Part shown: positions 1-49,079 of the stretch, in pieces | Numbering within the stretch: the first letter of the stretch is position 1 | Layout: each line of letters opens with the position of its first letter | The notes under the pieces: generated by a model | Seen by the model: only the letters and a program-made list of their open reading frames with translations | Told to the model about the DNA's origin: nothing | The model's database searches: none | Made by a program: the position numbers and the translations under genes | IMG/VR virus record: IMGVR_UViG_3300013131_000066 | Span: 1 to 49,079 of that record | Reading direction: 5' to 3' (one strand) | Length of the DNA stretch: 49,079 nucleotides | DNA from: a virus

Positions 1-100
1 ACACGCCGACCTGAATCGGTCAGCGCTGGTGAGTTGAGAACACGTTCTTTAGTTGACTTACTAAACATGACGCAATGTGCAATGGGGTGATTGATTGAGG

Positions 101-349
101 TCAGTCATACAAGGGCACCTCCTCCAGCTCGGCGGCGATGGCGAGGAGCTTCAAGCCGTCAGCAAGGCTGTAAAGGTACGATTTCGAGTGGTGGCTGCTC
201 ATTTGATCCGCAGCAGCACGCAGGGCGGCAGCGAGCATGGTGCGCTCATTGACGACCCATACGCCTTCTACGTACTCACCATCACTGGCGTCGCCAAAGG
301 CATCCATCACCGATTGCGCGGCTTGGCTTAGTTGGGTGGGGGTGGTCAT
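101..349 (-). CDS. Small phage protein of unknown function (82 aa)
   Basis: Function not recognised. The product begins MTTPTQLSQAAQSVMDAF and has an alanine-rich amphipathic middle (MLAAALRAAADQM) followed by an IAAELE segment, a pattern I associate with small phage accessory proteins that start 'LSxAAQ'. I chose the ATG at 349 rather than one 33 bases upstream because the family-like N-terminus starts there. A sigma70-like promoter lies at 372-399 on the same strand. It is the only leftward gene in the first 15 kb. A plus-strand frame over the same bases (95-331) looks like its shadow. Confidence 0.6.
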   Translation of the reverse strand: MTTPTQLSQAAQSVMDAFGDASDGEYVEGVWVVNERTMLAAALRAAADQMSSHHSKSYLYSLADGLKLLAIAAELEEVPLYD

Positions 350-371
350 GGTTGGTTTTAAGGGCCTGCCC

Positions 372-399
372 ATCGTAGCCATCTTTCGAGAAATGTCAA
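372..399 (-). promoter_or_regulatory. Sigma70-like promoter for the leftward gene
   Basis: Read on the minus strand the site is TTGACA, a 16-base spacer, then TACGAT, about 20 bases upstream of the chosen ATG at 349. The -35 matches consensus exactly and the -10 is weaker. This is inferred from sequence only. Confidence 0.55.
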
Positions 400-634
400 A
401 ATGTGCCAGTTAAAAAATTGTCCATTTTTATTTGGTGGGGGTGTCTAGAATCGTCCAGCGCATCATCGCATGCACCACTCCCTCTCAACGAAGTCTCTGA
501 CATCTACGCGCCTGGGGACACCAGCCAGTAGATACCCTGCGGCGCTACCAAGGGGATAGGGACAATGGCAAAGGGAATTAGTTGGTTTCCTGATAACTGC
601 CTGTTATTCGGAATCCTGATAAGCTCCCTTCGCT

Positions 635-684
635 AGAGCGCCATCGAGCAGGAGGCCCCAAGGCCGTCGTTTCCAGGGCGCTCT
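635..684. repeat. Structured element A (five-copy hairpin family)
   Basis: An 8-bp outer stem (AGAGCGCC 635-642 with GGCGCTCT 677-684) encloses a 34-base interior containing an inner GGCC-CCAA-GGCC hairpin. Its reverse complement aligns with elements D and E (GGAAACGAC, then CCTTGGGG, then a TGCTCG-like 3' arm). The 15 bases directly to its left (620-634) are the reverse complement of the 15 bases after element D (16191-16205). Transcription orientation is unknown. Confidence 0.6.
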
Positions 685-706
685 TTAATTTTCTCTTGCA
701 TCCTTC

Positions 707-735
707 TTGCATCTTCTCTTAAAAAAGACTATTGT
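707..735 (+). promoter_or_regulatory. Putative promoter of the first rightward operon
   Basis: TTGCAT (707-712), a 17-base spacer and TATTGT (730-735) form a plausible sigma70-type promoter. The -35 lies in a short direct repeat (TCTTGCATC twice around 694-713). The predicted transcript start falls at the foot of element B, so B would be the 5' end of the mRNA. The same TATTGT hexamer recurs after the terminators near 9365, 9684 and 11428. Confidence 0.5.
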
Positions 736-738
736 GGT

Positions 739-789
739 AAGGCCGCTCGCGCAGGCGAGCCCCTAGGCGAGCTTTATTCAAGCGGCCTT
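739..789. repeat. Structured element B (five-copy hairpin family)
   Basis: A 9-bp outer stem (AAGGCCGCT 739-747 with AGCGGCCTT 781-789) is followed by a T-rich run (TTCTTTTCTTTC). The interior shares the 18-base string GGCGAGCTTTATTCAAGC with element C, although the two outer stems differ completely. An alternative hairpin GCTCGC/GCGAGC (745-760) competes with the outer stem, so the element could switch between two folds. It sits just downstream of the 707-735 promoter and 16 bases before the first gene. Confidence 0.6.
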
Positions 790-805
790 TTCTTTTCTTT
801 CTTCC

Positions 806-1036
806 ATGCCTAAGGCACCTCCCATCCCTTATCGCTTTCCCGATTTGGAACACAATGGAAAAATCATAGAAGCTTACGAGCACTATGGCTTTGCCATTCC
901 TGATCGAGGAGCTAAACCATCAAGCCGCATTTTATATGCTGCTCGTGATGATAATGGCGAACGCCATTGGAGAAATTCTTTATCAGCCATAGAGAGTCTC
1001 ATTGATGGTGGTTTTATTGTTTCTCAACAACTATGA
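806..1036 (+). CDS. Small hypothetical protein (76 aa)
   Basis: Function not recognised. The N-terminus is proline-rich (MPKAPPIPYRFPDLEHNG) and there is no membrane segment. It is the first gene of a tight rightward cluster, and its stop overlaps the next start by 4 bases (ATGA at 1033-1036). Its leader carries element B and a pyrimidine-rich tract rather than a Shine-Dalgarno site. Confidence 0.65.
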   Translation: MPKAPPIPYRFPDLEHNGKIIEAYEHYGFAIPDRGAKPSSRILYAARDDNGERHWRNSLSAIESLIDGGFIVSQQL

Positions 1037-1356
1037 CAATGGACAAAGAAAAGCTAATCATCTTGCTAAAATCTTTAGAAAAGATTAAAGCAGATCAACG
1101 ATTACTGGCAGAAAAAGAAGAGCAATGCAGGGAAGCAATTTATGCTCTCATGCAAGAGCTTGCTCTTGAAAAAGAAGAAAGTCCTTATGGCACCATTCGT
1201 TTGCAGCGTAGAGCACAGAAAGACTATGGAGAAGCCATCAAGATGTTGGAGCGTCAACTCAAGGAAGCTAAAAAGCTAGCTGAAGACATGGGCGACTATG
1301 AAATCACTGGCTATAAAGAAAGCCTTGTGTATGTGCCTCCCATTGATCCTTTCTAG
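1033..1356 (+). CDS. Coiled-coil hypothetical protein (107 aa)
   Basis: The product is rich in Lys and Glu with long heptad-like stretches (residues 3-45 and 70-90), predicting a helical coiled coil. The tail is PPIDPF. The layout recalls short phage coiled-coil proteins encoded near recombination or packaging genes, but no family is assigned. It is translationally coupled to the preceding gene by an ATGA overlap and is followed after 8 bases by a small membrane protein. Confidence 0.7.
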   Translation: MTMDKEKLIILLKSLEKIKADQRLLAEKEEQCREAIYALMQELALEKEESPYGTIRLQRRAQKDYGEAIKMLERQLKEAKKLAEDMGDYEITGYKESLVYVPPIDPF

Positions 1357-1364
1357 CTTCTACC

Positions 1365-1514
1365 ATGCTTACTAGGGAAGAAATTATTGCTCTCATTGAT
1401 CATAAAATAGTGCAGCATGAAATAAGAGTGGCAATTATTAGTGGCATTGCTGGTATCATTTTTCTTCCTTTTTTCACTTTTATTACTGTTTTCTTTTATT
1501 TACGCTGGCTATGA
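1365..1514 (+). CDS. Small single-pass membrane protein (49 aa)
   Basis: The reading frame starts MLTREEIIALIDHKIVQHEI, followed by a hydrophobic helix from about residue 23 to 46 (IISGIAGIIFLPFF then ITVFFYL) and ends RWL. This is one transmembrane segment behind a charged cytoplasmic N-terminus. Its stop overlaps the next ATG (ATGA at 1511-1514), which supports it as real despite its size. A holin-like role is possible but unsupported, since no endolysin is adjacent. Confidence 0.6.
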   Translation: MLTREEIIALIDHKIVQHEIRVAIISGIAGIIFLPFFTFITVFFYLRWL

Positions 1515-1690
1515 GTGCTCCCTTTGTTCCCTTCCCATTGCTCTCCATTGAAGAATGGAAAGAACTTAATGCATTGCGTTTAGCTATTTCAGAAGCGCCT
1601 TCTACAGTGGTGCCAGAAAAGCAGGAACGCTTCACTGCTTTATTTGCCAGAAGCCTTTTAGGCAAAGGTGATGTTCCATTGTATTATTAA
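1511..1690 (+). CDS. Small hypothetical protein (59 aa)
   Basis: The frame reads MSAPFVPFPLLSIEEWKELN and ends LLGKGDVPLYY. It has no cysteines or membrane segment. It overlaps the upstream membrane-protein gene by ATGA and ends 8 bases before the terminase small subunit candidate, so it fits the co-directional cluster. The function is not recognised. Confidence 0.6.
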   Translation: MSAPFVPFPLLSIEEWKELNALRLAISEAPSTVVPEKQERFTALFARSLLGKGDVPLYY

Positions 1691-1698
1691 AAGCAATC

Positions 1699-2448
1699 AT
1701 GCCATTGCCAGAAATTCAATTTAATAATGCAGAAGACCAGTTGAAATATGGCGCAAAAGTGCTAATGGAAGCTGGTTTTTCTCCGCAACAAATTGAACAA
1801 ATTAGAGAGCGATTGGGCAGTGGTCCTAATAAAATTCCTTATACCAAAGAAAGCACTGGTATGAGGCGATATATGGTGCAAGAGCTTTTAGCAGCTAATT
1901 TAAGCAATAGACAAATTGCTGAAGTGTTGCAATTAAGCAAAGAAACAGTTAGTGCTGATCGTCATCATAATCGTAATTTATGGACTGCTCAAATTCTGCA
2001 AAGTCAAGATGCCTGGCGGGCTAGATTGATTAAAGAGCAGCAGGAACTGAAAGAAGTGGCCCTTGAAAGCTTTTTAAGCAGCAAACGAAAGGTGGTAACC
2101 ACTACTAGAGACAATGGTGATGAAATTGTACGAGTGGAGGAAAGTGCTGGGGAAAGTGGCTTCTTGGGAGTGGCACGTAGCTGCTTGGAGCAGCAAGCTA
2201 AGCTCATTGGCCTTTTTGATGTGAAGCCACAAACAGAAGAAAAAAGTGGTTACAAGGCTTTCCTGGACAACCTTAGTGCTGAAGTGAAGAAGATTAAAGA
2301 AGCAGAAAAGAATAGTGAAGATAGGGCTTCAGCCATTGAAACCAAAGCAGAATTTGATGACAATGGAGAGCCCACGGGCAGTAGTAAACCAATGTTGCCA
2401 ATAGAAGCTCTTGACAATGCCGCTAATGAGCCGGCAGAATGCCCCTGA
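1699..2448 (+). CDS. terS: Putative terminase small subunit
   Basis: Small terminase subunits bind the packaging start site and deliver DNA to the large subunit. A helix-turn-helix is visible at about residues 66-90 (LSNRQIAEVLQLSKETVSAD), followed by a helical region with a LEQQAKLIGLFD segment of the type seen in many small terminases, and an acidic C-terminus. Length (249 aa) is plausible. Oddly, the large terminase lies 20 kb away on the other strand. An alternative is a DNA-binding regulator with the same HTH. The start is ATG, and 10 bases overlap a possible earlier start of the next gene. Confidence 0.6.
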   Translation: MPLPEIQFNNAEDQLKYGAKVLMEAGFSPQQIEQIRERLGSGPNKIPYTKESTGMRRYMVQELLAANLSNRQIAEVLQLSKETVSADRHHNRNLWTAQILQSQDAWRARLIKEQQELKEVALESFLSSKRKVVTTTRDNGDEIVRVEESAGESGFLGVARSCLEQQAKLIGLFDVKPQTEEKSGYKAFLDNLSAEVKKIKEAEKNSEDRASAIETKAEFDDNGEPTGSSKPMLPIEALDNAANEPAECP

Positions 2449-2462
2449 GCCTTTCTTTTCCC

Positions 2463-2945
2463 ATGGACTTTTCTTCTGTTGATGATTTTCTACAACGTGC
2501 TGCAGCAGCTAAACAAGGGGAGCGTCGCACCATTGCAGATAATTTAGAGCCATGGCTGGAAGATGATTCTGTTTATGCATTGCCGCCACAAAGCGCTGCT
2601 TTGCTAGAAGAAGCCATCACGGAATATGGTGATGAAGCATTAAAGCAGTTTGTTATTGTTTGCCTTGGTAAGTGGTGCCAAATTCATGAAGGCTTCTTGA
2701 AAGAACATGCAAGCATGAATAAAATAGACCAAGCATTATTAACTTGTGCTGATCTTACAAAAATAGCTTATGCCTTGCAGATGGTTTCTTCCATTGGTAG
2801 CTTTAGTGGAGATGAACACTATCGCAAGGCAATGAAGCAGCAAATTGGTCAAGCAGTGCTAGAGCAAATAGAAGAAACAGGCATGTCAGTAGGGGATATA
2901 TTTCATGACGATGGAAATGATAAATTTAGCGATCCGCTGCTTTGA
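2463..2945 (+). CDS. Hypothetical protein (160 aa)
   Basis: A mostly helical acidic protein with no recognised domain (MDFSSVDDFLQRAAAAKQGERR at the N-terminus, ending DGNDKFSDPLL). The start is ambiguous. ATG 2439 overlaps the preceding gene and adds eight residues, while ATG 2463 follows a pyrimidine-rich CTTTCTTTTCCC tract like other leaders in this window, so I prefer 2463. The next gene starts one base after its stop. Confidence 0.6.
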   Translation: MDFSSVDDFLQRAAAAKQGERRTIADNLEPWLEDDSVYALPPQSAALLEEAITEYGDEALKQFVIVCLGKWCQIHEGFLKEHASMNKIDQALLTCADLTKIAYALQMVSSIGSFSGDEHYRKAMKQQIGQAVLEQIEETGMSVGDIFHDDGNDKFSDPLL

Positions 2946-2946
2946 T

Positions 2947-3288
2947 ATGGCTGCCCCTGCTGCTTTTCCCATTGTTCTCTGCATTCCCCCTGCATTGCGG
3001 GAAGAAGCAGAACGTTTAGTTTCTGAACAGCCACCAGTACATCCCGCATGGTCTAAAGTGCAACAACGAGGAAAGCATTATTCCCTGCGCACTTCTTCCA
3101 TTGAAGATTTAGAAGAACTAGCAGATTGGGCTTATAGTTGGCTTACGGAACCGTCTAAACCATTAAATAAGCCACAACGTCAAGCTTTTCAAACTGTTAT
3201 TTCTAGGGCATGTAAGCATGTGCATTTAAGAAAACTAGGAGGCAGTCACTACCAGGCAATTGCATGGAAGGCTTCAGCATCATGCTGA
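2947..3288 (+). CDS. Hypothetical protein (113 aa)
   Basis: Function not recognised. The frame is open from 2905, but ATG 2947 lies directly after the upstream stop and gives MAAPAAFPIVLCIPPALREEAERL, so I use it. The middle region (TSSIEDLEELADWAYSWL) looks helical and the C-terminus is basic. It is transcribed with the preceding cluster, and 41 bases separate it from the next gene. Confidence 0.6.
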   Translation: MAAPAAFPIVLCIPPALREEAERLVSEQPPVHPAWSKVQQRGKHYSLRTSSIEDLEELADWAYSWLTEPSKPLNKPQRQAFQTVISRACKHVHLRKLGGSHYQAIAWKASASC

Positions 3289-3329
3289 TAAGCAACGCTG
3301 ATGGCTTTTTCCATTGACCTCTGCTGACC

Positions 3330-3707
3330 ATGGGCTTACCATTAGTGAGTTCTTTCCTTCACAGAACCTTGACTGCCATCATCAACCACGACCACTACGG
3401 CCCTTCAGCTTTCATTCGTTCCGACTACGGCACGCAAGTGATCATGAACGGCTCCGTCCCAACCGTGGAGTGGAGTTTTCGCATTAAAGAGCTGGAGAAC
3501 TGGCTCACCACCTTGGAAGAGGCCATGAAAGAAGCCATGGCTGGCGATAGTTATGGTCAACTGCGCGGCCTGGAGGGCATTTATTTCAGCCTCAAGGCAG
3601 CTTATAAGAAGCATCAAAAGCAGCATCAAGAAGTGGTGAGCGAAGCTCCCACTGCAGACGACCTCATGGCCTACTTGGCTGCCTACACCGAGGCAATGAG
3701 CAAATGA
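3330..3707 (+). CDS. Hypothetical protein (125 aa)
   Basis: The product has a mixed N-terminal part (residues 1-50, with VEWSFRIKELENWL) and a helical lysine- and glutamine-rich C-terminal part ending TADDLMAYLAAYTEAMSK. No known family is recognised. It closes the first gene cluster, since a strong intrinsic terminator follows its stop. Base composition is slightly more GC-rich than the upstream genes. Confidence 0.6.
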   Translation: MGLPLVSSFLHRTLTAIINHDHYGPSAFIRSDYGTQVIMNGSVPTVEWSFRIKELENWLTTLEEAMKEAMAGDSYGQLRGLEGIYFSLKAAYKKHQKQHQEVVSEAPTADDLMAYLAAYTEAMSK

Positions 3708-3723
3708 CTCTTTTCGTTGTTTG

Positions 3724-3753
3724 GGCAGTGCTTGCGAGCACTGCTCTTTTTTT
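3724..3753 (+). terminator. Rho-independent terminator
   Basis: GGCAGTGCT and AGCACTGCT form a stable stem around a TGCG loop, followed by seven T residues. It ends the first rightward operon. Confidence 0.85.
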
Positions 3754-3770
3754 GAATTACGCCATTCACT

Positions 3771-4073
3771 ATGGTGACAATGATGACTAGCTTTTCTCCA
3801 GCCACATTAGCTATTTTGCAAGCTTTTGATGATAAGTATGAAGCTAATTTTCATACTATATATTGGCAGGCATCATGCTTGTCTGCTGTATTAAAAGCCT
3901 TAGCAGCAAGAATAAAGGGCAGCAATGACATTCGCCAAGATATTCTTGATATTGCAGAAGAGCTACAAGCTTTCCCTGATCCGCGTAATGTAAAAACTTA
4001 TGATACGTTTGAATATGGCACTGAGCCATTGCCAAATGATAAGCTTTGGGCTAACCATCACAAAGGCATATAA
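3771..4073 (+). CDS. Hypothetical protein (100 aa)
   Basis: No recognised domain. The N-terminal two thirds are helical (SPATLAILQAFDDKYEANF) and the C-terminus holds a short TFEYGTEPLPNDKLW motif. Three in-frame ATG codons lie close together (3771, 3780, 3783), so the exact start is uncertain. The gene is monocistronic, bracketed by terminators at 3724-3753 and 4095-4121. Confidence 0.6.
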   Translation: MVTMMTSFSPATLAILQAFDDKYEANFHTIYWQASCLSAVLKALAARIKGSNDIRQDILDIAEELQAFPDPRNVKTYDTFEYGTEPLPNDKLWANHHKGI

Positions 4074-4094
4074 AGCACTATAAAAGCTAAAAGA

Positions 4095-4121
4095 AAAGGG
4101 GCCTTGCGGCCCCTTTCTTGC
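4095..4121 (+). terminator. Rho-independent terminator
   Basis: AAAGGGGCC and GGCCCCTTT pair around TTGC, followed by a T-rich tail. It isolates the preceding single gene from the RlpA-like gene. Confidence 0.75.
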
Positions 4122-4388
4122 TTTGAGGTTCCGATTGGAAGGCTCCTGCGTATCACGATGCAGGGATCAGTCTCCTCACCCATCCATGTATGGTGGCAAG
4201 CCTCGCAGCATTGCCAGACTGATCATCCCATGTCCACCCTCACGGCTTCAACGAAGGGGCTTACGCCCAGGACCACCTCAAAGCTCATAAAGCATAACAT
4301 ACGAAACCATGCAAGGCAAAGAGCTTTTGTGGTAGGGTTGACCCTGCTAGGAGACTGGCAGGCCTCACTACTTATTTTTCTTAAAACA
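4122..4388 (+). other. Long structured leader of the RlpA-like gene
   Basis: A frame is open from 4104 into the RlpA-like gene, but its codons before 4389 do not look like protein and overlap strong palindromes. A perfect 9-bp stem GATCAGTCT (4165-4173) / AGACTGATC (4216-4224) encloses an imperfect inner CCATCCAT-ATGGTGG hairpin. Further down are AGGGT-TG-ACCCT and CCTGC/GCAGG stems at about 4335-4370. I read it as an untranslated leader with possible regulatory structure; no tRNA was found. Confidence 0.5.
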
Positions 4389-4742
4389 ATGCTTAAACTC
4401 TCTATCCTCGCTTCCATTGCCATTGGTGCCTGTGCGCCTGCTGCAGTGGAGGCCGCTTCAGCGTGCGGAATTGGCTCCTACTATGGTCCAGGCTTTCATG
4501 GTCGCTCTACGGCTAGTGGCGAACGCTTCAACTCTCAAGGTCTCACTGCCGCCCATCGCTCCCTGCCGCTTGGAAGCCGCGTAAAAGTGACCAATCAGGC
4601 CAATGGCCGCTCTGTGCTGCTTAGGATCAATGATCGCGGACCGACGTATGGCAGTCGCATCATTGACTTGTCAGAAAGTGCATTTGCTCGAATTGCTAGC
4701 TTAAATCAGGGACTGGCAAGAGTCTGCTACAACATTGCCTAG
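4389..4742 (+). CDS. RlpA-like double-psi beta-barrel protein, exported
   Basis: RlpA-family proteins bind or cleave peptidoglycan glycan strands lacking stem peptides. The 117-aa product has a signal peptide (MLKLSILASIAIGACAPAA) with a possible lipobox at IGAC (Cys14), then the compact barrel: GIGSYYGPGFHGRSTASGERF (split here by function, residues 27-47), LTAAHRSLPLGSRVKV (52-67), the INDRGP loop with the candidate catalytic Asp82, and RIIDLS (90-95). The SPOR domain of bacterial RlpA is absent. In a phage it could serve in lysis, entry or remodelling of the infected cell wall. A terminator follows 20 bases downstream. Confidence 0.8.
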   Translation: MLKLSILASIAIGACAPAAVEAASACGIGSYYGPGFHGRSTASGERFNSQGLTAAHRSLPLGSRVKVTNQANGRSVLLRINDRGPTYGSRIIDLSESAFARIASLNQGLARVCYNIA

Positions 4743-4762
4743 TTTGTTGGAGGTGATAAACG

Positions 4763-4786
4763 GGCGGGTATGCACCCGCCTTTTTT
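4763..4786 (+). terminator. Rho-independent terminator
   Basis: GGCGGGT (4763-4769) pairs with ACCCGCC (4774-4780) around ATGC, followed by six T. A TATTAT hexamer at 4793-4798 just beyond could be the -10 of a promoter for the HNH/helicase cassette, though no good -35 was seen. Confidence 0.9.
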
Positions 4787-4846
4787 ATGCGCTATTATCT
4801 AGAAGTCATCCGACTGGATGGCCTTTCAAGTTCGCTAATGTGAGCT

Positions 4847-5098
4847 GTGCGGTTACTAAGGAGCAAAAAACAGCGTTATTGGATTTGGTCGTCGCAAAAT
4901 GGACATTGCGCTCATTGTGGCACGTTCATTGATTGTGACGAGACTTATCACATTGACCACATTCAGCCTTTTTCTAAAGGCGGTGTAACTAAGCTTTTTA
5001 ATCTCCAGCTTCTTTGCCCTTCTTGTAATCTCAAGAAAGGCGTTAGCGAATTTGAAGGACCTTGCAGCAGTGGCTGCACCTTTAACTTTGCTACTTAA
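4847..5098 (+). CDS. HNH endonuclease, small
   Basis: HNH nucleases cut DNA using a beta-beta-alpha-metal fold. The 83-aa product shows a first zinc pair (CAHC, residues 21-24), the catalytic HIDHIQPFSKGG block (about 35-46), the Asn of NLQLLC, and a second CPSCN zinc pair. The only start is a GTG directly after an in-frame stop. It ends two bases before the helicase-like gene, implying a shared transcript and perhaps a shared function. A stand-alone homing nuclease is the main alternative. Confidence 0.8.
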   Translation: MRLLRSKKQRYWIWSSQNGHCAHCGTFIDCDETYHIDHIQPFSKGGVTKLFNLQLLCPSCNLKKGVSEFEGPCSSGCTFNFAT

Positions 5099-5100
5099 TC

Positions 5101-7233
5101 ATGAAGCTTGATTCTTTAATTTATGACTACGAGGATGCTGGTCGTCCTGAAATCCTTGAAGCCGTTAGCGCCGCAATGAGGCGTTATCTCAAGGGCGAAA
5201 AATGCACTGGTTTGCAGCTTGCTCCGCGAGTGGGAAAACAGTCAATTGCTGTTTTGATTGCAAATGAAGCAAGGGCTCGAAATGTTCCTTTTGTTCACAT
5301 AATTGTACCTTGGACCAATTTGAGTCATCAAATTGTTGACGTAAAAAAAAACAAGCGCACGTTTGATTTTTACAAGGCTTATGGCACCACTGAACCTTTC
5401 CGCGCTGACATCGTAGAAACCGTCCCTCACCATAAGTATTACACTAGCTACACAAATCGTCCGACTTTGTTTGTGTCAACAGTTCAATTGCTACTGCATA
5501 ATATTAATGTAATAGTTAAAGCCGTTGAATACGCCATTCAAACCACGAGAATGCGCCCAGTGTTCATCATTGACGAAGTCCAGTTGATGGGGGCGGGAAT
5601 GCCTTGGTACGAAATGATTGAGAAGCTTATTGGAGCGGGAGCATATATCATCTCAATGACAGGCACCGAGCGCCGTTTAGATAAGAAAAATATTATTGGT
5701 TTTGAATTTCGAGAAGTTGAAGGATCTAAAAAAGATCCTTCGGCGCATAAAATCCTCAAGGGGGTCAAAACAGATGACAATGGCGACAAAATTGCTTCCA
5801 TAGCAGTGGGCACTCTTAGCTCTGTTGAGTATGAAATTATTCCCACTGGATCCACTCCTGTGCCAATTTCAATGGCTTTTGATCGGGGATGGTGCGTGGG
5901 AATGGATGTAAAAACTTTTGATTTTAAATTTGTTGATTTAGCCACCGGCAAGCAATCTTCGGTCACTCAGGCATCACTGGAAAAAACTCGGTCTCATCTT
6001 AGCGATTGGCTGCAAAGTGACGAATGTATTTTCATGGCTGTTCAACACGTTCTCAGCGATTTAATTCGACGACGAATTGGTTTAAATCTTAAAGATGCAA
6101 AAGCCATGTTCATTACATTGTCAGACACAGATTCAGTTAAAAGAAGCAAAAATAAACACATTGACGAAGGAGCAAATTATCATGCCCGTAAAATTAGGAA
6201 TGAATTTAATAAGCAACTTTCCTTGTTGCCTCAATTAATTCGTTCCAGGCTTGGACGTGTAAATGCAGAAATTTGTACTTCCATGCTTTCAAGCGGAGAG
6301 CCTGATAAAGCAGCCATGGAAAAGTTGAAACGATTTGCACTTATTGAAATGGATGTCAATGGCAATGAACCAATTGACGTATTGTTTGTTAAAAATATGG
6401 GAGTAGTAGGGCTTGATGTGCCAGAATTAAAAACCATGGCTAATTTGTGTAGCAATTCTGCAGATGCGCCTACCACTATTCAAACTAATCTGCGAATTGT
6501 CACAAAATGGGAGAAGAGTGATGTAAATGCTCTGCTTATACTTCCTGCTCATTATCATTCGCTTCAATTTCGCGACATGTGCGGAAAGTGGAGTAATAAA
6601 ATTCGAGTGAGCACTTTTGAAGAAGATAGTGATTATGAAAAGATAATTAAAGAAAAGGAAATTGAAGACTGTCCGGTGGTGGACGGGTCTGGCAAGGTCC
6701 ACTCGTATAGTACTCATAATGGTAATATTATTGAAACCGATCTAGAAGCTACGTTGGCTGCGGCTCGCCGTAAATATAAAATTGCAAACACTTTAAGTAA
6801 TTATCAGCTCATTGAAAGCATAAAAGAAGGGGCGTTTCCTTTAGCTGATGAAGATTTTGATGAGGCTTTGAATGATAAGCGTGACAACGTTTCATCTTCA
6901 GGGGTAGAAGTAATTGATGTAAGTGACGAAAGAAATAAGATTGAAAAAGACAGCGAATCGTTTGGGTCAAAAGCAAATAGGCTTGCTAGTCAAATCGTAA
7001 AATACAATGACGACCCCAAGGAATGGCTGAGGATTAACAAGCAATTGATTGCAAAGGCTAAATTTAAGTGTAATATTAGCCAATATCAAAGCAAGCAAGA
7101 AATTGTAGACCCAGAGGTGCTTTTTCAATTGGTAAATGCTTTGGATGAGGCATATATTGACATTAAGGCGGAGCAGGATCGCCGGCAAGGTCAAGGGCGT
7201 TTTGTTGCTGAATATTATGCGGAGGTTGAATGA
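5101..7233 (+). CDS. SF2 helicase-like protein with altered motif I
   Basis: A 710-aa protein with the order of superfamily 2 helicase motifs. The motif I position reads APRVGKQS (41-48), where phage relatives usually have PRxGKT. Walker B is FIIDEVQ (155-161), motif III is SMTGT (185-189), and a second lobe has VVGLDVPEL and QTNLRI (about 434-466) at motifs V and VI. Gln in place of the P-loop Thr/Ser and the missing GRxxR arginines may weaken ATP hydrolysis. The C-terminal 250 residues are unassigned. It overlaps the next gene by 4 bases and follows an HNH gene. Replication, recombination or anti-competitor roles are all possible. Confidence 0.65.
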   Translation: MKLDSLIYDYEDAGRPEILEAVSAAMRRYLKGEKCTGLQLAPRVGKQSIAVLIANEARARNVPFVHIIVPWTNLSHQIVDVKKNKRTFDFYKAYGTTEPFRADIVETVPHHKYYTSYTNRPTLFVSTVQLLLHNINVIVKAVEYAIQTTRMRPVFIIDEVQLMGAGMPWYEMIEKLIGAGAYIISMTGTERRLDKKNIIGFEFREVEGSKKDPSAHKILKGVKTDDNGDKIASIAVGTLSSVEYEIIPTGSTPVPISMAFDRGWCVGMDVKTFDFKFVDLATGKQSSVTQASLEKTRSHLSDWLQSDECIFMAVQHVLSDLIRRRIGLNLKDAKAMFITLSDTDSVKRSKNKHIDEGANYHARKIRNEFNKQLSLLPQLIRSRLGRVNAEICTSMLSSGEPDKAAMEKLKRFALIEMDVNGNEPIDVLFVKNMGVVGLDVPELKTMANLCSNSADAPTTIQTNLRIVTKWEKSDVNALLILPAHYHSLQFRDMCGKWSNKIRVSTFEEDSDYEKIIKEKEIEDCPVVDGSGKVHSYSTHNGNIIETDLEATLAAARRKYKIANTLSNYQLIESIKEGAFPLADEDFDEALNDKRDNVSSSGVEVIDVSDERNKIEKDSESFGSKANRLASQIVKYNDDPKEWLRINKQLIAKAKFKCNISQYQSKQEIVDPEVLFQLVNALDEAYIDIKAEQDRRQGQGRFVAEYYAEVE

Positions 7234-7952
7234 CGATTGAGCTTAATGATGAAGGGCGTATTGTTTTCAGTCCATTCTTGAAGCCTTACACGTCTTATCC
7301 CTTTAATACGGCAGAGGCGCAAGAGGCTTTCTGTCGAAGTGTTCAATCTGAATTTGACAGGATGCAATTTTCTCACCCTAGGCATTTTGCCAGTCTTTTG
7401 GTGAAGGCTGTCAATACCAGTTGTAAGCCTTGGGAAATTTGGCCAACAGAAGCCAAGAAAAATCCCGATCAATGGTTCAAGCTTGTCATTGGCTGCTCTT
7501 GGGCCAGTGCCAGACAAACCGTTATTGGACAGGCGGGCGAAGAAGGGCGAAAATGGTGCGCTGTGATTGATGGGGCGTTACAGGAATGGGAGGCTGAGCG
7601 TCGGACTGACGGGAACCCCACTGGTAACAACCAGTACAAGCGAGTTGGTGGAACCGGGGGTGACACCCCCAGATCCTCTGAGCCCCGCGATCACAAGTCC
7701 GCCCGAGGCATCCGCCGCCGCCTTCAAAAGCGAGCAATCGCTGGAGACGACCAGGCCCAAAAGATTGTCGCCAAGCTTGCTACTGGTGAACTTACTCCTA
7801 ATGCAGCAGCAGTTGCAGCAGGGATGAGGGAGAAATATATACGCATTTCCCCATCGCCCCCCAAGGCCGCCAAGGGGCTTATTACTAGACAAGGAAAAGA
7901 ATGGTGCCTGGCCTTGCTGGAGGAGCTTTCAGAGCTTGTGCTTGCTTCGTAG
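7230..7952 (+). CDS. Hypothetical third gene of the HNH-helicase cassette (240 aa)
   Basis: Coupled to the helicase-like gene by an ATGA overlap. The N-terminal 110 residues are unassigned. A low-complexity polar linker (residues 125-155) precedes a basic segment, RGIRRRLQKRA, then the pattern VAKLATGELTPNAAAVAAGMR, which resembles a motif I know from phage and cyanobacterial hypothetical proteins where a helical unit ends in LSxNAAAxxAGxR. DNA binding is likely from the basic, HTH-like character. The linker DNA contains a perfect GGGGGT-GAC-ACCCCC hairpin at about 7657-7671. A terminator follows at 8019. Confidence 0.6.
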   Translation: MTIELNDEGRIVFSPFLKPYTSYPFNTAEAQEAFCRSVQSEFDRMQFSHPRHFASLLVKAVNTSCKPWEIWPTEAKKNPDQWFKLVIGCSWASARQTVIGQAGEEGRKWCAVIDGALQEWEAERRTDGNPTGNNQYKRVGGTGGDTPRSSEPRDHKSARGIRRRLQKRAIAGDDQAQKIVAKLATGELTPNAAAVAAGMREKYIRISPSPPKAAKGLITRQGKEWCLALLEELSELVLAS

Positions 7953-8018
7953 GCATTTACTCACAGAAGCTTGCAAGGGCTTTAATAGAGAGGCAAAATG
8001 AGGGAGAGAACGATACCG

Positions 8019-8043
8019 AGGCGCTCGCAAGGGCGCCTTTTTC
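8019..8043 (+). terminator. Rho-independent terminator
   Basis: AGGCGC (8019-8024) pairs with GCGCCT (8033-8038) and a run of T follows. It ends the HNH-helicase cassette. Confidence 0.8.
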
Positions 8044-8069
8044 TTTGCCCCGGCTAGCACTGTAATACA

Positions 8070-8097
8070 TTGACGGGCACGGCTGGTGCGGTATTAT
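8070..8097 (+). promoter_or_regulatory. Sigma70-like promoter
   Basis: TTGACG (8070-8075), a 16-base spacer and TATTAT (8092-8097) form the best rightward promoter seen in the window. It lies 22 bases before the ATG at 8119, directly after a terminator. Confidence 0.7.
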
Positions 8098-8118
8098 GCC
8101 TCTAAACCCCTCCCCCTC

Positions 8119-8295
8119 ATGCGCCCTTTTTCTTCTCCCATCGCTTTTTTCTCAATCAGCATCGGCATTTTCACGCTCGTTGGTGCCAGCATAATTCCAT
8201 TTCCAGAACCTGCAAAGGACGCATTGGCTTATGGAAAGTGCATCAAGCTCCATCCACAAAGATATTGCGCCATCACATATATGGGCGCTAAGTGA
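8119..8295 (+). CDS. Small exported or membrane protein (58 aa)
   Basis: MRPFSSPIAFFSISIGIFTL begins a signal-like hydrophobic N-terminus (about residues 8-27), followed by PFPEPAKDALAYGKCIKLH and a second Cys in RYCAITYMG. This suggests a secreted or anchored peptide with a possible disulphide. The open frame extends upstream to 8086, but ATG 8119 gives a proper signal sequence and suits the 8070-8097 promoter. The stop overlaps the next start (GTGA). The role is unknown. Confidence 0.6.
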   Translation: MRPFSSPIAFFSISIGIFTLVGASIIPFPEPAKDALAYGKCIKLHPQRYCAITYMGAK

Positions 8296-8510
8296 ATCTT
8301 CCCCCTGGCACAATTGTTGATCTTAATGATCGGCTATTTGGCTGGAGAGGAAAGTATAAAATAATGGAGCAAAAGGCTAATTTTGATTTAGTGCGCATTC
8401 AGAACTTACAAACCAACTCTATACAATTTGTCAGTCCTGACAGACTGCGCCCCAGCATCCTGCCGCAGTTCCGCCTGAAAAGCTTGCTGCCAGACCATAA
8501 GAAAGACTAA
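8292..8510 (+). CDS. Hypothetical protein, possibly SH3-like (72 aa)
   Basis: Starts at GTG overlapping the previous stop. The sequence LPPGTIVDLNDRLFGWRGKYKI and the following LVRIQNLQTNSIQFVSPDRLRP suggest a short all-beta barrel, but I cannot assign a family. Downstream an ATGGCCC/GGGCCAT hairpin begins at 8510 without a T-run, so the next gene may be partly co-transcribed. Confidence 0.55.
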   Translation: MNLPPGTIVDLNDRLFGWRGKYKIMEQKANFDLVRIQNLQTNSIQFVSPDRLRPSILPQFRLKSLLPDHKKD

Positions 8511-8561
8511 TGGCCCAAAGCCTTTACAAGGGCCATGGAAAAGGCAACAATGGGAAGCAAC

Positions 8562-8575
8562 GAGGCGAGAGCCTC
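8562..8575 (+). promoter_or_regulatory. GNRA-loop hairpin in the 5' leader
   Basis: GAGGC-GAGA-GCCTC forms a 5-bp stem with a GAGA loop 15 bases before the ATG at 8591. Similar hairpins precede the starts at 9407, 9733 and 11474, each with a different stem sequence and a GAGA loop. Confidence 0.5.
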
Positions 8576-8590
8576 TCAACCACCATTCCC

Positions 8591-8890
8591 ATGGCAAAAG
8601 TTCTCAAGCCCCAAACCAAAACTGAACTAATCAAAAGCTTCATTTTTGATGCTGGCAGCAGCATCGTCAGCGTAGAGTTCATCAAAGTTGATGGCTCCCT
8701 GCGCAAACTGCAGTTCAACCCCCGCGACACGCAGGAGATTAAGGGCACGGGCCATGCCCTAAAGAATCCTTCTATCGTTAGGTGCAGGGACTTCTCCATT
8801 GCCCGCAAGGAAGGCCAAGGTGCCTGGCGTTCGTTTGATTGCGAACGCGTGGTAAGCATCAAAGCCAATGGCATTGCTCTCTACGTTTAA
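8591..8890 (+). CDS. SH3 beta-barrel-like phage protein (99 aa)
   Basis: The product (MAKVLKPQTKTELIKSF) has the strands VSVEFIKVDGSLRKLQFNPR and RCRDFSIAR, and ends in RSFDCERVVSIKANGIALY. I recognise this as a small phage family sometimes annotated as SH3-fold, but the biochemical role is unknown. The frame is open from 8510. I choose ATG 8591 because conservation-like sequence starts there and it follows the recurrent GAGA-loop hairpin leader. Confidence 0.65.
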   Translation: MAKVLKPQTKTELIKSFIFDAGSSIVSVEFIKVDGSLRKLQFNPRDTQEIKGTGHALKNPSIVRCRDFSIARKEGQGAWRSFDCERVVSIKANGIALYV

Positions 8891-8897
8891 TTAAACT

Positions 8898-9011
8898 ATG
8901 GGGCAGAGAGGAAGAAACGCCTTCCTAAATGTGCGCTCCCTGAACATGCTGGCCACTATTCGGGCCATACGGTGGATGAAAGAACAATTGTTTCAGCAGT
9001 TGTTAATCTAG
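8898..9011 (+). CDS. Possible 37-aa basic peptide
   Basis: An ATG frame reads MGQRGRNAFLNVRSLNMLAT then an amphipathic helix ending QLLI. It starts 8 bases after the previous gene and is rich in Arg, Leu and Met. No family match and no clear Shine-Dalgarno site, so treat it as tentative. The remaining 125 bases before the next gene show no good frame. Confidence 0.3.
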   Translation: MGQRGRNAFLNVRSLNMLATIRAIRWMKEQLFQQLLI

Positions 9012-9136
9012 CCTCTGTTCTGTAAAGGGTCTCGTCGAAGACTGTAGGTGGTGCCAATGTAAGTATGTGCATGTGACGGCCTGCAGTAAGCGCATTCTCG
9101 TAAGTCCCCAACCACAAACCCTCAACCATTTCTACC

Positions 9137-9319
9137 ATGCCAGCAACACTTACTAGAGACGACGTATATAGCCTGTGGAGCAGAGGCGAAGGCCAGTGGC
9201 ATCACATGGCTACTAGCAGCGATGAAGCTGAACTGCAGCTAAAGGCACAAAGCCTACGAAGGCTTTTCACCAATAGGCGTTTTGTCGTGATACCAGGTGC
9301 TTCGGCCCCAAGGCCATAA
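9137..9319 (+). CDS. Small hypothetical protein (60 aa)
   Basis: The product MPATLTRDDVYSLWSRGEGQ continues with a helical DEAELQLKAQSLRRLF segment and a FVVIPG strand. It resembles many tiny cyanophage proteins but no function is recognised. A terminator-promoter block follows within 20 bases, so it is probably the end of a short transcript. Confidence 0.55.
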   Translation: MPATLTRDDVYSLWSRGEGQWHHMATSSDEAELQLKAQSLRRLFTNRRFVVIPGASAPRP

Positions 9320-9337
9320 GCAAAGATGATGCTTCAA

Positions 9338-9370
9338 GGGGCTGGCAACAGCCCCTTTTGGCTGTATTGT
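9338..9370 (+). promoter_or_regulatory. Fused terminator and promoter, copy 1
   Basis: GGGGCTG (9338-9344) and CAGCCCC (9349-9355) form a terminator with four T. CTGGCA at 9342-9347 in the stem-loop, a 17-base gap and TATTGT (9365-9370) could be a promoter. A second copy with the same spacing lies at 11401-11433, and both are preceded by CCATAAGCAAAGAT. This suggests a duplicated transcription-reset module. Confidence 0.6.
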
Positions 9371-9380
9371 AAGGAAGTTC

Positions 9381-9392
9381 AGGCGAGAGCCT
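9381..9392 (+). promoter_or_regulatory. GNRA-loop hairpin in the 5' leader
   Basis: AGGC-GAGA-GCCT, 14 bases before the ATG at 9407 and followed by CTTTCTTCAAAACC. The same TTCTTCAAA(A/G)CC spacer occurs before the gene at 9733, which indicates a repeated leader module. Confidence 0.5.
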
Positions 9393-9406
9393 CTTTCTTC
9401 AAAACC

Positions 9407-9643
9407 ATGACCCGCACCATCGACACCACGAACTGCCCTGGCTGGGGCGATCTCACTAAGCTCTCGGACCGAGCAGTGGAAAACGCCCTCAACATTGCTT
9501 GGAGCCGTAAAAAATACGATGCCACTTGCAGGGCCGCCCTTTCATTCCTGCAGGCAGAAGATCTGCGGCGCTGGGACAATGGAGGCAAGGCAGAATTTCA
9601 GGCCATGATTGAGCGACAGTTCGGTCGTCCTTCTGTTGTGTGA
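9407..9643 (+). CDS. Hypothetical protein (78 aa)
   Basis: The product MTRTIDTTNCPGWGDLTKLS continues as a mostly helical protein (DRAVENALNIAWSRKKYDATC) and ends QFGRPSVV. No family recognised. The frame is open from 9326, but the upstream part contains the terminator and GAGA hairpin, so ATG 9407 is chosen. A very stable terminator follows the stop by 12 bases. Confidence 0.6.
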   Translation: MTRTIDTTNCPGWGDLTKLSDRAVENALNIAWSRKKYDATCRAALSFLQAEDLRRWDNGGKAEFQAMIERQFGRPSVV

Positions 9644-9654
9644 AGCTTTGTTGC

Positions 9655-9678
9655 GGAGGAGGCTTCGGCCTCCTCCTT
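9655..9678 (+). terminator. Terminator hairpin with UUCG loop
   Basis: GGAGGAGGC (9655-9663), TTCG, GCCTCCTCC (9668-9676) then TT. The stem is exceptionally stable but the T-run is short. A TATTGT hexamer at 9684-9689 could start the next transcript. Confidence 0.65.
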
Positions 9679-9699
9679 GGATTTATTGTTCTTTTGTTC

Positions 9700-9715
9700 G
9701 GAGGCGAGAGCTTCC
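9700..9715 (+). promoter_or_regulatory. GNRA-loop hairpin in the 5' leader
   Basis: GGAGGC-GAGA-GCTTCC, with one G-U pair, lies 17 bases before the ATG at 9733 and is followed by a TTTCTTCAAAGCC spacer like that before 9407. Confidence 0.5.
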
Positions 9716-9732
9716 ACTCTTTCTTCAAAGCC

Positions 9733-9936
9733 ATGACTGTCTTTCCCCTCACTCTTCGCACCTATACCGTTCACTTCTCCTACCGCTACGGAGTGGACAA
9801 GCAATATATCAGCTACAACTCCAGCGTGGTTGATGCTGTTGATGAAGCCGCTGCGGCCTACATTATTCGCGACCGCAATTGGATGCGCGATGTAGAAGTA
9901 AGTTTGGTGAAACGTCACGAATACGCTGCTTGGTAA
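9733..9936 (+). CDS. Hypothetical protein (67 aa)
   Basis: The product begins MTVFPLTLRTYTVHFSYRYG and continues with a helical SVVDAVDEAAAAYIIRDRNW segment, a small alpha/beta arrangement of unknown role. Upstream in-frame sequence to 9640 overlaps the terminator and leader hairpin, so ATG 9733 is used. Confidence 0.6.
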   Translation: MTVFPLTLRTYTVHFSYRYGVDKQYISYNSSVVDAVDEAAAAYIIRDRNWMRDVEVSLVKRHEYAAW

Positions 9937-9976
9937 TTTTTCCTTTCGTTCCTTTCTTCCCCATTGATTTCCTCCC

Positions 9977-10267
9977 ATGACTTCTTCTCTTTTTGGCATG
10001 ATCACCATCCCCACCATTCATCTCAACGGAGACTCTGCTGAAACGTTAATGCGTGAATATCGCGCAGCGTATGAAGCCATTGATAAAGCTATTGATGCTT
10101 TAGCTGCTACCACTTGCAACGGCAGGAATTATTACACTCAAGGCGGCAGTGCGTTCTACCGCGCTCGTGATGAACGCCAGGCAGCTCTTGATAAACTGCG
10201 TGATGCGCAAGCCTATTGCGGAGAAATCTGCATGGGCATCGAGGAGCAGCAGGCCCGCCGCCGCTGA
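9977..10267 (+). CDS. Conserved phage helical protein (96 aa)
   Basis: The motif TIHLNGDSAETLMREYRAAY followed by a helical IDALAATTCNGRNYY stretch and an ARDERQAALDKL helix is one I associate with a widespread phage family of unknown function. ATG 9998 (MITIPT) is an alternative start. The leader is a pyrimidine-rich CCCCATTGATTTCCTCCC tract directly before ATG 9977, with no Shine-Dalgarno site. Confidence 0.65.
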   Translation: MTSSLFGMITIPTIHLNGDSAETLMREYRAAYEAIDKAIDALAATTCNGRNYYTQGGSAFYRARDERQAALDKLRDAQAYCGEICMGIEEQQARRR

Positions 10268-10286
10268 TTGTTGCGAATTCTGACAA

Positions 10287-10302
10287 GGGCGCTTTTGCGC
10301 CC
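10287..10302 (+). terminator. Terminator-like hairpin
   Basis: GGGCGC-TTTT-GCGCCC follows the stop at 10267. There is no T-run after it, so termination may be partial or factor-dependent. Confidence 0.45.
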
Positions 10303-10351
10303 TGCTCCATTTGACTTTTCAGCTTTCTTCCGCTAACTTTCTTTCTGTACC

Positions 10352-10364
10352 GGGGCACTGCCCC
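10352..10364 (+). promoter_or_regulatory. Leader hairpin of the DUF932 gene
   Basis: GGGGC-ACT-GCCCC followed by TCCTCTTCAAAAACC and the ATG at 10380. It occupies the same place as the GAGA-loop hairpins before other genes but has a 3-base loop. Confidence 0.45.
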
Positions 10365-10379
10365 TCCTCTTCAAAAACC

Positions 10380-11375
10380 ATGGCCCACCAATTTTCTTCC
10401 GGCGCTTTTTTCAACGGCCAAGCCGCCTGGCATGGCCTCGGCACTGTGCTTGACGGCACGTTGCCTGCTCGCGAGGCTTTCGCTCTGGCTGATGCTGATT
10501 GGAGCGTGCTCAGCACGCCCATCTTTGACCCTGCAGGCCTGCCCATTGATGGCTATCAAGCCATCACCAGAGCAGACAATGGAGAAGTGCTAAGCGTTCA
10601 ATCGGCTTCGTATGCCATTGTGCAAAACGAGCAGCTCATCCGCCTGGCAGAAGCACTTCATGAAGATGCTTCCATGGATGCAGTGGTGGTGCTGCAGGAA
10701 GGTCGGAAAGTTGCTTTCACTGCTCGCATTAAAGGAGCAGAAGGCGATGTGGTGAAGAACGATGCCATCAATCAATATTTTGTTGGCACCACTTCTCATG
10801 ATGGCTCTATTGCCTTCCAAGCCATCTTCTCGCCTATTCGCGTGGTGTGCATGAACACTCTTTCTGCCACTCTTCGCCATGCTGATAGAGCTGCTAGCAA
10901 CAAGCGCATGAGCATTCGCCATACCACCAATGCCAATGCTTTGATTGATCGTTTGCCTGAAATCATTAGTTTCAAGCGGCAACAATTTACTGCCACTATT
11001 GAAGAACTGAAGATCATGGCTGCCAAGCCTTGCACTTCTGCTCAATTCAAGGCATATATCCAAGGCGTGTTCAGTGATCAACTGGCAGGCATGGTCAATG
11101 ACAAGCGAGGCGATGCTTCTACTGCTCGCCAGAAGGTGGTGCAGGATCTTCCTCAATGGGACACCCTCTGCAACAAATTCGCTGGCGATGCCATTGGCTC
11201 TGACATTAAAGGCGTGAAGGGCACCTACTGGGGCGCCTACAACACCGTCACTGAGTTCCTCACGCACGAAGCTGGCCGTGATGGCACAGACGCTGCTCGC
11301 AGGCGCCTGGAAAGCCTTTACTGGGGCAATGCTGCTGCCACGCTCAACAAAGCTCATGCTCTGGCCCTTGCCTGA
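10380..11375 (+). CDS. DUF932-family phage/plasmid protein (331 aa)
   Basis: DUF932 proteins are common in phages and plasmids; a role in DNA metabolism is assumed but not proven. The start MAHQFSSGAFFNGQAAWHGL, the AWHGLG motif at residues 17-22, the YAIVQN segment, a central FVGTTSHDGS stretch, and SPIRVVCMNTL all match the family pattern, as does the length. ATG 10380 is preferred over an upstream in-frame start at 10311 because the family N-terminus begins there. It is a single-gene transcript, with a leader hairpin before it and a terminator after it. Confidence 0.8.
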   Translation: MAHQFSSGAFFNGQAAWHGLGTVLDGTLPAREAFALADADWSVLSTPIFDPAGLPIDGYQAITRADNGEVLSVQSASYAIVQNEQLIRLAEALHEDASMDAVVVLQEGRKVAFTARIKGAEGDVVKNDAINQYFVGTTSHDGSIAFQAIFSPIRVVCMNTLSATLRHADRAASNKRMSIRHTTNANALIDRLPEIISFKRQQFTATIEELKIMAAKPCTSAQFKAYIQGVFSDQLAGMVNDKRGDASTARQKVVQDLPQWDTLCNKFAGDAIGSDIKGVKGTYWGAYNTVTEFLTHEAGRDGTDAARRRLESLYWGNAAATLNKAHALALA

Positions 11376-11400
11376 ACCATAAGCAAAGATCATACAAGCA

Positions 11401-11433
11401 GGGGCTGGCAGCAGCCCCTTTTTAGACTATTGT
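11401..11433 (+). promoter_or_regulatory. Fused terminator and promoter, copy 2
   Basis: GGGGCTG (11401-11407) / CAGCCCC (11412-11418) with five T, then TATTGT (11428-11433) placed 17 bases after CTGGCA (11405-11410). The spacing is identical to copy 1 at 9338-9370. The preceding CCATAAGCAAAGAT string is shared as well. Confidence 0.6.
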
Positions 11434-11442
11434 TGTTTCAAC

Positions 11443-11456
11443 GGGCCGAGAGGTCC
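11443..11456 (+). promoter_or_regulatory. GNRA-loop hairpin in the 5' leader
   Basis: GGGCC-GAGA-GGTCC, with one G-U pair, 17 bases before ATG 11474. It is a fourth instance of the leader hairpin with a GAGA loop and an unrelated stem. Confidence 0.5.
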
Positions 11457-11473
11457 ACCATTCCTTGAGTATC

Positions 11474-11833
11474 ATGATCACCATTTCATCCCCCCGCGTT
11501 TTCCAGGTGGCAGGAGTGCCTGCCATTCAAATTCCGGCTGGCGCCAAGGAAGTCCGCATAGCGGGCGAAATTTCTTATGTCGTGGGAAACAAAGTCGTTT
11601 TCCAAGTGGGAAGCGCCATAGGAAAGTGCGGCAATGGACAGCCTCACAAGACGCATTACAGGCGCGTCGCAGGCGAGCCTATTCAAGAAAACATAACTGT
11701 AAACCGCCGAGGCAGCGCGGCCTCCATTTCTATCGTAATGCCGGAAGGTTTCGAGTTTGAGGCGCGGGGCTACTCGCGCAACGCCGAATGGCAGCGCTTT
11801 CGATTTAATGGTGAAATTGTGGCGAGAGTGTAG
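11474..11833 (+). CDS. Hypothetical beta-rich protein (119 aa)
   Basis: The product begins MITISSPRVFQVAGVPAIQI and alternates short hydrophobic strands with glycine turns, predicting an all-beta fold. It has no signal peptide or recognised domain. A TTG start at 11465 would add three residues. The next small frame starts 4 bases after its stop. Confidence 0.6.
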   Translation: MITISSPRVFQVAGVPAIQIPAGAKEVRIAGEISYVVGNKVVFQVGSAIGKCGNGQPHKTHYRRVAGEPIQENITVNRRGSAASISIVMPEGFEFEARGYSRNAEWQRFRFNGEIVARV

Positions 11834-11837
11834 AGGC

Positions 11838-11999
11838 ATGAACGTTCCTAACCATCAGCACAATAGTGGCAAGCCTCCCAAGCGGAGGCTTAAGCCTCAA
11901 GCCTTAAGGGCCGCCAAGGCCCGCCGCAATGCTCTCCTCCATCGTCTCCTCTCTCATGGAAACCATCAACCTTCTGGCCATCAGCAACAAAGGCCGTAG
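11838..11999 (+). CDS. Possible small basic protein (53 aa)
   Basis: A His-, Arg- and Gln-rich frame (MNVPNHQHNSGKPPKRRLKP, ending GHQQQRP) directly after the preceding gene. Its DNA includes a strong AAGCCTCC/GGAGGCTT hairpin at about 11872-11892. It overlaps the 11929-12069 frame by 71 bases, so one of the two may be non-coding. The function is unknown. Confidence 0.35.
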   Translation: MNVPNHQHNSGKPPKRRLKPQALRAAKARRNALLHRLLSHGNHQPSGHQQQRP

Positions 12000-12069
12000 C
12001 CGCATTGGCACCACTATCACTACTGCCATTGTTGAGCAGGACCACCATGACAAAATGTTTGAAGATTAA
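11929..12069 (+). CDS. Possible small protein (46 aa)
   Basis: The frame reads MLSSIVSSLMETINLLAISN, then KGRSRIGTTITTAIVEQDHH and DKMFED. The xNKGRxRIG...VEQD...F pattern resembles a small cyanophage family in which a GRNRL motif precedes VEQ, which favours this frame over the overlapping 11838 frame. A start at the internal Met (METINLL) is possible. Confidence 0.4.
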   Translation: MLSSIVSSLMETINLLAISNKGRSRIGTTITTAIVEQDHHDKMFED

Positions 12070-12109
12070 TTATTTCCTTTCCCATTGATTCTTTATTCTC
12101 ACAGTTACC

Positions 12110-12406
12110 ATGATTACCATTCGCACTTATTCTGATAATGGGCCGTATTGGCCCTCTACAGTGATGAAATATCAAGCTGCTTGCTTAAAGGACGTAATCT
12201 TTCACACTCGTCTTGCAATGGAAGAAAATGAGCAATATATCGGCGCCTTCAACGAGGATGGCACCTGCTACGGCTTGTGGGAAGAAGATGGTGAGCCTGA
12301 GCCTGATGGTGAAGGCGGTTGGTGGAAACCTCGCCATTACACCTTCAGACGGCCTGGAGGGCGCTCTGCGAAGGCCTTCGTAATGATGGCGGAGAAAATG
12401 AAATGA
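12110..12406 (+). CDS. Hypothetical protein (98 aa)
   Basis: An acidic, tryptophan-rich product (FNEDGTCYGLWEEDGEPEPD then GEGGWWKPRHYTFRR) with no recognised domain. It is preceded by the pyrimidine-rich TTTCCTTTCCCATTGATTC leader type. Its stop overlaps the next gene by ATGA. Confidence 0.6.
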   Translation: MITIRTYSDNGPYWPSTVMKYQAACLKDVIFHTRLAMEENEQYIGAFNEDGTCYGLWEEDGEPEPDGEGGWWKPRHYTFRRPGGRSAKAFVMMAEKMK

Positions 12407-12615
12407 CCGTTTTAGAACTCCTGCATTGGCGCATTGATCCCGACCATTTCACTGGCACTGTGCAAGCCCTTGTCGAAGAAGATGATGATCCTTTCTTTGC
12501 CAAAGCTTCCTTTGCTTTAGCAGAGCTTGAAGGCTGGCCAGATAATGACAAAGAACGGCTTGCTTTTATTGAAGCGCTAAAGCTTGATTGGACTTTCGTA
12601 AACGATTCCTTTTAA
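12403..12615 (+). CDS. Small acidic hypothetical protein (70 aa)
   Basis: The product MTVLELLHWRIDPDHFTGTV continues with a helical FAKASFALAELEGWPDNDKE stretch. No known family. It is translationally coupled to the preceding gene through ATGA, which fixes the start at 12403. The 34-base direct repeat begins 5 bases after the stop. Confidence 0.6.
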   Translation: MTVLELLHWRIDPDHFTGTVQALVEEDDDPFFAKASFALAELEGWPDNDKERLAFIEALKLDWTFVNDSF

Positions 12616-12619
12616 TTAC

Positions 12620-12653
12620 CATGACTATCATTGCCTGCCTTCCTCCATCGCTC
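12620..12653 (+). repeat. 34-base direct repeat, copy 1 (orphan 5' end of clamp-like gene)
   Basis: This 34-base stretch is identical to 13058-13091, which is the start of the clamp-like gene. Here it encodes MTIIACLPPSLF and then meets a stop, so it is a 12-codon stub. The 404 bases between the copies hold one whole gene (12661-13062). Confidence 0.85.
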
Positions 12654-12660
12654 TTTTGAA

Positions 12661-13062
12661 ATGAACTTCTATCTTCATGCTCTTGCCTGCTCTCATTGCG
12701 GCCATGCAGAAGAGCCCTTACACCTAGGAAAGAGTTCTGCAGGATGGTGCTTCAGTCTTCACATATATCCTGAAAAGCTTCTCTCTGACTGGCAAGACAT
12801 TTGGAGCCACATTGATGCCTTAGTTGAAGAAGGCAATCATGAAATTAGGAATGAATATGGCGATCTAATAGAGTCTGGCGGTTTCTTTGCTGTTGTTTGG
12901 GACAGAAGCAGAAAAAAGCCTCATAGTTTACAGTGGCTAAAAAACAACCATGCTATTCCAGGCCCTTACGGGCTTGCCAGGCACATTGTTGATGGCAACC
13001 ATTGCATAGGCAACGCAGGGCTAAATGTTCCTATTGATTATTTTGTTGGAGACTTTTCATGA
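12661..13062 (+). CDS. Cys-containing hypothetical phage protein (133 aa)
   Basis: A CSHC pair (residues 10-13) precedes LHLGKSSAGWCFSLHIYPEK, and a GDLIESGGFFAVV segment follows. I recognise the HxGKSSAGWCF pattern from phage proteins of unknown function; a metal-binding role is plausible. The gene lies exactly between two copies of a 34-base repeat and overlaps the downstream clamp-like gene by 4 bases. It may have arrived by insertion with duplication of the neighbour's 5' end. Confidence 0.65.
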   Translation: MNFYLHALACSHCGHAEEPLHLGKSSAGWCFSLHIYPEKLLSDWQDIWSHIDALVEEGNHEIRNEYGDLIESGGFFAVVWDRSRKKPHSLQWLKNNHAIPGPYGLARHIVDGNHCIGNAGLNVPIDYFVGDFS

Positions 13063-13091
13063 CTATCATTGCCTGCCTTCCTCCATCGCTC
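13058..13091 (+). repeat. 34-base direct repeat, copy 2
   Basis: Identical to 12620-12653. Here the repeat is the functional start of the clamp-like gene. Confidence 0.85.
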
Positions 13092-13691
13092 CTTTGGGCT
13101 GCTTCACTAGCAGCCAGCACTGATCCCGGCAAAGGCCCCATCTGCGCCATTGAGGCCCGCCAGAGCGGCTCTAAGCTGCGTATTGCTGCAGTGGACGGCC
13201 ATCGTGCCTTCCGCTGCCTCCTGCCGCCTATAGAGGGCTTCTTCCTGCCTGAGGAGCCCATCAGGCTTCTTCCTAAGGCTTTCAGCAAGGCACCATCACG
13301 CAAGACTGTCAAAGCAGAATTGGATGATGGAGGAATAGTAACCTTCAAAGATAGAAATGGGCTAGTAGTTAGTTCCTGCGTGTGGACTGCTGATCCTTGG
13401 GCATTGTCTGAACAAGCCTTTCCTAATCTTGATCAACTATGGCCTACGGAACTATCTTGCAAGCCTGGCACCTTCGTAGCGTTCAATGCTACTTATCTTG
13501 CTGATTTTATGAAAGTGGCAGATAGGCTCGCAAGCAATAGCGTGGTGCGCATGTATTCTCAAGACAGTCCCATTGCTCCTATTGTCTGGCAAGCAATGTT
13601 TGATAAAAGCTGGTTGGGTGATGGAGAAGAAATTGAAGATGATATTGTGCTTGACTATCTCATCAGTCCTGTGCAAGTGAGGGGGCAATAA
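13059..13691 (+). CDS. Sliding-clamp-like protein (210 aa)
   Basis: DNA sliding clamps encircle DNA and tether the polymerase. The segment CAIEARQSGSKLRIAAVDGH followed by RAFRC resembles the TDGHRL strand of bacterial DnaN, and AFNATYLADFMKVADRL resembles the C-terminal domain helix of DnaN. At 210 aa it is much shorter than DnaN (about 370), so it would hold fewer domains and need a different oligomer. The assignment is from pattern memory only. It overlaps its upstream neighbour by ATGA and abuts the methyltransferase start. Confidence 0.5.
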   Translation: MTIIACLPPSLLWAASLAASTDPGKGPICAIEARQSGSKLRIAAVDGHRAFRCLLPPIEGFFLPEEPIRLLPKAFSKAPSRKTVKAELDDGGIVTFKDRNGLVVSSCVWTADPWALSEQAFPNLDQLWPTELSCKPGTFVAFNATYLADFMKVADRLASNSVVRMYSQDSPIAPIVWQAMFDKSWLGDGEEIEDDIVLDYLISPVQVRGQ

Positions 13692-15068
13692 GTGTTTAAT
13701 GCTGATTTCTTTCCCACTCCAGCAGAAGTGGCGGCAGATATGCTCGATTGCTTAGACTTGCGCGGCAAAATAGTGTTGGAACCTAGTGCAGGTTCTGGCA
13801 ATCTCATACAAGCCTGTCTAGAACGTGGTGCTCAAGAAATACTATGGTGCGAGCAAGAACCCAAGCTTCAAAATATTCTGAAGCCGATGGGCACCAAGCT
13901 AAAAGATGACTTCTTGCAAGTAGAAGCTGCTGACATATCACACATTGATCTAATCGTAATGAATCCTCCATTTAGCGCTGATGAAAAGCACATTCTCCAT
14001 GCTTTTTCCATTGCCCCTCCTGGTTGTCAAATAGTAAGTCTTTGCAATTGGCATACTATTGATGGTCGTCACTGGGGGCGTCAGTTAGAACTGGCTAAAG
14101 TCATTGAAGCCTATGGAAGTAGTGAAAATCTTGGTGAATGTTTCACTGATGCAGAACGATCTACACGCATAGAAATAGGCTTGGTGCGCCTTACGAAACT
14201 AAACACCAATAAAGAAGAGCAGTGGGAAGGCTTTTTCATGGGCAATGATGACATTGAAGCGCAGGGGCAGGGCATTATTCCTTACAGGCGCTCTAGGGAT
14301 ATTGTCAATCGTTACGTGGAAGCCTGCAAGCTATTTGACAAACAACTTCTTGTTGGACAGCAAATGCACAATGTTCTTGATGGTTTTTTTGGTAAAGATT
14401 TGGGTTTACAAGTGACAGTTGAAGGAGCACCAGTTAGTCGCAATCGCTTTAGAAAAGACCTACAAAAGGCAGCGTGGAAGCATGTGTTTGATGAATTCTT
14501 GCCTGCCCAAATGGCTACTAGCCAGTTACGTTCAGACATCAACGTATTTGTAGAAAAACAAAGTTGCATACCATTCACCGAACGTAATTTATTTCGTATG
14601 TTGCAAATTGTGGCAGGCACACAAGAACAACGTATTGACAAGGCAATAGAACAAGCCGTTGATGCACTTACAAAACACACAAAAGAAAATCGCTTTGGAC
14701 TAGAAGGCTGGGTGACAAATAATGGCTATATGCTCAGCCAAAAGTTCATCAAGCCGTATATGGCAGAATTGTCATGGAGTGGCAATGGCATAAGGTTGCA
14801 TAATTATGGCAGTGCTTTTGATGAAATTCAAGACCTAATCAAAGCACTATGCTATATTACTGGCAAAAATTATGTTTTTATGGGGCAGCCATCAAGAACT
14901 GCTGATGGCACGTTCTGGCCTGGGGAATGGTATGATTGGGGCTTCTTCACCTTCAAGGTCTTCAAAAAGGGCACTGTTCATTTCAAATTCAAGAACAAAG
15001 ACGATTGGGCCATGCTTAATCAACGTTATGCAAAAATTAAAGGGCAAACACTGCCGGAGGTTTTATGA
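13692..15068 (+). CDS. N6-adenine-type DNA methyltransferase with DUF4942-like C-terminus
   Basis: The N-terminal domain has the SAM motif LEPSAGSGN (29-37) and the catalytic NPPF (91-94), preceded by FFPTP (6-10), typical of adenine-N6 methyltransferases. Residues about 190-450 match the DUF4942 pattern found C-terminal to such domains (SRNRFRKDLQKAAWKHVFDE). The start is GTG, one base after the clamp-like gene stop. With no restriction enzyme next to it, it is probably an orphan methyltransferase that protects phage DNA or adjusts its regulation. Confidence 0.75.
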   Translation: MFNADFFPTPAEVAADMLDCLDLRGKIVLEPSAGSGNLIQACLERGAQEILWCEQEPKLQNILKPMGTKLKDDFLQVEAADISHIDLIVMNPPFSADEKHILHAFSIAPPGCQIVSLCNWHTIDGRHWGRQLELAKVIEAYGSSENLGECFTDAERSTRIEIGLVRLTKLNTNKEEQWEGFFMGNDDIEAQGQGIIPYRRSRDIVNRYVEACKLFDKQLLVGQQMHNVLDGFFGKDLGLQVTVEGAPVSRNRFRKDLQKAAWKHVFDEFLPAQMATSQLRSDINVFVEKQSCIPFTERNLFRMLQIVAGTQEQRIDKAIEQAVDALTKHTKENRFGLEGWVTNNGYMLSQKFIKPYMAELSWSGNGIRLHNYGSAFDEIQDLIKALCYITGKNYVFMGQPSRTADGTFWPGEWYDWGFFTFKVFKKGTVHFKFKNKDDWAMLNQRYAKIKGQTLPEVL

Positions 15069-15238
15069 TTCTCATTGACTATTTCACTGATGCTTGCTGC
15101 AAAGGCACAGAGCTTATTGAGGGCTGGTATTGATGCTGATTTCTTGCCTGAGACTACGGCCAACTAATGACCATGCTAAGCGCCTAGGCTTGCCAGTGAT
15201 CTAAGCTCGCAAGCCCGACAGGTTGCGCATTACCTTTC

Positions 15239-15266
15239 CCCCGCCTAATTAGGTGGGGTTTTTTTG
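15239..15266 (+). terminator. Rho-independent terminator with AATT core
   Basis: CCCCGCCT and AGGTGGGG pair, with one G-U, around AATT, followed by seven T. It ends the methyltransferase transcript. Confidence 0.9.
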
Positions 15267-15332
15267 TTGGTTGAGTTGGGGAAAATTCGCCCAAGCTTCC
15301 CCCCGTATCCATAAAAAAAACCTTCCTATAAA

Positions 15333-15360
15333 AAAAGAGCCCCTAATTAGGGGCCCTTTT
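15333..15360. terminator. Bidirectional palindromic terminator
   Basis: GCCCCTAATTAGGGGC (15339-15354) is a perfect palindrome with A-run on its left and T-run on its right. On the minus strand it is followed by at least six T and lies just past the stop of the leftward 15371-15550 gene, so it probably terminates that gene. Confidence 0.8.
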
Positions 15361-15370
15361 ACTGTACTTT

Positions 15371-15550
15371 CTAGAGTTTGTATAGTTTCTCCAGCTTGTT
15401 TCGCTGGTTATCTATAGTCTCCAGGGACTCTAGCTTGTTTGTCAGTTCCCGGATCTTGTCTAATCTTGACTGTATTCTTTTATTGTTAATTTCATCCAAT
15501 TTCCTTAAATTATTGATCGCATCTTCAAAGAGGTTAGCTACGTTTTCCAT
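15371..15550 (-). CDS. Small leftward coiled-coil protein (59 aa)
   Basis: Read leftward the frame is MENVANLFEDAINNLRKLDE followed by repeated Lys/Glu/Leu heptads and ending KLEKLYKL. Almost the entire protein should be one coiled coil. It has its own terminator (15333-15360) and a candidate promoter/operator region upstream, so it is a stand-alone leftward transcription unit. The plus-strand frame over the same bases is low-complexity and is probably its shadow. The role is unknown; short coiled coils can act as inhibitors or assembly chaperones. Confidence 0.65.
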   Translation of the reverse strand: MENVANLFEDAINNLRKLDEINNKRIQSRLDKIRELTNKLESLETIDNQRNKLEKLYKL

Positions 15551-15560
15551 GGGAGCGTAA

Positions 15561-15590
15561 AGTATAGAGAATTGGCGGAATCGTTTCCGC
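15561..15590 (-). promoter_or_regulatory. Candidate promoter and operator of the leftward coiled-coil gene
   Basis: On the minus strand TATACT (from 15566 to 15561) is a good -10, 10 bases before the ATG at 15550. The inverted repeat GCGGAA-TCGT-TTCCGC (15575-15590) covers the expected -35 position, as a repressor site would. Confidence 0.45.
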
Positions 15591-15923
15591 TTTCCTATTG
15601 TTGCAAAAACTCCCGCCAGGATCGGCGAACTTTAGAAAAACTTTACAATTCATTGATTAGTATTTCTTATGGGGAGCAGTAGTACGGGCGTACTAGCGCG
15701 GCGGCGGGGGCTCACCCCCTCCCAAGCGGAACACTATTTTCAAACGACTTTTTTGCCCCTAAGTATAAACAATTCCGCCTCTTTTTTCGCTCATTATAAA
15801 GAGCGCTTCGCGCTCTGTCAGAACATCTTCAATGTTCCTCTTTATAGCCCAAAAGCCAGTAGATACTGCCCGAACGGTTATTCTTCAATGGACGGGAGTG
15901 AGGGCATTAGATTGTTCGCGCTG

Positions 15924-15980
15924 AGGAAAGTGCCACGAGCGAGCGAGCCCTCAAGGCGAGCTTTATTCAAGCACTTTCCT
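15924..15980. repeat. Structured element C (five-copy hairpin family)
   Basis: A 10-bp outer stem AGGAAAGTGC (15924-15933) / GCACTTTCCT (15971-15980) encloses a 37-base interior. The string GGCGAGCTTTATTCAAGC at 15955-15972 is identical to that of element B although the outer stems differ. The inner hairpin is GCC-CTCAA-GGC. Confidence 0.6.
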
Positions 15981-16017
15981 TTCCATAGTTTTTTTGTTTT
16001 TTTGCAGTAGTTCTGTT

Positions 16018-16137
16018 ATGAAAGGAATTATGGCTGTTTTTTCATGCTCCCCCTGGCTGCGCACACTATCAGCGGCTAGTGACTATTTACTAGCTTGTAA
16101 GCCAAGAAAAGAAAGTAGTTTAGAAGATGGTTGTTAG
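16018..16137 (+). CDS. Possible 39-aa peptide
   Basis: A frame MKGIMAVFSCSPWLRTLSAA ends with LEDGC. It begins after element C, but its 3' end forms one arm of the long-range stem at 16126-16137. It has no recognised family, so it may be non-coding. Confidence 0.25.
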   Translation: MKGIMAVFSCSPWLRTLSAASDYLLACKPRKESSLEDGC

Positions 16138-16139
16138 GA

Positions 16140-16189
16140 AGAGGCCCTAGGAACGAACGCCTTGGGGGCTATTGCGCGTACGGGCCTCT
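16140..16189. repeat. Structured element D (five-copy hairpin family)
   Basis: An 8-bp outer stem AGAGGCCC / GGGCCTCT encloses 34 bases: AGGAACGAA, a GCC-TTGGG-GGC hairpin, then TATTGCGCG. It aligns with E in the same orientation and with the reverse complements of A, B and C. The 15 bases at 16191-16205 (AGCGAAGGGAGCTTA) are shared with the flank of A. Confidence 0.65.
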
Positions 16190-16231
16190 GAGCGAAGGGA
16201 GCTTAAGAAAAGCTTTTTGAAAGGGGCCAGA

Positions 16232-16285
16232 GGAAGGCCGCAGGAATGACGCTCTTGGGGAGCTACCTTCGCGAAGCGGCCTTCC
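16232..16285. repeat. Structured element E (five-copy hairpin family)
   Basis: A 10-bp outer stem GGAAGGCCGC / GCGGCCTTCC encloses 34 bases: AGGAATGAC, a GCTC-TTGGG-GAGC hairpin, then TACCTTCGCG. Compared with D, both the outer and the inner stem have changed on both arms so that pairing is kept. Confidence 0.65.
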
Positions 16286-16424
16286 GCACAATGGCTAACA
16301 ACCATCGTTCCTGCTGGAAATGGCAGGTACGACTTTCAGCCGAGGCTGCGCCATGAGCCTATCGTATATCAGCCTGTGAGTCAGAGTATGCTACTATTTA
16401 AGAGTGTTTACGAAAAAAAGGACC

Positions 16425-17117
16425 ATGATTCAGAATTGTCTGCTGGTGTTGGCATGGGCTAATGCTCCAAACAAGGTGCGGCTTATTCCTTGTCAAAATG
16501 AGCAAGAAGCCGTTAGTGAAATTGCAAGCATGGTGCTATGCAGCTCTGAAGATTTGCAAGTGACAGCTTTTGGCTTTATTGATGATGCTCATCGTTTTAG
16601 AAGCCAATGGTCTTCTATTGCCAAGGAAGAATGGTTTGATTTTTCTCCTGCAATGAAGGCGCTGCTCCTGGACACCCTGGATAATCGGCGTAAAGTTCTT
16701 AAAGCTGTTATTCCCTCTTCCATTGACAATTATTTGCGATGGCCCGAATGGAACATTTCCCATGCTGAACGTCGTCGTCTTAACATTGAGGCAGGGCGCC
16801 TGCCAAGCTTTGTACAAGATGCCACTGATTATGTGCTATGGGCCGTTGCCGCTGTTAATGCTCAACGCAACTATTGCTGCTCTCGTGATATTGTTCGCCA
16901 TCCTGCAAATGATGGACTTTACAATTCAAGTACCATCTACAATGTCCTTGCTGAAAGCAAGAAAAAAGGCCTCATCAAAGAAGATATTATCGCCACTTCT
17001 AAAGTATTTTCGCTCACCAATGCAGGCACAAAGTTTTTGAAAGAAACAGAAGAAGTTTCAAAAACGCCTCGTCTACGCAAAAGCGCTAAAAGCCTTTACG
17101 GAGGAATTGTTTCATGA
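16425..17117 (+). CDS. Hypothetical protein with C-terminal winged-helix-like region (230 aa)
   Basis: The product starts MIQNCLLVLAWANAPNKVRL, preceded by an AAAAGGA Shine-Dalgarno site, so I prefer ATG 16425 to the GTG at 16404. Residues about 150-215 (SRDIVRHPANDGLYNSSTIY then NVLAESKKKGLIKED and a VFSLTNAGTKFL wing) have the shape of a winged helix, suggesting DNA binding. The N-terminal half is unassigned. It overlaps the next gene by ATGA. It may be a regulator controlled by the structured upstream region. Confidence 0.6.
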   Translation: MIQNCLLVLAWANAPNKVRLIPCQNEQEAVSEIASMVLCSSEDLQVTAFGFIDDAHRFRSQWSSIAKEEWFDFSPAMKALLLDTLDNRRKVLKAVIPSSIDNYLRWPEWNISHAERRRLNIEAGRLPSFVQDATDYVLWAVAAVNAQRNYCCSRDIVRHPANDGLYNSSTIYNVLAESKKKGLIKEDIIATSKVFSLTNAGTKFLKETEEVSKTPRLRKSAKSLYGGIVS

Positions 17118-17362
17118 GCTATAATCTCCCCTATGAAGGCTTTGCAGAAATAAAGGCTATATGGCGCATTCACACGCCTAGTAAACGCTATAAAAATAAA
17201 ATATTGGCTATTTTTGAAAAGCTTATGCAGCCTGCTAAAACCAGCTTTTATAAAATTAGTTTTCCAAAATATGATGGCTATCAATTTGATTTGATGAGCT
17301 TGACCATCGAGCATGAAGACGCTACGATGCCATCGACCATGCCTTCCTACCCCGATTGGTGA
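17114..17362 (+). CDS. Small hypothetical protein (82 aa)
   Basis: A basic product (MSYNLPYEGFAEIKAIWRIH then SKRYKNKILAIFEKLM) of unknown family. ATGA overlap with the winged-helix-like gene fixes the start and suggests the two act or are made together. Confidence 0.6.
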   Translation: MSYNLPYEGFAEIKAIWRIHTPSKRYKNKILAIFEKLMQPAKTSFYKISFPKYDGYQFDLMSLTIEHEDATMPSTMPSYPDW

Positions 17363-17367
17363 CCACC

Positions 17368-17781
17368 ATGTTATCTTCTTTCAACGAATGGAGCCGTCTC
17401 GTCACAAAGCACGTTCTGGACGACCCTGCAGGCTTCAGCGAGCTTGTAAACCGCTTGGAAGTGTGTGAGCACGCTGGCAGCAAATCTGCCGCAGCAGCCA
17501 TGGGCTTTCTTCTAGGAAAAGCAGGAAGCATCCCTGAAAAAGAAGAGCCTTCTGTTTACGATGATGTGGTGGATGTTCTTGACCAAATGGGAGGGAGAAG
17601 CGATGGCAAGGGCCTAGAAGCCTGCGAAGCTGCAGATAAAATCTTTGGCATTATTTACCAATGGATTGATAAGACGCTGGAAGAAGATGGCTATCCCGAA
17701 GCAGAAGAAATGACGGAGGCCGAATGGAACACAAGGAAAGTGATCATGGAAGCATTTGCCAATAAAATGCCGCCTCTGTAA
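17368..17781 (+). CDS. Hypothetical acidic helical protein (137 aa)
   Basis: The product MLSSFNEWSRLVTKHVLDDP is helical and acidic, with an AMGFLLGKAG segment in the middle and a C-terminus ending NKMPPL. No family recognised. The start at 17368 lies 5 bases after the preceding stop. Confidence 0.6.
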   Translation: MLSSFNEWSRLVTKHVLDDPAGFSELVNRLEVCEHAGSKSAAAAMGFLLGKAGSIPEKEEPSVYDDVVDVLDQMGGRSDGKGLEACEAADKIFGIIYQWIDKTLEEDGYPEAEEMTEAEWNTRKVIMEAFANKMPPL

Positions 17782-17852
17782 CATTCCTTACTTATTTCCC
17801 CTCCATTGTTCTCCTTCTTGCCCTAGTCTTGCTAAAAGGCTGGGGCTTAATT

Positions 17853-18041
17853 GTGTTTGACGATCTTCCCGCTCCGTTTAATGTGGGGGCCATTAAGATT
17901 TGGCCCGTCCATAGTCGCCCTGGCTTTGCTCATTTCATTGCTTTTGAAGGCAAGCCTTTTTACTTTCGTTCTCGTGCTGAAGCCATGCTTTTTGCCAGGG
18001 ACAAGCAATCTGCGCACGATCCTGAAAACATTTGCGACTAG
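17853..18041 (+). CDS. Small hypothetical protein (62 aa)
   Basis: GTG 17853 (MFDDLPAPFNVGAIKIWPVH) or TTG 17829 could be the start; a purine-rich AAAAGGCTGGGG precedes the GTG. The pattern IAFEGKPFYFRSRAEAMLFA suggests a beta-beta-alpha unit. A terminator follows at 18088. The function is unknown. Confidence 0.5.
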   Translation: MFDDLPAPFNVGAIKIWPVHSRPGFAHFIAFEGKPFYFRSRAEAMLFARDKQSAHDPENICD

Positions 18042-18087
18042 CGGAAGGGAAGGGCTTGGTTTGCGCTAGCCTGCTTTGGTTGGTCGC

Positions 18088-18112
18088 GCTCCGCTTGGCG
18101 GGGCTTTTGTTT
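18088..18112 (+). terminator. Rho-independent terminator
   Basis: GCTCCGC (18088-18094), TTG, GCGGGGC (18098-18104) with one G-U pair, then TTTTGTTTT. It ends the operon beginning at 16425. Confidence 0.8.
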
Positions 18113-18114
18113 TC

Positions 18115-18240
18115 ATGACGTTTAAGGAACAAGCAAAGGCTGAAAAAAGTGATAGGATTCCCTGTATCTCGTCACGGAGCTTGCCCCACCATGTCGCCTC
18201 CAGCCCATTTGCCACTCGACATCGAAAGGATGGCGAGTAA
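18115..18240 (+). pseudogene. Possible remnant frame overlapping the HNH gene
   Basis: ATG 18115 opens MTFKEQAKAEKSDRIPCISS and runs to a stop at 18240, ending in Arg/His-rich sequence out of frame with the HNH gene. The first 16 residues look like a genuine protein N-terminus, the rest does not. It may be the start of a gene interrupted when the HNH gene arrived. Confidence 0.25.
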
Positions 18241-18712
18241 GTTACTTGTTGATCCATCCAGTCCAACAGGCTTAAGGTGGAAAATAGACCACTGGAAAAT
18301 GAGGGCCGGCGACATTGCTGGCACCATTAAAGACACTGGTCACTGCATCGTCAATTTTTACGGCAAGCGATTTCACACCCATCGCATTGTTTGGGCTCTG
18401 CATAATCAACAAGATCCTGGTCCCTATACTGTTGATCACATTGATCGCAATCCCGCAAACAATGATCCCGCGAATTTAAGGCTGGCTACTTACGAAGGTC
18501 AGATGCGCAACACGCGCCCCAAAAAATCTAAATATGGCAGGGGTGTGAAAAAAATTGACAACAGGTACTACGCCCGAATTATTGTCAATAATAAAGACAT
18601 TAGCCTAGGCGGATTCGCCACAGCCGAAGAAGCCCGGCAGCGGGCAGCGCAAGCTCGCGAAGTCTATGCACAGCAAAATCATTCGTCCCTTTATCCGACT
18701 CTTGAATCATGA
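18191..18712 (+). CDS. HNH homing-type endonuclease with AP2-like domain
   Basis: Free-standing HNH homing endonucleases cut related genomes lacking the gene and so spread. The 173-aa product has HRIVWALHN (64-72), the catalytic VDHIDRNPANND (81-92) and NLRLAT (95-100), then an AP2/NUMOD-like DNA-binding unit (GVKKIDNRYYARIIVNNKDI, GGFATAEEARQRA, about 115-150). Its stop overlaps the start of the RNR alpha gene by ATGA. nrd genes are frequent homing targets, which fits this location. The start may be 18149 instead. Confidence 0.8.
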   Translation: MSPPAHLPLDIERMASKLLVDPSSPTGLRWKIDHWKMRAGDIAGTIKDTGHCIVNFYGKRFHTHRIVWALHNQQDPGPYTVDHIDRNPANNDPANLRLATYEGQMRNTRPKKSKYGRGVKKIDNRYYARIIVNNKDISLGGFATAEEARQRAAQAREVYAQQNHSSLYPTLES

Positions 18713-20148
18713 ATCTCAAAGAAAAAGCTCGTTGCACTCCCATTGCCCGCACTGGGCGCGTACAGGATTGGATGGACAATCCCGAAAATCGTCACGCTGT
18801 TAGCTGCACCACGTTTGTAGTAGAAGATTCAATGGAAGGGAGAGATGGCATTGAAGCATCTTGGCGCTTTACTTCCCATGGGCTACGAAATGGTGCTGGC
18901 GTGGCTATACATTTGTCTAAACTGCGCGGTAAGGGCGCAGAAAATGGCAAGGGCCTTGTTGCCAGTGGTCCCGTAAGCTTCGGTAAAATCTATTCCACGC
19001 TCAATGAAATCTTGCGTCGTGGTGGCGTCTATAAGAACGGCGCTGTAGTTCTTCATTTGGACTATGACCACCCTGATCTTCTTGACTTCATCACTGCTTC
19101 CCGCAGCGAACTTCCCTGGGCAAAGCGTTGCGTAAACGTAGATCAAGACTTCTTGGAAAAGCTTCCAAGCGGAGTTATTGATGCCTTGCTGAAGTCGATT
19201 GCCAATGGCGACGTATGGTTGATGAAGAAAAGATGGAACAATAAAGGAGAGCGCATTTATGGAAATGTGTGCCTTGAAGTGTTACTTCCTTCTCGCGGCA
19301 CTTGTCTATTGCAGCATGTCAATCTTGGTGCCTGTTCGCTAGGCGATATTCGGCCTGCTTTCGCTGAAGGCATGACACAGCTCTGTGAGCTTCATGCTCG
19401 CACTGGCGTTGGCGACACTGGCGAATATCTTTTTCCTTCCATTGATAAGCAAGTGGGCCTTGGCATTCTTGGCTTAGCTAATTTTCTTTCCATCCATGGC
19501 ATTTCTTATGAGGATCTTGGTGATGCTTTAGAAGCCTATTTAATAATGGACCCTGATGAATGGCTTTACACTTATGAAGAATCATCTGCTGGAGAATTTG
19601 TCTGGGCTTTAGACCAAGGCATCAAGAAAGCTGCCTTTGTAGCAATGCAGCATGGCATGGAACGCGCCTTTGCCATTGCTCCTACTGCCTCCTGCTCCTA
19701 TCGCTATCTTGACTCTCGTGGCTTCACCACGGCTCCTGAAATTGCTCCTCCCATTGACCGTCTTGTAGATAGGGACAGTGAAACAATGGGAGTGGAACGG
19801 TTTGATTATGGAGCAGTGGAAATTGCTGAAGAAGTGGGCTGGAAAGCATTTCGTAAAGTGGCTGATGGCATTTGCACTTTGCTTGAACGCACTGGTCTGT
19901 TCCATGGCTATTCCATGAACTGGTGGGCTGATCAAGTGGTGTGTGATGAAGCTTTTATTAAAGAATGGTTGGATAGTCCTCAAACCTCCATTTATTATGC
20001 TTTGCAAGTGCAATCTGGCACACAAGCTAAAGATGATGTTGGGGTAGAATTAGGGGAGAGCCTAACCAGCTTCTTTGGGCTGGAAAATGAAAACGAGCCT
20101 TTGGCTTGTTCTATAGAAACAGGCTTTTGCGCCGCCTGTTCCGAGTGA
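18709..20148 (+). CDS. nrdA: Ribonucleotide reductase class I alpha subunit, short cyanophage type
   Basis: Catalyses reduction of ribonucleotides to deoxyribonucleotides for phage DNA synthesis. Visible landmarks are Cys33 (HAVSC), RNGAGVAIHLSKLRGKG (60-76), the active-site NVCLE with Asn186, Cys188 and Glu190, the redox partner Cys198, the radical-transfer pair Tyr429-Tyr430 (SIYYALQV), and a C-terminal CAAC (474-477). There is no N-terminal ATP cone, and at 479 aa it is far shorter than bacterial NrdA (about 760), so allosteric activity control is probably absent. Its partner beta subunit follows after 81 bases. An HNH gene overlaps its start. Confidence 0.9.
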   Translation: MNLKEKARCTPIARTGRVQDWMDNPENRHAVSCTTFVVEDSMEGRDGIEASWRFTSHGLRNGAGVAIHLSKLRGKGAENGKGLVASGPVSFGKIYSTLNEILRRGGVYKNGAVVLHLDYDHPDLLDFITASRSELPWAKRCVNVDQDFLEKLPSGVIDALLKSIANGDVWLMKKRWNNKGERIYGNVCLEVLLPSRGTCLLQHVNLGACSLGDIRPAFAEGMTQLCELHARTGVGDTGEYLFPSIDKQVGLGILGLANFLSIHGISYEDLGDALEAYLIMDPDEWLYTYEESSAGEFVWALDQGIKKAAFVAMQHGMERAFAIAPTASCSYRYLDSRGFTTAPEIAPPIDRLVDRDSETMGVERFDYGAVEIAEEVGWKAFRKVADGICTLLERTGLFHGYSMNWWADQVVCDEAFIKEWLDSPQTSIYYALQVQSGTQAKDDVGVELGESLTSFFGLENENEPLACSIETGFCAACSE

Positions 20149-20171
20149 TCATTTCTTTCATTGTTTCTCAT

Positions 20172-20191
20172 GGGGCTATATTTTTAGCCCC
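20172..20191 (+). promoter_or_regulatory. Hairpin between nrdA and nrdB
   Basis: GGGGCT-TATATTTT-AGCCCC lies 23 bases after the nrdA stop. There is no T-run after it, so it may attenuate or process the transcript and set the alpha to beta ratio rather than end transcription. Confidence 0.45.
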
Positions 20192-20229
20192 CTATTTGTC
20201 GTCCATTATTTTCATTGCTTTAACTAAAA

Positions 20230-20958
20230 ATGGCTGTTCTTGATTATTTTGCTGCTGTTGCTCGTAAGCGTCCATGGCAAGCAGTGCCTGTGACAAAAGG
20301 GGCGTTGACTCCTGGAAGTGAGGAGACTATTTTTCGTGCTCTTGCCATTCGCCACCTTGAACTTCCCGTGAAGGACATGCTGCTGCAGGGACTAGAGCGT
20401 GATCTGCCTGATTCGCCTGGTCTCATTGAAAGCATCTATAGCAACATGGCTGATGAAGAGCGCCATGACGAAGCACTTGGTTATGTAGCTGCTGCTCATG
20501 GCATGGACGACAAGGTCGAAGCGGAGGCTATGCGCATTCGTCAGGCATGGATTGATCATCCTGCCTTTCCCATTGTTAAAGTTGCGACAATTGAACGAAG
20601 CTTGTTTTTTACAATCCTGCCGTTTTTTCGTTTTAATGGCGACAAAGGATTGCGCACTGTTGCCAGTGACATCTCCCGCGATGAAATTTGCCACTCTTTT
20701 TGCAATACAAAGATCGCGGAAGAATCTGGCGAGGAATATAGCAATAGCTTGAATAAGTTGCGTAAAATGACTGCGCTGTGGATTTATGACAAACTTGGAT
20801 CTTCATCCAACAAATACCTTGACAAGGACTTCTGGCTGCGTCAAAGCGACAGTCTGTTCCTTAGCGGGAAAGCTCCAGAGCTGAACGAGACACGAGCTAG
20901 CACAATGCCATGTTTCTTTGAAAGCAATGCGCTAAATCTCCCAGCGTATGGTAGGTAG
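20230..20958 (+). CDS. nrdB: Ribonucleotide reductase class I beta subunit lacking the radical tyrosine
   Basis: Ferritin-like subunit that supplies the radical or oxidising metal cofactor for NrdA. Candidate metal ligands are Glu44, Glu76 and His79 (EERH), Glu122 (IERS), and Glu152 and His155 (DEICH). In the E. coli scheme the radical Tyr lies four residues after the first His; here that position is Leu83. It therefore probably uses a metal-centred oxidant, as in tyrosine-less class I enzymes. The length of 242 aa is short. The C-terminal NLPAYGR contains a Tyr that may continue the radical path. Confidence 0.85.
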   Translation: MAVLDYFAAVARKRPWQAVPVTKGALTPGSEETIFRALAIRHLELPVKDMLLQGLERDLPDSPGLIESIYSNMADEERHDEALGYVAAAHGMDDKVEAEAMRIRQAWIDHPAFPIVKVATIERSLFFTILPFFRFNGDKGLRTVASDISRDEICHSFCNTKIAEESGEEYSNSLNKLRKMTALWIYDKLGSSSNKYLDKDFWLRQSDSLFLSGKAPELNETRASTMPCFFESNALNLPAYGR

Positions 20959-21053
20959 AAATACTTAGTGCGCGGGGTCTTGCAAAGTGCTTGCTCAGGC
21001 TTAAACTACTGACGCCTCCCGCTGCAGAAAGCGTAACCACCAGGTCAGAGCCC

Positions 21054-21608
21054 ATGACAGCTTTTATTATTGCAGACACTCATTGGAGACACGCTAAAAG
21101 CTTGTCTTTCATTCAGCCCGATGGTTCCCCATTGCGTCCATTTGATTCTGTTGAAGAAATGGATGAGACAATGGTGGAAAAATGGAATTCAGTGGTTAAA
21201 GCTAAAGATATTGTATATCACCTAGGCGATGTAGCAATTCCTCGCAGTGGGCTAAAGCACTTGGCCAAGTGCAATGGGAGAAAGATTCTCATTCGCGGCA
21301 ACCATGACACCTTCAAGCTTAAAGACTATGCTGAGCATTTTGAAGACATTCGTGGCGCTCATTTTCATCAGCCAGGATCGTTAATGCTTGGTGGTCTTAT
21401 TTTCACTCACATTCCCGTGCATCCCGATAATTTGCAAGGACACTATCGAGGCTGCGTACACGGACACCTTCATTGTCATCTAGTCTTGAAGGACGGACAG
21501 ATTGACAAAAGGTATTTTAATGCTTGTGTAGAAAGAAACAATTTCACTCCAGTACCGTTGGAAAAGGTGATTGATTATTTCCATCATGGAAGAGAGGCGC
21601 ACGTTTAA
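21054..21608 (+). CDS. Calcineurin-like metallophosphoesterase (184 aa)
   Basis: The motif set is complete for a binuclear metallophosphoesterase: Asp8 and His10 (IADTHW), Asp59 (HLGDV), GNHD (82-85), His119 (FTHIPVH), and GHLH (137-140). It resembles phage and bacterial phosphatases of the YfcE/MPP type, whose substrates include nucleotides and cyclic nucleotides. ATG 21054 directly precedes the first metal motif. The gene follows the RNR pair and overlaps the next gene by 23 bases. Confidence 0.85.
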   Translation: MTAFIIADTHWRHAKSLSFIQPDGSPLRPFDSVEEMDETMVEKWNSVVKAKDIVYHLGDVAIPRSGLKHLAKCNGRKILIRGNHDTFKLKDYAEHFEDIRGAHFHQPGSLMLGGLIFTHIPVHPDNLQGHYRGCVHGHLHCHLVLKDGQIDKRYFNACVERNNFTPVPLEKVIDYFHHGREAHV

Positions 21609-21786
21609 TACTCCCATTAGAGAGCCATGGAATCCCATCATTCATCATTGCCTAAAAGCCATTGATGAACACATGAGCCTATACCTTCGCCATCGTGACC
21701 CTTGGCATCTCCAGAAGGCTGCTTTTTTGCGAAACTATATGAAAGAGCTTAAAACCTACATCCATAGAAAGGAGGGCAAATTATGA
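21586..21786 (+). CDS. Small hypothetical protein (66 aa)
   Basis: A His- and Arg-rich helical product (MEERRTFNTPIREPWNPIIH, then LRHRDPWHLQKAAFLRNYMK). ATG 21586 lies inside the 3' end of the phosphoesterase gene; an earlier start at 21571 is possible. It overlaps the next gene by ATGA. No family known. Confidence 0.55.
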   Translation: MEERRTFNTPIREPWNPIIHHCLKAIDEHMSLYLRHRDPWHLQKAAFLRNYMKELKTYIHRKEGKL

Positions 21787-21944
21787 CTGTTCTCCAATAT
21801 CGAGGCATTGCCTATTCAATGGAAGAAGAACATCAAACTTTTTCTAATTGGTGGCGTTTCATTCATCGCCCCACTTTATGGTTGGCCTATAGAGGCTTAA
21901 AATACAGACCATGTCAAGCTGATAAACAAGCCTGGAAAAGCTAA
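21783..21944 (+). CDS. DUF4278-like small protein (53 aa)
   Basis: The product starts MTVLQYRGIAYSMEEEHQTF and has a second AYRGLKYRP unit. Paired YRGxxY motifs are the signature of DUF4278, a family I know mainly from cyanobacteria and their phages. The function is unknown. ATGA coupling to the preceding gene supports it. Its last 4 bases overlap the end of a convergent minus-strand gene. Confidence 0.6.
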   Translation: MTVLQYRGIAYSMEEEHQTFSNWWRFIHRPTLWLAYRGLKYRPCQADKQAWKS

Positions 21945-22123
21945 TTGCAACTAGCCTGTCCTAAGGTTAGTTCTTTATATTCCTCTTCCCATTGCTCCTT
22001 GGCTGCCCTTGCAAGGCGAGCTTCTTCACTCATGGGGCCATAGGCCCTTCCAGCCTCTTCAATGGCCTCAGAGGCTTCTATAGCGTTCTCCCAGGCTTCT
22101 TCTGCAGCGCGTGATAAGACCAT
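21941..22123 (-). CDS. Small acidic hypothetical protein (60 aa)
   Basis: The product MVLSRAAEEAWENAIEASEA is an almost pure Ala/Glu helix ending ELTLGQASCN. It is the last gene of the leftward packaging operon and converges with the DUF4278-like gene. No function recognised. Confidence 0.5.
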   Translation of the reverse strand: MVLSRAAEEAWENAIEASEAIEEAGRAYGPMSEEARLARAAKEQWEEEYKELTLGQASCN

Positions 22124-22138
22124 GGGAGCAAAAGCTTG

Positions 22139-22200
22139 TTGCCTTGAGTCTACCTAGCTGGAGCTTATGTTGCTTCAAGCCTACTTTGCTGGGGCTTGTA
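22139..22200. repeat. Imperfect 31-base tandem duplication
   Basis: Two head-to-tail copies (22139-22169 and 22170-22200) differ at several positions. The right-hand copy contains the last codons and stop of the leftward 62-aa gene; the left-hand copy is a degenerate duplicate after that stop. Confidence 0.7.
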
Positions 22201-22369
22201 AATTGCTCATTGCTTTTAGCACTTTTTCTGCTTCATGCAATTTAGGCAATAATTGAGGCTTATAGGCATGTTCCGCTGCAAGAAGCTGCAGAGCAGTTTG
22301 TCTAGTGCTTTCCAGCAAGGCTATTAAAAAAAGTACTTCCTGCTTGGAAAGATCAATGGCAATGTTCAT
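22181..22369 (-). CDS. Small helical hypothetical protein (62 aa)
   Basis: The product MNIAIDLSKQEVLFLIALLE continues as a helix-rich sequence ending SNLQAPAK. It lies downstream of the large terminase on the same strand. It is of a size seen for small regulators or connectors, but no family is recognised. Confidence 0.55.
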   Translation of the reverse strand: MNIAIDLSKQEVLFLIALLESTRQTALQLLAAEHAYKPQLLPKLHEAEKVLKAMSNLQAPAK

Positions 22370-22410
22370 TTTTTACGAAAAAGGCAAATTCGTGAAAATT
22401 CTAACCGTGA

Positions 22411-23784
22411 TCAGCGAATGAGACTATTTATCCAGTCGATGCTATCTTCTTTAGTGGCTTCAAGAATGGCAGCAGCAAGCGCAAAGCAATAGTCATCAAT
22501 TGAACTTTCCTTCCCCCCAGTTACACTCCATTGTCCGCTTTGCCTGTATATCACACCAAGGTTTTTAAGCTGTTTAATTGCTTCTTTATGATTGGGAAGT
22601 TCAATAAGTCCTGATTGTAAAAGCTCCTTGAGCTTACCAAAAGCTTTCATTTTTGTACTCACTGACCAGGCCAGTTCCGACACGGGAAAAGACTTAGAAA
22701 GTGATTGAATGGTAGAAGCAGAGTTGTATTGGTCAAGAACAATGCTTTCAAAATCATAAAGACGATGCTGTTCTGCAATCCAAAATTCCACTTCTGCAAT
22801 ATTCACTTCCATCTTGCCTGCAATTTCAAAATTAGCATCAAATTGATGAAATTTATCGCAAACTAGTCGCTCCCCTTCATAATGCACAATGCAGGCCACG
22901 TATGAGTCGCGGCCTTTGCCTCCTCGTGCAGGGTCAAGAGCAAGTACATAGGTGCCTCGTAACTCTCGTTCAGGAATGGAAGTGGTGCGTTCTTTATTTA
23001 CTGCTGCATCTATAATTTCTGGCGATACTAATACTGAATTACTTTTCTTAAATTCAGCTCCAAATTCCACCCAGAAGTTCTCAGGATCTTTTTTTAGTGC
23101 ATTTTGTAAAAAATCACAATCAAAAGGAAGACCTGGATTCACCTCCCAAGTGGGGATTTTTTTAGCGGACATTCCCTTAAAGTCGCCACTCTCAGCTTGG
23201 GCAAAATGTTCGTAAAACACGCCATCTGCTATCCAAGGAGATGAGAGTTCAAGAATTTTACTATGAGGAGCAAACTGTGCAATGGAGGGAGAAATGGCAT
23301 CAAACAATGCTTTAGTGCCTCTATTTGCATCGCCTTCAATACCAAAAGCACATTCATCAAAAATTGCCATTGATATGGCTTTACCTCGCGAAGCTCTAGC
23401 TGATGCAGGTATGGCTTGAAATACGCAGTTGTTAGATAAGGTGATGTCAAAAGCTGTTTCTCTAACAATTTCTTGCTCTAAAGGACTGTTAACTAGCAGT
23501 TGACGAATAAAATCAAGAGCAATTTTTGCCTGCTTCAAATCGTTAGCCACTGTGCAAACATAATAGTTTTCCCCTTTTCTCACTTTTCTGCGAAAATAAT
23601 CTTCTTGACAAAAAGCCATGTAAACGGCTGCAACAGCGGCGCATGTGCTTTTTCCTGATCTACGCCCAAGACACCAAACGCCGTGGTTAATTTTTTCTTC
23701 AAACAATTGATTAAGAATTTGTTGTTGTTTGGGCCAAAGTTCTAAGCCTAAAACATGTTTAGAAAATTCCGAGCAGCGAAGCAT
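22411..23784 (-). CDS. terL: Terminase large subunit
   Basis: The packaging motor ATPase and nuclease. Walker A is LGRRSGKST (39-47), Walker B is AIFDE (140-144), and the RNase H-like nuclease acids are Asp284 (ALDPARGG), Asp351 (VLDQYNS) and Asp430/431 (SIDDY). The 457-aa length is typical. It is leftward while portal and structural genes are rightward. A nuclease-like gene overlaps its start by 26 bases. The likely small subunit is 20 kb away at 1699-2448. Confidence 0.95.
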   Translation of the reverse strand: MLRCSEFSKHVLGLELWPKQQQILNQLFEEKINHGVWCLGRRSGKSTCAAVAAVYMAFCQEDYFRRKVRKGENYYVCTVANDLKQAKIALDFIRQLLVNSPLEQEIVRETAFDITLSNNCVFQAIPASARASRGKAISMAIFDECAFGIEGDANRGTKALFDAISPSIAQFAPHSKILELSSPWIADGVFYEHFAQAESGDFKGMSAKKIPTWEVNPGLPFDCDFLQNALKKDPENFWVEFGAEFKKSNSVLVSPEIIDAAVNKERTTSIPERELRGTYVLALDPARGGKGRDSYVACIVHYEGERLVCDKFHQFDANFEIAGKMEVNIAEVEFWIAEQHRLYDFESIVLDQYNSASTIQSLSKSFPVSELAWSVSTKMKAFGKLKELLQSGLIELPNHKEAIKQLKNLGVIYRQSGQWSVTGGKESSIDDYCFALAAAILEATKEDSIDWINSLIR

Positions 23785-24268
23785 TTGCTATTTCCTCCAT
23801 TGCTCTTAACTTTGATTGTGGCATGAAATATGCAGGTCTGCCTCTGGCATAATCGGCCCAATACTTTTCATCCATTGCTTCATGTCCCCAGCACCAGCCG
23901 TGAATTAAAGTTTGCTGGTTTTCAATGGTAACAAGTACAAACTTTTTCTCAGCCTTCTCGTTTCGTTGCACTATGAGATCGTAAGAATGCTTGCTTCTGG
24001 TTTTCACGTCTATTCCTGGCAAATCATCGCTGCCACGCTTGGCTTCAGTTTCTTTGAACAAATGGTGCTTCATTCCCAAATGTGATGCCACAGCCACTTC
24101 CCCTGCTGCACCAAGCAAATGAATTTCCAAGGCTTTATCTCCTTTCCACACTCCCCTGTTCCTTCCACGTAAGCCTTTTGCTTCATTCACTCGCTGCCTC
24201 CTCATGCCTTCCTCCATGGCAATCCTGCGTTCTTCTTCCGTGAAGGTGAAAACAATGGGAGTGGGCAT
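23759..24268 (-). CDS. PD-(D/E)XK nuclease-like protein (169 aa)
   Basis: The pattern Glu57 (GAAGEVAVA), Asp82 (GSDDLPG) and Asp87-Val-Lys89 (IDVKTR) matches the PD-(D/E)XK nuclease core, with a basic N-terminal region (RGRNRGVWKG). It could resolve branched DNA before packaging or act as a restriction-like nuclease. The gene directly precedes and overlaps terL in the same transcript, which supports a packaging role. The start ATG faces the portal gene across 64 bases. Confidence 0.7.
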   Translation of the reverse strand: MPTPIVFTFTEEERRIAMEEGMRRQRVNEAKGLRGRNRGVWKGDKALEIHLLGAAGEVAVASHLGMKHHLFKETEAKRGSDDLPGIDVKTRSKHSYDLIVQRNEKAEKKFVLVTIENQQTLIHGWCWGHEAMDEKYWADYARGRPAYFMPQSKLRAMEEIANASLLGIF

Positions 24269-24288
24269 AAATAAAAAGCGTCAGTGCC

Positions 24289-24316
24289 ATCTTAGCCACG
24301 TTTAGAATGGTAGCAA
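24289..24316 (-). promoter_or_regulatory. Candidate promoter of the leftward packaging operon
   Basis: On the minus strand TTGCTA, a 16-base spacer and TAAGAT lie 20 bases upstream of the nuclease start. It sits in the 64-base divergent gap before the portal gene. Confidence 0.4.
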
Positions 24317-24332
24317 GCACATAAATGGGCAA

Positions 24333-26426
24333 ATGTCGGAAGATTTGGTAAATCTCGGTCACAATGGCAATGAAAACTTGCGTATAGACGGTCTGGTTAA
24401 TGCCCTCACTGGCATGGGCACTGGACGAGACAAGAGTCAATACACCACTGCCACTCCCATTGTCTTCCTCACTCAAGAAGAACTGGAGAATCTTTATAGC
24501 CAATGGATTCCTAAGCGCGTCATTGATATTGTTGCAGAACAATCCACGCGTAAAGGCTTTAAGGTGCTATTTGGCGGGGAAGGCGCAGCAGCGGAGGAAG
24601 TGACTGGCATTGAACAAGTGATTGAAGATTTATACATTCTTGAAAGCTTAAATTTGGTTTCTAAAAATGCTCGCTTGTTTGGAGGGGCAGTTATATTGCT
24701 TTACATTGATGATGGGCGTTCCGCTGATCAACCAGTGGACTATAAAAACATTCGTTCCATTGAAGGCTTGGAAGTGCTTGATAGATGGCAAATTGCGCCT
24801 GTTATCAATGAAGATGCACTATACGACTATTCCAAGGCAACACACTATCAAATTATTTCTGGCGACCTCATTCGACAGCCACAATTAGTAAAAATTCATA
24901 AAGACCGCATATTACGGTTTGATGGAGAGTGGCTGCCCTATCGCATTAGGCAGAGAAACTATGGATGGGGAATGAGCACGCTGCAGACTGTCTATGACAG
25001 CTTTCGCTTCTATTCCACTGGCATTAGTTCTGCTGCAACATTATTAACGGAGTTTGATATTTTTGTGCATAAACTACGCGGACTCGCTTCAATGCTTGCT
25101 GCTGGTAAAGAGAAAGACGTGAGAGATCGTTTAGTGCTGAATGATATGAGCAAAAGCATTTATCGTGGCTATGCCATTGACGCTGAAAAAGAAGAGCTTG
25201 AATTTATTAGTCGTAACTTTGGCGGCATTGGAGAAATCTTAGAAAAGCTTCGCATTGATATTATTGGCGCCTCGCAAATTCCCCATACTATTTTATTTGG
25301 AGAAAGCCCTGGAGGACTTGGCTCCACTGGTCGCAGTGAGGAGCGTGATTTTGCCAAGCATCTTGGTGACTATCAAGCTTCTCACTATAAGCGTCCTCTT
25401 CAGCATTTGATGAAAATAATTATGCTGAGCAAAGACGGTCCCACCAGTGGAAGATTGCCTGAATCTTGGCGCATCAAATTTAACGATCTCTTTGAGCTGA
25501 ACGAGCGCGAGAAGGCGGATGTGAGAGCCCGCGTGGCCGCCGTGGATGGGCGTTACATTCAGCTTGGAGTGCTCCATCCGCAGGAAGTGGCAGATGCCCG
25601 TTATGGAGGCTCTGAGTGGTCAATGGAACTCACTCTCGACCCATCGCTCCCCCGTGAACTGCCCCAGCAAGAAAATAGCCCCACCCAAGAAGGGGGTGGT
25701 TCCACCCAAAAGAGGGGTGGTTTAGCAGTGCCTCCTGGTGGCCGCGATCCACTAGACGAAGAAAATGGCACGCTTCCCATGGATGGAAGCAGAGAAGTGG
25801 AAGATAGTGCTGGCCTTTATCTGCCCCGTGATTTGGAGGAAGTAAGAGGAGATGTCGTCACTTTTGTCGATAAAGAGCTTCATCAACGTGCTGTTTCGGC
25901 AGCAAAGGCGAAATTCAAAGTATGGCCGTCAGCTTATGCAAGTGGCTATGTGGTGCAACAGTACAAGCGCATGTATAAAGAAAAGCATGGTTCCACTTCT
26001 GGCGCGTTTAAGGGAGATGCTGGTGAAATTCATGCTGATGACCTAGACAAATGGTTTAAGGAAGAATGGGTGAGGATTGGTGCCAATGGTGAAATCATGG
26101 GGCCATGTGGAGCACGAAAAGAAAGAGAAGGCAAGCCAAAGTGTCTCCCCAAGGCAAAGGCACAGGCCATGGCAAAAGAGGAGCGTGAAACTATTGTTGC
26201 TCGTAAGCGCAAAGCCGACCCCGATCCTGAAAGGAAGGGACCAGCCAAGATGGTTAGCAGCAAAGTGGACGCTATTGAGCCCATGAAAGTGGAAGGGCTC
26301 ATTCTTGGCAACATTGATGAAGAAGCCTTCATTTCTGAAGAGGACATTGACAAAGCCTTAGAAGAATGGAAGCAGGAGGCACCAGCACGCTTCAAGGACC
26401 TCTTGGAAGCTGAAGATGCTGAATGA
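24333..26426 (+). CDS. Portal protein (DUF1073-like) with extra C-terminal domain
   Basis: Forms the dodecameric DNA channel at the capsid vertex. Residues about 30-430 match DUF1073 portals (TQEELENLYSQWIPKRVIDI, ASQIPHTILFGESPGGLGST). A linker with two short repeats follows (about 445-470). Residues 500-600 (KFKVWPSAYASGYVVQQYKR, DLDKWFKEEWVRIG, GPCGARKEREGKPKCLPKAK) look like a separate small domain of the DUF5872 type seen as free proteins in cyanophages and other viruses. The acidic tail ends DLLEAEDAE. At 697 aa it is unusually long. It overlaps the next gene by 11 bases. Confidence 0.85.
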   Translation: MSEDLVNLGHNGNENLRIDGLVNALTGMGTGRDKSQYTTATPIVFLTQEELENLYSQWIPKRVIDIVAEQSTRKGFKVLFGGEGAAAEEVTGIEQVIEDLYILESLNLVSKNARLFGGAVILLYIDDGRSADQPVDYKNIRSIEGLEVLDRWQIAPVINEDALYDYSKATHYQIISGDLIRQPQLVKIHKDRILRFDGEWLPYRIRQRNYGWGMSTLQTVYDSFRFYSTGISSAATLLTEFDIFVHKLRGLASMLAAGKEKDVRDRLVLNDMSKSIYRGYAIDAEKEELEFISRNFGGIGEILEKLRIDIIGASQIPHTILFGESPGGLGSTGRSEERDFAKHLGDYQASHYKRPLQHLMKIIMLSKDGPTSGRLPESWRIKFNDLFELNEREKADVRARVAAVDGRYIQLGVLHPQEVADARYGGSEWSMELTLDPSLPRELPQQENSPTQEGGGSTQKRGGLAVPPGGRDPLDEENGTLPMDGSREVEDSAGLYLPRDLEEVRGDVVTFVDKELHQRAVSAAKAKFKVWPSAYASGYVVQQYKRMYKEKHGSTSGAFKGDAGEIHADDLDKWFKEEWVRIGANGEIMGPCGARKEREGKPKCLPKAKAQAMAKEERETIVARKRKADPDPERKGPAKMVSSKVDAIEPMKVEGLILGNIDEEAFISEEDIDKALEEWKQEAPARFKDLLEAEDAE
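25681..25720 (+). repeat. Two tandem hairpin repeats inside the portal gene
   Basis: Two 19-base copies (25681-25699 and 25702-25720), period 21, each of form CCACCC-N7-GGGTGG and able to fold as a hairpin. They encode part of the glycine-rich linker (TQEGGGSTQKRGG) between the portal core and its C-terminal domain. Confidence 0.75.
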
Positions 26427-27093
26427 TCTAAGCCAGTTCTCTGCTGCCGTTCTGTCCAGCAGAATGGACGCCGAATGGTCCTATGACCGCGTTACTGGAC
26501 GCTATAGGGACGAGCGTGGGCGTTTCTTAAGCAAAGCTGCAGTGGAGCGCATTGTTGATGGACGCATTGATAAGCTGGAGCAGTCCTTAAAGCGCTTCAC
26601 GCGCATGTTAGCTGATGGCTCCATCACCATTGACCAATGGCAAGGCAGCGTCCGGGAGGCGATTAAAACGGCTCACATTCAAGCAGCAATTATTGGTAAC
26701 GGTGGACGAAGTGGTATGGGCAGCGCAGAATATGGACTGGTGGGCCAAAAACTCCGACAAGAATACGCTTATCTTCAAAACTTTGCCAACGATCTCCTGG
26801 GGCAACGCATCTCGCAGCCAATGGCGCTGGCCCGCATTGGGCTCTATGCGCAAAGTGTTCGCGGCTCATACTGGCAGGGTAGCGAAATAAGACAGAAGGG
26901 ACAAGGCTATTCACTGATGCAGCGCATCCTTGATCCACAAGCGCAACACTGCCAGGATTGCCTTTCCTACGCAGCGCGAGGCATTGTTCCCATTGGTTCA
27001 TTACCATTGCCTGGCCAACGTTGTGAATGCAAGGCTCGATGCCGCTGTACAGTGAGGTACTTCAGGCAACAAGCGCCTGTAGTGCCTGTGTAA
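26416..27093 (+). CDS. MuF-like head morphogenesis protein (225 aa)
   Basis: Minor head proteins of this class bind the portal and help initiate capsid assembly or protect ejected DNA. The N-terminal half is helical. The C-terminus has a cysteine cluster: LDPQAQHCQDC, then RCECKARCRCTVRY, a pattern seen in MuF-type phage proteins that follow the portal. ATG 26464 (MDAEWSYD) is an alternative start. It overlaps the portal gene. Confidence 0.7.
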   Translation: MLNDLSQFSAAVLSSRMDAEWSYDRVTGRYRDERGRFLSKAAVERIVDGRIDKLEQSLKRFTRMLADGSITIDQWQGSVREAIKTAHIQAAIIGNGGRSGMGSAEYGLVGQKLRQEYAYLQNFANDLLGQRISQPMALARIGLYAQSVRGSYWQGSEIRQKGQGYSLMQRILDPQAQHCQDCLSYAARGIVPIGSLPLPGQRCECKARCRCTVRYFRQQAPVVPV

Positions 27094-27130
27094 ATTTTGC
27101 CACTATCATCGGAGGGATTCCGTTTTTCTT

Positions 27131-28354
27131 ATGGCAAAAATTCTTTTCTGTGCGGATGTTGGAGTACAAACAGGGTTTGGCAGGGTTTCGGAGTATTTAA
27201 TTCCAGCACTTGCCAAGGAGCATGAAATACACGCACTGAGCGTAAATTGGCACGGCGACCCGTCGCCCATGCAGAAGCATTGTCAAATGTATCCTGCCAT
27301 GGCACACGGCACTGATCCTTTCGGCTCCCATCGCATTGCAGAGCTTGTACAGGCAATTAAGCCAGACGTTGTTTTTATTGTTAATGACATTTGGGTGGCG
27401 ATCACCTTATACGATCAAATTGAAAAACTGAAAGAAACAATAGGCTTTAAGAGTTGTATTTACACTCCCATTGATTCTTACGGGCTATTTCCTGATTTAT
27501 TGCCAGCCGTAGATAAATGGGACCAACTCATCACTTACACGGAATTTGGCAAGCAAGAAATTGAAAAGATGGGCTACACGCGCCCCGTGGAAGTAGTGGG
27601 GCATGGCACCGACTTCACTAAGTTCTTTCCCATTGATAAAGCTCAATGCCGTAAGGAACTAGGCGTGGCGGAAGATGTTTTCATTGTTTTCAATGGCAAC
27701 AGAAATCAACCACGAAAGCGCATTGACCTAACCATTAAAGGCTTCATTAAATTTGCCAAGGATAAGCCTGATGCCAGGCTATGGCTCAACATGGGCAAAA
27801 AAGATATGGGCTGGGACATCATCAATTTGTTTAAGAGAGTGGCACGAGATGAAGGTTATGATGCCACTGGCAAAGTGATTCTTACCAGTCCGCATTTCTC
27901 CACGCATAATTGCCTTCCCATTGAACAATTAAATAAAGTGTACAATTCAGTGGACGTGGGCGTTAATTCTTGTATTGGTGAAGGATGGGGCCTGGTCAAC
28001 ACTGAACATGCCGCTACTGGTGTGGCGCAAATTGTTCCTGATCATACAAGCCTGAAAGAAATTTTTAATGATATTCCTCGCATTGCTTGCCATGGTTCCG
28101 AAACAGATAGAAACTATGGATTGGAGCGAATGCTGCCAGAGCCTGAAAGCCTAGCTGAGCTTTTGACTAATTATTATGACAATCGCCAGGCCCTTCATAC
28201 TGCAGGGCAATGGTGCTATAAACGCATCCATGAAAAGCCCTTCACTTGGCCCTCCATCACAAAGAAAATGCTTGGCATCATTAAGACACTCATTGACCAG
28301 CCAGAACAAGAGCCTGAATTCAAGGGCTTTGGTAAGCCTGCAAAAATTGCTTAA
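27131..28354 (+). CDS. GT4-like glycosyltransferase (407 aa)
   Basis: A GT-B fold sugar transferase. The N-terminal MAKILFCADVGVQTGFGRVS carries the glycine-rich acceptor loop. VVGHGTDFTKFFP (155-167) and VFNGNRNQPRKRID (about 186-199) are typical of the second lobe, and SCIGEGWGLVNTEHAATG (about 278-295) is the donor-binding E-x7-E region. A strong GGAGGGATT Shine-Dalgarno precedes ATG 27131. It heads a four-gene glycan cassette placed between head genes, so virion protein glycosylation is a reasonable inference. Confidence 0.85.
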   Translation: MAKILFCADVGVQTGFGRVSEYLIPALAKEHEIHALSVNWHGDPSPMQKHCQMYPAMAHGTDPFGSHRIAELVQAIKPDVVFIVNDIWVAITLYDQIEKLKETIGFKSCIYTPIDSYGLFPDLLPAVDKWDQLITYTEFGKQEIEKMGYTRPVEVVGHGTDFTKFFPIDKAQCRKELGVAEDVFIVFNGNRNQPRKRIDLTIKGFIKFAKDKPDARLWLNMGKKDMGWDIINLFKRVARDEGYDATGKVILTSPHFSTHNCLPIEQLNKVYNSVDVGVNSCIGEGWGLVNTEHAATGVAQIVPDHTSLKEIFNDIPRIACHGSETDRNYGLERMLPEPESLAELLTNYYDNRQALHTAGQWCYKRIHEKPFTWPSITKKMLGIIKTLIDQPEQEPEFKGFGKPAKIA

Positions 28355-28362
28355 TTTCTCCT

Positions 28363-29082
28363 ATGCACGTCTCTATTTCACAAATCTTTTTAAGCGATGC
28401 TGGCAATGAACTATCGCCGTTTCTTCAGCATGCTACTGGTACGGTCAAAGCTGCATTTCCCGAAGCAGTTTATACGCTCTATAACAAGGAAAGTTTAAGA
28501 CAGTTCATTGTTGATAATTATGACAAAGAAGTGGTTTGGGCTTATGACACGCTCAAGCCCTATTCATACAAAGCAGACCTTGGACGTTTTTGCTTGTTGA
28601 ATAAGCTGGGTGGTTGGTATATGGACATTGGTGTGAGAGTGGTCAATCCAGTGGAAATTGGTCCACGCATTAAGATGCTGGCCTTTCGGGACATTCAACG
28701 CTTTAGCTTCACATGCTGGGCTTGCGCCACCACGGTTCTCTATTCGCAAATAGAAAATCCTGCCCTGGCGACAGCCATTCAACTTATTGTTAAAAATTGC
28801 CATGAGCAATATTATGGCATTACGCCTTTGTGCCCCACCGGCCCGACATTGCTTGGGCAGGCATTGGCTATGAATAGTTCCAATGCGAATTTCATTTATG
28901 GTGACTACCTAGAACTGACGCCTACGCATGAGCAGAAGAACAGGGCCTTTGTGCTGCCTGATGGTACGATCATGGCCTGGAGCAAGCCTTCTGGAGGAGG
29001 CGACTTGACTGGCTTAGGCGCCAAAGGTGTGAACAATTACAACAAACTTTGGGCTGCGAGGCAAGTATATGCAACCGTCTGA
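28363..29082 (+). CDS. GT32-like glycosyltransferase (239 aa)
   Basis: The segment YSYKADLGRFCLLNKLGGWY followed by MDIG (about 66-89) is the GT32/DXD-sugar signature, with MDIG in place of the usual DxD. The PTGPTLLGQALA segment near 160 also fits. The product should be a GT-A fold transferase using nucleotide sugars. It overlaps the next gene by 14 bases. Confidence 0.75.
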   Translation: MHVSISQIFLSDAGNELSPFLQHATGTVKAAFPEAVYTLYNKESLRQFIVDNYDKEVVWAYDTLKPYSYKADLGRFCLLNKLGGWYMDIGVRVVNPVEIGPRIKMLAFRDIQRFSFTCWACATTVLYSQIENPALATAIQLIVKNCHEQYYGITPLCPTGPTLLGQALAMNSSNANFIYGDYLELTPTHEQKNRAFVLPDGTIMAWSKPSGGGDLTGLGAKGVNNYNKLWAARQVYATV

Positions 29083-29788
29083 TTGCGCTATTTACGCAGT
29101 GTGTATTCCTGGCGAAATGGTGCGATATTCATCCCGCGCCCCATTGATTCCCATCATGGGGGGAGCATGTGATCTAACCAAAGAAGAACGTAAAGAGTTG
29201 CGACAAAATGGTTACATTTTTGACGACGAAGGGCAGGCATCTCTTTCTCCATTGAACTCTCGATTTGGCGAATTATCGTGCATTCAATGGATAGTAAATA
29301 ATGCCGAGCAGCTAAATATCGGTAATGCACAGTATCGGCGTAACTGGGTGGAACCAATCAGCGGTTGGTACAGCGAAAGTACGTTATATGTTCCAGAATT
29401 TGCAACATTTGGCTGTAGTCTTGAGCAGCAATTTTATGGTGGGCATTCGGCATTTGATGCACCATTGATTACTAGGGCACTGGCTGACACTGGAAAGTGG
29501 CTGTTCTCCCGTGAGCAAATTGACAAGATTTGGGCGCAAAATATGTTTATTGGATGCAATATGGCACGTGGTCCACGAGCCGAATATCGGCTTTTCATGA
29601 CAACACTGCTTAACGCCTTGTCTCCAATTTGGGAAACGCATAAAAACGCATTTCTTCAGATTGAAGGCTATGACAAAAGAGCTATTGCTTTCATTGCAGA
29701 GCGTTTAATCACTGGCATGGTTTTATACCGGGATAAGCTTTTCCCCGAGATGAACATTGCCACTGCCCCCATCGGCTTTATTAAATAA
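29069..29788 (+). CDS. DUF4422-like glycosyltransferase (239 aa)
   Basis: The region RAPLIPIMGGACDL, then SPLNSRFGELSCIQWIVNNA and IGNAQYRRNW, resembles DUF4422, a family of predicted glycosyltransferases containing xxCHYRRxF. The match is partial and from memory. It sits third in the glycan cassette and overlaps the GT32-like gene. Confidence 0.55.
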   Translation: MQPSDCAIYAVCIPGEMVRYSSRAPLIPIMGGACDLTKEERKELRQNGYIFDDEGQASLSPLNSRFGELSCIQWIVNNAEQLNIGNAQYRRNWVEPISGWYSESTLYVPEFATFGCSLEQQFYGGHSAFDAPLITRALADTGKWLFSREQIDKIWAQNMFIGCNMARGPRAEYRLFMTTLLNALSPIWETHKNAFLQIEGYDKRAIAFIAERLITGMVLYRDKLFPEMNIATAPIGFIK

Positions 29789-29790
29789 TC

Positions 29791-30321
29791 ATGGCTCACA
29801 AAGAACAATCGGACTACATTGCATTGCTTCAGTCCAAGTTTCCTCTTGCTTTCAAGGGGGAAAGGACCTTAGAAGTAGGAAGCTTAAACATCAATGGCAC
29901 AGTGCGCAATGCTTTTACTTCTCGTGAGTATGTGGGAGTAGACGTAGGGAATGGGCCAGGGGTGGATGTTGTTATTAGTGGCCATGAATATGACAGCAAA
30001 AAGCCATTTGATTGCTGCATATCTTGCGAGTGCTTTGAGCACAATCCTTTCTGGAAAGAAACTTTTTTAAATATGATTCGCCTTTGTAAAAGCGGAGGGC
30101 TTGTGGTATTCACTTGCGCCACTACTGGCCGTCCTGAGCACGGCACTGAACGCAGCACACCACAAGACAGTCCTCTGACCATCGCCAAAGGCTGGAGTTA
30201 CTACTTAAATCTAACCGCAGAGGATTTTAGTTTTATTGATTTTGACTCTGTTTTTACTGATTATGAATTCAGTGTTAATCCCCAGTCGTGCGATTTGTAT
30301 TTCTATGGAGTAAAGGTCTAG
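29791..30321 (+). CDS. SAM-dependent methyltransferase, class I (176 aa)
   Basis: Motif I is TLEVGSLNINGTV (26-38), the acidic loop is YVGVDVGNGPGVDV, and motif IV-like FDCCISCECFEH is followed by GGLVVFTCATTGRPEHGTE. The set resembles small-molecule or glycan methyltransferases rather than DNA methyltransferases, since NPPY is absent. Its place after three glycosyltransferases suggests capping or decorating a glycan. Confidence 0.75.
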   Translation: MAHKEQSDYIALLQSKFPLAFKGERTLEVGSLNINGTVRNAFTSREYVGVDVGNGPGVDVVISGHEYDSKKPFDCCISCECFEHNPFWKETFLNMIRLCKSGGLVVFTCATTGRPEHGTERSTPQDSPLTIAKGWSYYLNLTAEDFSFIDFDSVFTDYEFSVNPQSCDLYFYGVKV

Positions 30322-30339
30322 ACTGAGAAAAAAAGAGTC

Positions 30340-30990
30340 ATGACTAACAAGCAAAAACAGGCCAAATTGGCGAAAGTGATGCGAGAATTTAAGGCTGGCA
30401 CTCTTAAAGGGAGCGATGGCAAGCCAATTGTCAGTCGCAAACAGGCGATTGCCATTGCCATGTCTGAAGCTGGCATGTCAATGGAAGGCAAAAGTGATGC
30501 TTATGTAGATGCCTATGTGGATGCTATGTGCTGCATGGAAGAAGAAGGGGAAATGGAAGAAGATATGATGGATGAAAGCATTGGCGAAAAGCGCTGTAAG
30601 GCTTATTTAAGCACTGTCAAGAAAAACAGAAAAAAAGTAGATAGGGGCGACGCTGAATCGTTTGCCCCTCCATCGTCTGTTCGTTCTGCAGCCCGTCGAG
30701 GGCTTGAACTGCGCAAGAAGCATGGCAAAGGCGGCCTGACCACGCAGGAGGCAGGCAAGCAAGGCATTGGCAGTGGTGTGGCCAGGGCTGGCGATTTGGC
30801 GGGAGGCGGGGGAATTAGCTATGCGACAATTAAACGTATGTCAGCATTTTTCTCTCGCCACGAAAAAAATAAAAGCGGAGGAGAAGATGATGCTGGCTAC
30901 ATAGCATGGTTGCTATGGGGCGGAGACGCAGGTAGGGCGTGGGCCAATCGCATCATTAAGATGGTAGAAAGCCGCAAGCAAAAGCCATGA
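30340..30990 (+). CDS. Two-domain phage protein, DUF6496-like N-terminus (216 aa)
   Basis: The N-terminal 45 residues (KLAKVMREFKAGTLKGSDGK, then SRKQAIAIAMSEAGM) match the DUF6496 pattern. A short acidic Met/Glu stretch follows (about 66-80). The C-terminal domain (SVRSAARRGLELRKKHGKGG, GIGSGVARAGDLA, IKRMSAFFSRHEKN, YIAWLLWGGDAGRAWA) is one I associate with phage head-region proteins and prohead protease fusions. The role is unknown. It overlaps the next gene by ATGA. Confidence 0.65.
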   Translation: MTNKQKQAKLAKVMREFKAGTLKGSDGKPIVSRKQAIAIAMSEAGMSMEGKSDAYVDAYVDAMCCMEEEGEMEEDMMDESIGEKRCKAYLSTVKKNRKKVDRGDAESFAPPSSVRSAARRGLELRKKHGKGGLTTQEAGKQGIGSGVARAGDLAGGGGISYATIKRMSAFFSRHEKNKSGGEDDAGYIAWLLWGGDAGRAWANRIIKMVESRKQKP

Positions 30991-31295
30991 GTGAATACGT
31001 CCGTGTGATTGAAGATGAAGAAGATGGCATTGGCATCATGAAAGCCTTGGCTGTCCTTTCATCTAACGAACATCGCAACACTTCCCAATGGCAACTTGTT
31101 GAAGAGCAGCATTTCAAGAATGGCCGCCTTGATGAAACGCATATTTTCGTCAGAAGTCATTATGACAAGCCTGATGAGCATTTTGAAGATGCCAAGTTTC
31201 TCATGTTTGAAGCGGAAGCAATTGCCAAGTCATACATAATGGAAGGCATTGAAGGTCAAATTAGAGAAATTCAAGACGACGATGATGACGACTGA
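30987..31295 (+). CDS. Hypothetical acidic protein ending in poly-Asp (102 aa)
   Basis: The product MSEYVRVIEDEEDGIGIMKA ends EIQDDDDDD. No domain recognised. Its last 25 bases overlap the end of the convergent HTH gene; the same GAC/GAT repeat encodes Asp here and Ser on the other strand. Confidence 0.6.
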   Translation: MSEYVRVIEDEEDGIGIMKALAVLSSNEHRNTSQWQLVEEQHFKNGRLDETHIFVRSHYDKPDEHFEDAKFLMFEAEAIAKSYIMEGIEGQIREIQDDDDDD

Positions 31296-31531
31296 GCTGC
31301 ATATACAACATAATTAGGCATTCCCAGGAGCCATAGCACGGAATAGCCATATAAGCCGCTAAGAGTGGCTAACTGCACGGCAGATGGCTCGCTAGTTCCC
31401 TTTTCAAGGCGACAATAAGTGGCCTGCCCAATGTGTAGCTTTTTGGCTACATAACGCTGCGAAAGACCACTGTTTTCCCTCAGTTCTTTCATTCTTGATG
31501 CCACCAGGATGCGACGCTCAAAATGAGGCAT
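31271..31531 (-). CDS. Cro/CI-type HTH regulator, antisense in head module (86 aa)
   Basis: The product MPHFERRILVASRMKELREN is followed by SGLSQRYVAKKLHIGQATYC and RLEKGTSEPSAVQLATLSGL, a textbook XRE-family helix-turn-helix. The tail is a LLGMPNYVVYAAQ segment and six serines. The frame is open to 31597, but ATG 31531 gives a compact HTH protein. It is the only leftward gene in the 24.7 kb structural module. ATATACAACA occurs at both ends of the gene (31301-31310, 31597-31606) and could be an operator. It may control the divergent protease/capsid genes. Confidence 0.8.
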   Translation of the reverse strand: MPHFERRILVASRMKELRENSGLSQRYVAKKLHIGQATYCRLEKGTSEPSAVQLATLSGLYGYSVLWLLGMPNYVVYAAQSSSSSS

Positions 31532-31627
31532 CGTCAATGCATTGGTAGTGCTAGATAAAAAACGCAAAATGAATCGCAGATGAATCACTTTATACAATAT
31601 ACAACAAAAGCTGAATAGTATAACTAT

Positions 31628-32821
31628 ATGGATTCACAATCTTGTTTCCGTTACGATGTATCCCCCATCAGTAGCTATCAAGTTACTGATGAAGGCTATT
31701 TGAAAGTTCGTGCTCGCATTGCTCGCACTGGCATTCAATCGTACACAGATGCAAGTGGTGGCATCCGCTTGGAATATCGCCCTGAAGAAGAAGTGGCTTC
31801 TAAAGAAGCCTTAGATAGCTTCAAGGAGAAGTGTTTGACAAAAGAGCATCCTCCCGTGTTGCTTGATGCGTCCAACACTAAAAATTATGCCATTGGTTTT
31901 ACTGGTGGCGATATTTTATATTCCGATGGATATGTTGAATCTACGCTCACAGTCACTGATAAGGAAACCATTGATGAAATCATACGAGGTAAAATTCGTG
32001 AGGTTTCTTGTGGGTATAAAGTAGACTACGTGAATGAACCAGGAACAACCAAAGATGGCCAACATTACGATGGCTATCAGCGTAACATTCGTGGCAATCA
32101 CGTGGCTATCGTTAAAAGAGCTAGAGGAGGCGCTGATGTGCGTCTAATGCTTGATTCAGCGGATGCCGCTGCAATAGAATTATTTTCTCCCATTGAGGAT
32201 TTTCAAATGCCCGCAAACATTGCGTTTGATGGTGTTTCTTATGAAGCGGATGCAGCCCTTGCGACTGCTATTGCTACTGAGCGTGAAGACGCAAAAAGTA
32301 GCTACGCCGATATGAAACGCAAATACGATGAAATGATGTCCAAAGCTTCCAAAATGAAGGAAGAAATGGATGCCATGGAAAAAGAAATGAAGGGCAAATG
32401 CGATGCCGCCGAGGGGCGTGCAGATGCTCTTGCTCAAGAGCTGGAAACAGTTAAGGCTTCTCTTGACGCCGCCCAGCAAGTAAACGTTGATTCGCTCGTT
32501 GAAGAGCGCATTGCTCTCATTGATAAGGCTCGTCCTTCTCTTGATAGTGCTTTTGATTTTTCTGGCAAAACTGCTCGTGAAATCATGGAAGCTTCTATCA
32601 AGGCTGTTCGCGCTGATGCTGATCTATCAGAACGTTCTGATGATTATGTGGAAGCAATGTTTGACACTCTGGCGAATGTTGCCCCTCGCAACGATTCTGC
32701 CACCACCGAAGAACTCCGCAAGGCTGTTGCTTCGCTGGCCACCGTTTCTGCTCCTTCGTCCTATATGGATAAGTTGCTGAATGGTTGGAAAACTCCTCTC
32801 TCCGTTACCAAGGAACGCTAA
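31628..32821 (+). CDS. Prohead protease and scaffold, DUF2213-like (397 aa)
   Basis: Matures the procapsid. Residues 1-175 carry the DUF2213 pattern: HPPVLLDASN (75-84), GFTGG, and the IREVSCGYKVDYV and YQRNIRGNHVAIVKRARGGA blocks near 121-170. Residues about 215-285 are a Lys/Glu/Met coiled coil (MSKASKMKEEMDAMEKEMKG) typical of an attached scaffold. The arrangement before decoration and capsid genes is standard. Confidence 0.85.
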   Translation: MDSQSCFRYDVSPISSYQVTDEGYLKVRARIARTGIQSYTDASGGIRLEYRPEEEVASKEALDSFKEKCLTKEHPPVLLDASNTKNYAIGFTGGDILYSDGYVESTLTVTDKETIDEIIRGKIREVSCGYKVDYVNEPGTTKDGQHYDGYQRNIRGNHVAIVKRARGGADVRLMLDSADAAAIELFSPIEDFQMPANIAFDGVSYEADAALATAIATEREDAKSSYADMKRKYDEMMSKASKMKEEMDAMEKEMKGKCDAAEGRADALAQELETVKASLDAAQQVNVDSLVEERIALIDKARPSLDSAFDFSGKTAREIMEASIKAVRADADLSERSDDYVEAMFDTLANVAPRNDSATTEELRKAVASLATVSAPSSYMDKLLNGWKTPLSVTKER

Positions 32822-32823
32822 TC

Positions 32824-33381
32824 ATGGCTACTTTTTCTTCGGTGAGTTCTGGTTCGGCAGGTGGCGTGCAACAGACTTATGCGCTGACGCATGTTGCTTT
32901 GCTTGAAGGTCAACTCTCCGACATTCGCGACAATACCATTGACACCTATGTCAATGAAACTGGCAGCGTTATTGCTTTTGGTGATGCCGTAGTTTTTAAC
33001 AGCGGCGGCACCATTGCCCAAAGCGCCAAGACTGTTTCTGGCACTGCTCTTCCTCTCGCTGGCATCAACATTCTCACCTACGTGGATGAAACCGCACTGG
33101 ACGCCAATAGCCGTCCTGGTGTGAAAGCCACTCAGGCAATGAATGTTGCCGGTGAAGGCGCTATTGCCGTTTATGTGCATGGCGCAGTCACTCCCGCTAC
33201 TACGGTTCGCGTGCAGCACACTACCAGCGGCGTTCGTTATGCAGGTCAATTCTCTGCCGCAGCCTTTAGTGGGCGCACTGCAGTAGTGGCCAACGCTCGC
33301 TATCTCAGTTCCGTTACAGGCTCTGGCCTGGCAATTGTGGAACTGAACGGCCCCAGCCTTTCCCTCACCGCTGACACTTGA
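32824..33381 (+). CDS. Capsid decoration or head cement protein (185 aa)
   Basis: The product MATFSSVSSGSAGGVQQTYA is Ala/Gly/Thr/Val-rich and beta-rich with no membrane part, with a VFNSGGTIAQSAKTVSGTAL stretch in the middle. It lies between protease and major capsid genes, where head decoration proteins are usual. The start at 32824 is 2 bases after the protease stop; the longer frame from 32785 overlaps the protease gene. Confidence 0.65.
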   Translation: MATFSSVSSGSAGGVQQTYALTHVALLEGQLSDIRDNTIDTYVNETGSVIAFGDAVVFNSGGTIAQSAKTVSGTALPLAGINILTYVDETALDANSRPGVKATQAMNVAGEGAIAVYVHGAVTPATTVRVQHTTSGVRYAGQFSAAAFSGRTAVVANARYLSSVTGSGLAIVELNGPSLSLTADT

Positions 33382-33396
33382 TAGGAGGCCCCTCTA

Positions 33397-34314
33397 ATGA
33401 ATGATTTTCGTATGGATGATGCGGGTCTGTTTCTTGAGCGTCAGCTTGAGTACATCCGCCCGCAAGTATTTGAAACGGTCTACGCCGACATCAAATATTC
33501 GACAATTCTGCCTGTAACCAGCGAAGCTGGTCCTGGCGCTCAAACTTTCACCTACCGCATCATGGACTCCACTGGTGAGTTCAAACTGCTTGCGGATGCT
33601 GCTGATGATCTGCCTCGTGCTGACATCAGCCAAGTGGAAAAGAGCATTTCCTTCCGTTCCTTCGGTGGCAGCTTCGGCTACACCGTCCAAGAACTGCGTG
33701 CTGCTCAAATGGCCAACATTGCTCTTGAGCAACGTCGCGCTGCTGCAGTGCGTCGTGCTTATGAGGAGAAGGTGGAAGCAGTGGCCATGTTTGGTGAAAG
33801 CTCTGTGGGCTTGGCTGGTTTCTTCAACAACGCCACTGTTGATGTTGTTGCCGCCAACACTTGGTTCACTGGCGCCACTGCCACTGGCACCACTGCCCAA
33901 GACATGCTGGATCTGCTGAATCATGGCGTGACTGCCATCATCAATGCTTCGCAGATGAAGGAACAGCCCGACACCATTCTGATGGCTTGGGAAGATTACA
34001 GCGTAATTTCCACTCGTCGTAATTCGGACAGCTCGGATGTGACTGTGATGGAATATTTCCTTCGCACCAATCCCTACATCCGCAACATCGAGCCCATCAA
34101 TCAGCTTGATGCCAGCAACACCAGCTCTCTGACCAAGAATCGCATGGTGTTCTACAAGCGTGATCCCCAGAAAGTGCAATTGCACATTTCTCAGCCGCTT
34201 GAAATGTTCCCCCCTCAACAGCGTGGTCTGGAATTTATCGTTCCTGCTCATGCTCGTGTGGGTGGCGTGGCACTCTACTATCCGAAGAGTGTTCTGTATT
34301 TGCAAGCTCCCTGA
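33397..34314 (+). CDS. Major capsid protein, DUF2184-like HK97 fold (305 aa)
   Basis: The N-terminal arm MNDFRMDDAGLFLERQLEYI, the SISFRSFGGSFGYTVQELRA block (about 89-108) and ERRAAAVRRAYEEKVE-type spine helix are typical of DUF2184 capsid proteins. The P-domain/A-domain part follows (DTILMAWEDYSVISTRR) and the end is VALYYPKSVLYLQAP. A strong AGGAGG Shine-Dalgarno site is present. No long N-terminal delta domain, consistent with scaffold being in the protease gene. Confidence 0.85.
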   Translation: MNDFRMDDAGLFLERQLEYIRPQVFETVYADIKYSTILPVTSEAGPGAQTFTYRIMDSTGEFKLLADAADDLPRADISQVEKSISFRSFGGSFGYTVQELRAAQMANIALEQRRAAAVRRAYEEKVEAVAMFGESSVGLAGFFNNATVDVVAANTWFTGATATGTTAQDMLDLLNHGVTAIINASQMKEQPDTILMAWEDYSVISTRRNSDSSDVTVMEYFLRTNPYIRNIEPINQLDASNTSSLTKNRMVFYKRDPQKVQLHISQPLEMFPPQQRGLEFIVPAHARVGGVALYYPKSVLYLQAP

Positions 34315-34357
34315 GTAAGACGGGGCGTTAAGCTATTGCCAGTTCTCTTGAACATTT

Positions 34358-34744
34358 ATGTTGATTGCTTATCGCCCCGATCTTGAAAATCCGCCTCGTG
34401 AAGGTGGCTTTGGCATTATTACTGAGATGGGGCTCATCCAACTCAGTCCTGGAGTGAATACTGACGTGCCAGATACCAAATGGGAACTAGCACGAAAGCA
34501 TGGTGCCATTAAACGACTCATGGCCATTGGAGCCATTGAAGAAGTAAAACAAACGGCAACTGTCCAGGAAATTCCTGAAAGCATTGATACTCTCATTCAA
34601 CTGCCATTAAATGAAGCCTTTCGACTGCTTGAAATCATGCACGACGAAGATCAGCTTCAACAATGGAAAGGACATGAGGGACGCGTGAGAATCAGGAGTG
34701 CCATTAGCAAGCGTCTAACAGCATTGAAAGAGGGGAGGGTCTGA
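34358..34744 (+). CDS. Putative head-tail region protein (128 aa)
   Basis: The product MLIAYRPDLENPPREGGFGI has a helical C-terminal half (NEAFRLLEIMHDEDQLQQWK). The position directly after the capsid gene and before DUF4054 suggests a head-tail joining or structural role, but there is no family assignment. Confidence 0.55.
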   Translation: MLIAYRPDLENPPREGGFGIITEMGLIQLSPGVNTDVPDTKWELARKHGAIKRLMAIGAIEEVKQTATVQEIPESIDTLIQLPLNEAFRLLEIMHDEDQLQQWKGHEGRVRIRSAISKRLTALKEGRV

Positions 34745-34745
34745 A

Positions 34746-35060
34746 ATGGCCGTCACCTATGCAAGCTTTTTAGATCGTTTTCCTGAATTTATTCCCCATC
34801 CATCGGGAATAGTGAATGGAGCCATTGCAGAAGCCACCTACGATGCAAGTGCAGATGTTTTTGGAGATCAAGCTGATCGAGCTGTTAAACATCTTGCTGC
34901 TCACATTATTGCCATTCAACTAGCACAAATGGGCATTCAAATTGGTGCCACAGAAGGCAAAGTATATGGCAAGGGACTTGAAGCCACGCAATATGGCCAA
35001 GAGTTCAAACGAATGCTTGAAACCGTTGCAGGATCTACTGTTGTTGGTTTTGTCGTATGA
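34746..35060 (+). CDS. Head-tail adaptor, DUF4054-like (104 aa)
   Basis: The pattern TYASFLDRFPEFI at the N-terminus, a KHLAAHIIAIQLAQMG helix and a C-terminal GQEFKRML segment match DUF4054, whose members act as connector proteins beneath the portal. It overlaps the next gene by 4 bases. Confidence 0.75.
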   Translation: MAVTYASFLDRFPEFIPHPSGIVNGAIAEATYDASADVFGDQADRAVKHLAAHIIAIQLAQMGIQIGATEGKVYGKGLEATQYGQEFKRMLETVAGSTVVGFVV

Positions 35061-35446
35061 CAAATGGTCTGTCGCCACTCGCTAATGCCTCTCTTGTATG
35101 GCAAGTGGCCACGGGCTATGCCGTTGATGCTGACACTGGCAATTACGTGTCTGTCACTAGTGGCACCACATACTATGCCAGCTTAAAGCAAAAACGCAAT
35201 CCACAGTTTGATCATTTGCTAGGTGCTGATGCTACTGCCGTATATATGGAAGGGCGTCTCACTGGACCACTTGCCCTAGTTGGCATCTCTCCTGGTAGCT
35301 CCGCTGCTGCCATAATCAATGGGAGAGAAGGACGGTTTGAGCTATTGCCAAATGAGCAAATTGCTGAGCATTATTGGCAATTTCTTGGCGCTCCAATTAG
35401 AGGCATCTTTAGACTAGTTGGCAAAGGAAGCGTGCAAAACGTTTGA
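35057..35446 (+). CDS. Head closure-like protein (129 aa)
   Basis: A beta-rich product (SLKQKRNPQFDHLLGADATA and YMEGRLTGPLALVG) resembling small head-completion or stopper proteins. The assignment rests mainly on position between the adaptor and the tail tube. Confidence 0.55.
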   Translation: MTNGLSPLANASLVWQVATGYAVDADTGNYVSVTSGTTYYASLKQKRNPQFDHLLGADATAVYMEGRLTGPLALVGISPGSSAAAIINGREGRFELLPNEQIAEHYWQFLGAPIRGIFRLVGKGSVQNV

Positions 35447-35482
35447 CGCTTAACCATTTCTCTCTCCATTGAGGACTTTCTC

Positions 35483-36061
35483 ATGCTTTACCACCCGACT
35501 GAACTGGTCAAGAGTCAAGACGTAATTGTACGTGTTGGCTCCATCTCTGGCACTGGTCGTCCAGTGATCACTCAGAGTGGCGCTACATTCACTGTTAGCG
35601 GCACTCCTACGCTTTATACGCTGCAAGCGGCTACAACGGCTTCTGTGGCCTTTAACGATGGCAACACTGAATTCTACCTGCTTGGTGGTGGTGGTTTTGC
35701 TGATAGCGTGATTGTCACTTCTCAGGCCACTGCTTCCATCACTTCCTATTTCCAGAAGGATGTGGATGGCACTGTGTTTGTTCCGAACAGCTTTGATGAA
35801 GCTTTCCAGGTGATTAGCGCTGTGCGTTACGATAAGGACCAGGAAGTGTACGTTGAAATCAACAAGCAACTTGGCTCTAGTGGCACCACTTTCTACTATG
35901 ACCGCGTGGCTTTTGTAGCTACTGTGATGAACTATAACGAGAGCTATCCTGCTGATAACCTCGTTGAATGCACCTTTGACCTTATTAGTCGTGGTCGCAT
36001 TGGCGTTCATCAAAGTGCTACTAGCTCTGGCAGCATCATCCCCACTGCTCCTAATAGCTGA
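35483..36061 (+). CDS. Major tail tube-like protein (192 aa)
   Basis: A beta-rich, Ser/Thr/Gly-rich protein (MLYHPTELVKSQDVIVRVGS, then VFVPNSFDEAFQVISAVRYD and VECTFDLISRGRIG). It lies where the tail tube gene is expected and is followed by a strong terminator, suggesting high, separate expression. Leader: CTCTCCATTGAGGACTTTCTC, pyrimidine-rich with a GAGGA site inside. Confidence 0.55.
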   Translation: MLYHPTELVKSQDVIVRVGSISGTGRPVITQSGATFTVSGTPTLYTLQAATTASVAFNDGNTEFYLLGGGGFADSVIVTSQATASITSYFQKDVDGTVFVPNSFDEAFQVISAVRYDKDQEVYVEINKQLGSSGTTFYYDRVAFVATVMNYNESYPADNLVECTFDLISRGRIGVHQSATSSGSIIPTAPNS

Positions 36062-36085
36062 AGCATTAGCTAAGCTTTTTCTGCT

Positions 36086-36112
36086 AGCCTCTCTTTACGG
36101 GGAGGCTTTTTT
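36086..36112 (+). terminator. Rho-independent terminator after tail tube gene
   Basis: AGCCTC (36086-36091) and GAGGCT (36102-36107) form the stem, followed by six T. The next gene starts with GTG only 4 bases after the T-run, so its transcript must either read through or be leaderless-like. Confidence 0.85.
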
Positions 36113-36115
36113 ATT

Positions 36116-36520
36116 GTGAACATTGCGCAATTTAGAGACATTGTTGATACTGTGCTTTCGGCTAGTCCTAATTTAGTGGGCTCCTACACTTTGCCCAATG
36201 GCACCACCATTCCTGCCATCTATGTGACGGGCAGACAAGGTGTGCCAGCAGAGTGGAAAGTGACAGGCCTAGAAGTAGCGGTGCAAGAATTTCCTCGTCT
36301 TTCCCCATCGCCTGCCTTAGGAAAGTTTAAGCGGCGTCAAGAATGGACAATTGTGCTAGTCGATTACGATACAAGCTCAACAAAGCTGCACAATGCTGCA
36401 GAGCGTATAGCCGCTCGTTTTCCTGATGCTCGTTTCTCTTTCTCGCCTGAAACTGACATTGCTTATGGTCAATATAGAATTACGGTGCCAGACACGGATA
36501 TGGGCTATTTGCTGCGATGA
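36116..36520 (+). CDS. Putative tail completion protein (134 aa)
   Basis: The product starts at GTG and reads MNIAQFRDIVDTVLSASPNL, with a KRRQEWTIVLVDYDTSSTKL strand region and an AERIAARFPDARFSF helix, the alpha/beta layout of tail terminator proteins. The position before the assembly chaperones fits. It overlaps the next gene by ATGA. Confidence 0.5.
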   Translation: MNIAQFRDIVDTVLSASPNLVGSYTLPNGTTIPAIYVTGRQGVPAEWKVTGLEVAVQEFPRLSPSPALGKFKRRQEWTIVLVDYDTSSTKLHNAAERIAARFPDARFSFSPETDIAYGQYRITVPDTDMGYLLR

Positions 36521-36759
36521 AAAGGAAGAAAATGATTAAAAGCCTTTGCGAGAAGGCTTGGCTCTTTAATGTCAATCAAGAAGATGATTTGCTAATTGCT
36601 GGCTTTGCTTGCTTTTGTCATGGTTGTCCGCTGGAAGTGAAAATGATCATCAACGGGAAAGAGCGAGCAGTGATGGTGCCATCCAGGGCAGCTAATGGTG
36701 CTGTGCCATTAAGAATGATGAACGCTAGACTTTCATTGCTTCCCATTGATGACAAATGA
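36517..36759 (+). CDS. Small hypothetical tail-region protein (80 aa)
   Basis: A basic product with Cys residues (CEKAW, FACFCHGCPLEVKM) that might bind metal. ATGA overlaps on both sides put it in the tail operon. No family recognised. Confidence 0.55.
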   Translation: MKRKKMIKSLCEKAWLFNVNQEDDLLIAGFACFCHGCPLEVKMIINGKERAVMVPSRAANGAVPLRMMNARLSLLPIDDK

Positions 36760-37274
36760 GCAAATACTCTGATTTCTTTTTGCTTAGCTCTCCTGATTAT
36801 GCTGAGATTGGCAAGAAACTGCGCCTGCGTAAATATGGAAGTTGGTTGGCTGAGGAAGCATGGCTTCGTGAAGAGCAAAATAAAAAGCGTGCTCAGTTCA
36901 CGCTAAAAACCATTCAACTTGCTCGACAGATTGCCAAGATTAAAGACATTCCAGAAGAGGAGGCCTTTCAGCTTTTGCAGGGCAATACTGTTGAAAGAGC
37001 AGAAATATTAAGTGAATTTTCAGAAGAAACCACTAAGCTGATGGACTTGGTGCCATCAGGAAGGGAGCAGTTTGAAGAGCTGGTAACAATGTTTTTCCGT
37101 AATCGCGGGGAAGTGCTAGACGGCAAAAAATGGCTCCCCACGGATGAATGGGAAAAAGCCGATACAAATAAACTTCCGCAAGAGTTTCTTCAACTGGTGG
37201 AAACTTTTATGACCCAAGAAGATGCAGCGTTAAAAGGCGATGATGAAACGGAGGAAGAAGAAGCCCCAAAATAA
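36756..37274 (+). CDS. Tail assembly chaperone, unshifted product (G-like, 172 aa)
   Basis: Tail assembly chaperones coat the tape measure during tail assembly. The product is helical with a very acidic C-terminus (GDDETEEEEAPK). The last sense codons are GCC CCA AAA before TAA, which contain the -1 slippery heptamer C-CCA-AAA. A -1 shift enters the 37280-37687 frame and yields a fusion of about 310 aa. It lies just before the gp10-like and tape measure genes, as in lambda-like tails. Confidence 0.8.
   Translation: MSKYSDFFLLSSPDYAEIGKKLRLRKYGSWLAEEAWLREEQNKKRAQFTLKTIQLARQIAKIKDIPEEEAFQLLQGNTVERAEILSEFSEETTKLMDLVPSGREQFEELVTMFFRNRGEVLDGKKWLPTDEWEKADTNKLPQEFLQLVETFMTQEDAALKGDDETEEEEAPK
37265..37271 (+). 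promoter_or_regulatory. Programmed -1 ribosomal frameshift site
   Basis: CCCAAAA read as C-CCA-AAA in the chaperone frame fits the X-XXY-YYZ rule exactly and is followed at once by the TAA stop. In the -1 frame translation continues ATA ACA TTT TTG into the downstream ORF without a stop. Confidence 0.8.
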
Positions 37275-37687
37275 CATTTTTGGAGCGCTTGGAACATAGT
37301 TGTGATCAGGCAATCAATCGCTCCACGGATTGGACCAGCATCTACTGTCGCCTTTCATCTTTTGCCATTGCCGATCCTATTTTTCATGCGGAACGCTTTG
37401 GACGACTTCCCATTGCTTTCTTGCAAGCTTGCCTAGAAAATTTATTTGAAACGCATAAGGAGCAAGTGAATGCGCAAAGTATTTCCACAGCCAAGCTAAG
37501 TGGTCTGGTATTTTCTGCATTAGCAGGCAAAGGGAAGAAACCAAGCCTAGAAGACTTCTTGCCTTATGAAATTAAGAAAGGTGCTAATGATTTGCAAGAA
37601 GAAACAATAGCAGCTATGAAATGGGCATTAAAGCATGAAAAAATGCCTCCTGCTATTATTGGCTTAATTGGCGCTGAACTTAGCTAA
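37272..37687 (+). CDS. Tail assembly chaperone, frameshift extension (T-like)
   Basis: The -1 frame after the slippery site encodes about 138 residues (ITFLERLEHSCDQAINRSTD at its start, ending IIGLIGAELS). Alone it has only a TTG start at 37280 and no ribosome site, so it is best read as the C-terminal part of the G-T fusion. It is helical, as expected for the tape-measure-binding part. Coordinates mark only the extension, from just after the slip. Confidence 0.75.
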
Positions 37688-37688
37688 G

Positions 37689-38141
37689 ATGTGGCAAAGT
37701 GCATTGTTTTCAATGCCTGTTCAAGATGGGATTAGCAATCGTTTGGTAACGCTTAAGGGCGCGTTTGGTCGCGTTTTTGAGGAGGCCATGGACTGGGCAG
37801 ATGAAGACTTTCAGGAGGAAATTGAAGCAATTGAATGGGATTGGAAAGGAGAAGAATATCAAACTGTTCGAAAAAACGGGGAGATTGTGACAGAGCCGCG
37901 AAACATTGTGGACACTGGTGACTTAAGGAACAGCCAACGAAGGGAGAATCAAACGGCCATCACTACTGATTTTGTCTGGACGGGAGGCGATGGAGAGGAA
38001 TATGCCTCCATTGTTCATGATGGCTATGTCGGTAAACTTGGAGGAAGATACCCTGCTCGTCCTTTCACAGATAATGCAATTCAGGAGCTTCCATCCATTG
38101 TGGAAACTTTGCTGGTGCGGGAGATAGTTACCAATGGCTGA
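37689..38141 (+). CDS. HK97 gp10-like or minor tail protein (150 aa)
   Basis: The product MWQSALFSMPVQDGISNRLV, with NIVDTGDLRNSQ and the C-terminal YPARPFTDNAIQELP, fits the gp10-like pattern where DTGxLR and RPFxxxA are typical. I use ATG 37689, one base after the preceding stop; a longer frame from 37668 overlaps the chaperone. It overlaps the tape measure start by 8 bases. Confidence 0.6.
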   Translation: MWQSALFSMPVQDGISNRLVTLKGAFGRVFEEAMDWADEDFQEEIEAIEWDWKGEEYQTVRKNGEIVTEPRNIVDTGDLRNSQRRENQTAITTDFVWTGGDGEEYASIVHDGYVGKLGGRYPARPFTDNAIQELPSIVETLLVREIVTNG

Positions 38142-41100
38142 ATACAGAATTGAATTTATAGCAGATAGTAGTCGCGCCAGTCGCACTATCAATCTACTTG
38201 AAAAAGCAATTAGCGATGTTACAAAAGAATTCAAAGATGCTGAGATTGGTTCGGGGGATTTCATAAAGGCTGCCAGTAATTTAAGTGGATTACAAAGCGA
38301 ACTTAGGAACGCTCAACGTGAAGTAGTTGATTTAGACCGAGCATATCAACAACTTAGTAAATCCATGGCCAGCTTCCGCTCTGGCATGGGCGCAAAAGGG
38401 GCGATTCCAAATGTTGCTAGCCCCATTCGTGGTACGGCTAATCAATTTGGAAGTCCAGCTTATTTTGAAAAACTTAATAAAGATTTAGCAGAAGCTATTG
38501 CGGAAGGAAAACGTATTGACGCAGAGATCAGGCAAGCGGCGGAAGAAAGGCAAGATGCAATTAACCAGTTTCGTTCTGGCATGGGAGCAATTCCAGGCGT
38601 TGCTAGTCCCATTCGTGGCACAGCCAGTCAATTCGGTAGCCCAGCTTACTTTGAAAAACTTAATAAAGATTTAGCAGAAGCTATTGCGGAGGGGAAGCGT
38701 ATTGACATTGAAATAGAACGCGCAGCTCAAAGCAGACAAAATGCAATCAATGAGTTCCGCACTGCGATGGGGGCAAGTGGCCGCATGTCGGGAAGTGCTA
38801 GTCCTGTTCGCGGCACAATCAATCAATGGGGAAGCCCAGCTTATTTTGAGGAGATTAAGCGTGCGGCTCAGAGCAGGCAGGATGCAATTAACGAATTTCG
38901 TACTGGCATGGGGGGACTTGGCGTCGCATCGGGAGAGGCCAGTCCTGTTCGTGGCACGGTGGGGCAGTTTGGAAGTCCTGCTTACTTTGAAGCTCTTAAT
39001 GCAAGCTTAAAAGAGGCTATAGCTGAAGGCACTCGCATTGACGCAGAAATAAGGCGAGCAGCGCAAGAAAGGCAAGATGCAATTAACCAATTCCGCTCTG
39101 GCATGGCAGAGCGTGGTGCAATTCCTGGCGCGGCAAGTCCTATTGGTGGTGCTTTTAATATCAAAGGCAGTCCCTTGTATGAGCAAGTTGGCTCTTTAGC
39201 CAAGCTTGATAGGCAATTAACGGGATTGCGAGAAAAAGCGCGACTAATCTCTCCCGACACTAGTGAGTGGAAGGCCTTAACCAAGGAAATCCTTCATACG
39301 GAAAAGAGTATTGACAGAATTAACAAAAAGCAGCGTGGTGGCCCCTTTGCTCAAACACGCCTTGGCGCTGCTGGAGGAGCTTTTCTTTATGGAGGCGGGC
39401 TTGGCGGAGGCGTTGGTAGTGCATTAGGAGGCATTGCTGGTGGCTTGATGGGTGGTGTGCCTGGTGCCTTTACTGGAGCAGCCGTTGGACAATTGGTAGA
39501 TAACCTTGGCACATCACTGGCTGGTATTACAAAGCAAGCAGCAGCGGTGCAGCAAATGCAACGCGGACTTGCTCTTGCCTCCATTGATGCCAAAGATTTT
39601 GCGGAATCTCAAGCAACTGTTGCCTCCATGAGCCAACGCTTGTTGATGCCCCTTGAACAAACAACGCGCCTCTTCACTCAATTACGAGTGAATACCAAAC
39701 AATACAATTTGTCCGTGGCAGATACTGCCAAGATCATGGAAGGTACAGCCTTAGCCATTATGGCTACTGGCGGAAGCTCCGAGGATTTGGAAGGGGCCAT
39801 GCGAGCCGTTGTGCAAATCTTCAGCAAGGGAGGCGTTCAGGCTGAAGAACTGCGCGGGCAATTAGGCGAGCGTTTTCCTGGCGCTGTAGTGAAGTTTGCG
39901 CAAGCAAACAAGATGAGCTTCGAGGAGCTACAAAAGGGGCTTGAAAACGGAGAAATTGGTATTAAAGAGTTTGTTGAATTTGCAAAGAAAAATTATACTG
40001 ATTATGCAAAATTTAGCGAGCAACTTGCCACGGCCCCTGAGTTTGCTGGCAAGCGTTTGCAAATTGCATTAGAGCAAATTTCGTTAGAAATTGGTAGTTT
40101 ATTTGGGCCCATGGGGGCAGACATTCAAGATGTCTTCACTGACATGATCAATAGCGTGGCGCAGTTTATTAAGGATAATCGCGCCTACATGCGTCAAGCA
40201 ATTCAAGACTTTACTTCCATTGTTGGACCTATTACCAAGGTCTTCATGGAACTTATGAAGGTGATTGCTAATTTTTCAGTGGCAGTTGGCAAAGTATTTC
40301 AAGGCCTTTTCTCTAGCATTCGTCAATCTTTGGGCATGGCAAATCTTGGCGAAGCAAAGGCTCGCCTAGACAAAGCGGCCAAAGCCGTGGCCGGCAAGAC
40401 GCGACCCACGACAAATGTTAGAGGAGGTGGACCGTTTCAAGAATATGACAAAGCATTGGCCGCTTATCAGGCCCTAGGCGGAGACGCGGCTTGGGCCAAG
40501 GCAAATGCTCCTGCACAGCCCAGTAATTTACAATATGGCGGCCTAGGTGCTGGCATGTCTCTGGACAGGCAAGGTAAAGATGAAAAAGACAAGAAGGCAA
40601 AGGCAGACAGTCTTGAAAGCTTTGAGCGGCTTCGTGATCAACTAGCAAATGCTTATAACCAAGCAGAAATTGAACGCATTAAGGCACGTCATGAATTAAA
40701 AAAACGCTTGCAAGAAGATTTGTTTGACATGCAAGAATTTGGAGCAAATCGTCTCCAAAGGCAAAATCTTCAGTTTCTTCGTGCGCTTGTTAAAGCTGAG
40801 CAAGATCGGCAAACAACAATTTTAGAAGCGCAATTAAACATTGCAGCTAAAGCTGGCAAGGTAGCGCCTAGCGCTCCAATACTTCCTTCCGCTGGGGGCA
40901 CAGGCGTTTCAAGCCTTACTACCTTCTCCAGCCAACAACTTACAAGAGCCACGCAAGAAGCCAGTCGCTTCACTGGTGTTGCCAATATGTGCTCGGAATC
41001 AGTGAAAGCTTTTTACAAAAGCTTAGGTATTTCTTTGCCTGGTGTAACTGCATGGGCAGATACTGTCAGGAAGGCTGGTCAAACCATGACCGACTGGTCG

Positions 41101-42597
41101 AAGCTTCAAGCCGGAGATATTGTGGCTACTGGCCGCCCTGGTGATACTCCGCACGTAGGAGTTTATACTGGTGGCCAAAATGTATTTCATCAAAGCAGAA
41201 GTAGAGGCTTAAGGGCCGGCAATTACCCCGATCTTTCTTATTTCCAAAAACAAGGTTATTTTGTTCGGCCAAATGTTGGGGCCGGCATGCCAGGCAAGGT
41301 AGGAAGCAATCAAAGCCGCGACACTATGGCAGCGGCAGAAACTGATATAGCCAGGCAAAATGCCAAGATTGCAGAACGCGGAGCGCTTTTAACAAAGGAA
41401 AGTGACATTTTGAAGCAACTGGGGCGATACATGCAAGAGACATATAATGTGCCCGACCTGGAGCTTGATAATCAGTTACTAAAAAAACGTAACGATTTAA
41501 TAGAGCAAGGAATAGATGAAAATGTAATCAATTATAAAATGCGACTTTTTGAACTTGATCTTCAATACCAAGGCTTACTTAAGGCATTTCCAGAATTTGC
41601 GGCTAAGGCAGGCCTTTCAGAAGGGCAACGTATTAAGATATTGGCAATTTTGGCGGAGGGGCTTGGCAAGGCTACGCAAGCGGAAAAAGCCAAAAATGAT
41701 GAAACTTTGCGCGGAATTGCCATTCAGCGCGAAAATCAAATGCAAGAAGCCTTGCGTTTTGCCACGCCATTGGGAGGCATGGGACTTAGCGCAGGCTTCA
41801 TTGGAGCATCGGGACAGAAGTTCGAAGAAGTGTTCAAGGAAACTGACTCTAAGGAAACAGCCACATACTTTGCTGAACTTCAAAATCAGCTAACTCTGCT
41901 AGAAACGCGCAATGGTGCCATTCAATCATCCATCATGGCCATTGGGGATGCTTTTGGTACTGCCATGACAACTGGCATTGCAAGCCTAATTGATGGCACA
42001 GCTTCAGCTCAAGAAGTGTTTGCTAATTTCCTCAAGGGCATTGGTCAGGCATTGTTGCAGGCCGCGCAACAAATGATTGCCACTTATATTGCCATCGGCA
42101 TTGCCAGGATTTTTGCAGGACTTGGTGGTAAGAATCTTAATCCCACCAGTCCAGGGGGAGACTGGATGAGTGCAGTAGGTAGAATGAATCCCACTTCCGC
42201 CTATGCCGATGGTGGGATTGCCCCTGGCGGCTTCACTGCCTTTGCTAATGGCGGCACAGTCACCGGCCCTACACTGGGCCTCGTTGGCGAAGGACGCTAT
42301 AACGAAGCCATTGTGCCATTGCCTGATGGTCGTTCTATTCCCGTGCAAATGCAAGGCGGAGGCCTTCGTGAAAAAATGAATAACGGCATGGCCGGCGCAA
42401 CTGCCCCTCCAGTGCTTTCAATGAGCTTCCAAAGTACAACTATCAATGGAGTAGAATACGTTGACAGGGCTCAGCTTGAAGCAGCAATGGCTGAAACGCG
42501 CAGAACTGCTACTAGTGATGGTGCTAAACGCGGCATGACGATGACCTTGGATCGTTTGCAAAATAGTAGCTCCACTCGCAGGAGAGTTGGCGTGTAA
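38134..42597 (+). CDS. Tape measure protein with embedded NlpC/P60-like domain (1487 aa)
   Basis: Sets tail length and is ejected with DNA. Order: N-terminal helix; five units of a 45-65-aa repeat (about 85-350); a glycine-rich hydrophobic stretch (about 420-460); the tape measure domain (about 480-670, with SKGGVQAEELRGQLGERFPG); an internal cysteine peptidase-like domain with Cys953 (NMCSESV), His1007 (PHVGVY) and His1019 (FHQS), about 930-1050; a second hydrophobic region (about 1300-1330); and the C-terminal GPTLGLVGEGRYNEAIVPLP motif. The peptidase could open peptidoglycan at entry. At about 0.15 nm per residue the tail would be near 220 nm, an estimate only. Confidence 0.9.
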   Translation: MAEYRIEFIADSSRASRTINLLEKAISDVTKEFKDAEIGSGDFIKAASNLSGLQSELRNAQREVVDLDRAYQQLSKSMASFRSGMGAKGAIPNVASPIRGTANQFGSPAYFEKLNKDLAEAIAEGKRIDAEIRQAAEERQDAINQFRSGMGAIPGVASPIRGTASQFGSPAYFEKLNKDLAEAIAEGKRIDIEIERAAQSRQNAINEFRTAMGASGRMSGSASPVRGTINQWGSPAYFEEIKRAAQSRQDAINEFRTGMGGLGVASGEASPVRGTVGQFGSPAYFEALNASLKEAIAEGTRIDAEIRRAAQERQDAINQFRSGMAERGAIPGAASPIGGAFNIKGSPLYEQVGSLAKLDRQLTGLREKARLISPDTSEWKALTKEILHTEKSIDRINKKQRGGPFAQTRLGAAGGAFLYGGGLGGGVGSALGGIAGGLMGGVPGAFTGAAVGQLVDNLGTSLAGITKQAAAVQQMQRGLALASIDAKDFAESQATVASMSQRLLMPLEQTTRLFTQLRVNTKQYNLSVADTAKIMEGTALAIMATGGSSEDLEGAMRAVVQIFSKGGVQAEELRGQLGERFPGAVVKFAQANKMSFEELQKGLENGEIGIKEFVEFAKKNYTDYAKFSEQLATAPEFAGKRLQIALEQISLEIGSLFGPMGADIQDVFTDMINSVAQFIKDNRAYMRQAIQDFTSIVGPITKVFMELMKVIANFSVAVGKVFQGLFSSIRQSLGMANLGEAKARLDKAAKAVAGKTRPTTNVRGGGPFQEYDKALAAYQALGGDAAWAKANAPAQPSNLQYGGLGAGMSLDRQGKDEKDKKAKADSLESFERLRDQLANAYNQAEIERIKARHELKKRLQEDLFDMQEFGANRLQRQNLQFLRALVKAEQDRQTTILEAQLNIAAKAGKVAPSAPILPSAGGTGVSSLTTFSSQQLTRATQEASRFTGVANMCSESVKAFYKSLGISLPGVTAWADTVRKAGQTMTDWSKLQAGDIVATGRPGDTPHVGVYTGGQNVFHQSRSRGLRAGNYPDLSYFQKQGYFVRPNVGAGMPGKVGSNQSRDTMAAAETDIARQNAKIAERGALLTKESDILKQLGRYMQETYNVPDLELDNQLLKKRNDLIEQGIDENVINYKMRLFELDLQYQGLLKAFPEFAAKAGLSEGQRIKILAILAEGLGKATQAEKAKNDETLRGIAIQRENQMQEALRFATPLGGMGLSAGFIGASGQKFEEVFKETDSKETATYFAELQNQLTLLETRNGAIQSSIMAIGDAFGTAMTTGIASLIDGTASAQEVFANFLKGIGQALLQAAQQMIATYIAIGIARIFAGLGGKNLNPTSPGGDWMSAVGRMNPTSAYADGGIAPGGFTAFANGGTVTGPTLGLVGEGRYNEAIVPLPDGRSIPVQMQGGGLREKMNNGMAGATAPPVLSMSFQSTTINGVEYVDRAQLEAAMAETRRTATSDGAKRGMTMTLDRLQNSSSTRRRVGV
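38386..39180 (+). repeat. Five tandem repeat units in the tape measure gene
   Basis: The phrase ASPxRGTxxQxGSPAYFE recurs at about 38413, 38601, 38797 and 38938, with a diverged fifth copy near 39130. Spacing is about 190 bases except between the third and fourth units (about 141), where one unit has lost roughly 50 bases in frame. Confidence 0.85.
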
Positions 42598-42980
42598 TGG
42601 CTGATTTTCCTTCATTAAAGCCAACTGGTCGCAGTTTTCAACTTGGCCAATATCCAGTTAAAACTTATCGAGCCATGTCTGGTGCAGTGGTACGCCGCAG
42701 CTTCGGTAATCGTCCTTTTGGCTATACGCTGGAATTGGAGTTTGGCAATATCTCGGAAACCATTGTTAATACCATTATTGATCATTACGACTTGCAGCAA
42801 GGTGGCACAATTGGATTTGCTATTCCCTCTATTGTGTTTGAAGGCTATACAAGCGTTTTACAAAGTAAAGTTCGCACTGCCCTTGGCATTGAATGGCTTT
42901 ACGCTGAACCTCCAACAGTGGAAAGTGTAATTAAAGGCATTAGCACGGTAATGGTAAAGCTAGTTGGTGAAATGCGATGA
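42597..42980 (+). CDS. Minor tail protein, M-like position (127 aa)
   Basis: A beta-rich product (RRSFGNRPFGYTLELEFGNI and a WLYAEPPTVESVI segment) directly after the tape measure, the place of lambda gpM. The distant similarity is by position and fold impression only. Its ATG overlaps the tape measure stop by one base, and its own end overlaps the next gene by ATGA. Confidence 0.6.
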   Translation: MADFPSLKPTGRSFQLGQYPVKTYRAMSGAVVRRSFGNRPFGYTLELEFGNISETIVNTIIDHYDLQQGGTIGFAIPSIVFEGYTSVLQSKVRTALGIEWLYAEPPTVESVIKGISTVMVKLVGEMR

Positions 42981-43441
42981 GTGAAATTCGTTTGGCTCAA
43001 TATTTTTATTTAGTAACTGCCAATAATGTGCAGCATCGCTATCAAAACTTCTTCATACAAGAAGCGCGAATTTTAGACGGCGCTCGTTACGAATTTGCAC
43101 CATTCAGAGCAGAAGGAAGCACTGCCAACTTAAATGGTGACAATGGACTAGTGCGAGTGTTATTTCCCAATGTGGAATATGCCATTCGCCTGGTTGAGCA
43201 AGGTGATGGCAATCGCCTTAGTCGTTTGACTATTACCACGCAATGGCTAAATGCTGCCCTGGCGCCTTCACGTAGCTATCAAGAACGTTATGTTGGCATT
43301 GGCGCAAGCTATTCAGACACTACCATTGAACTACGGTATCGCACTGCCATGGATTCCGTGGGAGCACAATTTCCAGCTCGCACTCTCACTCGCAGCTTAG
43401 TTGGCCCATTGCCCCTCAATGCAGAACTCGTCCTTCAATGA
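42977..43441 (+). CDS. Minor tail protein, L-like position (154 aa)
   Basis: The product (MSEIRLAQYFYLVTANNVQH, EFAPFRAEGSTANLNGDNG) is beta-rich and ends just before an NlpC/P60 gene, which corresponds to lambda L followed by K. It lacks the Cys cluster typical of gpL. Confidence 0.6.
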   Translation: MSEIRLAQYFYLVTANNVQHRYQNFFIQEARILDGARYEFAPFRAEGSTANLNGDNGLVRVLFPNVEYAIRLVEQGDGNRLSRLTITTQWLNAALAPSRSYQERYVGIGASYSDTTIELRYRTAMDSVGAQFPARTLTRSLVGPLPLNAELVLQ

Positions 43442-43805
43442 TTTAATTGGCTTGCCTTATCAATGGAGCGCTGCTCCATGGTCAGGCAAAACTGATTGTT
43501 TTCAGCTCGCTTGTGAAGTGCATAAGCGGCTAGGCTTTAATGATTATACGGAGCGTTTTGAATGGGTGTATGAAATGTATGATGAAAGCACATTTCCAAA
43601 ATCGCTGCTTGTTAGGTGGATGATTGACAATGGGAAGCGACTAAAAGAGCCATTGGCTGGAGCGGTGATGTTATTGCCAGCTTCTGTTGGCTCGGCGTTG
43701 GGAACAATTGTGGAAGATGGAGTGTTATTTCTTTCTCCTGGCGGCACAGTCGTCAAAGCTTTATTGCCTAGAAACATTGGCCATTGTTTTTGGATGAATC
43801 AATGA
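43419..43805 (+). CDS. NlpC/P60-like tail peptidase, K-like (128 aa)
   Basis: NlpC/P60 enzymes cut peptide bonds in peptidoglycan. Here GLPYQWSAAP then DCFQLACEVHKRLG gives Cys27, and a C-terminal GHCFW supplies a candidate His122. Position between L-like and J-like genes matches lambda K. The start is inside the previous gene (43419); a longer frame runs from 43401. It overlaps the next gene by ATGA. Confidence 0.7.
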   Translation: MQNSSFNDLIGLPYQWSAAPWSGKTDCFQLACEVHKRLGFNDYTERFEWVYEMYDESTFPKSLLVRWMIDNGKRLKEPLAGAVMLLPASVGSALGTIVEDGVLFLSPGGTVVKALLPRNIGHCFWMNQ

Positions 43806-46800
43806 CGCGCAAACTTTTGCCTTATGAATATGATTTAATTGATGCGCTAGGCATTAAAAGGGAAGAGTATTTAGATTTTGTTGCACAACAGCATATTTAC
43901 AAAGATATAAAGCAAGGCACTGTGTTGGATGCACGCAATGATTTCGGAATCACTGCTTTAATCTTGACCATTGTGGGCATTCTGTTCCAGGTGGCGTCAG
44001 TCCTGTTGATGCCAAAGCCCAAGGCTCCTAAAGAGCGAGGTACGGAGCAAACTAGGGATGCAGTGCTGGCTCCACGCATTGGTTTCAATGGCGCTCAAGA
44101 TCTTGCCGTATATGGAGATACCGTACCGTTGGTTTATACCAACACTGCGCAAAATATAAATGGCGGTGTGCGTGTAGCGAGCCTATTGTTATGGTCAGGC
44201 ATCCTTAGCTTTGGTAATAATCAATTCATGCGGTTAATGATGACCGTTGGCGCATCCGGCATTGCCAATATTGATCCAGAGCGCACGGCTCTTGGACAAT
44301 TTCCAGCTAGGGATTTGGTATTTGGAAATGTATGGCAATATTACAACGAAAATGGTCCCACTCTGTATCAAAATTTAATTAAAGGAGGAGGCACTGATCC
44401 GACAATAACCTTTGGCACTGATACCACTGCAAAACTCAATGGTCTCCCCGGAGCAGAAGAAGGTTTTAGTCAGGCATTTTCGCCCACCACTGCAAACACT
44501 GTAGGCGTGACAGGCTTTATACCAATAGAAGCAGACGTGCTAATTCTCAATGAAGATGGCAATACAGAACGCCGACGTGTTGAAGCACGATTCCAATCCC
44601 GCTCTGGTGCATATTGGCCCAATAATAGTGATCGTCCTTTTGTTCCCGTGGGAGATTTCTGGGACCTATTTATTGCCCATACCATTGAACTATTACCAAC
44701 CACTGATACTGCAGGCATTGCACGTCAAGATGCCCTGCGTAATTCAGCTTCGCAAATTGACAATGGCACTATATTCAAAGCCGGCTCCGCATTATTTCGC
44801 GTGGTTTCCATAGGCTTTGCTGATAATAGTACCAACGGCATTGAGGGCGGTGATTTATATGCAGGCGTGGAATGTATTCGCACCGGCAAATTGCCACGTG
44901 CTAATTATGGATTAGGACACTGGAAAGGAGTGGGAGATCGAATCAATGCGTTACAAAAAAGAATTGATAATATTAATGCTGCAATTACAAAGGCACAAGG
45001 ACTTCGCGATATAGATCAAAAAATCCTAAATCGTGGCTCCGTAGTTTCTTTTGGAAAAGGCGGCTTTGGCTCTCAGCGACTCACACAAGCAGAGAAAAAT
45101 CGCTACCAATCAAACGTAAATAACTATAATAATGAAATTGCTGCATTGCAAAATGAAAATAATGCTTTGCAGGATGAAATTAACAGCTTGCAAGGACAAG
45201 GGGGCCCAGAATCATTCCATGTGAAGGGCTTGGCGCGTATTGAAGAAGCCGCCTACGCTAGCGTCACTAAATGCAATGTTTTAGACATAGCTTTACGGTT
45301 TCAAGTGTATAGGCGTCTCAATGGTCGCGCCAATGTTTATGGCAAGAATCAAGTTAATTATGGTCATAGTGCATCAGATAATGGTGCCAAGGCACGTACT
45401 GCCATGTTCGCCTTGTGGTATCGCCTGGACAACTCAGGCGAATACATTAGATTGCCGTATATTTTTTGCTGCCGTGGGGTAAACCAACAGGAAACATTTG
45501 CCTACCTAAAATTAATTTCCCGCAACGCTGGACCACGATTTATTGCAATTAAGCTAGAGCCCGTTGTTGACACTTACATTGAAATTCGCACCTTCCACAC
45601 TCGTGGCTACTGCTATCTCAATCCAACTGGTCCATTGGTCACTCTTGGTTCTGACCTAACTGAAAATGACAATGTAGAAGTGTATTTCAATGGCTCAGTG
45701 TATCGAGATGGGAGCAGAGGCGACTATCCTCCGTTTAATAAATCTCCAGCTAATACCACTGAATTTGATTTGTTTAATTACGACGCATTTTCTAACACTT
45801 CTTTTTCTTTTGATTCGTCCGCTGAAATTAAAATTACAGCCGTAACAGAACAACGCATTGAATCGTGGCAAAACTATGGCCCTAGCCTGTACAGCGGCCT
45901 GTCCACTCTTGCCGTGCATGTTGTCTCAGGGGCTGGCACTCAGGATTTGCGAAGTGTTAGTGCTTACGTGACGGAAGGCAAGCGCGTGCGTCTGCTGCCA
46001 ACAAGCCAAAATTATTTTGGCAATGAAGCAACAAACGTGCCTGATGATGCGGCCATAACTAATTTTGCAAATAGCGCACCAAGTAATTCCACTTCTTTTG
46101 CTGCGGATATTTTCTTAGATACAATTTTGGATGGCATCAATGGCATTGGTCGCTATGCAAGTTTGCATTCAGTGGATGTGATGCAACTGGCGCAAAGTAA
46201 AAGATTTTGCGAACGCAATGGTTTATTCATGGACGGTGTGATTGCAGATGCCAGGCCGTGGCGAGAGTTTTGGGCGCAAGTAGCACCATTTAGCCTGCTT
46301 GAACTTGGCAAGATTGGCGGGAAAGAAACGCTGGTGCCTGCATTGCCTTATGAAAAAAATACTGGCGCCATCACTCGTTCAGTGTCAATCACTGCACTTT
46401 TTAATCAAGGAAACATTCTTGAAGAAAGCCTTAAAGAGGAATTTATTGACTATGGCACAGGCGTTCAAGATGTAATTGTCACTTTGATTTATCGTGATGT
46501 AGAGCGCAATGGTGTGTTTCCGCGTAACAACAGCGTAGAGGTTAAACGCACTGACACGCAAGAAGCCAATGCCGTTCGCGAAAGCCTTGACATTTCACAG
46601 TTTGTCACCACTCGCGCCCAGGCGATCTTACTGGGCAAATATCTTTGCAATGTACGGCGTTATAACCGCCGCGCCATTGAGCTGGTCACTTTCCCTACGG
46701 ACATCTTTGTAATGCCTGGTAGTTACGTTTATGTGGAAACCAGCAATAATCAATGGGACGGCATATATACAGGCAGAATTGAAGACGGTGGAGCTTTGAA

Positions 46801-47125
46801 CGTGCCCTTACAAGGCATTCCCAATGGCACCTATAACGTGCTCACTTATGGCAGCACTGATGGCACTCGTTCCCTTAATGGCGTGACAGTCGCCAATGGC
46901 ACTGCTCCAGCTCTTGCTTCACAAAGTGGTAATTTGTTTGTGCTTGGTCAAAATGTGCGCTCTAAGCGTGTGTTTCGCGTGACGGAAGTAACAATGGAAG
47001 AAGAAGGAGAAACAACTGTTCGCGCAGTAGAACATCCTTGTGACGCCAATGGTCAATCTTTTATTGCGGAAGGACTTTCTTCCTATGTGAATGGATTGTT
47101 TACCATTGATGGCGCGGCAGAGTAG
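43802..47125 (+). CDS. Tail tip / host-specificity protein, J-like (1107 aa)
   Basis: A central tail hub that carries receptor-binding parts. The N-terminal 80 residues include a hydrophobic helix (ALILTIVGILFQVASVLLM, about 46-64) and then the AVYGDTVPLVY segment typical of J-like hubs. A coiled coil lies at about 380-470 (NNEIAALQNENNALQDEINS). The hub domains follow to a beta-rich C-terminus. The hydrophobic helix recalls lambda gpI, so an I-J fusion is possible. ATG 43802 overlaps the K-like stop. Confidence 0.75.
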   Translation: MTRKLLPYEYDLIDALGIKREEYLDFVAQQHIYKDIKQGTVLDARNDFGITALILTIVGILFQVASVLLMPKPKAPKERGTEQTRDAVLAPRIGFNGAQDLAVYGDTVPLVYTNTAQNINGGVRVASLLLWSGILSFGNNQFMRLMMTVGASGIANIDPERTALGQFPARDLVFGNVWQYYNENGPTLYQNLIKGGGTDPTITFGTDTTAKLNGLPGAEEGFSQAFSPTTANTVGVTGFIPIEADVLILNEDGNTERRRVEARFQSRSGAYWPNNSDRPFVPVGDFWDLFIAHTIELLPTTDTAGIARQDALRNSASQIDNGTIFKAGSALFRVVSIGFADNSTNGIEGGDLYAGVECIRTGKLPRANYGLGHWKGVGDRINALQKRIDNINAAITKAQGLRDIDQKILNRGSVVSFGKGGFGSQRLTQAEKNRYQSNVNNYNNEIAALQNENNALQDEINSLQGQGGPESFHVKGLARIEEAAYASVTKCNVLDIALRFQVYRRLNGRANVYGKNQVNYGHSASDNGAKARTAMFALWYRLDNSGEYIRLPYIFCCRGVNQQETFAYLKLISRNAGPRFIAIKLEPVVDTYIEIRTFHTRGYCYLNPTGPLVTLGSDLTENDNVEVYFNGSVYRDGSRGDYPPFNKSPANTTEFDLFNYDAFSNTSFSFDSSAEIKITAVTEQRIESWQNYGPSLYSGLSTLAVHVVSGAGTQDLRSVSAYVTEGKRVRLLPTSQNYFGNEATNVPDDAAITNFANSAPSNSTSFAADIFLDTILDGINGIGRYASLHSVDVMQLAQSKRFCERNGLFMDGVIADARPWREFWAQVAPFSLLELGKIGGKETLVPALPYEKNTGAITRSVSITALFNQGNILEESLKEEFIDYGTGVQDVIVTLIYRDVERNGVFPRNNSVEVKRTDTQEANAVRESLDISQFVTTRAQAILLGKYLCNVRRYNRRAIELVTFPTDIFVMPGSYVYVETSNNQWDGIYTGRIEDGGALNVPLQGIPNGTYNVLTYGSTDGTRSLNGVTVANGTAPALASQSGNLFVLGQNVRSKRVFRVTEVTMEEEGETTVRAVEHPCDANGQSFIAEGLSSYVNGLFTIDGAAE

Positions 47126-47149
47126 AATGCAGACAAATGGTTAATTAAA

Positions 47150-47647
47150 ATGGGCTTTTATACTGGTCGCACTGGCAAGCTTTACCTTTATGGTATTTTT
47201 CCTCCATCTTTTGGCTCTGCATTGACCCCTACCGATACAAATGCTGTATTGAAAATTCGCGATTGGTCCCTTGACACAAGCCTAGAACTTTTGGAGACCA
47301 CCACTATTGACACGGCAGTGAAAACATACACGCCTGGCATGGTCAGTTCCACTGGTTCAGCCACTGTCATGTACTATCGGGCAGAGCCAGGCGACGTAGG
47401 CATACAGTTTGAACAATTGCTTAATAAAGTGATGAAAACAAGCGGCGCTGGCGTTACGGAAGCAGACAAAGTAGGAATGATGCTGCGAGCCGGATCACAA
47501 CCAGGGGCTGGCGTAGATATAAAGGATGACATTGGCTTTAATGCTTATATTACCAATGCAAGTATCACTGTTGGCACTGGAGAGCTGACTAGCGTATCGT
47601 TACAATTTACCGTGGATGGACCATTTATAGAACTAATTGACGCATGA
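47150..47647 (+). CDS. Tail tube-like protein (165 aa)
   Basis: The pattern KIRDWSLDTSLELLETTTID and SVSLQFTVDGPF is typical of siphovirus tail tube proteins (insertion of a long loop after beta-strands). Its location after the tip protein is unusual, and another tube candidate lies at 35483-36061. It may be a tail cap, a decoration, or the actual tube. It overlaps the next gene by 4 bases. Confidence 0.6.
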   Translation: MGFYTGRTGKLYLYGIFPPSFGSALTPTDTNAVLKIRDWSLDTSLELLETTTIDTAVKTYTPGMVSSTGSATVMYYRAEPGDVGIQFEQLLNKVMKTSGAGVTEADKVGMMLRAGSQPGAGVDIKDDIGFNAYITNASITVGTGELTSVSLQFTVDGPFIELIDA

Positions 47648-48528
47648 CCTATTTTGTTGGGCGCATTGGTAATGTAAGACTTCGACGCAATAACGAAGGA
47701 ATATTTTCGGCAATCGTCAAAGACGCCGACGTTACTATCGTCTTGAATCGAGTGGGTTTTGAAGGGGCTCTTGATAATTTGCTAACTGGAGATAAAATTA
47801 CAATTAGCACTCCAGACCCGCGAGGATTGGTGTTTTTTACAACTCCCAGTTGGGTGGATGGTGAAGGCGTTGAGCAGCGTAGCTTTTCAGCTTTTATTAA
47901 TGTCAACGCCGCTGGTGGTTTGCGGTTTTTCCCAACTTTTGCAGATGCTGTAAATAACAATCGCGCCGCCGAATTTCAAATAAAAAACTTTGAAGGAGAG
48001 CCATTGCTTGTTGAATTAGTGGTGCGAGATGTATCTCCAAATGTGTTGGGAGATGTGACCAGTTATACTTTCAACACTGATCGTGAAGGCTTAGATGCTA
48101 CCACGCTAAATGATAAATTTAAGCGTATGTATTCGGCAGGCCTTATCAGCGGAAGCGGATCTATTGACTGCTTGTTTGATAATACTACTTCTGGCGTAAA
48201 AGAAACGCCGCTATTAATGTTACAGCTTATACATCGCGTGGATATTGGCAGCGCATTTGATTGCCTGCTGTCAATCACCGACCCATTAAATGACCCAGCA
48301 CTTTCGGCTGACGACAATATTTACTATGAATTCACTGCAATGGTCACGCGGTCCGGCTTGGAACTGTCCGCTTCTGATTTAATTTCGTGTAGTATAGATT
48401 TTGTAACCACTGGTGAAATTAAACTATTAGTGGGTCGTCCATCTGGTTACGTCCTGAAAGAGGACGAAGATCGTCTTGCTCTTAACCAAAATAGTCTAGA
48501 GTTCCTCCTTACGGAAGTGGAAGACTAG
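47644..48528 (+). CDS. Tail protein, tube-like beta-rich (294 aa)
   Basis: The product begins MTYFVGRIGNVRLRRNNEGI, which parallels the start of the preceding tube-like protein (MGFYTGRTGKLYLYG). It contains IYYEFTAMVTRSGLELSASD and ends LEFLLTEVED. It may be a two-domain paralogue of the preceding protein. The function is inferred from position and fold impression. Confidence 0.5.
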   Translation: MTYFVGRIGNVRLRRNNEGIFSAIVKDADVTIVLNRVGFEGALDNLLTGDKITISTPDPRGLVFFTTPSWVDGEGVEQRSFSAFINVNAAGGLRFFPTFADAVNNNRAAEFQIKNFEGEPLLVELVVRDVSPNVLGDVTSYTFNTDREGLDATTLNDKFKRMYSAGLISGSGSIDCLFDNTTSGVKETPLLMLQLIHRVDIGSAFDCLLSITDPLNDPALSADDNIYYEFTAMVTRSGLELSASDLISCSIDFVTTGEIKLLVGRPSGYVLKEDEDRLALNQNSLEFLLTEVED

Positions 48529-48553
48529 AATGTACCAAAAGAATTTATAACTC

Positions 48554-49079
48554 GTGGCAGATCAACGTATTACGCAGCTAAAAAAGCTGAGTCAAGCTGA
48601 TGTTGCAGCTAATGATGTGCTGCCCATTGTTGACGTGGGTAGTAGTATCACCAAAAAGGTGGAGGCCAAGGATCTATTCCAAGCTGCCGCTGATTTGGCT
48701 GACAATAGCAGCATTAATTTAGCAAAGCTTAATCAAGCCAGTGCGACCAAACTTGGCACTGCCGCATTAGCTGATGATGCCATCACTGCTGCAAAATTAG
48801 CAAATGATAGTGCCATTGCTTATGACTCAGTGGCGCCTACCATTGATAATTTTGAAGGAAGGGGCTATGTAAATAGCACTAGCAAAAATTTGCAAGTGTG
48901 GAATGGTAGCGCCTTTGATCAAGTGGTGATGCCTACGGCTGGCATTGCAGACCTAGCTGTGAGCACTGCCAAGATTGCCAATAATGCAATTACCACGGCT
49001 AAAGTTGATATTGCCGGCCTTGGTCCTACTGCCATTGCCACTAATGCCATCACGACAGCCAAAGTTGTTGATACAGCCA
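48554..49079 (+). CDS. Tail fibre-like protein, cut by window end
   Basis: From GTG 48554 the frame reads MADQRITQLKKLSQADVAAN and continues open to the last base (175 codons). Repeated units of the type NAITTAKV and DDAITAAKLANDS are typical of phage fibre or base protein N-terminal regions. Its C-terminal receptor-binding part is outside the window. Confidence 0.7.
   Translation, partial: MADQRITQLKKLSQADVAANDVLPIVDVGSSITKKVEAKDLFQAAADLADNSSINLAKLNQASATKLGTAALADDAITAAKLANDSAIAYDSVAPTIDNFEGRGYVNSTSKNLQVWNGSAFDQVVMPTAGIADLAVSTAKIANNAITTAKVDIAGLGPTAIATNAITTAKVVDTA

Follow-up and report, generated by a model that had tools for sequence, protein, structure and literature searches.

Between a methyltransferase-like/DUF4942 gene and a gene that begins at position 16425, a metagenomic phage record of IMG/VR holds a non-coding stretch with two similar hairpins, D and E, flanked by a pair of complementary 12-nt segments. 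Does this arrangement represent a structured RNA, to which of the neighboring genes does it belong, and how did the repeated elements arise? We addressed these questions on the whole 49,079-nt stretch of DNA (here referred to as the window) and on its relatives, other IMG/VR contigs designated by L numbers below.

The phage and its noncoding region

The capsid protein encoded in the window shares 86% identity with its counterpart in Synechococcus phage S-CBS4, which is also matched by many of the other proteins, and we therefore consider the window an S-CBS4-like cyanophage, i.e., a virus of picocyanobacteria. All the relatives bearing the module described below are metagenomic as well, and some of these records may be fragments. 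No open reading frame of at least 60 amino acids covers positions 16011 to 16403. Downstream of the methyltransferase-like gene, at 15239 to 15360, there are two strong terminator-like hairpins that share a common core (CCTAATTAGG).

A repeated hairpin module with covarying stems

Pattern scans of IMG/VR, together with inspection of the sequences, showed that D (16140 to 16189, plus strand) and E (16232 to 16285, plus strand) are two copies of one hairpin module of ca. 50 nt. Both were recovered (57.9 and 27.5 bits, respectively) by a covariance model built from 18 copies. The parts of the module are, in this order, an outer stem that varies, the core GGAAnnnnCG, which is conserved, a short hairpin capped by a UUGGG loop, and CCUGCGCGU. 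In D, the outer stem is AGAGGCCC/GGGCCTCT, the core GGAACGAACG, the inner hairpin GCC-UUGGG-GGC, and the 3' loop UAUUGCGCGUAC, while E has the outer stem GGAAGGCCGC/GCGGCCTTCC and the inner hairpin GCUC-UUGGG-GAGC. Across copies, the outer stem measures 7 to 13 bp and keeps its complementarity with a sequence that is free to vary, the loops follow the patterns NGGAAnnn(A/U)C on the 5' side and (U)CCUGC(G/U)CG(U) on the 3' side, and the inner hairpin, as read from the sequences, has 2 to 6 bp (GCC/GGC, GCUC/GAGC, GCGC/GCGC, or GCUCC/GGAGC) under its UUGGG loop. Another hairpin, GCGAAGGGAGCUU...AAGCUUUUUG, lies between D and E (16192 to 16219, plus strand); in L003, its place is taken by one of a different sequence (GUUUC/GAAAC).

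All eight pairs of the outer stem change on both sides, and their covariation score, obtained on an alignment fitted to the model, was 0.451, compared to 0.204 for shuffled alignments and at most 0.165 for slid versions. In a model-free count, 584 of 609 outer-stem positions were Watson-Crick pairs, with 15 G-T and 2 A-C; the G-T pairs trace to about four lineages, and both A-C pairs are found in overextended stems. This imbalance (15 to 2, in ca. four lineages) points to an RNA read in the orientation of the core. On the plus strand, neither D nor E has directly 3' of its stem the T run that would mark an intrinsic terminator. A switch pairing suggested by the fold of the window, between GCGAAGG and the 3' loop of E (CCUUCGC), was discarded, as the relatives were not consistently complementary there when inspected by eye.

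Distribution of the module

At least 30 related contigs of IMG/VR contain the module. The covariance model recovered 69 copies in 32 sources and matched 23 of 24 whole records (which had been chosen for holding a module), with one to five copies per record. The usual layout comprises two tandem copies on one strand (D and E), an inverted copy ca. 200 nt upstream, and one or two opposite-strand copies 11 to 16 kb away, in a divergent intergenic region. The window carries all five, since the covariance model also located minus-strand copies at 15924 to 15980 and, at the left locus, at 635 to 684 (copy A) and 739 to 789 (copy B). At the site of the copy at 15924, relatives likewise carry an inverted one, which in several of them is followed by a T-rich run on the plus strand. 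After the left-locus modules, a conserved inverted repeat (GCGCCGCAGGG...CCCCAGGCGCGUAGAUG) was observed both in the window (480 to 560, minus strand) and in the left loci L081 to L085. The core of E has been lost in L055 and L071. The isolated phage S-CBS4 gave no covariance-model match, indicating that the module is dispensable in the wider group.

Searches beyond these phages were negative. At the gathering cutoff, Rfam gave no match in the window and none at these regions in nine relatives, and at a permissive threshold, the D/E region showed weak subthreshold matches elsewhere and nothing at these elements. A distant-mode search of phage and plasmid DNA collections found no homologue. The strict pattern had three matches in 84,980 bacterial and archaeal genomes, which we attribute to chance because their flanks lack the outer stem.

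Conserved blocks upstream of the tandem modules

A small hairpin, GCTAGTGACTATTTACTAGC (16075 to 16094, plus strand), precedes D, and one of its pairs is A-U, C-G, or G-C depending on the relative. Farther upstream, a conserved structured block (15854 to 15920, plus strand) has the form AGUN4ACUGNNCGAAC...AGUGAGNNCA. Its stem UGNNC/GNNCA is fully paired in all 18 sequences, with compensation at three of the five pairs, and some of the relatives could also form a GAAC/GUUC pseudoknot (65% of cells paired). Before the structured region, at ca. 15675 to 15785 of the window and in relatives, we also found the conserved blocks GAGCAGTA, GGGNTACCCC, and ATTTTTCATCGAGTTTT, possibly a promoter or an origin.

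A closing stem restricted to one clade

The preliminary description of this DNA proposed that a long-range stem closes D, E, and a small AGCTT hairpin into a compact domain of ca. 180 nt. The two arms of this stem, here called P0, are GATGGTTGTTAG (16126 to 16137, plus strand) and CTAACAACCATC (16295 to 16306, plus strand); they are separated by 157 nt and, as described, perfectly complementary over 12 nt. The view that such a match at the flanks of D and E is unlikely to arise by chance also held, as it appeared in only 1 of 20,000 simulations with 40-nt flanks. A perfect 12-bp pair somewhere in the 351-nt region was found in 0.4% of first-order simulations, and the whole 49-kb window contains four such pairs within 400 nt compared to ca. 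1.6 expected. Since they are not rare window-wide, the significance of P0 lies in its position. When the single sequence was folded, P0 formed, but the interior came out unlike two clean hairpins; the two-hairpin interior rests on the comparison among relatives. Folding was more stable than that of shuffled sequences on both strands (z of -3.6 and -5.3), so that folding energy cannot tell which strand is the relevant one.

P0 is kept in the near relatives L003, L028, L030, L043, L049, L054, L055, L071, and L072. Its inner 8 bp (GAUGGUUG/CAACCAUC) are invariant among them and thus provide no covariation. Noncompensatory changes in related phages had been named beforehand as evidence against the stem, and they do occur beyond these first eight constant pairs: pair 9 is broken in L055 and L071 (as read from the sequences) and pair 10, without compensation, in L049, L054, and L072, whereas the outer pairs are retained with G-U wobbles in L003 and the L028 group. 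Shuffled flanks paired as well as the real ones in 0 of 300 cases for the window, 2 of 300 for L003, 3 of 300 for L043, and 21 of 300 for L072; the flank-duplex rows of L055 and L071 were disregarded, as a different CAACCATC had been picked there. A possible outward extension of P0, also from the flank duplexes, pairs 16111 to 16119 with 16329 to 16337 (both plus strand), and a similar one is found in L003 and L072.

Deeper relatives that keep the two modules have no P0. Of the eight tested, five had flank duplexes with z values between about 0 and +1, and RNAalifold found no common closing stem in deep clades. As read from the alignment, GAGCAG/CUGCUC may in several of them close E by itself. 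The compact domain, with its two modules and the small AGCTT hairpin, is supported together with its closing stem in the near relatives; P0 is, judging from these comparisons, conserved but clade specific and without compensatory change.

The region accompanies the ribonucleotide-reductase cluster

The gene that follows the region in the window (16425 to 17117, plus strand), with 82% amino acid identity to its L003 counterpart, had been suggested as a winged-helix-like gene regulated by the structure. It has homologues in L003, L072, and, more distantly, L035, L041, and L056, and most relatives are without it. In these, the D/E region stands directly before a gene of ca. 80 amino acids followed by the ribonucleotide-reductase cluster, which in the window spans 17114 to 20148 (plus strand) and comprises genes of ca. 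80, ca. 134, and ca. 62 amino acids, an HNH endonuclease, and the ribonucleotide reductase. The region is thus retained where the 16425 gene is missing, so that specific regulation of this gene is not borne out; as the gene is optional, the region goes with the ribonucleotide-reductase cluster instead. The winged-helix label itself finds an echo in a faint PadR match, but with an E value of 0.08, below the cutoff.

Within the cluster, between the small genes and the ribonucleotide reductase, positions 18149 to 18712 encode an HNH_3 endonuclease with a weak AP2 match, probably a homing endonuclease. Just downstream of E, inspection by eye revealed operator-like sequences, which are TGAGAC repeats in L027, L076, L019, and others, and GAATT-N7-AATTC or GCCAATT...TGGC in other relatives.

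Nested and copied modules

In two relatives, L054 (at ca. 264 to 390) and L047 (at ca. 1347 to 1470), a whole module plus a small trailing hairpin sits within the apical part of D. The same site is uninterrupted in the sisters L028 and L027, which provides two cases of occupied and empty sites. Target-site duplication was not seen by eye at the nested copies. The copy inserted in L047 resembles copies at other sites, and a plus-strand copy of L075 shares 91% identity, over 55 nt, with a copy at the inverted site of L059. The nested copies and the likeness between L075 and L059 suggest that modules have been copied between sites.

Structured RNA or mobile hairpin

Comparison among genomes establishes, at the level of sequence, the module family and its covarying stem, the covarying upstream block, P0 in the near relatives, and the synteny with the ribonucleotide-reductase cluster. 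The explanation that we favor, to which we would give an even chance, is that the S-CBS4-like cyanophages have here a structured noncoding RNA, or an RNA leader, in which the ca. 50-nt module is repeated. The outer stem, of free sequence, would serve to present the constant internal loop and the UUGGG-capped hairpin. Tandem repeats of an unchanging core set in stems of free sequence would be expected of a protein-docking site, and this is the most likely role of the module, avidity being provided by the neighboring copies; in the clade of the window, the P0 helix would pack D, the middle hairpin, and E into one domain of ca. 180 nt. We infer that the region is transcribed and that the core binds a protein, a partner that is itself a guess; the region may act in cis or in trans. 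Against the RNA reading, we counted the lack of the module in S-CBS4, the folding of both strands, and the uncompensated changes in P0 together with its absence in deeper relatives. In addition, a single transcript does not account for a genome that contains the module in both orientations.

A small DNA hairpin that moves or copies itself, settling between genes and in its own copies, would explain these inverted copies as well as the nested ones; D and E would then be old insertions and P0 a by-product. The nested modules of L054 and L047, with their uninterrupted sister sequences, and the similar copies in L075, L059, and L047 also favor this alternative, the foremost of those considered but an unlikely one. 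Mobility does not account for the covarying stems, which are not copied unchanged, or for the fixed place and order of D and E across divergent phages; the low copy number (one to five per record), the absence of visible target duplication, and the chance-like matches of the strict pattern in the 84,980 cellular genomes argue in the same direction. A combined scenario, in which a self-inserting module colonized intergenic sites as well as its own apical loop, until the copies thus gathered were recruited into a large structured RNA of a new class that serves the phage during infection, seems to us improbable.

Two further readings concern function. One is a cis-acting leader before the ribonucleotide-reductase cluster, working on RNA polymerase by attenuation or by put-like antitermination; for the leftward transcript, the left-locus copies would do likewise. 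Such a leader would fit the position of the modules, which at both loci precede the next genes and share their coding strand. It also has a precedent in phage HK022, whose two early operons contain putL and putR, each of ca. 70 nt with two stem-loops (PMC9378689). However, the promoter-like and operator-like sequences come, by eye, after the RNA region, and the left-locus modules face only ca. 1 kb of leftward genes, as the thyX/dcd/exo run starts elsewhere. Put-type antitermination is for the latter reason the weaker option, and we regard a leader of either type as distinctly unlikely. The least probable of all the readings is an element acting as DNA, either a replication origin or a protein-binding site exposed through extruded hairpins. 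It would draw on the conserved palindromic and T-rich upstream blocks (GGGNTACCCC and ATTTTTCATCGAGTTTT) and on the presence of modules on both strands, but GC skew does not change sign at the region, the stems wobble through G-T rather than A-C (albeit in few independent events), and the block at 15854 to 15920 is conserved and capable of a pseudoknot.

To our knowledge, few structured RNAs have been described so far in freshwater cyanophages. The structured-RNA reading would add a modular one, located upstream of the ribonucleotide-reductase cluster and apparently undescribed, as no Rfam family matches it. The module family is widespread in S-CBS4-like phages, with clear covariation and beside nucleotide-metabolism genes, and its nested copies may illustrate how large RNAs grow through module insertion.

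Comparison with known systems

GOLLD was first seen in lake samples. Together with ROOL, it belongs to the large structured noncoding RNAs associated with phages (PMC12286853), and the region described here is likewise a large structured noncoding region in a phage, but it has no Rfam match and its architecture consists of repeats of one small module. Compared by description, the putL and putR sites of HK022 share with it the tandem stem-loops, the two loci facing different genes, and the noncanonical stem interiors (PMC9378689). HK022 has two stem-loops of ca. 70 nt in each of two early transcripts; here, two modules lie at each of two loci, but with a span of ca. 180 nt and with few genes in front of the left locus. 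Unlike in put, there is one conserved core within freely varying outer stems, modules may number three or be nested, an inverted copy lies upstream, and the left copies head no long early operon. The GC clusters and double-hairpin elements of yeast mitochondria are short GC-rich intergenic hairpins that merge with each other (PMC4478555), which resembles the nesting in L054 and L047; in our phages, however, copies are few, positions are fixed, outer stems covary, and target duplication was not seen. Among structured cyanophage RNAs, manA (found in potential 5' leaders), wcaG, and PhotoRC-II (PMC2864571) come from T4-like phages or marine samples, and their Rfam models do not match here.

Two known RNA families did appear elsewhere in these genomes. 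The abiF RNA (RF03085) exceeded the gathering cutoff in L003 (10252 to 10288, plus strand), L041 (4839 to 4875, minus strand), and L043 (1675 to 1711, minus strand), with none in the window, and a glutamine-II riboswitch aptamer (RF01704) did so in L003 (11565 to 11618, minus strand).
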